Shown in pieces: positions 1-39,449 of a stretch of DNA of 39,449 nucleotides. This DNA comes from Oscillospiraceae bacterium. Lineage in GTDB: Bacteria > Bacillota > Clostridia > Oscillospirales > Ruminococcaceae. Location: assembly GCA_031253495.1 (NCBI GenBank), contig JAIRWC010000036.1:1-39449 (forward strand). The letters are read 5' to 3'. Below the pieces are notes generated by a model. The model made no database searches and had not been told where the DNA came from. It worked only from the letters and a program-made list of their open reading frames with translations. A program made the translations under genes and the position numbers. How positions within the stretch are numbered: the first letter of the stretch is position 1; every line of letters begins with the position of its first letter.

Positions 1-114
1 GATGGTAACCTTGTATCCCCTGCTTTTGAGGAGCCTGCCCAAAGAAGCGACGGTTATGCCCTTCCCGACGCCGGAAACGACGCCCCCCGTTACGAAGATG
101 TATTTCGTGTCCAT
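1..114 (-). CDS. pyrG: CTP synthase, N-terminal fragment (runs off the window)
   Basis: Thirty-eight codons are present before the window edge. The start reads [19 protein letters not shown], which is the glutaminase-independent synthetase domain of CTP synthase with its ATP-binding P-loop-like GVVSGVGKG. The enzyme aminates UTP to CTP in the cytoplasm, using glutamine. The ATG at 114 gives the usual family N-terminus. An in-frame ATG at 126 would add MVIK; it lies inside the dispersed repeat and has the better-placed ribosome binding site (GGTGAGG ending 4 bases upstream). The gene is last in view of the minus-strand cluster. Identity is secure; only the exact start is open. Confidence 0.93.
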
Positions 115-198
115 TTTTATGACCATGCCGCCTCACCCCGCGCAAAACTCAATGAAAATCGCGGCGCGGCGAGGAGTCCTTTCTTGTTTTTCAACCTT
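115..198 (-). repeat. Dispersed ~80-bp repeat, copy 1 (upstream of pyrG)
   Basis: About 84 bases match copies at 2369-2452 and 9026-9108. On the minus strand the unit starts near GGTTGAAAAACAAGAAAGG and ends GGGGTGAGGCGGCATGGTCA followed by TAAAA. It carries an imperfect inverted repeat (CCATGCCGC against GCGGCGCGG on the plus strand). The minus strand is open from TTG at 194 to TAA at 117-119 (25 codons). That stop overlaps the ATG at 126, which is in frame with pyrG. The copy fills the gap between the glycosyltransferase-like gene and pyrG. Confidence 0.85.
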
Positions 199-218
199 TT
201 TCCTTCCCGCCCGGTCCG

Positions 219-1043
219 CTATAATTTTTCGATAATATCCGCGACGTATCCGTACTCCGGGAAATCCCGCCTTAACCGGTCGCGGCATTTTTCGCAAAAC
301 CGCTCATACTCGCTTTTGTTCTCCCGCATAACCTGTTTCGCCCCCCACAAATGGGTGTAGCTCACTTGGGGGAAACGCAGCTTATCCCAATCGAGAACGG
401 TTTCGACGCCTTGCCTTTTGTATCGCGCGCACATGGCCAGCAGCCTTTGTTCGGCGTACACCATGTAACGCAGATAATCGCCGCGCGGGTTCGCGTATTT
501 CATAAAGCGCAGGGACCGTGCGACGTAATACCGCTTGAAATCCTCGCCCGGCAGGTAAAGGAAGGCCGTGTTCAAGGGGAGCGCGGAACAGTCGTGGGCG
601 CCGTCGAATTTATACCCTTTTTTCATGTCGAAAAACCCTGTCGGCGGGTATACGTCCGGCATAAGCTCTTCCCTGTGCGCGGCGACGATTTTATCCGAAA
701 ATTCCGGCAGCTTCCACGCTATAAAATCGGTGTCGAGCATTAACAGCGGCGCTTTGGCCGCCCTTAACGCGAACAGCTTTCCCGCCGCCCAAAACGCCCG
801 CGCGTCAATCCCCTCAAAGTCGTCGGGGATGGTAACAAGCACTTCGTCCCATAAACCGGCTATTCCGATACCGCGAATATACGCGGCGCCGGCGGAATCG
901 GCGTGCATTTCGGTTTTGTCGCCGTCTTGCCTGCGGGTTAAGGCGGAAATCGCCGCCGTGTAAAGCTCAAAACGCTCCAAAGAAAACTTTTCGTCGCTTT
1001 TGGCGTAATGCGGCGCGGTCGATAACGAATAAACAACCCTCAT
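219..1043 (-). CDS. Glycosyltransferase-like protein with DXD motif
   Basis: A 274-residue soluble protein without signal peptide or membrane segment. Residues 101-110 read LMLDTDFIAW, a hydrophobic strand followed by an Asp-Thr-Asp triad, as in GT-A fold glycosyltransferases where the DXD binds metal and nucleotide sugar. A HADS motif at 47-50 precedes it. The layout resembles uncharacterised capsular-polysaccharide-type transferases, but no close family is recognised with certainty. The ATG at 1043 overlaps the stop of the preceding small ORF by ATGA, which suggests translational coupling. The role, possibly surface polysaccharide or protein glycosylation, is inference. Confidence 0.6.
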   Translation of the reverse strand: MRVVYSLSTAPHYAKSDEKFSLERFELYTAAISALTRRQDGDKTEMHADSAGAAYIRGIGIAGLWDEVLVTIPDDFEGIDARAFWAAGKLFALRAAKAPLLMLDTDFIAWKLPEFSDKIVAAHREELMPDVYPPTGFFDMKKGYKFDGAHDCSALPLNTAFLYLPGEDFKRYYVARSLRFMKYANPRGDYLRYMVYAEQRLLAMCARYKRQGVETVLDWDKLRFPQVSYTHLWGAKQVMRENKSEYERFCEKCRDRLRRDFPEYGYVADIIEKL

Positions 1044-1294
1044 ATCAAGTCAATCCCGTAACCGAACATATTAAGCGGTTCCCCCGCGATAAGCGCCGTT
1101 AACCCAATCGGCAAGGGGATATACGAGCCTTGGGCGTCATACGAGCCGAAACCAAAAGAGCCGAAACCAAAAGAGCCGAAATTAAAAGAGCCGAAACTAA
1201 ACGAGCCGAAACTAAACGAGCCGGATTTTTCAAAATATTTGTAATACAGGTCTATAAAGCCCGCCCAGTTAAAACTGCCCAAAGTCGCAATCAC
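1040..1294 (-). CDS. Small Gly/Ser/Phe repeat protein, hypothetical
   Basis: An 84-residue ORF starting at GTG 1294, with a purine-rich AAAAGGGGG directly before the start. Its centre (about residues 25-52) is built of five-residue units of the type GSFSF, GSFNF and GSFGF, encoded by 15-bp tandem repeats. The C-terminal part (from about residue 56) is hydrophobic and not repeated. It lies 21 bases after the CCA-like gene and overlaps the next start by ATGA, which argues that it is translated. The start is weak, no family is recognised, and a non-coding leader with an accidental open frame remains possible. Confidence 0.4.
   Translation of the reverse strand: MIATLGSFNWAGFIDLYYKYFEKSGSFSFGSFSFGSFNFGSFGFGSFGFGSYDAQGSYIPLPIGLTALIAGEPLNMFGYGIDLI
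1143..1217. repeat. 15-bp tandem repeat, five units
   Basis: Five consecutive 15-bp units of the form GAGCCGAAACCAAAA (with ATT or ACT variants) on the plus strand, followed by a partial sixth. The period is a multiple of three, so changes in copy number would keep the small ORF on the minus strand open. Confidence 0.9.
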
Positions 1295-1315
1295 CCCCTT
1301 TTCGGTTGTAACTTT

Positions 1316-2368
1316 TTACAGCCGCTCCGCCAGCCGTTTGTAACGCAGCGCGTCGTGTTCGGCTTCGCGGCTTTTTTTCGCGCGGCTTTCGGCGCATTTA
1401 AAGAGCAAAAGCGCCTTTAAGCGTTCGACCGAGTGTTCTTTCAGCAAATCCTTTATATCGCCGTCGTCCGCGTCGGAAACCCTGTCGCGGTTTTCTATGA
1501 TATAACCCACTTCTTTTATCTCTTCCCGGGAATATCCGAACCTCGCCATAATCCGCTCGGCGTAAATGCGGGCGCGTTCGACGTGCCCCAGATAACGCGC
1601 GCCGCCGTCCGAATCGCGGGAACAGCAGTCCGGCTTCCCCAGCTCGCAAAACAGCAAGGACAGGCGCAAAGGCAGCAAAGGCGCGGAACTCCCCACGCTT
1701 TTAAAAGCGCGCGGAAGAAAATCTTCATAATCCCTCACCGGCTCCAACTCCGGGATAAGCGCGAAAAAAACCTCGGCGTATTCGTCAAGAACCGCTCCCG
1801 CCTTTTTCCCGAGGACGACCCGCTCAAAATCCCCGCGCATAAAAGCGGGCCGAACCCCGGCGAGGTCGGGGACAAGACCGAAAATAGCTTCCTTCGTTTC
1901 GGGGGCCACCGTATAATCCTCTTCGGAATACCACGCCAACGCGGGGAGTATATTTTCCGGTTTGGCGCTGTTCGGGGTAAACGCGGCGACGCCTTCCTCC
2001 ATGTGCTTCAGACCGCCGAACGGGTCTTTAAAGCCTTTCTCGGGGCTGTAGGCAATCGCGTCGACGGTAAAGGCGCTTTCGGAAAGCTTCTCCCTCAAAT
2101 CGGCGTACGGCTTTATTCCGGCGGAAACGCCGAGAACCGTTACTATCAATTCGCCTTTGTCCAAATTATCCTCGATAACCTTATACCCGTCGAAAATCGC
2201 CCTTATCCGGTCTAACCCGGCGTTCGCGATAATATCGAAATCAAGGAGGGAACGCCCTTTCAAAAGCGTTCTCGCGCATTTCCCGTAAACGTAGGCGTCG
2301 TACCCGCGCGAACCCAGTTTATCGAGGATTTCAAGCGTTTGTTTGGGCAAATCAAGATTACCGGCCAT
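1316..2368 (-). CDS. CCA-adding enzyme-like nucleotidyltransferase with degenerate motifs
   Basis: The layout is that of HD-type bacterial CCA tRNA nucleotidyltransferases (class II poly(A) polymerase head). RGYDAYVYGKCAR (21-33) stands for the usual GGxVRD region, LLDFDI (41-46) holds the two metal aspartates, and FTVDAIAY plus DPFGGL (about 100-120) match the head domain. The usual RRD before FTINA is absent (here LSESA), the second glycine of GG is lysine, and the nucleotide-recognition EDxxR region is reduced to PENILPALAW. The HD-like region keeps GHVERARIYAERI but lacks the HD pair (CELGKP for HDIGKP). Activity may be lost or altered. The ATG at 2368 is chosen; ATG 2380 inside the repeat would add MVIK. 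Confidence 0.72.
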   Translation of the reverse strand: MAGNLDLPKQTLEILDKLGSRGYDAYVYGKCARTLLKGRSLLDFDIIANAGLDRIRAIFDGYKVIEDNLDKGELIVTVLGVSAGIKPYADLREKLSESAFTVDAIAYSPEKGFKDPFGGLKHMEEGVAAFTPNSAKPENILPALAWYSEEDYTVAPETKEAIFGLVPDLAGVRPAFMRGDFERVVLGKKAGAVLDEYAEVFFALIPELEPVRDYEDFLPRAFKSVGSSAPLLPLRLSLLFCELGKPDCCSRDSDGGARYLGHVERARIYAERIMARFGYSREEIKEVGYIIENRDRVSDADDGDIKDLLKEHSVERLKALLLFKCAESRAKKSREAEHDALRYKRLAERL

Positions 2369-2480
2369 TTTTATGACCATGCCGCCTCACCCCGCGCAAA
2401 ACTCAATGAAGATTGCGGCATGGCGAGGAGCCCTTTCTTGTTTTTCAACCTTATGACCATGCCGCCTCATCCCCAACCGT
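2369..2480 (-). repeat. Dispersed ~80-bp repeat, copy 2 plus partial second unit
   Basis: A full unit (2369-2452) is followed by the first part of a second unit (2453-2475 or so). The ten bases ATGGTCATAA (minus strand) therefore recur exactly 80 bases apart, at 2371-2380 and 2451-2460. The full unit has a perfect 9-bp inverted repeat (CCATGCCGC / GCGGCATGG). The minus strand holds a 29-codon ORF (2460 down to TAA at 2371-2373) beginning MVIRLKNKKG and ending GEAAWS. The TtcA stop codon (TGA at 2467-2469) lies inside the partial unit. Confidence 0.88.
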
Positions 2481-3180
2481 CAACCCCGCTTTTCCTCAAA
2501 GCGGAGAAAATCCTCAGCTTAAAGCCTTTGTCCTCGTGTTCCTTTTGCCGCAAAAACTCTTTTATTTCCTGCCGATAAGTCTTTTTGTCGACGGGGCAAA
2601 GGGACTTAACGATTTCAAAACCGTTCCTTTCGCAGCAGGCGACAATCGCGCTTTCCGGCGCGAAAACCAAAGGGCGTATAAGCGTCAGGTCCTTTACGGA
2701 CAAATAGCTTTTCGGGGAAAAACAGCCTATTCTCCCTTCCTTGAACAAGTTCATCACAAAGGTTTCGACCGCGTCGTCATAACTGTGCGCGAGGGCGATT
2801 TTATTGCAACCCGCGGCTTTCGCCATGTCGTGCAACGCGCCTCTGCGCATTTTGGCGCACAGCGAACACGGATTGGTTTCTTTCCGTATGTCGAAAACTA
2901 TTTCGGCTATATCGGTTCGGGTAAGCGTAAAAGGGACGCCCAGCCCGTCGCAAAAGCGTTTTACGCTTGAAAAATCCCCGTCTTTGCCGTTGAAACGCAA
3001 GTCGAGCGTAACGGCGTGAATATCGAAGCCGAACCCGGCGAAGGCGCGCGTTTTCGCCAAGGCGGCGAGCAAGGCCAAGCTGTCTTTTCCCCCCGAAACG
3101 CCGACGGCGATTTTATCGCCGCTTTGTATCAAGTCAAATTCCTGACAGGCGCGCCTGACATATCCCAATATTTTTCGCAA
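2467..3180 (-). CDS. TtcA-family tRNA thiolation protein (PP-loop ATPase)
   Basis: 237 residues. The PP-loop SGGKDS is at 29-34, the CxxC pair (Cys105, Cys108) lies in NPCSLCAKMRRG, LAHSYDDAVETF follows at about 130-141, and a third cysteine is at 195 in SLCPVDK. This is the cysteine layout of TtcA-type proteins, which bind an Fe-S cluster and activate a tRNA cytidine with ATP for 2-thiolation. The length is at the short end for the family. The start at 3180 follows the permease stop by 3 bases, so the two are probably co-translated. Its C-terminus ends within a dispersed repeat. Paralogues of other specificity exist, so the exact substrate is not fixed. Confidence 0.82.
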   Translation of the reverse strand: MRKILGYVRRACQEFDLIQSGDKIAVGVSGGKDSLALLAALAKTRAFAGFGFDIHAVTLDLRFNGKDGDFSSVKRFCDGLGVPFTLTRTDIAEIVFDIRKETNPCSLCAKMRRGALHDMAKAAGCNKIALAHSYDDAVETFVMNLFKEGRIGCFSPKSYLSVKDLTLIRPLVFAPESAIVACCERNGFEIVKSLCPVDKKTYRQEIKEFLRQKEHEDKGFKLRIFSALRKSGVDGWG

Positions 3181-3183
3181 GGT

Positions 3184-5994
3184 CTAATCTTCTCCCAACT
3201 TTAAAGCCTTGTTCACGCTGATATTCCTTATGATGCCGCCGAGCGCGGCGAACCCCGCCCCCAGCATTACGGCAATCAGAATATACATCCTTATATAATC
3301 CCGTCGGGCGGCGGCTACGTAAAACGGCGGAATCTGTTCGGAAACGGCGTACATATTTTGGAACAGGGGGACGAAAAGGTCGCTCGTTACGCCGCCGATT
3401 ATAAACGCCGCCGCTATGGACGCCCCCGACACCAAAAGCTGCTCATAGCCGAGAACGCCGATAATTTCACGGAAACTCAGCCCCATGGCCCGCATAACCC
3501 CGAACAAAAGCGTACGCCCCTTTATCGACAGAATCCAGTATATCAAAAAGCCTATCACCGTCATCGCCATAATAACCGTGAAACCGAGGGTCAAAGCGCC
3601 GTTCATGCCTTGAAGCTTAGGGTCGGTTTTCGCGGCAATCAGCTGTTGCGACGAATCGGTAAGCGTCTGAATGGGGAGGTTGTTCGCCTTTATGTCGTCG
3701 TAAAGCGCCTCGCTCCCCGCGCCCTTTTCCATCTTCAGCCATATTTCATACGGTTCAAGCTCCGTTTGCGCGCGGACAAAGTTATAATTCATCACCGCGA
3801 AAGACCTTTCGGCGGCGGCGCCGTCCCTGTCGGTCTCATAGGGGTTGATTCCCGGCCACCAGTCCGTTATCGCGATAACCGTCGCGTTTATCACGTTGCT
3901 TCTGCCCCACCTTACCGTAACGCCGTCGCCCAATCCCAAGCCCGCGCTTTCGCCGAGCGAGCGGGAAATGATTATCCCCGACTTATATTCCGTGAGCGCG
4001 TTGCAATAGTTCCACCAGTGAACGGGGAGCAAATCGTCGCGAAACCACGCCGTCCGGGCGAATTTATCGGGTTCGACGGCCATAAGGGTTACGGTTCGGG
4101 TTCCGCCGGACGAACCGGAAACGGGCGCGACCCTGACCGATTCGTTCCGCAGAACCTTGGCGGCGGTTTCGACCCCCGCCAGGTTCTCGTATTTCTCAAA
4201 ATCCGTTTCCTTGTAATAAAAAGCCGCGTCCCCGCCGCCGTCGCTTGAAAGCCAATACTCTTTCAAAGTAACGTCGGCGCCGTTGGAATAGTATATCATG
4301 TCGGATTTATTGTTGTTGATTGTGCGGGCGGTGTTCGCGGAGAAGATGCCGAGCGAAAACGTGATTACCAAAAACAGCATCAAAAACCGCTCTCCGCCGT
4401 CGCTCCTTCGGACGGCGGTAATCGCGATATACTGCGAAGGGTTCCAAAACCGCCTGCCCAACAGATAAATTAACGAAAGCGCGTAAGGATAAACGCGCAG
4501 GAAAAACAGCCCCAGCCCCATTATCAGGCAAGAGGAAAATATGAAAAGCAGCGGGTCGATTTCCCCCGTGGGGGAAAACGCGTTTTCCTCAATCGCCTTT
4601 TCGACGCCGGAGGTGTAAAAGTATAAAAACGCCAACCCCGCCCCGATTAGGATAAAATCCGCCATGAACTTTTCCCATAACGGCGTTTTGGCGGATTTCA
4701 CGCGGTTACGCTTATACTGCACGATTGAAAGGCGCGACGCCGGGATAACGGGCAGCACGGCGGTTACGAAAAACACGGCGACCGCCGCAAAGGCGTAAAT
4801 CAGCGCCGCGGAAGTGATTTTCGCGGATAAGCCGCGCCTGTTCACAAATTCCAAAAACCCGTCGGACACCCCGAGGAAGCGGCACAGCGCCAACCCCGCA
4901 AACGGCGCGCAGACGAATGATATTATCCCCAACACGCCCGCTTCCATGGCGTAAAGCGAGAAAATCTGCCCCCCCGACGCGCCGCGGCTTCTTAAAAGCG
5001 AGATTTCGTTGCGCTCCCCCTCCACGTTCAGCCGCGAAACCATAAAGAGATAAAACCCCAGCATAACCATCACGGGAATCTGCAAAGCCCAAAGGACGCG
5101 CGTCAAACTCGCCGCCCTGTCGACATACTCGAGCAGAATGTCGTACGCGCCCATTTGGAATTTGAACCCGATTTCCGGATACACCGAAAAATCGTCCCGT
5201 ATGGCGGCGGTAACCGCGCCGATTTTGTTCATGTCGAGCTTTCGATAATCCAAACCGTACCGCGCGTATATTTCCGACGCCAAAACCGTGCCCGACGGCA
5301 AAAGCTCGTTCAAATAATAATCGTAGTCCACGATAAGCGAAGTCATATAGGCGTCCATCTTTTCCGACCAATAAACGTCTTTTTCGTCCAAAGGCTCAAA
5401 AACGCCGACCACCCTGACCTTAAAACGCTCGCGCGAGGCTTCGGAAGGGCTGATTTCATATTCCCCGCCCAAGGATATGCCCAAGACCTTGAGCGCCTGC
5501 TCGGAAACCGCGACCTCAATTACCCCGTCCTCCCCCGTTTCGGAATACATTCGCCCGCTCGTTATGTTTACGCGCCCGGCGAAGCCCGTCATGGCGGAAA
5601 CCCTCACGCGGCTCGTGGAATGGCTGCTCCCCTCGCTGACCGAGCCTTTTACGATATACAGCATACTGTCGCGGATAACGGTTTTCCGCGAACTCGCGGG
5701 AATACCGACGCGTTTTACGCGCTCTTCGGCGAAATCGGGCAGAATCCCGGCGATATCGCGGACGGCGTCCGCCGGCGCCCCCGTCCTGAGCTCAAGCCAA
5801 ACGTTGTATTCCCCGGGGAAAGCGTCCGTCTTCGACTGATACTCCTCCATATCCTTGATTAACATTCTCTGCAGGGACGCGTCCGTGTATATGGGGACGG
5901 CGCACATCACGCCCGCCGCCGTCATAAACCCGACCAAAAGGCACAAAACCATCCATTTCGTGCTGAACATTTTCCTGAATAAGACAGTAAACAT
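3184..5994 (-). CDS. FtsX/MacB-type ABC transporter permease
   Basis: 936 residues with a duplicated FtsX architecture. An N-terminal membrane segment (about 14-36) is followed by a large extracytoplasmic domain, a membrane block from about 300 to 550, a second extracytoplasmic domain, and three closing helices (about 815-925). Each FtsX module shows a cytoplasmic charged turn next to a helix, for example NEISLLRSRGAS and LLFGVMRAMGLS. Such permeases act as mechanotransmission machines that move lipoproteins, peptides or drugs with an ATPase partner. No ATPase gene is present in the window; the adaptor lies just upstream. The ATG at 5994 is 31 bases after the adaptor stop. Confidence 0.88.
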   Translation of the reverse strand: MFTVLFRKMFSTKWMVLCLLVGFMTAAGVMCAVPIYTDASLQRMLIKDMEEYQSKTDAFPGEYNVWLELRTGAPADAVRDIAGILPDFAEERVKRVGIPASSRKTVIRDSMLYIVKGSVSEGSSHSTSRVRVSAMTGFAGRVNITSGRMYSETGEDGVIEVAVSEQALKVLGISLGGEYEISPSEASRERFKVRVVGVFEPLDEKDVYWSEKMDAYMTSLIVDYDYYLNELLPSGTVLASEIYARYGLDYRKLDMNKIGAVTAAIRDDFSVYPEIGFKFQMGAYDILLEYVDRAASLTRVLWALQIPVMVMLGFYLFMVSRLNVEGERNEISLLRSRGASGGQIFSLYAMEAGVLGIISFVCAPFAGLALCRFLGVSDGFLEFVNRRGLSAKITSAALIYAFAAVAVFFVTAVLPVIPASRLSIVQYKRNRVKSAKTPLWEKFMADFILIGAGLAFLYFYTSGVEKAIEENAFSPTGEIDPLLFIFSSCLIMGLGLFFLRVYPYALSLIYLLGRRFWNPSQYIAITAVRRSDGGERFLMLFLVITFSLGIFSANTARTINNNKSDMIYYSNGADVTLKEYWLSSDGGGDAAFYYKETDFEKYENLAGVETAAKVLRNESVRVAPVSGSSGGTRTVTLMAVEPDKFARTAWFRDDLLPVHWWNYCNALTEYKSGIIISRSLGESAGLGLGDGVTVRWGRSNVINATVIAITDWWPGINPYETDRDGAAAERSFAVMNYNFVRAQTELEPYEIWLKMEKGAGSEALYDDIKANNLPIQTLTDSSQQLIAAKTDPKLQGMNGALTLGFTVIMAMTVIGFLIYWILSIKGRTLLFGVMRAMGLSFREIIGVLGYEQLLVSGASIAAAFIIGGVTSDLFVPLFQNMYAVSEQIPPFYVAAARRDYIRMYILIAVMLGAGFAALGGIIRNISVNKALKLGED

Positions 5995-6025
5995 TTAGAA
6001 CCCAATCCCACATTCCGGCGAACCG

Positions 6026-6994
6026 TTATTTGACCACGACCTGCTGCCCCGCTTCCAGACCGCTGACAATCTCCGTTTCCGTGGCGTTGGAAATGCCGAC
6101 GGCGACTTCGACGTCCCTTTTTTCACCGTCCTCGAAAATCTGCACGTAGGTTTTGCCGTCTAAATTCTTCACAAGGTTTTTCGGGATAATCACCGCGTTT
6201 TCGCTTTTTCCGAGTATAAGGATTATGTCCGCCAATTTCCCCAAATCGGAAAACGTCGGAGCCTCCCCCGCGAAGTCCGCCCATAAGGCGTTCGCGTCCT
6301 CCGCGCCCTCGTCCCGCGCGTCCCGCGGGGTTCGGGTAATCACGCCCGCGTAACCGTCGCCGCCGATTTTAATTTCCACCGCGTCGCCCTTGGCGTAAAC
6401 GTTTACGTCGGTTAACGTCGCGGCGACGTGCAAATCGTCCGGGTCGATTATCCGGACCAAAACGCGGTAAGGGTTGATTTCCTCGCCGGGGTTCAACCGC
6501 TCCACGAAAGAAACCCGCCCCGACGCGGGAGCGTAAATCTTCGAGCCGTCCATGCGGTTTTGATACTGCTCATAAGCGTTTTGGGCCAGTTCCATCTCCA
6601 ACTTGTCCGTTTGCGCCCCGGTGGCCGCGTATGTCAAAGCCGCCAGCTCCGCGTTCAACCGCGCGGCTTCCAAATCGAAATCAAGCTCGCCCACGTCCAA
6701 TTCGGCAATCAAGTCCCCCTTTTCCACGAAATCGCCGGGGCGCGGGTACACGGTTTTCAGGTTCCCGGTATAATCGGTGAAAAAGCAGTCCGCTTGTGCG
6801 CGGGAAACGACGTAGCCCGTCGTCACCGCGCGGGAAACGATTTCCCCGCGTTTGGCCGTATAGGTGACGTAGGTAACTTCGTCCCGCATTATGACGGGCG
6901 GGGCCAAAATCGGTTCCTCGTCGGGGAAGAAAAAGCACGAGGCGAGCAAAAAAGCCGTAAGCAAAACGGTCGGCGCGTACGCTAATCTTTTCAT
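6026..6994 (-). CDS. Periplasmic adaptor / membrane fusion lipoprotein (HlyD/MacA-like)
   Basis: 322 residues from the ATG at 6994, preceded by AAGGA nine bases upstream. A further in-frame start at 7036 is rejected because it lies almost on the promoter. The N-terminus is a lipoprotein signal peptide with lipobox LLASC and Cys20. A biotinyl-lipoyl-like half motif follows (GDFVEKGDLIAELD), then a short helical hairpin, the second half (APASGRVSFV), a beta-barrel domain and a C-terminal membrane-proximal domain ending VSGLEAGQQVVVK. Adaptors of this family link FtsX-type permeases to the outer envelope or, in Gram-positives, to the exterior. It is first in the operon. Confidence 0.87.
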   Translation of the reverse strand: MKRLAYAPTVLLTAFLLASCFFFPDEEPILAPPVIMRDEVTYVTYTAKRGEIVSRAVTTGYVVSRAQADCFFTDYTGNLKTVYPRPGDFVEKGDLIAELDVGELDFDLEAARLNAELAALTYAATGAQTDKLEMELAQNAYEQYQNRMDGSKIYAPASGRVSFVERLNPGEEINPYRVLVRIIDPDDLHVAATLTDVNVYAKGDAVEIKIGGDGYAGVITRTPRDARDEGAEDANALWADFAGEAPTFSDLGKLADIILILGKSENAVIIPKNLVKNLDGKTYVQIFEDGEKRDVEVAVGISNATETEIVSGLEAGQQVVVK

Positions 6995-7026
6995 TATCCG
7001 CGTTCCTTGTGTGATTTTATACGTAC

Positions 7027-7055
7027 ATTTTACCACCTTTCGGTATTTTTTTCAA
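7027..7055 (-). promoter_or_regulatory. Sigma-70 promoter of the adaptor-permease-ttcA cluster
   Basis: On the minus strand TTGAAA (7050-7055), a 17-base spacer and TAAAAT (7027-7032) lie about 33 bases before the adaptor ATG. No other strong promoter is seen down to pyrG, so this may drive the whole minus-strand cluster. Confidence 0.7.
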
Positions 7056-7107
7056 CAGGTTTTATGAAATTTTTATTTAACGGGCGCGCCGGCTGCGCAT
7101 TGTTCCG

Positions 7108-7210
7108 TAAAGCCGCTTTAAGGTTTTCCGCGGCGAACGCGGGTGAAAACCCCGCGTGTGAAGCGGCGGGAAATAACGGCGCCTTGCCGGGAACCGCCGT
7201 TATTCCCCGC
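7108..7210. promoter_or_regulatory. Divergent intergenic region with hairpins and a palindrome
   Basis: The 326-base gap between the adaptor and the first MCP holds several symmetric elements. They are a 13-bp palindrome TAAAGCCGCTTTA (7108-7120), a hairpin ACGCGGG/CCCGCGT (7137-7157) and a 10-bp stem AATAACGGCG/CGCCGTTATT (7172-7204). The palindrome recurs inside the MCP promoter. No T-tract follows the hairpins, so they do not look like plain terminators. Confidence 0.5.
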
Positions 7211-7256
7211 GTTGTCGGAATTTTTGAAAAAAGTTGCGATTTTTTCCGAAAAGCTA

Positions 7257-7287
7257 TTGACATTAAAGCCGCTTTATCCTTTATAGT
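7257..7287 (+). promoter_or_regulatory. Promoter of MCP gene 1 with embedded palindrome
   Basis: TTGACA at 7257-7262 and TATAGT at 7282-7287 are separated by 19 bases, longer than ideal. The spacer contains a second exact copy of TAAAGCCGCTTTA (7264-7276), so a repressor or activator bound there would sit between the -35 and -10 boxes. Confidence 0.6.
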
Positions 7288-7320
7288 GAAATTACGGGGA
7301 CGAAACGGGGGGGACGCGAG

Positions 7321-9018
7321 ATGAAAAACTTGAAAGTAAAAACAAAACTTTTCGTAAGCTTTGTCATAATGGCGGTAATTTCCGGAGTGGTCGGAACGGT
7401 GGGGGTCAAAGGCATCAATTCGCTCAAGGAACGCGGGATAACCATGTACGAGGACAACGTTCTGGCGATTGACGCGCTTGCCGACATGAGGGAATGTTAC
7501 CAGCTTTTAAGGTGCAATCTGCACAGGCTGTCAATCGTCTGCGGATTGGACGACCCGGAGGAATTTAACGAGGTCTTGAAAAACGCCGACATTTTCATCG
7601 AAAAGATGGAGGAAGCGCTTAAATATTACAACGAAAGCGCGCGGGACGAAGCGCAGGAGGCGAATTTCTTCAATTGCAAAAGGGTTTTTGAAAACGAGTA
7701 TGTCCCCATGATAAGGAGCCTTCAAAAAACCGCGACGGAAACGGGCAGCACGAAAGCCGCCTACGACGAGTTGCGGGGCGGCGCGGACGTGGTTTCCCGG
7801 ATAGAGGCCTACCTCGCCGGAACGACGGCGGACAACGTAAAATGGGCGGGCGAGCTGAACGACGCCAACATAGCGGACGCGTCTTCCCTCGCCGCGATAC
7901 AGATAACCGCTCTCATACTCGCCGTGTTCCTCGCGCTTTTCTTCGCGGCGTACATTTCAAGGATAATCGGCAACCCGCTCAAAACCCTGACGTCATTTAT
8001 GAGACAGGCGGGGGAAACCGGCGACATAACCGTAAAAGCCGAGGATAAGGAAGACATTTTGAAATACGCGTCCGCCAAAGACGAAATAGGGCGGTGCATA
8101 AATTCCGCCGCGAAATTCTTCGCGCGGCTGAACAAGGTGGGGGAAACCCTCGAAAGCGTTTCAGGGGGCGACCTGACGCGGGAAATAGATTTACTGTCGC
8201 AAGACGACGCGATGGGCGTTTCCCTCAACACGCTCGTCGCGAAATACAACGAGATGTTCGCGGGGATAAGCTCGTCGTCCGACCAGGTTTTGCAAGGCGC
8301 CGCCCAGGTGGCGGCGGGGAGCCAGTCGCTGGCGCAGGGCTCCGCCGAACAGGCCGCGTCGATACAGGAACTGTCCGCGGCCATCGAAGACATCGCCGAA
8401 AAGGCGCGGCAAACCGCCGCCATGACGGGCGAGGCCGTCGGGTTATCCGACACGATAAAGAACAGCGCGGAAAAAGGCAGCGGCCAAATGAGCAGGCTGG
8501 TTCAGGCGGTAACGGAAATCAACGACGCGGGGCAGTCCATCAGCAAGGTTATCAAAGTAATCGACGACATCGCGTTCCAAACCAACATACTTGCGCTTAA
8601 CGCGGCGGTGGAAGCGGCAAGGGCGGGTCAGCAGGGGAGAGGCTTCGCCGTCGTGGCGGAGGAAGTGCGCAACTTAGCGGCGAAGAGCGCGGAATCGGCG
8701 CAAGATACGAGCAGGCTGATAGAAAACTCCATAACCAAGGCCGACCTCGGGCTGACAATGGCGACGGAAACCGCCGACTCCCTCAACGAAATAGTGAGCG
8801 GGATAAACCACAACGTCGAAATTATACGCGATATCGCCCATTCCTCCGAAGAACAGGCGAAGGCCGTTTCGCAGATAACGACGGGTATTAACCAGATTTC
8901 GCAGGTCGTCCAGCAGAACAGCGCGACGGCGGAGGAAAGCGCGGCGGCTTCGGAAGAGATGAGCGGGCAGGCGGCGCTCCTGCAAGAAAAGTTAAGGCAG
9001 TTCAGCATAAAAAAATAA
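7321..9018 (+). CDS. Methyl-accepting chemotaxis protein 1
   Basis: 565 residues. Membrane helices are at about 10-29 and 187-211 and flank an extracytoplasmic helical sensor domain of about 155 residues. A HAMP domain follows (about 212-285), then the cytoplasmic signalling coiled coil. The conserved hairpin tip reads [19 protein letters not shown] (about 412-430), continuing with [13 protein letters not shown]. It senses an unknown ligand and controls CheA in polar arrays. The C-terminus (QFSIKK) lacks a CheR-tethering pentapeptide. The start at 7321 follows a GGGGGGG tract. It has its own promoter and terminator and is a paralogue of the next gene with a different sensor domain. Confidence 0.95.
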
Positions 9019-9025
9019 CAACAGC

Positions 9026-9108
9026 TTTATGACCATGCCGCCTCGCCCTGCACAAAACTCAATAGAAATTGCGGCATGGCGGTTCGTCCTTTCTTGTTTT
9101 TCAGCTTT
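9026..9108 (-). repeat. Dispersed ~80-bp repeat, copy 3
   Basis: This copy sits 7 bases after the MCP 1 stop and has the perfect 9-bp inverted repeat CCATGCCGC / GCGGCATGG. On the minus strand it is again open in the same frame, ending in GEAAWS and TAA (9027-9029). Unlike copies 1 and 2, no gene starts downstream on the minus strand; it points into the 3' end of MCP 1. The copy is more diverged than the other two. Confidence 0.85.
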
Positions 9109-9140
9109 CTTACCTCCTTAATAAATTTTTTCCCGGCAAA

Positions 9141-9184
9141 CTCGACACCCGCGCGGATACGGGCGGGTGTCGAGCCTTTTTTTT
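9141..9184 (+). terminator. Rho-independent terminator after MCP gene 1
   Basis: A 12-bp stem CTCGACACCCGC / GCGGGTGTCGAG with a 10-base loop is followed by CC and eight T. It ends the MCP 1 transcript after the repeat. Confidence 0.92.
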
Positions 9185-9271
9185 GGCGTTTTTTGAAACT
9201 TTCGTGAAATTTTGCGAGTTATTCGCGCGTAAATTCTGTTGTTTTGTCAATAGCCATTTTCGTGGCGGATA

Positions 9272-9280
9272 TGGTATAAT
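9272..9280 (+). promoter_or_regulatory. Extended -10 promoter of MCP gene 2
   Basis: TGGTATAAT at 9272-9280 is a consensus -10 box with a TGN extension, 65 bases before the MCP 2 start. No good -35 box lies at the right distance, which is tolerated in extended -10 promoters. The remaining sequence of the 326-base gap holds repeat copy 3 and the MCP 1 terminator. Confidence 0.6.
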
Positions 9281-9344
9281 TACTTAGCGTTTACTTTTAC
9301 GCTGCGCATATAGTTTTCACACGCCGAAAAAGAGAGGGAACACC

Positions 9345-11057
9345 ATGAAAAATTTAAAAGTATCCGTAAAATTGATTTTAGGCTTTCTGATAGTCGCCGC
9401 CTTGACAGCGTTGGTGGGGATTGTCGGCATTATCGGAATGAACGGCATCGACTCTTCTTTCGATAAGATGTACAACGGTCAGACCGTCCCGCTGCCCGAC
9501 ATGGGGAAGGCGATTGAAATGCTTCAGCGTCAGCGCGCCTGCATGCGCGAATACATCGTGGGCGCGGCCATAGGGGACAACGACTTGATTGACGACGCGC
9601 ACAGCAGGACCCAGGATTACCAGACGCAAATGGACGCCGCCCTGACGAGCTACGGGGCGACGATAGACACGTCGACGGACGCGGGCAAACAGGCGCAGCA
9701 GCTTTTCGACGACGCGAACACCCTGTACCACGGCAGTTTCATGGAGTGCCTGGAAAAAATTTACGACGGGGCGAAAAACGGGCAGGACGCCAAAGAACTG
9801 TACGATTTGATGGGCACCTACACGGCGGACGTCAACAAGGTCGTCGACAATTTGGACCAATGCATGTCGTTGAAAATCACGTCGGCGAAGAACTCTTACG
9901 ACAGCGCGACCGAGTCGGCGAGCCAGTCGATGGTGATAACGATTGTCGTGCTGGTGTTGGCGGTGGTCGTCGCGATAGTCTTGGCGGTGTACATTTCGAG
10001 TATAATCAGCAAGCCTCTCGCGCGGCTGACCGGGTTTATGAAAAAGGCGAGCACGACGGGCGACCTGAAATTCAGCAAGGAAGAAGAGGACACAATCAGG
10101 GACTATTCCCAGAACAGGGACGAAATCGGGCAGACCATCAACGCCACGTCGGGGTTTGTCAACAGAATGAACGTTATAAGCCGCGAGCTTGAGATTATTT
10201 CGAACGGCGACCTGTCAAGCAGCGTCTCTCTCCTGTCGGAGAAGGATATCATGGGCGTTTCCCTGCAGAAGATGAACGCGAAGCTGAACGATATGTTCGG
10301 GGAAATCAATTCGTCGTCCTCGCAGGTCAACATGGGTTCCAAGCAAATAGCGGACGGCGCGCAGGCGCTCGCGTCGGGTTCCACCGAACAGGCCGCGACG
10401 ATAGAAGAGCTTTCTTCCTCCACGTCGGAAATAGCGGGCAAAACCAAGCAGAACGCCGAAATGGCGACGAAAGCCGCGGAACTCGCGGACGTGATTATCA
10501 AGAGCGCGGAGAAAGGGAGCCGTCAAATGGACGAGATGATGGCGGCGGTCAACGATATCAACCAAGCGAGCCAGAACATCAGCAAGGTTATCAAGGTTAT
10601 CGACGATATAGCGTTCCAGACGAATATTCTCGCTTTGAACGCCGCGGTCGAGGCGGCGAGGGCGGGACAGCACGGCAAGGGCTTCGCCGTCGTCGCGGAA
10701 GAGGTGCGGAACTTGGCCGCCAAGAGCGCGGAAGCGGCGAAGGATACCAGCGGGCTGATTTCAAGCTCCATAGAGAAGGCGGAACTCGGCGCGCGGATTG
10801 CCAACGAAACCGCCTCGAGCCTTACGGAAATCGTGTCGGGCATCAACGAGAGCAGCCAGCTTGTCAATGAAATCGCGCGGTCTTCCGAGGAGCAGTCCAT
10901 AGGTATTTCGCAGATTAACACCGGTATCGAGCAGGTAACGCAGGTTATTCAGCAAAACAGCGCGACGGCGGAGGAAAGCGCGGCGGCGGCCCAGGAAATG
11001 AGCGGCCAGTCCGAAATGCTTGAAGAGCTTATCAGACAGTTTAAACTGAAAAGCTGA
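9345..11057 (+). CDS. Methyl-accepting chemotaxis protein 2 (four-helix-bundle sensor)
   Basis: 570 residues. The first helix is at about 11-31 and the second at about 200-222. The extracytoplasmic domain between them is helical, with the spacing of the 4HB_MCP sensor type. HAMP and the long signalling coiled coil follow, with the tip [19 protein letters not shown] and [19 protein letters not shown]. It differs from MCP 1 mainly in the sensor domain, so the two probably respond to different ligands. The ATG at 9345 follows AGAGAGGGAA. It has its own promoter and terminator. Confidence 0.95.
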
Positions 11058-11071
11058 AGGTTAACTTCAAA

Positions 11072-11111
11072 AACGGGTCGCCCGAAGGCGGCCCGTTTTT
11101 ATTTTTTAAGC
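11072..11111 (+). terminator. Rho-independent terminator after MCP gene 2
   Basis: The hairpin ACGGGTCGCC CGAA GGCGGCCCGT is followed by TTTTATTTTTT. The descending arm and T-tract (AAGCGGCCCGTTTTTATTTTTT) are repeated directly at 11107-11129, a small local duplication. Confidence 0.9.
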
Positions 11112-11151
11112 GGCCCGTTTTTATTTTTTGTATTTTTATATATTCAAACAC

Positions 11152-11181
11152 TGGACTTTTTAACCCTTTTTATGATATAAT
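11152..11181 (+). promoter_or_regulatory. Promoter of parB
   Basis: TGGACT (11152-11157, four of six matches to TTGACA), an 18-base spacer and a consensus TATAAT (11176-11181) lie 33 bases before the parB ATG. Confidence 0.62.
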
Positions 11182-11213
11182 GGTTACGTGTAAATTTATC
11201 TTAGGAGATTGAT

Positions 11214-12047
11214 ATGGCGAAAAAATCGGTATTGGGCGACGCGCTGGACAGTATTTTCGACGACGTGGACGGCTTTGACGGCGGTTTGGGCGTGCAAACG
11301 CTGAAAATCGGCGAGATAGAACCCAATCGCGACCAGCCCCGTAAGGATTTTGACCCCGAAAAGCTGAACACATTGGCTGAATCCATATCACAACACGGGC
11401 TTATACAGCCTTTAACCGTCAGGCAGACAGACGGCGGGTATCAGATAGTGGCGGGCGAACGGCGTTGGCGCGCCGCGCGAATGGCGGGATTAACGGAAGT
11501 GCCGGTGCGCGTCATGGAACTTTCCGACGCCCAAACGATGCAAATCGCGCTTATAGAGAACCTGCAGCGCGAGGACTTGAACCCCGTCGAAGAGGCGGCG
11601 GGTTACCGCGAGTTGATGGACGGCTACGGGATGAAGCAGGACGAAGTGGCGAAAGTCGTGGGGAAGGCGCGTTCGTCCGTTACAAACTCGTTAAGGCTGC
11701 TTACGCTCCCCGACGAGGTTTTGGAGCTTGTCAGGAAGAATACGCTGTCGAAGGGGCATTGCAAGGCGATAATGGCGGCGCAGTCGACCGAACGCGTGAT
11801 TGAGCTCGCCAACCTTGCCGCTTCGGGCGAACTCAGCGTCCGCGAAACCGAGAGACTCGCCAAAAAGACCCCCGTTAAAAAGAAAGCCGCCGCCAAAAGG
11901 AAGAACAATTTTTTCCTCGAAACCGAGCTTGCGCTTGGCGGCGCGCTTAACACGACGGTGAGGATTATCGACGGCAAGAACAAAAAGACGCTTTGCATCG
12001 ACTTCAAAGACGAGGAAGAACTGAAAAGCATTATAAAAAAGTTGTAA
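11214..12047 (+). CDS. parB: ParB/Spo0J chromosome partitioning protein
   Basis: 277 residues. The N-terminal CTPase/nuclease-like domain shows DQPRKDF, GLIQPLTVR and the CTP-binding GERRWRAAR motif (about residues 82-90). The helix-turn-helix region (MKQDEVAKVVGKARSSVTNSL) for parS recognition and a lysine-rich linker with a C-terminal dimerisation domain follow. ParB clamps spread from parS sites and help load condensin and segregate origins. The ATG at 11214 has AGGAG nine bases upstream. No parA/soj gene and no parS consensus were found in the window; parA could be elsewhere. Confidence 0.93.
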   Translation: MAKKSVLGDALDSIFDDVDGFDGGLGVQTLKIGEIEPNRDQPRKDFDPEKLNTLAESISQHGLIQPLTVRQTDGGYQIVAGERRWRAARMAGLTEVPVRVMELSDAQTMQIALIENLQREDLNPVEEAAGYRELMDGYGMKQDEVAKVVGKARSSVTNSLRLLTLPDEVLELVRKNTLSKGHCKAIMAAQSTERVIELANLAASGELSVRETERLAKKTPVKKKAAAKRKNNFFLETELALGGALNTTVRIIDGKNKKTLCIDFKDEEELKSIIKKL

Positions 12048-12116
12048 ACCCGTACCGACAGCTTGGGCGGAACAGGCTTAAAACTAAAAAAACATTATTG
12101 GGAGCTTCTTGAAAAA

Positions 12117-14636
12117 ATGAAAATCGCGTTTTCGACGTTGGCGTGTCCGAATTTCTCATGGACGGACATCTATTCAATGGCAAAGGACTTGGGTTTCAAC
12201 GGCATAGAAATCCGCGGCTTAGGGGAAGAAATCTTCGCGGCGAGGGCGAAGCCGTTCACCCCGAACGAGGTTGGCGGAACCAAGGAAAAGCTAAAGCACC
12301 TGGGGTTGGAAATCCCCTGCCTTTCGTCGGGGTGTTGCCTTAAAAACAAGGAGAATTTCGGCGAGAACATGGCGGAAATAACCGAATACATTTCCTTGGC
12401 CGAGAAGCTTGGAACCGACTATATACGAATTCTCGGCGACCTTGAACCCATGCCGCGGGGCGAGGTTGACGACAATGTCGTAATCGAGGCGTTGAACGCG
12501 CTTAAGGGCGCGGCGGCTAAGGCTAAGGTTACGCTGCTTGTGGAAACCAACGGCGTTTACGCCGACACCAAGCGGCTTAAGGCGTTGCTTGACGCGGTTA
12601 ATTCGCCGAGCGTGGCGGCGTTGTGGGATATGCACCACCCTTACAGGTACAAGGGCGAAAGCCCTGCCGAAACCGTCGCGAACATCGGGGGTTACATTCG
12701 TTACGTCCACACCAAGGACTCGGTCGTCGAGGGCGGGGAATCGCTGTATAAGATGATGGGTTACGGCGACCTGCCGGTCAAGGAAATGCTGTCGGAGCTT
12801 CGCGGGATAGGCTACGAGGGGTATGTTTCGCTGGAATGGGTCAAGCGTTGGGCGAACAACCTTGAGGAAGCGGGGGTGGTGTTCCCGCATTTCGCGCGGT
12901 TTATGAAGGCGTACACCGCCGAAAAGAAGCGGCTGTACAAGAACAACCGTGGCGACGGCGACTACCCGTGGAAGAAGAACACGCTTATTGACGAAACATT
13001 TCCGGACGTTCTCGACAGAATATGCGAGGAATTTCCGAACCAATACGCCTTTCGCTACACGGAATTAGACTACACCCGCACCTACGCGGAGTTTCGCGAG
13101 GAATCGGACAGGTTTGCCCGCGCGTTAATCGCGATGGGGGTAAATCGGGGCGACCACGTTTCGATATGGGCGACCAACGTGCCGGCGTGGTTTATAACAT
13201 TCTGGGCGACGACAAAAATCGGCGCGGTTTTGGTGACGGTCAACACGGCTTATAAAATCCACGAGGCGGAGTATCTTCTGCACCAGTCGGACACCCACAC
13301 GTTGGTAATGGTTGACGGGTTCAAGGACTCGAACTACGTGGAGATTATCAACAAAATCTGCCCCGAATTAGCTTCCTGCGAAGCGGGGGAGCTGTGTTCG
13401 GAACGTCTGCCTGTTTTGCGGAACGTCGTAACCGTCGAGTCAAGGCAGGCGGGCTGTTACACATGGGAAGAGGCGATGGCGTTATCGGAAAGGGTTCCGC
13501 GTTCCGAGGTTGAGGCGCGGCGCAAGGCGATTGACAAGCACGACATTTGCAATATGCAGTACACGTCGGGGACGACGGGTTTCCCGAAAGGGGTAAGGCT
13601 GTCGCACTACAGCGTGGTCAACAACGGCAAGGTCATAGGCGACTGCATGGACTTTTCGACGGCGGACAAGCTTATGATTCAGGTGCCCATGTTCCACTGT
13701 TTCGGAATGGTGCTGGCGATGACGGCTTCGATGACCCACGGCGCGACAATGTGCCCGATTACGGCGTTCAGTCCGCAGAAGGGGCTTGACTGCATAAACA
13801 GGGAGAAGATAACGGCGTTCCACGGCGTGCCGACGATGTTTATCGCGATGCTGGAACACCCCGATTTCGCGAAAACCGACTTTTCCCACGTGCGAACGGG
13901 GATAATGGCGGGCTCGCCCTGCCCGGTAAAGGTCATGGAGGATGTTCTTGAGAAGATGAACATGAGGGAAATCTGCATTACCTACGGTCAGACCGAAGCC
14001 GCCCCCGCGATTACAATGAGCACGACGATTGACAGCGTTGAAACGCGGGTGAACACGGTGGGCGCGCCGGTATTCGGCGTTGAGGTAAAGGTGATAAACC
14101 CGGAAACGGGGGAGGAGCTGCCCGACGACTGCGACGGCGAACTTTGCGCGCGCGGTTACAACGTCATGAAGGACTACTACAAAATGCCCGAGGCGACCAA
14201 CGCGGCGGTTGACGCCGACGGCTGGCTGCACACGGGGGACTTGGCCAAGCGGCTGCCCGACGGGAATTACAAGATAACGGGGCGGCTGAAGGACATGATA
14301 ATTCGGGGCGGCGAGAACATCTACCCCAAGGAAATCGAGGATTTTCTGTACACCCACGAAAAAATCCGCGACGTTCAGGTAATCGGGGTACCGTCCAAGC
14401 AATACGGCGAAGAAATTATGGCGTGCGTTATACTCAAGGAGGGGGAGCGGGCCGGCGAGGACGAAATCAAGGAATACGTCCGGGCGCACATGGCGAAGCA
14501 CAAGGTGCCGAGCTATGTGGGCTTTGTCGGCGAATTTCCGATGAACGCGGCGGGGAAAATTCTCAAGTACAAGATGCGGGAGGACGCGGTGGAGAAGTTG
14601 GGGCTAAGCGCGGAGAGCAAAATCGTCACGGCGTGA
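12117..14636 (+). CDS. Fusion of TIM-barrel sugar isomerase/epimerase-like domain with acyl-CoA synthetase
   Basis: 839 residues from the ATG at 12117. Residues 1 to about 270 form a xylose-isomerase-like TIM barrel (AP endonuclease 2 family). Its metal ligands appear intact: Glu in LVETNG, Asp/His in LWDMHHP, His/Asp in YVHTKD and Glu in VSLEW. Residues from about 290 form an AMP-dependent acyl-CoA synthetase with YTSGTTGFPKGV, YGQTEAAP, GWLHTGDL, GRLKDMIIRGGENIYPKE and the catalytic lysine in AAGKILKYKMRE. The second half should adenylate a carboxylic acid and load CoA, and the first may isomerise or dehydrate the acid's sugar-like precursor. The substrate is unknown. It lies 69 bases after parB and 25 before the leucine-rich repeat gene, with no visible terminator between. 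Confidence 0.88.
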   Translation: MKIAFSTLACPNFSWTDIYSMAKDLGFNGIEIRGLGEEIFAARAKPFTPNEVGGTKEKLKHLGLEIPCLSSGCCLKNKENFGENMAEITEYISLAEKLGTDYIRILGDLEPMPRGEVDDNVVIEALNALKGAAAKAKVTLLVETNGVYADTKRLKALLDAVNSPSVAALWDMHHPYRYKGESPAETVANIGGYIRYVHTKDSVVEGGESLYKMMGYGDLPVKEMLSELRGIGYEGYVSLEWVKRWANNLEEAGVVFPHFARFMKAYTAEKKRLYKNNRGDGDYPWKKNTLIDETFPDVLDRICEEFPNQYAFRYTELDYTRTYAEFREESDRFARALIAMGVNRGDHVSIWATNVPAWFITFWATTKIGAVLVTVNTAYKIHEAEYLLHQSDTHTLVMVDGFKDSNYVEIINKICPELASCEAGELCSERLPVLRNVVTVESRQAGCYTWEEAMALSERVPRSEVEARRKAIDKHDICNMQYTSGTTGFPKGVRLSHYSVVNNGKVIGDCMDFSTADKLMIQVPMFHCFGMVLAMTASMTHGATMCPITAFSPQKGLDCINREKITAFHGVPTMFIAMLEHPDFAKTDFSHVRTGIMAGSPCPVKVMEDVLEKMNMREICITYGQTEAAPAITMSTTIDSVETRVNTVGAPVFGVEVKVINPETGEELPDDCDGELCARGYNVMKDYYKMPEATNAAVDADGWLHTGDLAKRLPDGNYKITGRLKDMIIRGGENIYPKEIEDFLYTHEKIRDVQVIGVPSKQYGEEIMACVILKEGERAGEDEIKEYVRAHMAKHKVPSYVGFVGEFPMNAAGKILKYKMREDAVEKLGLSAESKIVTA

Positions 14637-14661
14637 GAACGGGGGTTTAAGGAGAAAAGCA

Positions 14662-16173
14662 ATGCACAAGGACATCACTTACGGAATAGAAGAAATACGC
14701 ATGGGAGAATTTACGAACGTTACCAACATCACCGGCGTCAGTATCCCCTATTCCGTGAAAGAAATCGGTTTGAGCGCGTTCGAGGGGTGCACGGGGCTGT
14801 TAAGCGTCAATCTGCCTTCCGGCGTAAAGGTGATAGGCGGCCGCGCTTTCGAGGGGTGCACGGCCCTTTCCTCGGTCATTATCCCCAAAGGGGTAACCGA
14901 AATAGGGGATAACGCGTTCAAGGACTGCAAAAGCCTTGTTACCCTGCTTTTGCCGCCCGACGTAAAAACGATAGGCAGTTACGCTTTCGAGGGTTGCGGG
15001 CGCCTGTCTAAAGTTACCGTTTCGCCGGGGTTGAAATGGCTCGGCTCCAACGCCTTCCGCGGATGCAGAAGTTTGAAAAGCCTTGAAATCCCCGAAGGGA
15101 TTACCGATATTGAAAAGCACACCTTTTCCGGCTGCACGGACCTGCTGGGCGTAAATCTGCCCGAAAGCGTCGAATATATCGGCGAATACGCTTTCAACGG
15201 CTGCAAAAGCTTTAAAAGCATAAACCTTTCCGCCAACGTAAAGGAAATCGGCGAATACGCCTTTTCGGGGTGCGCGGCGCTGCCGGCGCTCGCAATGCCC
15301 GCCGGGCTTAGGGAAATCGGCGACTACGCGCTGAAAGACTGCATAAATTTAAAAAGCGTTTCCATTCCCGCCGGGGTCGCGCGGATAGGGGAAAACGCTT
15401 TCTATAACTGCAAAAGCCTGAAATCAATCAACGTCGATAAAAACAACGCGGCCTACGCTTCCGAAAACGGCGTGCTTTTCAACAAAGATAAATCTGTTTT
15501 GATAGCCTATCCCTCCGGTAAGACCGACGCGTCCTATTCCGTTCCCGAAAGCGTTTCCGAGTTGGGCAAATACGCCTTTATGGGCAGTAAAAGCCTCAAA
15601 GAGCTTAATCTTCCCTCCGGTCTCACCCGTATCGGCGACGCGGAGTTTAAAGGGTGCATAAACCTGTCCGGGTTCGCCTTGCCGGACCGCATAACCGATA
15701 TAGGGGAAAGCGCGTTTGAAGAATGTATAAGCCTTAAAAACGTGATTATCCCCGGGAGGGTTACGGATATAAAGAGCAACACCTTCAAAGATTGCAGGAA
15801 GTTGGCCATGATAGCCATTCCCGACGGCGTAACCTCGATAGGCTGGGGGGCTTTCGAGGGGTGCGAAAGGCTGATGGGCGTCAACCTCCCCGACAGCGTT
15901 ACCGAAATAGCGTGGAACGCTTGGAGCGGTTGCGTTAACCTTTTGAGCGTCATACTTTCAGACAACATTTCCGTGATAGGCGGCGGCACGTTTTACGGGT
16001 GCGCGGGGCTGACGGAAATCGATATCCCGCCGAGCGTCGTAAAAATCGAAAAGAGCGCGTTTGAAGGCTGCGACGGTCTGCAAACCGCCCATATACAAAC
16101 GAGGAAAACGGACGTTACGATAGATTCCGAGGCGTTTCCGCCGGGCACGAAATTAGAGTTCGCGAACGGGTGA
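14662..16173 (+). CDS. BspA-like leucine-rich repeat protein (LRR_5 type)
   Basis: 503 residues made almost wholly of about 20 repeats of 23 residues with the pattern IGxxAFxxCxxLxxVxLPxxV. The run is interrupted near residue 270 by the segment ENGVLFNKDKSVLIAYP that is usual in this family. BspA-type repeats make a curved beta solenoid used in adhesion or protein binding. Here no signal peptide, membrane anchor or cell-wall sorting signal is seen, so the protein appears cytoplasmic or is exported by an unknown route. The start ATG 14662 follows AAGGAG. It probably shares a transcript with the fusion enzyme. Confidence 0.88.
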   Translation: MHKDITYGIEEIRMGEFTNVTNITGVSIPYSVKEIGLSAFEGCTGLLSVNLPSGVKVIGGRAFEGCTALSSVIIPKGVTEIGDNAFKDCKSLVTLLLPPDVKTIGSYAFEGCGRLSKVTVSPGLKWLGSNAFRGCRSLKSLEIPEGITDIEKHTFSGCTDLLGVNLPESVEYIGEYAFNGCKSFKSINLSANVKEIGEYAFSGCAALPALAMPAGLREIGDYALKDCINLKSVSIPAGVARIGENAFYNCKSLKSINVDKNNAAYASENGVLFNKDKSVLIAYPSGKTDASYSVPESVSELGKYAFMGSKSLKELNLPSGLTRIGDAEFKGCINLSGFALPDRITDIGESAFEECISLKNVIIPGRVTDIKSNTFKDCRKLAMIAIPDGVTSIGWGAFEGCERLMGVNLPDSVTEIAWNAWSGCVNLLSVILSDNISVIGGGTFYGCAGLTEIDIPPSVVKIEKSAFEGCDGLQTAHIQTRKTDVTIDSEAFPPGTKLEFANG

Positions 16174-16190
16174 AAACCCTTTTTACGGCG

Positions 16191-16211
16191 ATTTCGCGCG
16201 AAACGCGAAAT
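16191..16211. terminator. Hairpin between convergent genes
   Basis: An 8-bp stem ATTTCGCG / CGCGAAAT with loop CGAAA lies between the stops of the leucine-rich repeat gene and the convergent kinase gene. No T-tract follows on either side, so termination is only possible. Confidence 0.4.
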
Positions 16212-16213
16212 TA

Positions 16214-19200
16214 CTAAATGTCGGGGATTGCGGCGATTATCCTTTCGCCGACAATCTCTTTTTGCGCTTTAAATTCGGCGTAACAATCGAAGAGGGCTTT
16301 ATCGTCGCCGGATTTCACGCTGTCCTCCACGTCTTCCGCCAATTCCGCGAGCCGCGTTATCCCGAGATTTCCGGCGGCGCCTTTGACGGTGTGGATATAA
16401 CGGTCGAACCCGTCGCTTTTTTCCGGCGCGGGGTATCCGACCGGTTCCAGGGCGAAGCTCAAGAGTGATTTTTTATACCGCTTCGCGTCCCCGCCGAAAC
16501 GCGCCAACCCCTCGCCGGTTAAAACCCCCTCTATCGAAACGCCGTCGCCCCCCCGCTCCGAAACGCCGTCGCCCCCCCGCTCCGGCGGCGGTTTCGCGTC
16601 GGCCGCCGGAGCGCCGACGGAAAGGTACTTTGCCAACTCCCCGCTTAACCGCTCAAGCTCCACGGGCTTCGGAACGTATCCGTCCACCCCCAACTCGCCA
16701 AACTCGCTCACCTGCTCCGCCATAACGTTGGCGGTCATGGCGAGGATACGGACGTCCTTATAGCTTTCGCCGCTTTCGCGGATTCTCCGCGTCGCCTCTT
16801 TCCCGTCCATAACCGGCATTTGTATATCCATGAGAATAAGGTCATAAGATTTTTTTTGAAGCATTTCAAGACATTCCGCGCCGTTTTCGGCGACGTCGGC
16901 TTTTATTCCGAGGATTTCCAGCAGCTGTGTGGCGACCTCTTGGTTGATGACGTTATCCTCGCAAAGCAAAACGCTGGCGTTTTCAAATAAGGGCGGTTTC
17001 GGCGCGTCGGGGAAATTATCCGTAATCGTATCGCAAAGCCGCCTGACAAAAGAACCGGGGATAATGGGCTTTTGCAAGACGTCCTTAAACCCGACCTCCC
17101 TTATCTTGTCTTCGGGAATTTTCCTGACATAGGCGGATACCATCAGCAGCTTGGATTTATACTGGTTTTTCATAAGCTCGCGCCCTATTTCTATTCCGTC
17201 GTCCTCGCCCAGCAAATAATCGAGGATGATTATGTCAAACGGCCGCCCCGCCTTTCCGCGTTCCGAGGCTTGCGCCAAAGCCTCTTTCCCGGAACTTACG
17301 CAGACCGGGAGGAACCCCGCCGACAAGCACAGCTTTTCCATTATCTCAAGGGAAACGGGGTCGTCGTCCGCTATGAGGACGGTATGGCCGGCGGAAGGGT
17401 TTTTCCGCAAGGCGTCAAGAAGGGTGGAACGGTCTTCGTCAAACGCGAACTTGATGTTTACGGTAACCTCGCTGCCTTTATCCGGCGCGCTCACTATTTT
17501 TATCGTGCCGCCCATCAGCTCGACAAGCTGTTTTGTAATGCTCATCCCAAGCCCGGTTCCGGAAGTCTTGTACTTGAAATTATCGCTGAACTGCGTGAAC
17601 GGGACGAACAGCTTGTCAAGCTGCCGCTTTGTCATACCTATTCCCGTGTCGATTATTTTGAAAACCATGTCGACGTTGTTTTCATCCGCGTTCGCGGGGT
17701 ATATCCTCAATACGACGGAACCGCTCTTGGTATATTTCGCGGAATTATCCAAAAGGTTTTTCAGCACCTGCCACAAACGGGTCTTGTCGCCGACGAGGTA
17801 ATACGGCGCGCGCGGGTCGATGTCGAGGAGCATTTCGATTTTCTTGTCCTCTATCCTTTCGGATGCGACCATGAAAGCGTTCGAGGTTATATCCTCCAGC
17901 GCGAACTTTTCTTCCACAAGGTCGAGCTTCTGCGCCTCGATTTTGGAAAAATCAAGGATGTCGTTAATGATTGTAAGCAGATTCTTGGCGGAAGAGTTGA
18001 TTTTGCGATAGGTTTCGATATCCTGTTGGTCGCGGCAGCGCGTAAGGGCAATCTGCGTGAACCCGATTATGGCGTTCATCGGCGTGCGGATTTCATGGCT
18101 CATATTCGCCAAAAAGCGGCTTTTAAGCTGATTGGCCTCGCGTTCTTTCTCCGCCGCGCTTTTAAGCATGTCGGTGTATCTTTTTTCCTCCGCTATGTCC
18201 TGTATCATTTTGACGACGCATCTTTTATTCTCGTAAACGACCTCGCTGGCGGTTACCCTGGTTTCGATATCCTCGCCGTTTAAAGCCCTGTAAGTAAATT
18301 CCTCCGACACGGGCGCCTTTGTTTCGCTTAACCTGTTAAGCAGCTTTTTTTCCTTTTCGGCGGCGGATACGCCGTCCCTTTGCTCCGGGCCGAAAAGCTC
18401 GCGCTCATTCACCTCGTCCGGCCGCGAGTTAAAACACATACATATGTAAAACGCCGTGTTGGCGTATTCTATGTCGCCGGTTTCGGGGTCCGTTATCGTC
18501 GTGATTATGGGGAGCGCGTCTATCATCTTTTTCAAGTCGTTTTGGTTCGAGCGTATAATATCGTGCTGACGCTCCTCGTTTTCAACGTCGACGGCCCACA
18601 CTATATGCGTGTCCACGCCCATTTCCCCTATTCTGTAGACGAATATGGAGTAACGGCGCTTGTCGCCGTCTTTCGTGCGGACGACGACTTGTTCGCTCAA
18701 CACCTCTTTATCGCTTTCAAGTTTTCCGATAACCGTTTTTCTTTGTTCGGGATTTTCATAATAGCTTTCGATAAACGCCCCGATTGCTATGCCGATTTTT
18801 TCCCGGGCGTAACGGTTGCAGTCCACGACGCAGCCGTCTTGTATGATTATATAAACGATGGGGGCGTTTTCGATTACCTTTTCCCTTATGCACTGCACGG
18901 CGGTGTTAATTCCCTCGAGTATGTTAATCCAATATCCCTTGAACCCGGCGGTTTCGGCTTTGTATATAAGGTTCCCCATAAGGATGTTTTCGACGTAAAA
19001 AATAATTTCCTTCTCGATATCCTCGACGGTTCTGTGAATATTCCCCAGTATCTTCGACATCTCGCCGAATTCGCCCTCTTTTTCGTACGCGCCCAAATCG
19101 ACGGAAAAATCGCCGGCGGCGATTAACGACGCGAGTTCCGTCATCTCTTTCAAATTACCGTTCTTTTCGTCTATCGAAGAAAAACAGAACAAAACTATAA

Positions 19201-19774
19201 CAAGCCCGCCGACGCTTAACGCCAACACGGAAAACAGCAAAAACCCGGTTACGGCGAGGCTCCTTTGAAGGTTTTCGTCAAAGCGGGCGTCCGCCCTTTG
19301 CTGTAAAATCGTTATGGCTTCGTTCACCCAGTTCCTGTATTGGGTATACTCGCCCGAAAAAAGCATACTCCTCGCGCCGACGACGTCGTCTTCCCCGGCG
19401 GATTTGAAAATGTCGCTCTCGTACTTCTTTATATCGTCGAAGCTGGTTCTTATGTGAAGCATGATTTCGGTAAAATCGGCGGGGAGCCTCATTTTAACGA
19501 TTTCGTCATAAACGCGGTCGACGGCGGCCGCCGTTTCGGTATACGCCCTGTAATACTCGTCGCGGTCGTCGCGCGCTATGTTGACGTACCACCTTAACTG
19601 CTCCGTCATGGCGCTCGACGCGCCGTACAAATCGTCCGCAAGCCCCGACACGCTTCGGTGTTCATCGTATATGCGCCGCTGCCCCGCCACGGAAAAGAAG
19701 GCGAACGCAAGCGCGGTTACCGTAAATACCACGAGCATAACCGCCACAAAACGCATTGACACAGATATCTTCAT
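16214..19774 (-). CDS. Hybrid sensor histidine kinase with two receiver domains and Hpt domain
   Basis: 1186 residues from the ATG at 19774 (GGAGG ten bases upstream). Membrane helices at about 7-29 and 173-197 flank a helical extracytoplasmic sensor. A HAMP-like region and two PAS-like domains (about 300-400 and 415-530) follow. The HisKA box SHEIRTPMNAIIGF carries His560, and the ATPase domain shows DNSAKYT, DTGIGM and GTGLGMSI. The first receiver has IIILDYLLGEDDG, the second LILMDIQMPVMDG, and the C-terminal Hpt has YIHTVKGAAGNLG. The whole phosphorelay is on one chain; no DNA-binding output domain or partner regulator is adjacent. A 24-bp duplication before the Hpt repeats ERGGDGVS. Confidence 0.95.
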   Translation of the reverse strand: MKISVSMRFVAVMLVVFTVTALAFAFFSVAGQRRIYDEHRSVSGLADDLYGASSAMTEQLRWYVNIARDDRDEYYRAYTETAAAVDRVYDEIVKMRLPADFTEIMLHIRTSFDDIKKYESDIFKSAGEDDVVGARSMLFSGEYTQYRNWVNEAITILQQRADARFDENLQRSLAVTGFLLFSVLALSVGGLVIVLFCFSSIDEKNGNLKEMTELASLIAAGDFSVDLGAYEKEGEFGEMSKILGNIHRTVEDIEKEIIFYVENILMGNLIYKAETAGFKGYWINILEGINTAVQCIREKVIENAPIVYIIIQDGCVVDCNRYAREKIGIAIGAFIESYYENPEQRKTVIGKLESDKEVLSEQVVVRTKDGDKRRYSIFVYRIGEMGVDTHIVWAVDVENEERQHDIIRSNQNDLKKMIDALPIITTITDPETGDIEYANTAFYICMCFNSRPDEVNERELFGPEQRDGVSAAEKEKKLLNRLSETKAPVSEEFTYRALNGEDIETRVTASEVVYENKRCVVKMIQDIAEEKRYTDMLKSAAEKEREANQLKSRFLANMSHEIRTPMNAIIGFTQIALTRCRDQQDIETYRKINSSAKNLLTIINDILDFSKIEAQKLDLVEEKFALEDITSNAFMVASERIEDKKIEMLLDIDPRAPYYLVGDKTRLWQVLKNLLDNSAKYTKSGSVVLRIYPANADENNVDMVFKIIDTGIGMTKRQLDKLFVPFTQFSDNFKYKTSGTGLGMSITKQLVELMGGTIKIVSAPDKGSEVTVNIKFAFDEDRSTLLDALRKNPSAGHTVLIADDDPVSLEIMEKLCLSAGFLPVCVSSGKEALAQASERGKAGRPFDIIILDYLLGEDDGIEIGRELMKNQYKSKLLMVSAYVRKIPEDKIREVGFKDVLQKPIIPGSFVRRLCDTITDNFPDAPKPPLFENASVLLCEDNVINQEVATQLLEILGIKADVAENGAECLEMLQKKSYDLILMDIQMPVMDGKEATRRIRESGESYKDVRILAMTANVMAEQVSEFGELGVDGYVPKPVELERLSGELAKYLSVGAPAADAKPPPERGGDGVSERGGDGVSIEGVLTGEGLARFGGDAKRYKKSLLSFALEPVGYPAPEKSDGFDRYIHTVKGAAGNLGITRLAELAEDVEDSVKSGDDKALFDCYAEFKAQKEIVGERIIAAIPDI
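16536..16583. repeat. 24-bp direct repeat inside the kinase gene
   Basis: Two exact tandem copies of a 24-base unit beginning GAAACGCCGTCG and ending CCCGCTCC (plus strand). It encodes a duplicated eight-residue linker segment ahead of the Hpt domain and is in frame. Confidence 0.85.
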
Positions 19775-19815
19775 AGAAAAACGCCCTCCGGAAAACACGC
19801 CGCCGTATACCTAAC

Positions 19816-19844
19816 ATTATAAAGAAAAACGCGCGTAAAGTCAA
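19816..19844 (-). promoter_or_regulatory. Promoter of the hybrid kinase gene
   Basis: On the minus strand TTGACT (19839-19844), a 17-base spacer and TATAAT (19816-19821). The -35 box overlaps the stop codon of the upstream DUF58 gene, so the kinase can be transcribed separately. Confidence 0.75.
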
Positions 19845-20956
19845 GTTTTTTGTAACGGCCCGCGTCGCCCCCTTAACGGTATCACTTTATAATCCCCCGC
19901 GCTCCCGCCCCCGCAATCGGAATAAAAAAACACGTTAATCCCCGCGTTTTTTAACATGTCGGCGGTTTTCAACAGGCGCGGCGAAACGAACGCGGTTATT
20001 ATCGCCGCGTCGGTGTATACGGAAAAATCAACCCGCCTCGCCGCTTCGCCGAAGTCGGCGAAACATTCCCTCTCGTCGAAAGCGGCAAGCCCGCGCAAAA
20101 TCTCCGTGTTTGAATAAACCTTATCCGCGGGGTAACTGACGACGCCCGAGCGGCTCCCGCCGTTGGAAATGAAGCCCGCCCTGAAACGGTTCAGGGCGCA
20201 TTTGTCTATGATAAAAGCGGCGACTTTTATGAAAATCTCGATATCGGCGGGCGGCGGCGGGATTAAGCCGCCGTCGCCCCTTTGCGCGTTCAGCATGACG
20301 AGAACCGTGTTATGGGTGGTATAATCGTTGTTATATACCATCAAACGCCCTTCCTTGGCCGCGGAATTCCAATGGATGCGGTTGAGCGGCTCGATACCCG
20401 AATATTCGCGGGTTCCCGAAATGAGGAACGGGTCGTCGCAGACGAACCGGCGCGTTATTGTCTGCCCGAACAGCATCCTGTCGGAATACCGCTTTTCGTC
20501 TGAAACAATCGGCACGGGCAGAACCGTTACGCTTTCGTTCACCTTGATTTTCACGGAACGCGTAACAAACCCGAAGACGTCGCAGGTAACTATCGAGGTG
20601 TCCTCTAAGTGAAAAACCCCGCGTTTAAGGCATTTAACCCGCCATTTGCGAACGCATTTCTGGTTGGGGCGAAGGGCGAAAACGCTCGGCGCGAAACGCG
20701 ACCCGGCCGCCGCGTTGGCCTTCGTCCCCGCGAAGTCAAGCCAGCGCGAGGTGAAAATTTCGGATTTCAGCCACGGGACAGGCAAAAACTTTTTATTGAG
20801 AACCTCTTCGATTATCTCGATTTCGTCGCCCTCGCGGGCTTCTTTTTTACTGAGATAAACGCGGTATTCGATACCGTACAGACCGAACCTGCGGTAAACC
20901 GCGATTTCAGCCGCTATAACCAGGATAAAGATAACCGTTATGACGACGACGTCCAT
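19841..20956 (-). CDS. DUF58 domain protein, partner of MoxR ATPase
   Basis: 371 residues from the ATG at 20956, with GGAGG ten bases upstream. A TTG at 20962 is also possible but crowds the ribosome binding site. One N-terminal membrane helix (about 3-20) precedes a beta-rich region. The DUF58 signature REYSGIEPLNRIHWNSAA then leads into a von Willebrand A-like fold. DUF58 proteins are encoded with MoxR AAA ATPases, usually followed by a transglutaminase-like gene. That third gene is missing here; the kinase follows instead. The role is probably maturation or assembly of envelope proteins, by family inference. Confidence 0.85.
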   Translation of the reverse strand: MDVVVITVIFILVIAAEIAVYRRFGLYGIEYRVYLSKKEAREGDEIEIIEEVLNKKFLPVPWLKSEIFTSRWLDFAGTKANAAAGSRFAPSVFALRPNQKCVRKWRVKCLKRGVFHLEDTSIVTCDVFGFVTRSVKIKVNESVTVLPVPIVSDEKRYSDRMLFGQTITRRFVCDDPFLISGTREYSGIEPLNRIHWNSAAKEGRLMVYNNDYTTHNTVLVMLNAQRGDGGLIPPPPADIEIFIKVAAFIIDKCALNRFRAGFISNGGSRSGVVSYPADKVYSNTEILRGLAAFDERECFADFGEAARRVDFSVYTDAAIITAFVSPRLLKTADMLKNAGINVFFYSDCGGGSAGDYKVIPLRGRRGPLQKT

Positions 20957-20958
20957 TT

Positions 20959-21873
20959 TCAAGTTTCCTCCGTCGGAACCCTTACGCTCCCCAAAATTTC
21001 GCCCACAATCTCAGGGACTTCTTTCTCGCCGTAATTTCGCGGGATTATCCTGTGCGACATAACATACGGGGCTATTTCCTTAACGTCGCGCGGCGACGCG
21101 AATTTCTTGCCGTTCAAATAAGCGAGGGCCTGCGCGGTTTTTTTCAGCGCGATTAACCCGCGCGTGCTTAACCCGAGCCTGATTTTGTCATGCGCCCTCG
21201 TCGCCGCTCCGAGGTCGGCGATATATTCCCGCGTCGCGCCGCCCGCCAATACCGCCGCGCATTTTTCCCGCTCCGCGAGAATATCGTCCGCCGACATTAC
21301 CGCTTCCAGCCCGTCAAGCGGATGGGACGCGCCGACGCTTTCGAGGATGTCCATTTCCGCGTCCTTATCCGCGTAACCCGGCGTTATACGGATAAGAAAG
21401 CGGTCCAACTGCGCTTCCGGCAAGGGATAGGTTCCTTGAATTTCGATGGGGTTTTGCGTCGCGATTACCATAAAAGGCTCGTCGAGGGGATAAGTTACCC
21501 CGTCAATCGTAACCTGCCGCTCCTCCATACATTCGAGAAGGGCGCTTTGCGTTCGCGGGGTGGCGCGGTTGATTTCGTCGGCGAGGAGGACGTTCGTGAA
21601 CACGCCGCCCTTTTTCAGCACGAACTCCTGCGTTTTCATGTTAAAAAAATTTATCCCCGTCACGTCGGACGGCAGCAGGTCCGGCGTGAACTGCACCCGC
21701 TTAAACCCGGCGTTTATACTCTTGCAAAGGCTCCTCGCGAGGACGGTTTTCCCCGTGCCGGGAACGTCTTCGATAAGGACGTGCCCCTTCGCGAGGAGGG
21801 CGGCGGCGAGCAGGGTGATTTCCGCGTCCTTGCCTTTTATGACTTTTTTGATATTGCCGATTAACCGCAGCAT
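20959..21873 (-). CDS. MoxR-family AAA+ ATPase
   Basis: 304 residues from the ATG at 21873 with AAGGA eleven bases upstream. The longer frame reaches into the promoter and is rejected. Walker A is GTGKTVLARS after HVLIEDVP, Walker B is LLADEINRATP, the sensor region reads VIATQNPIEIQGTYPLPEAQLDRF, split by family signature PLPEAQLDRF, and a C-terminal lid domain is present. The size is normal. MoxR ATPases act as chaperone-like motors with DUF58 or VWA partners, and the DUF58 gene starts at the stop of this one. Confidence 0.92.
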   Translation of the reverse strand: MLRLIGNIKKVIKGKDAEITLLAAALLAKGHVLIEDVPGTGKTVLARSLCKSINAGFKRVQFTPDLLPSDVTGINFFNMKTQEFVLKKGGVFTNVLLADEINRATPRTQSALLECMEERQVTIDGVTYPLDEPFMVIATQNPIEIQGTYPLPEAQLDRFLIRITPGYADKDAEMDILESVGASHPLDGLEAVMSADDILAEREKCAAVLAGGATREYIADLGAATRAHDKIRLGLSTRGLIALKKTAQALAYLNGKKFASPRDVKEIAPYVMSHRIIPRNYGEKEVPEIVGEILGSVRVPTEET

Positions 21874-21916
21874 TGGCCCGTTTTCCTTTTGTAAATTTAT
21901 CGCGCGTAACAATAAC

Positions 21917-21945
21917 AGTATATTATATCCCGTTCCCGCTGTCAA
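21917..21945 (-). promoter_or_regulatory. Promoter of the moxR-DUF58 pair
   Basis: A consensus TTGACA (21940-21945), a 17-base spacer and TATACT (21917-21922) on the minus strand, about 44 bases before the MoxR ATG. Confidence 0.8.
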
Positions 21946-22002
21946 CCTTTTTTAAAACGCTTTCAAACGTAAAATCTGGCACTGAACGCCGCAAAAACAT
22001 TC

Positions 22003-22008
22003 TATAAT
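22003..22008 (+). promoter_or_regulatory. -10 box before the small charged protein
   Basis: TATAAT at 22003-22008 on the plus strand, 31 bases before the ATG. The -35 region is poor; TGGCAC at 21977 is at best a weak match. Confidence 0.45.
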
Positions 22009-22038
22009 GAAATAAAACTTTAAAAGGAGCGTTTTATT

Positions 22039-22386
22039 ATGGATTTAACGATTGACAGAGAAGAGATTACGGGGTTAATCTTAAGGGAACTGCGGGCAAT
22101 CGCGTTCGGCGAGGACATGAAAATCAACCACAAGCTCGCCGCCATTCGCATGCTGGTGAAACTCCTGTCGCTTGAAAAAACGTTGGAAGAGGAAGAAGAG
22201 CCCGGCGTCGTCGTCGTCAACGACATGGACAAGCCGTTCGGTTCGCCGGAAAAAGACCCCGAAGAACCGCTCGGCGGCGCCCCGCCGTTAAACCGCGAAC
22301 AGCGGCGGCGACTGCAAAAAAAGTCGAAACGGGAAAATCGCCGCGAAGCGAAAAGCCCCGCGCGCGGTTCTCCGCCCCCGTTATAA
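22039..22386 (+). CDS. Small charged protein, hypothetical
   Basis: 115 residues. The N-terminal 50 residues look like two or three helices (DREEITGLILRELRAI and NHKLAAIRMLVKLLSLEK). An acidic stretch, then PGVVVVNDM, a proline-rich part and a basic tail (NREQRRRLQKKSKRENRRE) follow. No family is recognised; the helical N-terminus plus basic tail would fit a nucleic-acid or phage terminase small-subunit-like binder, but this is speculation. AAAGGAGCG lies ten bases before the ATG and a -10 box is upstream, so expression is likely. Its last codons overlap the end of the convergent kinase gene by six bases. Confidence 0.72.
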   Translation: MDLTIDREEITGLILRELRAIAFGEDMKINHKLAAIRMLVKLLSLEKTLEEEEEPGVVVVNDMDKPFGSPEKDPEEPLGGAPPLNREQRRRLQKKSKRENRREAKSPARGSPPPL

Positions 22387-24720
22387 CCGTTCCGCCCCCT
22401 CTTGCCGCAAATACGCCCCGACCGTGCCGAACAGCTCGCCCGGGTTCAGCGGCTTGCCGATATGGGCGTTCATGCCCGCTTCCAAACAGCGTTCTATATC
22501 CTCGCGGAAAACGTTCGCCGTCATGGCGACGATGGGGATTTCCCCGGCCCGCGGGACGTTCAGCGACCTAATTCGCTTAGCGGCCTCATAACCGTCCATT
22601 TCCGGCATTTGAACGTCCATAAGTATCATGTCGAACCTTTCCGGCGCCGCGGCGAACATATTTAACGCCCGTTCGCCGTTTTCCGCGCACTCGACGGTTA
22701 CCCCCGTCGGTTCGAGCAGCGCCGCCACAATCTCGCGGTTTATTTCCACGTCCTCCGCCAATAAAATCACGCGCCCGGAAAAGTCTTCAACCGCCCCGCC
22801 CCCGCCGTCTTCGGAACCGCCGCCGCCAACCGCCCCCGTAAAGCCGTCCTTTGCGCCGGGGGACGACACGGTAACGGTGAACGAGAACCTTGAACCGCGC
22901 CCGGGTTCCGATTCCGCCCATATTTCCCCGCCCATCAGCTCGACGATGTGCTTTGAAATGGCAAGCCCCAGCCCCGTACCCCCGTACTTGCGGGCGGTAC
23001 CTTTTTCCGCCTGCTCGAACGGGCGGAACAGCCGCGATTTTTGTTCGCCGCTCATGCCTATCCCCGTGTCCGAAACGTCTATCAGCAGCCGCAGCGAACC
23101 GTCGCCCCCGCCGCCGTTCTCACGGGGGATAAGGCGCGCGCCGAGGCGGATTGTACCTTCGTCCGGGGTGAACTTGACGGCGTTGGAAAGAAGGTTGGTT
23201 ATAACCTGCGCCAAGCGCTGGTCATCGCCTATCAGCGTCTGCGGAATATCCCCGTCGATATCGACGCGTAATTTCTGCCTCCGCTCGTCTGCGCGGAAGC
23301 TGATGATATTGACTATGTCCTCCAGCATTTTCCCGAAGTTGAACCTGACGGGTGAAAGCTCAAGCTTGTTGGCTTCGATTTTCGATATGTCGAGTATATC
23401 GTTGATTACGCCCAGCAGATGCCTTGAAGCGTTGTTTATCTTCCCGAACGCGTCGTCTTTTTTTTCCGCGGTTTTGGCCGAGATTCCTATGGCGGCCATG
23501 CCGACGATGGCGTTCATCGGGGTGCGGATTTCGTGCGACATATTGGACAGAAAATCGCCCTTGGCGCGGCTGGCGTTAATGGCGGCTTCCAAAGCGGCGG
23601 AACGCTCTTTTTCGATAACGTCGCGGACGACGCGGTTGGAAATCGAGCTGGTTACGGCGCTGACCAACTGCGCGTCGCTTTCCCCCCATTCGCGGAATTT
23701 CCCGTAATCCTCGACGCCTATAACCCCCCAAAGCGTCCCGTCGGCGTATATCGGCGCGCATATGAACGCCCTTAACCCCCCAAACTCATAAAAAGCCTTG
23801 TATTTGCCGCCCTCGAAAGTCAAGGTATTGCCGCAATAAACGCCCGGGCTTTTCCCGCCGTCCGGGGAAAAATGGGGGAACATCCTGTCTATCGCGCCGC
23901 CGAACCGTTTTTGCAGGGATAAGGATTTGGGCGCGTATTCCGAATTCGCGAGCCAGAAATACGCCGGATTGATAAAATCGGCGTTTTTTTCAAATACCGC
24001 CACGATTATCCGCGACGCTTCCATAAAAACGCCCATATCCGCCAACGCGGCTTTCATTATCCCGTCCATGGGCTCTTTCGATATAAAGCTCTTGGTAATC
24101 CCGGACATGAGCTGCTGCCCGGCGAGGCGCGTTTCCGCCTTGCGCTTTTCCTTTAAATAAACGTCGTTTTGGAACACGATTACAAACCCCATGAAGAACC
24201 CCGCGACGAACACGGACTGTATGCCGTCCACGAAAATCTGCGCCCGGCTCATTCCGTTTTCCGGCAGGACTTTAACCCCGCGGTACAGGGCGGAGAAATA
24301 ACAGAAGAATATGGCCGCCGACGTGGCGCTTATCACAAAGACGCGCGTCCTCCCCTTCAACAGCAGGAAGCCGAGCGTTATCGTAAGCGCGAAATACGCC
24401 GCTATGCCGGAATTGACGCCGCCGTTCGTGAAAAAGATTAGGGGGAACAAAACGACCCCCATCCCGAATACCGCGGCGGCGGTAATCGTCTTCAACCCTT
24501 TAAGGCGCATAACCGACACGAAAAACGCGGTCAAAATGGTAACGAGCATAACGACCACCGCCATAACGGCGGCGACGGAAACGCCCTCGGCTATCCTTGC
24601 CGCGAGCGCGATAACCGTAGCCAACGCGCCGACAAAGGTAACGAAGCTGAGTATGCGCTCCTCGAACGGCAGCTCGTCGGAAACGAAAAACCTTATCAAA
24701 GGGATTTTTTCTTTTTTCAC
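22381..24720 (-). CDS. Hybrid histidine kinase with multi-helix membrane sensor and GAF domain
   Basis: 779 residues from the GTG at 24720 (AAAGGGGG upstream). The frame remains open to 24777, but that part is the promoter itself. The N-terminus has about six membrane helices (residues 25-205), a MASE-like integral sensor. A GAF-like domain (about 225-385) follows, then HisKA (SNMSHEIRTPMNAIVGM), the ATPase domain with NLLSNAVKFT, DTGIGM and GTGLGLAI, a glycine-rich linker, and one receiver with MILMDVQMPEMDGYEA. There is no Hpt or output domain, so phosphotransfer partners lie elsewhere. The gene is convergent with the small charged protein. Confidence 0.93.
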   Translation of the reverse strand: MKKEKIPLIRFFVSDELPFEERILSFVTFVGALATVIALAARIAEGVSVAAVMAVVVMLVTILTAFFVSVMRLKGLKTITAAAVFGMGVVLFPLIFFTNGGVNSGIAAYFALTITLGFLLLKGRTRVFVISATSAAIFFCYFSALYRGVKVLPENGMSRAQIFVDGIQSVFVAGFFMGFVIVFQNDVYLKEKRKAETRLAGQQLMSGITKSFISKEPMDGIMKAALADMGVFMEASRIIVAVFEKNADFINPAYFWLANSEYAPKSLSLQKRFGGAIDRMFPHFSPDGGKSPGVYCGNTLTFEGGKYKAFYEFGGLRAFICAPIYADGTLWGVIGVEDYGKFREWGESDAQLVSAVTSSISNRVVRDVIEKERSAALEAAINASRAKGDFLSNMSHEIRTPMNAIVGMAAIGISAKTAEKKDDAFGKINNASRHLLGVINDILDISKIEANKLELSPVRFNFGKMLEDIVNIISFRADERRQKLRVDIDGDIPQTLIGDDQRLAQVITNLLSNAVKFTPDEGTIRLGARLIPRENGGGGDGSLRLLIDVSDTGIGMSGEQKSRLFRPFEQAEKGTARKYGGTGLGLAISKHIVELMGGEIWAESEPGRGSRFSFTVTVSSPGAKDGFTGAVGGGGSEDGGGGAVEDFSGRVILLAEDVEINREIVAALLEPTGVTVECAENGERALNMFAAAPERFDMILMDVQMPEMDGYEAAKRIRSLNVPRAGEIPIVAMTANVFREDIERCLEAGMNAHIGKPLNPGELFGTVGAYLRQEGAERL

Positions 24721-24747
24721 GCGGTTCGCCCCCTTTCCCCCGATATA

Positions 24748-24777
24748 ATTATAAAACGCCGCGCCAAGCCGAGTCAA
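24748..24777 (-). promoter_or_regulatory. Promoter of the GAF hybrid kinase, deciding its start
   Basis: TTGACT (24772-24777), an 18-base spacer and consensus TATAAT (24748-24753) on the minus strand. The boxes lie in the open 5' extension of the kinase frame, so translation must begin downstream, at GTG 24720. Confidence 0.8.
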
Positions 24778-24840
24778 TTGAAAAAATTGCCGTATTCTTT
24801 AAAAATCTTTGCATATTTTCGTTTTTCGGCGCGAAAATAC

Positions 24841-24878
24841 GGCGGCTGAAAAAACATCCCGACGTTTTTTCAGCCGCC
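24841..24878 (-). terminator. Terminator hairpin after the CoA-transferase gene
   Basis: A perfect 15-bp stem GGCGGCTGAAAAAAC / GTTTTTTCAGCCGCC with an 8-base loop, 16 bases after the CoA-transferase stop. The A and T runs inside the stem and the flanking T-rich sequence suit termination on the minus strand. Confidence 0.85.
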
Positions 24879-24894
24879 CGCGTAACGTATTTTT

Positions 24895-26427
24895 TTAAGG
24901 ACCCGCCGATATAAGTTCAAAATCCAGCCGCGCTTTAATCTGCCTGTTCGCGTCTATCCCGCCGTATACCTCTTTGAGCGCCAGCCCGCTTTCCGTAAGC
25001 TCGAACACGCACCGTTCGGTTACGTATAACACCCTTTGCCCGCGCTTGACGGCGTTAGCCCCCGAAAAGCTGATTGCGGCGATTTCTTTCTTGAATTTGG
25101 GGACGCTCCCTTCCCGCTTTACGGAGACGGCGCCGTTTTCCCTGACGGCGACCAGCCCCTTCGTGTTGAAGCTCATGCAAAACACGATTGTCTTCGTCGC
25201 GAACGTGATGTCGGCGAACCCGCCTATCCCCGAAAAGCCGCCCTCCAGCTTATGGGCGTTGACGTTCCCTTTCATATCGGCTTCCAGCCCGCCCAAAAAG
25301 CATATGTCCAGCCCGCCGCCGTCGTAAAAGTCGAACTGCGTCGCCATATCGCAAATCATATCGGCGCCGATGGTGGCGCCGAAAGCCACGCCCGGGGCGG
25401 GCAGCCCGCCTATCCCCCCCGCTTCCACCGTGGTTACGATATCTTTGAGAATCCCCATTTTCGAGGCGTATTTCCCCACGGATTCCGGTATGCCTATCCC
25501 TATGTTGACGATGTGCCCCGGTTTCAGCTCGCGGGCGGCGCGTTCCCCGATAATGTCGGCGGTCTCGTCCTTTTCGCCGCTCCCGGCGGCGTTTTTGCGC
25601 TTGGTGGTCGACAGCTTGTTCACATAATAGTCCATGTGAGAGGCGGGAACGTGGACGTCCCCCGAAAGGGCGGGGTTATACGCCGACGACGAAGGCTTGT
25701 GTTCGCAGACGACGACGAAATCCACCAAAATCCCCGGGATAATCACGTTGCGCGGTCTGGAGAACTCGTGGCTTACCCGTTCGACCTGAACGATTACCTT
25801 GCCGCCGTTGCGCTTCGTCGCCTGCGCCAGCGAAAGCGCGTCGACCGTAAGGTATTCCCTCTCGAACGAAATGTTCCCGTTGGGGTCGGCCGTGGTGCCT
25901 TTGATTAAGGCTATGTCAATCTTAGGGGTTTTGAAGAGCAGGTATTCCCCGCCCTCGATTTCCACAACGCGAACCTGCTCTTTTTTCGACACGCGGTTAA
26001 GCGCGCAGGTACCCGTGCGCGGGTCGGCGAAAATGCCTATCCCCACCTCGCTCAAAATCCATTCCCTGCCCGAAGCGGCGGCGCGGACGGCGTGGGAAAG
26101 CATCCCCAAAGGGAGGTTATAGGCTTCTATCCCGTCGGAAAGCGCCGCCTCGACGGCGGCGGGCATACTGCCGTAATGCCCCGCGACGATTTCCGCGACG
26201 GCCCCCGCCTTAATGTACCTGTCGGCGCAACGGCCTTCGTCCCACACGCCGAACCCGGCGGGGCAGAACAGCCGCAGCCCTTTCGGGGAGGCGGTTTCGG
26301 CGAACCGCTCGTATATCGCGTCGTGGAGCTCTTCGGGATTGGACAAGGCGAGGAACGAGTTTATCGCGACGCGGGCGTTATCGGGGATAACGCCCGCGGC
26401 TTCCCTCGGGGTAACGATTTTAAACAT
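24895..26427 (-). CDS. Acyl-CoA:acetate/3-ketoacid CoA-transferase (YdiF-like, family I)
   Basis: 510 residues with alpha and beta halves fused on one chain, the normal family layout. The C-terminal half carries VNIGIGIPESVG and TTVEAGGIGG, where the glutamate is the expected thioester-forming residue. LPAPGVAFGA, FDFYDGGGLDICFLGG and GNVNAHKLEGGFSGIGGF follow. The enzyme swaps CoA between short-chain acids such as acetate, butyrate, propionate or lactate in fermentation; which acid cannot be told. The ATG at 26427 has AAGGAA nine bases upstream. Its 5' region is a striking tandem array. It follows phoU on the same strand and ends at a strong terminator. Confidence 0.92.
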   Translation of the reverse strand: MFKIVTPREAAGVIPDNARVAINSFLALSNPEELHDAIYERFAETASPKGLRLFCPAGFGVWDEGRCADRYIKAGAVAEIVAGHYGSMPAAVEAALSDGIEAYNLPLGMLSHAVRAAASGREWILSEVGIGIFADPRTGTCALNRVSKKEQVRVVEIEGGEYLLFKTPKIDIALIKGTTADPNGNISFEREYLTVDALSLAQATKRNGGKVIVQVERVSHEFSRPRNVIIPGILVDFVVVCEHKPSSSAYNPALSGDVHVPASHMDYYVNKLSTTKRKNAAGSGEKDETADIIGERAARELKPGHIVNIGIGIPESVGKYASKMGILKDIVTTVEAGGIGGLPAPGVAFGATIGADMICDMATQFDFYDGGGLDICFLGGLEADMKGNVNAHKLEGGFSGIGGFADITFATKTIVFCMSFNTKGLVAVRENGAVSVKREGSVPKFKKEIAAISFSGANAVKRGQRVLYVTERCVFELTESGLALKEVYGGIDANRQIKARLDFELISAGP

Positions 26428-26561
26428 GGCGACGATTCCTTAAAACACGGCGATGTTCCCTTAAAACACGGCGATGTTCCCTTAAAACACGGCGGCGGTT
26501 CCCTTAAAACACGGCGGCGGTTCCCTTAAAACACGGCGGCGGTTCCTTAAAACACGGCGAA
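26421..26561 (-). repeat. Tandem array of ribosome-binding-site/start/stop units
   Basis: Between phoU and the CoA-transferase the minus strand is a run of 21- or 22-bp units. Each contains GTG TTT TAA, then GGGAA or GGAA, then CATCGCC, CCGCCGCC or TCGTCGCC. Six GTG-TTT-TAA occurrences precede the true ATG-TTT-AAA start, which is the seventh member of the series. Each unit thus has a Shine-Dalgarno-like element, a start codon and an immediate stop. The array takes up the whole intergenic space. Confidence 0.92.
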
Positions 26562-27230
26562 TTATTGCGCCGGGTTCTTTTCCTTGGGGCGCTTATGCGC
26601 GCCCGTAATCGAAAAGACGACCCATTCCGCTATATTCGTGGCGTGGTCGCCTATACGCTCGAAATACTTCGCTATCATAATCAGGTCTATCGCCTGTTCC
26701 CCGTTACCGCCGTCCGTCCTGATTGAATCTATCAACTCGAACTTAACCTCGTTGAAAAGGTTGTCGACGACATCGTCGCTTTCGATAACGTCATAAGCCA
26801 GCTTCAAATCCTTCTTGACAAACGCGTCCACGCTCTCCGTAACCATCTTCACCGTGGCGGAAGCCATCTGCGTTATATGTTCGGGCGGCTTTATGTAAGG
26901 GGCGCCCGCCAGCATCAGCGTTATTTCCGAAATGTCGGCGGCTTGGTCGCCTATGCGTTCCATGTCGGTTATCATCTTGAGCGCGGAGGAAATAAGGCGC
27001 AGGTCGCTCGCCACGGGCTGCTGCTGCAACAACAGCTTCAAACAAAGGCGCTCTATCTCCTTTTCCATCTGGTCGACGTCCTCGTCGAACAGCACCGCCT
27101 TTTCGGCGAGGGCGACGTCCAATTTTTCCAAGGCCTTTACCGCCATGGCAATCGCCGTTTCCACCATTCCGCCCATTTCAGTCAGCATATCGTTGAGCAA
27201 AGTCAACTGCTGTTCAAATTTGTCCCTCAT
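26562..27230 (-). CDS. phoU: PhoU-like phosphate signalling protein
   Basis: 222 residues from the ATG at 27230 (GGGGGG nine bases upstream). The longer frame up to 27329 spans the promoter. Two PhoU three-helix domains each carry the metal-binding signature: ERIGDQAADISE and ERIGDHATNIAEW. PhoU normally damps the PhoR kinase and the PstSCAB phosphate transporter, but no pst or phoB/R genes are in the window. It is divergent from two DUF1538 membrane protein genes and followed by the CoA-transferase. A transporter-associated PhoU-like regulator for the DUF1538 proteins is conceivable but unproven. Confidence 0.9.
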   Translation of the reverse strand: MRDKFEQQLTLLNDMLTEMGGMVETAIAMAVKALEKLDVALAEKAVLFDEDVDQMEKEIERLCLKLLLQQQPVASDLRLISSALKMITDMERIGDQAADISEITLMLAGAPYIKPPEHITQMASATVKMVTESVDAFVKKDLKLAYDVIESDDVVDNLFNEVKFELIDSIRTDGGNGEQAIDLIMIAKYFERIGDHATNIAEWVVFSITGAHKRPKEKNPAQ

Positions 27231-27275
27231 TGTCCGAGCCCCCCCATAACGCCGCCCCCGCTCCGTCCGCGTTTT

Positions 27276-27304
27276 ATTATAGCATGGATTTATCCGGTTT
27301 TCAA
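27276..27304 (-). promoter_or_regulatory. Promoter of phoU
   Basis: TTGAAA (27299-27304), a 17-base spacer and consensus TATAAT (27276-27281) on the minus strand, 46 bases before the phoU ATG. Confidence 0.78.
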
Positions 27305-27347
27305 TCCCCCCCGGCGGCCCCGCCGGCAAAATATTATCTCAAAACAC

Positions 27348-27376
27348 TTGGAAAATTCACAAAAATATGATATAAT
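27348..27376 (+). promoter_or_regulatory. Promoter of the DUF1538 gene pair
   Basis: TTGGAA (27348-27353), a 17-base spacer and consensus TATAAT (27371-27376), 57 bases before the first DUF1538 start. It is back to back with the phoU promoter, 43 bases apart. Confidence 0.75.
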
Positions 27377-27432
27377 ACGGTGATGCGGGGCTGTTTGCCG
27401 CCGCGGCGCGAACCGAAGGAGACGGAACCGAC

Positions 27433-28179
27433 ATGAAAATCACGCATACGAAACACAATAAGTTTACGGACAGCCTTTCCGAAGTGGTGAAGTCCCTGAT
27501 TCCGATTATAGCGATAATCGTTTCGCTTATGGTCGTTTTGACCTTTTTCGTCGATTTGCCCCCCGAAAAGAAGATAGACACCGAGCTTTGGGCGTCGTTC
27601 ATAGGCGGGACGTTTATGGTGATTTTCGGGATGTCGCTGTTCTTGTTCGGCTCGGGCAGGTCTATGATGAACTTCGGCTCGAAGGCGGGGGGCTTCATCT
27701 TCAAGAAAGGGAAGCTGCCGCTGATTTTGTTCTTCGGGTTCTTTTTGGGGTATCTGGTTACCAACGCCGAACCCGACCTCTTGGTTTTGTCGCGGCAGGT
27801 GGCGGGGGTTAATCCCAACATACACAAAACCCTGCTGATTTCCGTTATCAGCGTGGGCACGGGTCTGTTCCTGTCAATCGCCCTTTTCAGAATAGTTTAT
27901 AAAATACATCTTGTGAAAGTTTTGTTCTTCTCTTATTCCGTCGTGTTCGCCACGGCGATAATCAGTATGTTCATAGCCCCCGATTTGGTCGCCCTCTCGT
28001 TTGACAGCAGCGGCGTAACCACCGGCCCCGTAACCGTGCCTTTCATACTGGCGTTCGCGGCGGGGGCGTCGCAAATGCTTAAGGGCGAACAGGAAAGCAA
28101 CCCCAGCTTCGGCATGGTCGGCATCACTTCCGTCGGCGCGATAATCGCCACTTTACTTTTGGGGGTGTATTTTAAATGA
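27433..28179 (+). CDS. DUF1538 integral membrane protein 1
   Basis: 248 residues with about seven hydrophobic helices. The DUF1538 hallmarks are visible: NAEPDLLVLSRQVAGV (about 117-132) and FDSSGVTTGPVTVPFILAF near the C-terminus. The family is a membrane protein of unknown function with symmetric half motifs, probably a transporter or channel subunit. The ATG at 27433 follows AAGGAGACGG. The stop overlaps the start of the second copy by ATGA, so the two are made together and perhaps form a heteromer. In other genomes PII-type regulators may sit next to this pair; none is seen here. Confidence 0.88.
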   Translation: MKITHTKHNKFTDSLSEVVKSLIPIIAIIVSLMVVLTFFVDLPPEKKIDTELWASFIGGTFMVIFGMSLFLFGSGRSMMNFGSKAGGFIFKKGKLPLILFFGFFLGYLVTNAEPDLLVLSRQVAGVNPNIHKTLLISVISVGTGLFLSIALFRIVYKIHLVKVLFFSYSVVFATAIISMFIAPDLVALSFDSSGVTTGPVTVPFILAFAAGASQMLKGEQESNPSFGMVGITSVGAIIATLLLGVYFK

Positions 28180-28916
28180 ATAAATTCGCGGGGATTATTT
28201 TCAGGGATTTTTTAGGCACCGTTTCCGACGTAACCATCGCCATCCTGCCGTTGCTTTCGATTTTCGTCGTCATGCAGATATTTTTCTTGAAGCTGAAAGC
28301 GCCCGAGGTAAAGAAAATCCTTTTGGGGTTCGTTTTAACCTACATAGGGCTTATCTTCCTCATTCAGGGAACCCATGTGGCGTTCATACCGGTCGGCGAA
28401 CGGGTGGGGGAAATCATCGGCTCGTCGCCGCACCGCTGGCTCGTTATCCCTATCGGCTTCGCGATGGGGTTCGTTTCGGCCTACGCGGAACCCGCCCTGC
28501 GCATATTAAGCAATCAGGTTGACGACGTTACCGCCCACAGCATAAACAAAAAGACGCTTATCCTGACCATTTCCACCGGCGTCGCGCTGTCAATCACGCT
28601 TTCGATGATAAGGCTGCTTTTGGACGTCCACGCCCTGTTTTTCCTAATCCCGGGGTACGCGCTGATTTTCTTCCTCTCAAGGTTTGTGGAACCCACGTTC
28701 GCGGCGGTCGCGTTCGATTCGGGCGGGGTGGTAATAGGCCCCATGTGCGTGTCGTTTATCCTGTCGTTCACGCTTAAGGTTTCCGACGTTTTGAACGGCG
28801 GCGACGCCATGGCGGGCTTCGGCATGATTGGCATGGTCGCCATGTCGCCGATTATCGCGGTCATGGTTTTGGGGTGCTATTATAACTTCAAACACAAGCG
28901 TTCGCGGGGGGGGTAA
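28176..28916 (+). CDS. DUF1538 integral membrane protein 2
   Basis: 246 residues, paralogous to the preceding gene, with about seven hydrophobic helices. Motifs are YAEPALRILSNQVDDV and FDSGGVVIGPMCVSFILSF. The two proteins have diverged outside these motifs, as expected for non-equivalent subunits of one complex. It ends nine bases before the convergent pnp stop, with no terminator in between. Confidence 0.88.
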   Translation: MNKFAGIIFRDFLGTVSDVTIAILPLLSIFVVMQIFFLKLKAPEVKKILLGFVLTYIGLIFLIQGTHVAFIPVGERVGEIIGSSPHRWLVIPIGFAMGFVSAYAEPALRILSNQVDDVTAHSINKKTLILTISTGVALSITLSMIRLLLDVHALFFLIPGYALIFFLSRFVEPTFAAVAFDSGGVVIGPMCVSFILSFTLKVSDVLNGGDAMAGFGMIGMVAMSPIIAVMVLGCYYNFKHKRSRGG

Positions 28917-28925
28917 AAGCTCCGA

Positions 28926-31052
28926 TTAACCCGCCGTCTGCGCCGCTTTCTTCTTTTGTATGTCCGAAAGCGCCTCTTTCCTTGACAGCCCTATTTTCCC
29001 CTGCCCGTCAATCTTGATTATTTTTACTATAATCTGGTCGCCGACGTTGCAGATATCCTCCACTTTGTCGACGCGGCGGTTTTCAAGCTCGGAAATATGC
29101 ACCATCCCCTCTTTCCCCGGCGCGAACTCGACGAACGCGCCGAATCCGGTCACGCGGACGACCACCCCTTTATAAATCGCGCCGATTTCCGGTTCCGCGA
29201 CAATGGCGTTGATGGTTTCGACGCAGGCGGAAGCCCTTTCAAAATCGCCGCCGCAGACGAACACGTTGCCGTCCTCGTCCACGTCAATCTTCACGTCGAA
29301 GTCGGCGCACAGCTTTTGTATAACCTTGCCGCCGGCTCCGATAACCTCGCGGATTTTATCCACGGGGACCTTGGTGTTGAGCATCTTGGGGGCGTATTTG
29401 TTGACCTGCTCCCTCGGTTTGTCAATCGCCTTCAGCATAACCTCGTCAAGGATATAAACCCTCGCCTTATGGGTCGTCTCAATGGCTTCCTTAATAATTT
29501 CGGGGGTTAAGCCGTCAATCTTCAAATCCATTTGGATGGCGGTAATCCCCTTATGCGTGCCCGCCACCTTGAAATCCATATCCCCGAAGAAGTCTTCGAC
29601 CCCTTGTATGTCAATCATGGTCATCCATTCGTCCCCTTCGGTAATCAGCCCGCACGAAATCCCCGCGACGGGCGCTTTTATGGGAACGCCCGCGTCCATA
29701 AGCGACAGCGTCGAACCGCATATCGACGCCTGCGAGGTGGAGCCGTTGGAAGAAAGTATTTCCGAAACCAGCCTGATGGCGTAAGGAAATTCCTCCACGC
29801 TCGGGATAACGGGTTCGAGCGCCCGTTCGGCTAAGGCGCCGTGCCCTATCTCGCGCCGCCCCGGCCCGCGGCTCAGCTTCGCCTCGCCCACCGAATAGGA
29901 CGGGAAGTTATAATGGTGCATATACCGCTTTGAGTCCTCGTCGTCCAACCCGTCTATTCTTTGGGAATCGCTGACGGGGCCCAGCGTCGTGATTGTGAGC
30001 GCCTGCGTTTGCCCCCTCGTGAACAGCCCCGACCCGTGAACGCGCGGAAGCACGCCGACTTCGGCGGCCAAGGGGCGGATTTCGTCAAGGCGGCGGCCGT
30101 CCACCCGCTTCTTATCGTCTAAGAGCCAGCGGCGCACCACGAACTTTTGCAGTTTATAAATACACTCGTCAATCATGGCGGTTTGTTCGGGATACCGCTC
30201 GTCGAACTTGGCGTGGATTTCGTCGATTATCGGTTGCAGCCGCTCCTCGCGAACGTTCTTGTCGTTGGTGTCGAGGGCGCGCCTGACGCTTTCGAGGGCC
30301 GTTTTCGAGATTTCGTCATATAAATCGCCGTCGACCTCTTTCGATAAAAACGCGAACTTGGGCTTGCCGATTTGCTTTTGTATGTCTTTTATGAACGGGA
30401 TGAGCGAGTTTGTGATTTCCGCGTGCCCCGCGCCGATTGCCTTCAGCATAACGTCGTCGGCGACCTCGTTCGCGCCCGCCTCAATCATAACGACTTTCTC
30501 CCCGGAAGAGGCGACGGTGAGCTGCAAATCCGACCTCGCCCTTTGCTCGGCGTTCGGCATAAGGACGATTTCCCCGTCGACAAGCCCGACGGAAATACCG
30601 CCAATCGGCCCGTTCCACGGGATGTCGGAGATTGAAACCGCGACGGACGCGCCTATCATCCCGGCGATTTCGGGGGAACAGTCGGGGTCGACCGCCATTA
30701 CCGTCATAACCAAAGCCACGTCGTTGCGCATATCCTTGGGGAACAGCGGGCGCATGGGCCGGTCCACCACGCGGGAGGTAAGGACGGCCTTTTCACTCGG
30801 TTTGCCCTCGCGCCTTAAAAAGCCGCCCGGGATTTTCCCCGCCGAATAAAGGCGTTCCTCATAGTCCACCGACATCGGGAAATAGTCCACGCCGTCCCTC
30901 GGCTTCGCCCCGGCGGTAACGTTCACCATTACGACGGTCTCGCCGTAGATAACCCAACACGAGCCGTTCGACAACTCGCAGGTCTTCCCCGTTTCGACGG
31001 TCAGCTCGCGCCCGGCGAACGCCGTCTTAAAGATTTTGTGATTTTCAAACAT
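28926..31052 (-). CDS. pnp: Polyribonucleotide nucleotidyltransferase (PNPase)
   Basis: 708 residues with the full architecture: first RNase PH domain ([21 protein letters not shown] at the front, given in part), helical linker, second RNase PH domain with [15 protein letters not shown] and [21 protein letters not shown] domain ([15 protein letters not shown]) and S1 domain ending near [11 protein letters not shown]. It degrades RNA phosphorolytically from the 3' end, usually in the degradosome. The ATG at 31052 has GGAGG about twelve bases upstream. It follows rpsO, the common bacterial order, with a structured spacer between. Confidence 0.97.
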
Positions 31053-31123
31053 TTTTTAACGTTTTCCTCCGTTTTCATTTTTTTTCGCGAAAACGGATGC
31101 AGCAATAAATTCAGCCCGCCTGC

Positions 31124-31220
31124 CGGGAGACGGGTTCAATTTAATGCCATACCCGTTTTCACGCCTGTTTGCGGTATAAAAGGGGGAGGCGGCGCGCCGC
31201 CGCCTTGCCCTTAATCCGGT
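31124..31220 (-). terminator. rpsO-pnp intercistronic hairpins
   Basis: Just after rpsO the minus strand folds AGGCGGC GGCGC GCCGCCT followed by CCCCCTTTTAT, a likely partial terminator or processing stem. A second weaker stem (CCCG...CGGG near 31113-31135) lies in the pnp leader. The position matches the RNase-processed spacer known from other rpsO-pnp operons; autoregulation here is inference. Confidence 0.6.
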
Positions 31221-31486
31221 TATTTGCGTATGCCCAACTTCGCGATGACGGCGCGGTAACGCTCGACGTCCTTCTTCGTCAGATAATTGAGCAGGTTGCG
31301 CCTGCGCCCGACCATCTTCAACAGCCCGCGCCTCGAGTGATGGTCTTTTTTGTGGATTTTCAGATGCTCGGTTAAATCGTTGATTCTCTTGGTGAGGATG
31401 GCGATTTGAACCTCGGGGGAACCCGTGTCGTTTTCGTGTTTGCGGTTAGCCTCGATAACCGCGGATTTTTCGTCTTTGAGTAACAT
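31220..31486 (-). CDS. rpsO: 30S ribosomal protein S15
   Basis: 88 residues, the exact usual length. Key stretches are [29 protein letters not shown] and [11 protein letters not shown], the 16S rRNA-binding face. S15 binds the central domain early in 30S assembly and in many bacteria represses its own mRNA. AGAGG lies six bases before the ATG at 31486, and a dedicated promoter is upstream. Confidence 0.98.
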
Positions 31487-31579
31487 TTTACACCTCTTTT
31501 TCGTATTTGCCTAATCTCAGCGAAAGGGCGGAAGACCGACCAAACCCCAAAGCCGGGAATAAGCGCCGATAACCTGACC

Positions 31580-31608
31580 ATTTTATCACATTTTCGCGGA
31601 TTTGTAAA
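31580..31608 (-). promoter_or_regulatory. Promoter of rpsO-pnp
   Basis: TTTACA (31603-31608), a 17-base spacer and TAAAAT (31580-31585) on the minus strand. The leader to the rpsO ATG is about 90 bases, long enough for an S15-binding structure. Confidence 0.75.
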
Positions 31609-31623
31609 CGGTTTTTCGTAAAT

Positions 31624-33540
31624 TTACCGAACCAAGGGGGAATCCGCCGCGGCCACCTTCTTGAAATCCGCGCCGCCGCCGCTCCTGTAAACGTCGTAAG
31701 CCCGGTCTTCATAGACGAAATAAAACACGGCGGACACGCCCGCGACGACGCCGTCGGCGACATCGTCCCTCACCCTTTTCCTTTCCGTGCCGGAAACGGT
31801 GTAAAGCGTTCCCGACGAGCCCCAAAAATCGGCGAGGAAGAAAACGGTTCCGGAGCCGGAAACGCAAAGGCTGTACCCTGAGACGTCGCCGGATATCCTC
31901 GTCCCTTTGCCGTCATCGCCGCTTTTCTTGGAATAAAGGTCGCCGTCGTAGTTGACGTAATAAACGGTGTTCCCGTCTTTCGCGACGGCGAAGCCGTAAA
32001 CCTCTTTAGCGACGGTAACCGCCGTTTCGGGGTCGGTAACGGAAACCTTCTTCAATTCGTAGCCGTAGCTGACGTAATAAACCCATTTCCCGTCCTTCGT
32101 GATTGTCGGTTCGGCGCCGCCATACACGCTTTTGGCGACGCTCGTCCTTTCAAAGGCGCCGTCTATATAATTGATTTCGCCGCCGGACGAGAACGCCCTG
32201 TTCCTGAAATCGCCCAAGCCGTAAACGGATATGGACATCGAATTATAATAATCTTCCGGCTTCTTGCGCACGTACCCGATATCCGCCGAAACCAAGAATT
32301 TATCGACGGAATACTGGGCGATAAGAGACTTTTCGCCGCCGTTCGCGCTGACGTAGGATTTGCCGTCATAGTTGGTGAAAACGATTTGCGAATAATCGGC
32401 GTTCAGGTGGAAGTCGTTGTATGCCGATACCCTGTCGAGCCTGATTTCCTCGGCGGCGGGTCCTTTGCTCACATAAAGCGCCTCCCCGTTTTCGCGGGTT
32501 TTGATATGGTATATATATTTCGCGCCGTCGGCGACCGCGACGGGCTGTATGTTTACGCCCAAATCCTCGGCCTTGCCGTTTATGTTGATTTTGGTCTTAT
32601 ATCCGCCGTCCGAATAGTCCGCCTTGTACGCCACGGTTTTCCCGTCGGGGGAAATGACCGCGAAAAACCCGGCGGCGACGTAGTAGTAGTCGTAAGAGTC
32701 GGTGAAATAGGCGTTGTTGTCGAGCTTGTGGGTTTCACCGTTCCTCGCGTCGTAAAGCGAAAGGTCCGCCAAACGCGCGTTAGGGTCGAAATTGTTATAA
32801 AACGCCACCCCGTCGCCCGAATCCGCCAAGACAAAATTCACGACGTCGTCCGCGATTTTTTCAGGCTTGCCCTTTCCGGAGGCGTAATACAGCGTTCCGG
32901 CGGAATAGCCGTCGTCGCTGACGACAAAAGCCGCTTTCGTGTTGTCGAGGCTCTTCTTGAACTGTCCTTGCAGCACGCCGTCAAGCTCGTTCACGGAACC
33001 GTCGTTGTTGACGACGTAAACCTTTCCGTAACTGTAAAAGGCGGATATATCGCCGGCTTTGGACAAAACGGGGGCGCCCTTGGTAAGCGCGGGAACCACG
33101 AATATGGCTACGACGGCGATAATCGCGATCGGTACCAAAACCATAAGGGCTTTCACGGCGCCGGAAAGACCGGGGGCTTTCGCCGCGGGTGCCGCCGCGG
33201 GGAAAACGACCGTCGCGGGAATGGGAAACGGTTCCGGCGCGGGAATGGGCGCGGGAATGGGAAGCGGTTCCGGCGCGGGAATGGGCGCGGGAATGGGAAG
33301 CGGTTCCGGCGCGGGAATTGGTATAGGAAGCGGTTCCGGCGCGGGAATTGGTATAGGAAGCGGTTCCGGCGCGGGAATGGGTATAGGGAGCGGTTCCGGC
33401 GCGGGTATGGGTATGGGGAGCGGTTCCGGCGCGGGAACGGGTATGGGAATTGGCGCGGGGGCTTCGACCCGCGTTCCGCATTTGCCGCAGAATTTCGCGT
33501 TCTCCGCGTTTTCATGACCGCAAGAGCTACATTTCAGCAT
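31624..33540 (-). CDS. Zinc-ribbon membrane protein with Pro-rich repeats and propeller-like exterior domain
   Basis: 638 residues. A zinc ribbon (Cys4, Cys7, Cys18, Cys21) opens the protein. A Pro/Ala/Glu stalk (about 27-115) built of PAPEPLPIPI repeats, one membrane helix (about 129-151), and an outer domain of about 480 residues follow. The outer domain has recurring short strands such as GKTVAYKADYSDGGYKT and KDGKWVYYVSYGYELKKV, like DUF5050 or TolB-type beta propellers. No enzyme motif is seen. Cytoplasmic zinc ribbon plus outer propeller suggests an envelope sensor or scaffold. GGAGG lies seven bases before the ATG at 33540. Confidence 0.82.
   Translation of the reverse strand: MLKCSSCGHENAENAKFCGKCGTRVEAPAPIPIPVPAPEPLPIPIPAPEPLPIPIPAPEPLPIPIPAPEPLPIPIPAPEPLPIPAPIPAPEPLPIPAPIPAPEPFPIPATVVFPAAAPAAKAPGLSGAVKALMVLVPIAIIAVVAIFVVPALTKGAPVLSKAGDISAFYSYGKVYVVNNDGSVNELDGVLQGQFKKSLDNTKAAFVVSDDGYSAGTLYYASGKGKPEKIADDVVNFVLADSGDGVAFYNNFDPNARLADLSLYDARNGETHKLDNNAYFTDSYDYYYVAAGFFAVISPDGKTVAYKADYSDGGYKTKININGKAEDLGVNIQPVAVADGAKYIYHIKTRENGEALYVSKGPAAEEIRLDRVSAYNDFHLNADYSQIVFTNYDGKSYVSANGGEKSLIAQYSVDKFLVSADIGYVRKKPEDYYNSMSISVYGLGDFRNRAFSSGGEINYIDGAFERTSVAKSVYGGAEPTITKDGKWVYYVSYGYELKKVSVTDPETAVTVAKEVYGFAVAKDGNTVYYVNYDGDLYSKKSGDDGKGTRISGDVSGYSLCVSGSGTVFFLADFWGSSGTLYTVSGTERKRVRDDVADGVVAGVSAVFYFVYEDRAYDVYRSGGGADFKKVAAADSPLVR
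33230..33451. repeat. 30/36-bp tandem repeats coding a Pro-rich stalk
   Basis: Seven occurrences of GGTTCCGGCGCGGG (plus strand) spaced 36, 36, 30, 30, 30 and 30 bases. All spacings are multiples of three, so length variation keeps the membrane protein in frame while changing stalk length. Confidence 0.92.
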
Positions 33541-33569
33541 GACGACCTCCTAATTTTTACGTTTCGTCT

Positions 33570-33598
33570 ATTATAACAAATAACGCGGCGATAAACAA
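33570..33598 (-). promoter_or_regulatory. Promoter of the zinc-ribbon membrane protein
   Basis: TTGTTT (33593-33598), a 17-base spacer and consensus TATAAT (33570-33575) on the minus strand, 29 bases before the ATG. Confidence 0.7.
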
Positions 33599-33622
33599 GG
33601 CTTTTTTCAAAAAAAAAGCCGA
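33599..33622 (-). terminator. Probable terminator of the glutamate synthase operon
   Basis: A short stem GGCTTTTTT / AAAAAAGCC with T-rich strand on the minus side, followed by TTGTTTAT, about 27 bases after the last operon gene. The stem is A/T-rich apart from GGC, so efficiency is uncertain. Confidence 0.55.
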
Positions 33623-33649
33623 AATTGAGGCGTGATTGCCCGCCCTTGT

Positions 33650-34366
33650 TCAATTCGCGGTATAAAGCTGCTTGTACGGGTTTTTCGCGTTGGGCTTCAA
33701 CACATAAAATCTGTGTTTAATCAGCGTTTCGGGATTTAGGTTGAAATACCCCGCAAATTCCGAAACGTACGGTTTAATTTCCTCCAAATCCCCGGCGGAA
33801 GCGATTTCCGCCGTAACCTGCGCCGGCAATCCCGAAAGCTCGCCGTCCGTCCTTATGAAGATTTTTCCGCCGTGCATCCCCGTTCCGGTGAAATTACCCG
33901 CGGGGATTTCCCCGACGCCTATCCCCAAAACGATTATCAGCCCGCCCGCGAGGTATTCCCCCAAAAAGCTGCCCGCCTTGCCGCCTATAATGATTACCGG
34001 CTTTTTGTCCTTGTATTCCTTCATGTGAATACCGGTCCTGTAGCCGGAATCCCCCCGGACGTATATTCCGCCGCCGCGCATGGCGTAACCCAAAGCGTCG
34101 CCCGCGTTCCCGCGGATGATGATTTTGCCGTCGTTCATGGTATCGCCGGCGGCGTCTTGCGCGTTGCCGTTCACTTCGACGACGGCGCCGTCGAGATAAG
34201 CCCCCAAAGCGTTCCCCGGGGTGCCGTTTATGGTGAGGGTCTTGCCTTTCAGCCCGCACCCCATGAACCTTTGCCCGTAACATTCGTCCACGCGGACGTC
34301 CCCGGGCGAGGTTTTCACCAGCCGGTTCAATTCCCTGAAGTCGATATTCCCCGCCGTTATAGTCAT
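33650..34366 (-). CDS. Glutamate synthase GXGXG-domain subunit
   Basis: 238 residues forming the right-handed beta helix found at the C-terminus of large glutamate synthases, here as a free subunit. Repeated glycine motifs include TPGNALGAYLDGAVVEVNG, GNAGDALGYAMRGGGIYVRG and GGKAGSFLGEYLAGG. The domain has a structural role between the glutaminase and FMN domains. The start overlaps the upstream oxidoreductase stop by ATGA, and it is last in the operon. Confidence 0.92.
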   Translation of the reverse strand: MTITAGNIDFRELNRLVKTSPGDVRVDECYGQRFMGCGLKGKTLTINGTPGNALGAYLDGAVVEVNGNAQDAAGDTMNDGKIIIRGNAGDALGYAMRGGGIYVRGDSGYRTGIHMKEYKDKKPVIIIGGKAGSFLGEYLAGGLIIVLGIGVGEIPAGNFTGTGMHGGKIFIRTDGELSGLPAQVTAEIASAGDLEEIKPYVSEFAGYFNLNPETLIKHRFYVLKPNAKNPYKQLYTAN

Positions 34367-35598
34367 ACCGCTCCGCCCCCTAACTTAATGTTTCTTTCTT
34401 CCCTTGTGAACGCCATCATGCCCGGCTTTTTGCAGACAAGCGCGAAATCAATCGAATCGAGCGGCGTGCGCTCGCGGATAAGCGAGGTGTAAATCCCGGC
34501 CTTTTCCACGTTCCCGACGAGAATAAAGCCGTTAAGCTTGTTGTCGCCGTAAAACAGCCGCTTGTAGCCGTTCCCCTCCCTTTCGGTATACAGCTTGTCG
34601 CCGGTATAATTCCCCGCCGTAACGACGTGCAGCCCGAAGAACCCTATCGCGTTCATGGGGATAGCTTTATTGAAGCTCTTTTCCCCGCCCGCCATGTTTA
34701 TTCCGGCGCACTCCCCCTGGATATAGGCGTTCGGGAGCAAAGCCATGATTTTGCTTTCCCCGCTCGACGCGTCGACGGTCTGGACGCAGTCCCCCGCCGC
34801 GTAAATATCGGGCGCGGTGGTTTCGGACTTTTCGTTTATGACAATCCCCTTGTCTATCTCGGCTATGTCCTTAAGGAGCGCCGTGTTCGGGCGCACGCCG
34901 ACGGCCAAGACGAGAATGTCGAAATCGACCGTTTCGCCGTCGTCAAGGACGGCGGTACGGCCTTCGAAACGTTTCACCCCGCGTGAAAGCCTGAACTCTA
35001 TCCCCTTGCTCTCCAACAGCTCCTGAAACGGTTTCGCGCCGTAATCGTCCAAAATGCTCGACAAAATCCTCGGGGCGAGGTCGACCACGGTAACCCCCGC
35101 CACCTTTTCGAGGATGCCCTCCGCGCATTTAAGCCCGATTAACCCCGCGCCGACAATCAGCACCCTTTTGTTTTTGTCGAGCGCCTTGTTCAAGTTCAAG
35201 GCGTCGTCAAGACACATAAAAGCGAACCTGTTTTCGGCGGGAACCCCGTCAAGCCCCTCGAACGGCGGCACAAACGGCGACGAACCCGCCGCGACCATGA
35301 GTTTGTCGTATGAAACCTGCTCGCCGCCGGACAAAATCACCTGTTTGTCTTCCGGATAAATCCTTTTGACCGTGCCGTGAACGAGTTTGACGTTATTTTT
35401 CGCGTAAAAGTCGGCGCCGCGGTATTTACGTTTGTCCTCGGTGATTTTCCCGAGCAGGAGATACGATATTAACGGGCGGGAATAGGTATGGTACGGTTCG
35501 TTTGAAATAACGGTTATTCCGCCCTCTTTGTCGATTTGCCTTATCCCCTCGACCGCGCCTATGCCCCCGGCGGAATTGCCGATGATTAAATATTTCAT
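34363..35598 (-). CDS. NAD(P)H/FAD-dependent oxidoreductase of the glutamate synthase operon
   Basis: 411 residues from the ATG at 35598, which overlaps the preceding stop by ATGA and has GGGAG nine bases upstream. The FAD-binding GNSAGGIGAVEGI is at the N-terminus, a second Rossmann motif VGAGLIGLKCAEGI lies near residue 145, and the FAD-closing APDIYAAGDC near 270. The architecture is that of NADH:rubredoxin or nitrite reductase-type flavoproteins. In this operon it probably passes electrons from NAD(P)H to the ferredoxin and then to the FMN subunit; this is inferred from context. Confidence 0.88.
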   Translation of the reverse strand: MKYLIIGNSAGGIGAVEGIRQIDKEGGITVISNEPYHTYSRPLISYLLLGKITEDKRKYRGADFYAKNNVKLVHGTVKRIYPEDKQVILSGGEQVSYDKLMVAAGSSPFVPPFEGLDGVPAENRFAFMCLDDALNLNKALDKNKRVLIVGAGLIGLKCAEGILEKVAGVTVVDLAPRILSSILDDYGAKPFQELLESKGIEFRLSRGVKRFEGRTAVLDDGETVDFDILVLAVGVRPNTALLKDIAEIDKGIVINEKSETTAPDIYAAGDCVQTVDASSGESKIMALLPNAYIQGECAGINMAGGEKSFNKAIPMNAIGFFGLHVVTAGNYTGDKLYTEREGNGYKRLFYGDNKLNGFILVGNVEKAGIYTSLIRERTPLDSIDFALVCKKPGMMAFTREERNIKLGGGAV

Positions 35599-36035
35599 TC
35601 CGCGCACTCCCTTTCCTCGAAAACGATGGCGTTGTTCGGGCAGCCCCGAACGCAGGCGGGGGTCCCCTCCGCCGTTTTAACGCAAAGCTCGCATTTTTGG
35701 ACCGCGCCGTCGTCCGACGGGGAAACCGCGCCGTAAGGGCAGCTCAACACGCAGGTGTAACAGCTCACGCACCTGTCGCGGTCAATGGTAATCACGCCGT
35801 CCGCAACGGTCAGCGCCCCCGTTATGCACCCCTTGACGCACAAGGGTTCGCGGCAGTGCCGGCAGGAAACGGCGAAGCTGATTCCGTCCTTTTCCTCTAT
35901 TTTGATTCTCGGGTTAATCTTTATGCCCTTAAGCGCCCGCGCCATATCCGAACCGTCCGTCCCCGCGAAAGCGCAGTAATATTCGCATAAGTGGCAACCC
36001 AAACACCATTTTTCGTTTACGTATATCCTTTTCAA
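35595..36035 (-). CDS. Multi-cluster [4Fe-4S] ferredoxin
   Basis: 146 residues with four cysteine groups: CLGCHLCEYYC, CRHCREPLCVKGC, CVSCYTCVLSCP and CELC...CVRGCP. This is the HycB/DmsB-like pattern for up to four [4Fe-4S] clusters. It should wire the oxidoreductase to the glutamate synthase FMN subunit. It lies between the two genes and overlaps the oxidoreductase start by ATGA. Confidence 0.9.
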   Translation of the reverse strand: MKRIYVNEKWCLGCHLCEYYCAFAGTDGSDMARALKGIKINPRIKIEEKDGISFAVSCRHCREPLCVKGCITGALTVADGVITIDRDRCVSCYTCVLSCPYGAVSPSDDGAVQKCELCVKTAEGTPACVRGCPNNAIVFEERECAE

Positions 36036-36076
36036 GTTATCACCCCGTTAAGTTGATATGCCATAACCGCCGCCCG

Positions 36077-37582
36077 TCATTCCCCGGCGTGCCTTATCCC
36101 CAGGATGGCGAGTTCTTTTTCGTTCAGCCCGACCCCGCGAAGCATAAGGCGGTTCCCTTTAAGGCTTTCGATTGAGTTTATGCCCATTCCGCCCATCATT
36201 TCCTTTATTTCGTGCCGCCACGCGGTCATCAGGTTCACAAGGCGCTTGTACCCCATGTCCGGGTTCAGCCGCTTGACGAGTTCCGGAACCTGCGTCGCTA
36301 TCCCCCAGTTGCAAAGCCCGCTGTGGCAGCTCCTGCACAGGTGGCAGCCCAAGGCCAAAAGCGCGCCCGTCGCGATGTAAACGCAATCCGCGCCCAAAGC
36401 GACCGCCTTTACGATATCGGCGCTCGAGCGGATGCTCCCCCCTACGACGATTGAGACGTTATCCCGGATTCCCTCGTCGCGGAGCCGCTTATCGGTGCTG
36501 GCGAGGGCGAGTTCAATCGGAATCCCCACGTTGTCGCGGATTCTCGTCGGGGCGGCCCCGGTCCCCCCGCGGAACCCGTCAATCGCGATGATATCGGCGC
36601 CGCTTCGCGCTATTCCGCTGGCTATGACGGCGACGTTGTGAACCGCCGCTATTTTGACGATTACCGGCTTTTCATAATTCGTCGCCTCCTTAAGCGAGAA
36701 AACCAACTGCCGTAAATCCTCGATTGAATATATGTCGTGGTGCGGCGCGGGGGAAATGGCGTCGCTCCCTTCGGGAATCATGCGCGTCCGCGAAATGTCG
36801 CCGACGATTTTGGCGCCGGGGAGGTGCCCGCCTATACCCGGTTTCGCGCCCTGCCCTATTTTTATCTCGATGGCCATTCCGCTGTTGAGGTATTCCGGAT
36901 GAACCCCGAACCGCCCCGAAGCGACCTGCACGACGGTGTTCTTGCCGTATTTGTAAAAATCCTCGTGCAACCCGCCCTCGCCCGTGTTGTAAAGGATACC
37001 GAGGCTTTCCGCCGCCCTCGCGAGGCTTTCGTGCGCGTTATAGCTGATGGAGCCGTAGCTCATCGCCGAAAACATCACCGGCATCGACAAAGACAGCTGC
37101 GGGGGGAGATTGTTTATTATCCTCCCGTTTTCGTCGCGCTCTATGTCGCGCGGTTTGGCCCCGAGGGAAACCTTCGTTTCCATGGGCTCGCGCAGCGGGT
37201 CGATAGACGGGTTCGTAACCTGCGAGGCGTTAATCAGGATTTTATCGAAATAAACGGGGAAATTTTCGGGGTTGCCCATGCCGGAAAGCAAAACCCCCCC
37301 GCTTTCCGCCTGGCGGTAAAGCTCGTTGATGATTTTGCCGCTCCAGTTGGTGTTTTCTTTGTAGGTATTGCCGCTTTTGACTATTTTCAAAGCGCGGGTG
37401 GGGCAGAGGGCGACGCAACGGTGGCAGTTCACGCATTTTGAATCGTCGCAGACCATCTTATCCGCTTCCTCCACGTATTCGTGCGCGCCGTTGGCGCACT
37501 GCCGCTCGCAGGCGCGGCAGGTTATGCACCTGTCGTAATTCCTCGCCGCCTCGTATTCGGGATACAAATAATTCATCGCCAT
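36077..37582 (-). CDS. Glutamate synthase FMN-binding domain subunit with N-terminal ferredoxin
   Basis: 501 residues. Two [4Fe-4S] motifs open the chain: Cys19, 22, 25, 29 and Cys50, 53, 56, 60. The FMN barrel follows, with AMSYGSISYNAHESLARAA, GIGGHLPGAKI, DGFRGGTGAAPTRI and VVGGSIRSSADIVKA. The cysteine cluster motif CHLCRSCHSGLCNWG (about 410-425) belongs to the glutamate synthase iron-sulfur site. It converts 2-oxoglutarate plus glutaminase-derived ammonia to glutamate. The start ATG shares one base with the upstream stop; a second ATG at 37576 is possible. This modular form is typical of archaea, Thermotogae and Clostridia. Confidence 0.93.
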   Translation of the reverse strand: MAMNYLYPEYEAARNYDRCITCRACERQCANGAHEYVEEADKMVCDDSKCVNCHRCVALCPTRALKIVKSGNTYKENTNWSGKIINELYRQAESGGVLLSGMGNPENFPVYFDKILINASQVTNPSIDPLREPMETKVSLGAKPRDIERDENGRIINNLPPQLSLSMPVMFSAMSYGSISYNAHESLARAAESLGILYNTGEGGLHEDFYKYGKNTVVQVASGRFGVHPEYLNSGMAIEIKIGQGAKPGIGGHLPGAKIVGDISRTRMIPEGSDAISPAPHHDIYSIEDLRQLVFSLKEATNYEKPVIVKIAAVHNVAVIASGIARSGADIIAIDGFRGGTGAAPTRIRDNVGIPIELALASTDKRLRDEGIRDNVSIVVGGSIRSSADIVKAVALGADCVYIATGALLALGCHLCRSCHSGLCNWGIATQVPELVKRLNPDMGYKRLVNLMTAWRHEIKEMMGGMGINSIESLKGNRLMLRGVGLNEKELAILGIRHAGE

Positions 37583-38682
37583 TACCGCTCACCCCCGTTT
37601 TGCGAATTCAGGCGGACTATCACCGGCTGACCGCCCTTGGGCGCCCACACCTTTTCAAGGCTCGGCTCGATTATGCGGATTGCCGCTTCTTCGCTTGAAA
37701 TGTAAACCTTGTCGCCTTTTTCGCCCACGACCATGCTTCGCAGCTTCAGGCGGTCGTTAAGCGCCATTACCCCGTTTTCAAACCCCACGATAATCGAAAA
37801 AGGCCCGGTAATCAGCTGCGCCGCGAACATAACGCGCAGATACTCGTGCGTTTCGCGTTCCTCCGGCGGCATCCGCTCGATTGTTTTCCAAAACGGCGCG
37901 GCGATTACCGACGCGATTTCCTTATAACTAAGCCCCTTTTTCCTGTGGAGGTAGTCTATCGTGTAAGCGATGACCTCCGTATCGGTTTTCAGCGTGCATT
38001 TGTAGCCGTACATTTCAATGGCGCGCCTGTTCGCGTCGTAAGAAGAGATTTCGCCGTTATGCACCACGGAATAGTCGAGTAAGGCGAACGGGTGCGCGCC
38101 CCCCCACCAGCCCGGCGTGTTCGTCGGATAACGCCCGTGCGCCGTGAAGCACCAGCCCTCGTAATCCTCCAGCCGGTAAAACCGCCCCACGTCTTCCGGA
38201 AACCCCACCGCCTTGAACACGCCCATGTTTTTCCCGCAGGAAAAGACGTAAGCGCCGTCAATCGACGTGTTTATGCGGAACATACGCCGCGCCACAAATT
38301 CGCGCTCGTCAAGCTGGCTGTCCGCCAGCCGCGTGGGCAGCGGCGTTACGAAATACCGCCATATAAGCGGTTCGTCCGTGATTTCCTTCATCTTTCTGGT
38401 CGGGATTTTTGAAAGGTTTATAATATCGAAGCGCCTTTCGAGATACTCCTCACATTCTTTCTTCGCGGTCGCCGATTCGTAAAATATATGAAAAGCGTAG
38501 TAATCCTTATATTCCGGGTAAATCCCGTAAGCCGCGAAGCCGCCGCCCAAGCCGTTTGAACGGTCGTGCATGACGGAAATGGACTTGATAATCGCCTCGC
38601 CGCTCATTCTCTTCCCGGATTTGTCGACAATCCCCGATATGGCGCAACCCGACGGAATTCTTACCTGCCCCTCTTTTCGCAT
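37582..38682 (-). CDS. Glutamate synthase glutaminase-domain subunit (class II amidotransferase)
   Basis: 366 residues. The nucleophile is Cys13 in RIPSGCAISGIVD; as an N-terminal nucleophile enzyme it would need removal of twelve residues, the usual arrangement in this free-standing family. Other active-site stretches are TAHGRYPTNTPG and VVHNGEISSYDANR, followed by LKTDTEVIAY. It hydrolyses glutamine and feeds ammonia to the FMN subunit. GGAGG lies nine bases before the ATG at 38682. It is first in the operon, after a long hairpin leader. Confidence 0.93.
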   Translation of the reverse strand: MRKEGQVRIPSGCAISGIVDKSGKRMSGEAIIKSISVMHDRSNGLGGGFAAYGIYPEYKDYYAFHIFYESATAKKECEEYLERRFDIINLSKIPTRKMKEITDEPLIWRYFVTPLPTRLADSQLDEREFVARRMFRINTSIDGAYVFSCGKNMGVFKAVGFPEDVGRFYRLEDYEGWCFTAHGRYPTNTPGWWGGAHPFALLDYSVVHNGEISSYDANRRAIEMYGYKCTLKTDTEVIAYTIDYLHRKKGLSYKEIASVIAAPFWKTIERMPPEERETHEYLRVMFAAQLITGPFSIIVGFENGVMALNDRLKLRSMVVGEKGDKVYISSEEAAIRIIEPSLEKVWAPKGGQPVIVRLNSQNGGER

Positions 38683-38709
38683 AAACCTTCCTCCCGAACA
38701 GTAATATAT

Positions 38710-38754
38710 AGACGTTCGTTCACGGCGGGGCCCCCGCGCCGTGAATAAACGTCT
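38710..38754 (-). promoter_or_regulatory. Long hairpin in the glutamate synthase operon leader
   Basis: On the minus strand the 5' leader contains outer arms AGACGTT / AACGTCT and inner arms TTCACGGCG / CGCCGTGAA around a G/C-rich loop. It lies between the promoter and the ribosome binding site. No T-tract follows, so it is not an ordinary attenuator; mRNA stabilisation or protein binding are alternatives. Confidence 0.75.
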
Positions 38755-38771
38755 TTGTTCCCTTAACGGTC

Positions 38772-38800
38772 ATTATACACTTTTTTCGTACGTTTGTCAA
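38772..38800 (-). promoter_or_regulatory. Consensus sigma-70 promoter of the glutamate synthase operon
   Basis: Perfect TTGACA (38795-38800), a 17-base spacer and perfect TATAAT (38772-38777) on the minus strand. The strength suggests high expression. Confidence 0.88.
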
Positions 38801-38919
38801 GCGGTTCGCCCGCTTTGGGAGAAAATCCCCGCGTCAACGCCTTATACCGCGTTCCGAAGGCGAAACATCAACAAGCCATAAACACCAACGCTTTTTATTA
38901 TTGATAAACTCTTCCGAAC

Positions 38920-39204
38920 CTATAAAACGTTCCCAACGCTGCCCGCCATATTGCGCAATTTGCGAAGATGTGTGCCTTTTGCGGAGAATATGCTTTCTAA
39001 AAACTGCGCCTGAGTCGTTATTATCAAAGGCTCGTCCCGCCCGTCCGTTTGCAGTTTGTAATATTCCGGGTTATCCGGGATAATGTCGGAGTGATGTTCA
39101 AGCACGACAAAACCGTCCGCGCCGGCAGCGTCGCGGACTACTCCCGCCGTTTGCTCAATTATGGAAAGGTAAGGGATTACATAAATAATTCCGCTTACTT
39201 GTTT
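38920..39204 (-). pseudogene. Relic of CRISPR helicase-nuclease Cas3 (internal fragment)
   Basis: 94 codons are open on the minus strand, from directly after the tRNA 3' end to TAG at 38920. The frame reads GIIYVIPYLSIIEQTA, then VLEHHSDIIPDN, then PLIITTQAQFLESIF and HLRKLRNMAGSV. These follow, in order and spacing, the helicase stretch of type I Cas3 around motifs Ia and Ib (compare IIYVIPYTSIIEQ, VLEHHS, PIIVTTxVQFFESLF, RKLHNIANSV). Similarity stops just before the position of the DEAH box. The HD nuclease, Walker A motif and C-terminal helicase domain are missing, and there is no start codon with a ribosome binding site. No CRISPR array or other cas gene is seen in the window. Confidence 0.85.
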
Positions 39205-39207
39205 TTA

Positions 39208-39281
<74 letters not shown>

Positions 39282-39367
39282 ATGTAGTCGGAAAAGAAAA
39301 ATAAATATAATAAGAATGGAAAAGAAACGAGAGAGTTTCCGATTCGTTCTTATTTTCTTTACCGCGC

Positions 39368-39396
39368 ATTATACCATAGATTTCTTTGGCTGTCAA
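39368..39396 (-). promoter_or_regulatory. Promoter of tRNA-fMet
   Basis: Perfect TTGACA (39391-39396), a 17-base spacer and perfect TATAAT (39368-39373) on the minus strand, about 86 bases before the tRNA. Nothing further is recognised to the window end. Confidence 0.85.
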
Positions 39397-39449
39397 CCGT
39401 TTACGGGCATTTTTATATATTTTTTATTGAAACGGGTACGAAAACGCCT

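Follow-up and report, generated by a model that had tools for sequence, protein, structure and literature searches.

The 134-nt gap between phoU and a CoA-transferase gene, on the minus strand of a gut bacterium chromosome, was found to consist almost entirely of a tandem array of six two-codon mini-ORFs. With a probability of roughly 60%, the array arose by recent replication slippage of the CoA-transferase leader, is unselected, and has at most a mild effect on translation. The features of the region are listed in Table 1; the whole stretch of DNA that was analyzed, 39,449 nt in length, is referred to as the window.

Table 1. Features of the phoU-CoA-transferase region, with positions in the window and predicted Shine-Dalgarno (SD) pairing energies
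Feature	Positions	Strand	SD (kcal/mol)	Description and basis
Promoter-like site before phoU	27276..27304	minus		TTGAAA-17-TATAAT, extended -10; consensus scan
phoU	26562..27230	minus		222 aa; stop TAA 26562-26564; TIGR02135 phoU_full, Pfam PF01895
Tandem array	about 26428..26559	minus		6 mini-ORFs GTG TTT TAA, TAAGG overlapping each stop; repeat detection and start listing
Mini-ORF 1	26547..26555	minus	-1.7 (none usable)	GTG first base 26555
Mini-ORF 2	26526..26534	minus	-6.1	GTG first base 26534
Mini-ORF 3	26504..26512	minus	-5.3	GTG first base 26512
Mini-ORF 4	26482..26490	minus	-5.3	GTG first base 26490
Mini-ORF 5	26461..26469	minus	-5.3	GTG first base 26469
Mini-ORF 6	26440..26448	minus	-5.3	GTG first base 26448; same frame as CoA-transferase
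CoA-transferase	24895..26427	minus	-6.1 (TAAGG)	510 aa; begins M-F-K-I; PF01144
Terminator-like hairpin after CoA-transferase	24841..24878	minus		17 pairs; consensus scan

Layout of the array

All six units were made up of a start codon, one sense codon and a stop (GTG, then TTT, then TAA). A 15-nt core, CGCCGTGTTTTAAGG, was identical in all six, and differences were confined to a short linker. From the first GTG to the ATG of the CoA-transferase gene at 26427, the start-to-start distances were 21, 22, 22, 21, 21, and 21 nt, and the SD-to-SD spacings within the array were 21, 22, 22, 21, and 21 nt. The GTG of mini-ORF 1 lies 6 nt past the phoU stop, while the stop-to-start gaps within the array are 12-13 nt, which refines an earlier estimate that the next start would come within about a dozen bases of phoU or of any unit. 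Mini-ORF 6 ends in TAA, and thus its shared frame with the CoA-transferase gives no N-terminal extension.

Tandem Repeats Finder reported 6.5 copies at 26422-26559, and a 19-nt core was matched six times (at most 3 mismatches; four exact) compared with 0.06 matches expected from 100 shuffles. The six start-stop units described in the original prediction are therefore real, although some of its details required revision. The array proper is narrower than the 26421..26561 first assigned to it. The element proposed as SD-like, GGGAA, is not; pairing with the 16S tail is possible instead at TAAGG, which shares bases with the stop and stands 10-11 nt upstream of the next start. An SD had been assigned to every unit; units 2-6 have a candidate one (-5.3 to -6.1 kcal/mol), but unit 1 has none that is usable.

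The flanking genes and their transcript

PhoU scored 217.6 bits against the TIGR02135 phoU_full model, a PhoU equivalog with a cut-off of 130.25. Its start, the ATG at 27230, was chosen by hand; the mechanical ORF opens further upstream, at 27329. Two adjacent DUF1538 genes are encoded on the plus strand (27433-28916), divergent from phoU.

The CoA-transferase was matched by phmmer to a sole solved relative in the PDB at E ≤ 1e-20, YdiF (2ahu, E 5.6e-96). It scored 264.8 bits against the NCBIfam model FadX, for which the cut-off is 750, and none of the five NCBIfam models listed for it was matched above its cut-off, so the earlier description of this protein as a fermentation enzyme is only a guess.

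It is likely, judging from predicted signals, that phoU and the CoA-transferase gene are carried on one bicistronic transcript, because a promoter-like site precedes phoU, a terminator-like one follows the CoA-transferase gene, and the consensus scan gave no minus-strand promoter-like site inside the array. The same scan returned a weaker minus-strand promoter-like site within phoU and several chance-level hairpins. As far as seen, the neighbor pair appears not to be conserved: no phoU was found at E ≤ 1e-5 beside the CoA-transferase in 37 loci from relatives, several of which end close to the gene.

Derivation from the start of the CoA-transferase gene

Comparison of the unit core with the start region of the CoA-transferase gene gave 11 matches in 15 positions in register, the highest value among 243 sampled gene starts (mean 5.07; runner-up 10). 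This match, together with the adjacent tandem register, supports an origin of the array by copying of the start of this gene. The 37 relative loci bear on the same point. Four lacked the gene start, and six of the 33 that were kept duplicated another collection's copy, leaving 27 distinct loci. A start codon followed by a Phe codon was present in 26 of these 27, and eight began exactly ATGTTTAAAATC, as the CoA-transferase does here; the start codons were ATG, except for GTG in two and TTG in two. No comparable array was seen in the 220 nt upstream of the relatives' gene (the sequence of one locus, L042, is partly N there). Since relatives share the start-Phe beginning and not the array, the gene start is older than the array, and the array derives from it. 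The earlier proposal that the initiation region of the gene was duplicated repeatedly is thus supported, and the same two observations, the core match and a gene start common to relatives, argue for slippage. The array is probably recent.

The copies are head to tail and near-identical, as in ordinary slippage repeats, which likewise multiply local sequence at gene boundaries. The difference is that the segment copied here happens to include an SD and a start codon, which formally makes a mini-ORF of every copy. Slippage would have placed head-to-tail copies of the gene's leader and first codons, comprising the SD, the start and the Phe codon, in the gap. In the leader, TTT|TAAGG lies 21 nt upstream of ATGTTT|AAAATC. 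Duplication of the 21 nt between these junctions would give the closed unit ATG TTT TAA GG in one step, so that neither a further mutation nor selection would be required for the stop codon. The start would then have changed from ATG to GTG and the linker in a few places, after which the unit would have been amplified.

Two results count against slippage alone. Of 56,376 simulated neutral duplications at 243 real gene starts, just 1.6% gave one codon followed by a stop, 18% gave any ORF closed before the true start, and 30% gave an in-frame extension. Closure after a single codon is therefore mildly unusual under neutral duplication, unless the junction model above applies. Furthermore, the six cores are identical and all changes lie in the linker. 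The chance that all linker events would miss an 11-nt core was 0.13 to 0.03 for 3 to 5 events (0.06 for 4), and the chance that all would fall in any 7-nt arc was 0.27 to 0.04 (0.10 for 4), values that make a weak test of core constraint because the event count was estimated and the test was partly post hoc. None of the findings here demonstrates a selected function for the array.

Occurrence in this and other genomes

An exact 15-mer was found at 4 places in the genome, all at the array, and the five matches with 2 mismatches outside it were all single, which rules out a dispersed repeat family. Short direct repeats just upstream of starts, in intergenic gaps, are also known from the TAACTGA repeats of the Beggiatoaceae, but those are described as a single heptamer found genome-wide in 169 sets and with little SD character, whereas the array is at one locus and consists of SD-bearing start copies (PMC4679880).

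No homologous array was found in the 70 other genomes of the genus, by scoring of at most 10 candidates per genome and by a pattern scan, and no close strain carrying the array was found among the genus genomes. The pattern, three TAAGG-spaced start-codon-stop units, was matched in 1 of 71 genus genomes, the same number as for the reversed pattern used as a control. In the family set (396 genomes), 2 were matched by the pattern and 5 by the control, and in the class set (393 genomes) the numbers were again 2 and 5. The genus, family, and class sets overlap, the forward counts include this genome each time, and the reversed counts are pattern matches, mostly single, rather than confirmed arrays. 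Several matches, which make a true array likely, were found in two genomes for the pattern (this one, designated G000, and G115) and likewise in two for the control (G003 and G449). A stricter two-unit pattern, TAAGGAGG, was matched in none of 295 order genomes, and its reverse in two. The pattern showed no excess over the reversed control, although counts this small could hide one, and to that extent the comparison weighs less for slippage. One of the class matches, G961, was rejected as an array of the same kind, as it was one non-repetitive match.

The array in G115 (locus L097, contig 138, 999-1092) has 3.8 copies of a 25-bp unit. It lies in the 3' flank of a 347-aa ORF whose own stop is the first TAA of the series, and it consists of the copied last codons and stop of that ORF, followed by an inverted repeat. 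There was no closed ORF of at least 80 aa behind it in about 1 kb, ORFs running off the end of the locus not being counted. Its units were copied from the 3' end of a gene, so it was ruled out as a start-derived array, and it indicates that slippage can make units of this form without any initiation role.

As far as could be searched, then, the array is unique, and no natural tandem array of two-codon ORFs was recognized among the open-licence PMC papers listed by literature searches. The restriction to a single place in the genome, the failure to find it in the rest of the genus, the lack of excess over the reversed pattern, and the comparable units made from a copied gene end in G115 all favor slippage.

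Other tandem repeats

Slippage arrays of other kinds were common, with several in the window and one at a distant relative, and this also favors slippage as the source of the start-stop units. Tandem Repeats Finder gave 99 rows for the genome in 379,705 bases, many of them overlapping and most in coding sequence. The listing of arrays across loci excluded 12 loci overlapping the array, as well as arrays inside any stop-to-stop frame of at least 100 codons.

In the window, a 22-bp duplication of an apparent terminator tail, GCGGCCCGTTTTTATTTTTTAA, at 11088-11129 is a slippage product at a gene boundary. A 15-bp repeat, GAGCCGAAACTAAAA, is present in 5.4 copies between two minus-strand ORFs (1143-1223). 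At 33217-33449 a minus-strand ORF (31624-33540) contains an in-frame repeat of the P-I-P-A-P-E-P-L-P-I type, after an N-terminal Cys-rich stretch. In the distant relative, locus L041, an unrelated array of 3.5 copies of 22 bp (2789-2867) ends about 133 nt before the homologous CoA-transferase gene, with two copies of a 50-bp repeat ahead of it (2659-2760); the exclusion of long frames is probably why the 22-bp array is absent from the listing across loci.

Predicted initiation at the units and at the gene

The canonical anti-SD is ACCUCCUUA. It was used here because no 16S 3' end could be located in the assembly, and the choice was supported by stronger SDs at 243 gene starts (median -7.9 kcal/mol) than at internal control codons (median -5.0), from crude gene calls and with the best-scoring of at most four starts taken on both sides. 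On this scale the SDs of units 2-6 were weaker than the gene median, near the internal-control median, and outranked only 19 to 30% of the SDs of the sampled genes. The true start of the CoA-transferase itself reached only -6.1.

Opening the region around the CoA-transferase ATG was predicted to cost 3.3-3.6 kcal/mol, compared with a median of 8.2 for the 243 gene starts, which places it above 96% of sampled gene starts in accessibility and is a further argument for slippage. At the unit starts the cost was 8.0 to 12.6 kcal/mol (internal controls, median 11.0); five of the six were less accessible than the gene median, and the GTG of mini-ORF 1 was the least exposed. When the mini-ORFs were cut in silico from six to one, the cost at the true start ranged from 2.5 to 5.4, with no steady trend. 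According to these models, initiation at the units would be possible but mediocre, and a well-exposed site would be available at the gene's own start.

A structured leader, such as a riboswitch or attenuator, was ruled out: the array region folded worse than its shuffles (z +1.76), no Rfam family matched 26300-27450 at E ≤ 1, and the only hairpin at the array edge in the consensus scan was weak, with 5 pairs.

Possible roles in translation

Neutral slippage had been offered as the null explanation, and it became the best-fitting reading. The proposed duplication of the gene start was retained, while no positive evidence was found here for the accompanying suggestions of a reinitiation relay, a ribosome trap or standby site, or copy-number control; the units are predicted to be mediocre, and the pattern is no commoner than its reverse. 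It is unlikely that this is a natural copy-number-variable reinitiation or loading array, in which unit number sets enzyme output or keeps phoU coupling.

In a reinitiation relay, ribosomes terminating on phoU would restart at the first GTG and hop from unit to unit to the ATG, coupling the two genes across 134 nt. The geometry fits, with 6 nt to the first GTG, hops of 12-13 nt, and an SD overlapping each stop, and the promoter-like and terminator-like sites suggest the single transcript that coupling would require. Post-termination ribosomes have been described as searching for an SD over more than 40 nt in either direction and restarting at the first start codon that bears an SD-like sequence (PMC5972666). 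The first GTG, however, lacks an SD and is less exposed than any other unit start, the accessible start of the CoA-transferase makes a relay unnecessary, and ribosome loss at each hop should lower output as unit number grows. With no conservation to indicate selection in addition, a relay is quite improbable.

The units could instead act as a loading array, in which extra SD-GTG sites recruit ribosomes and raise initiation, or shield the mRNA from nuclease. A close parallel is a set of engineered leaders in Bacillus licheniformis, in which output grew with the number of RBS-GTG units, up to six, and reached 5-fold; the start codons were required, and SD-SD spacings of 15-21 nt worked (PMC9723656). 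The array resembles these leaders in its six tandem SD-GTG units and its spacing of 21-22 nt, of which the two 22s fall just outside that range, and this close resemblance in spacing, copy number, and GTG starts is itself a point against slippage. Each extra start in the engineered leaders, as reported there, gave its own longer protein band, but in the natural array all six are closed at TAA, so any gain would need reinitiation.

Two-codon minigenes near gene starts can either raise or lower expression in cis, and those upstream of txe raise it (PMC8708949). The minigenes described in that source for txe (mg2), ycbK, and ler are like the array units in having a start, one sense codon, and a stop close upstream of a gene. 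The stop of txe mg2 is UAA, as the units have TAA, and the stop-to-start distance is 15 nt for txe compared with 12-13 nt here. The leader minigenes it describes have one or two units whose effects were tested, whereas the array has six near-identical tandem copies read from sequence alone. In the same report, deletion of the whole minigene fragment of axe-txe raised output to 30% above that of the native leader. SDs in units 2-6 that beat only 19 to 30% of those of genes, and starts of below-median accessibility in five of six units, also speak against loading, which is just as doubtful as a relay, if not more so.

That the mini-ORFs serve as a trap or decoy, intercepting ribosomes and lowering CoA-transferase output, possibly via peptidyl-tRNA drop-off, is very unlikely. 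According to work cited in PMC8708949, minigenes are most toxic through drop-off when they have two codons or end in UAA, and dipeptide ORFs that share an SD upstream of Bacillus subtilis ycbK interfere with that gene. Against this, initiation at the units is predicted to be mediocre, and they stand beside an accessible true start.

An array of sites for an RNA- or DNA-binding protein such as CsrA is highly improbable: an A-N-GGA motif (AAGGA or AGGGA) is present in every unit and a CsrA homologue is encoded in the genome (G000:C5:37719-37868), but the motif is a short one with which any SD of the AAGGA type overlaps, the longer consensus and hairpin presentation of CsrA sites were not seen in the units, and the region folds worse than shuffles and has no Rfam match.

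Under slippage, the preferred explanation, most translation of the CoA-transferase would begin at the gene's own SD and ATG, which are predicted to be well exposed. The mini-ORFs may be used occasionally, either by ribosomes that have just finished phoU or by newly loading ones, with effects that would be small and unselected.

Implications

If the array is active, it would represent natural tandem two-codon ORFs that tune translation by copy number, and it would be a clean system in which to test ribosome hopping through stop-SD-start chains. A variable array would be a built-in evolvable rheostat and a natural counterpart of the engineered multi-RBS leaders. If the array is inert, slippage at a gene start can yield convincing start-stop arrays, which would call for caution in inferring regulatory logic from sequence.
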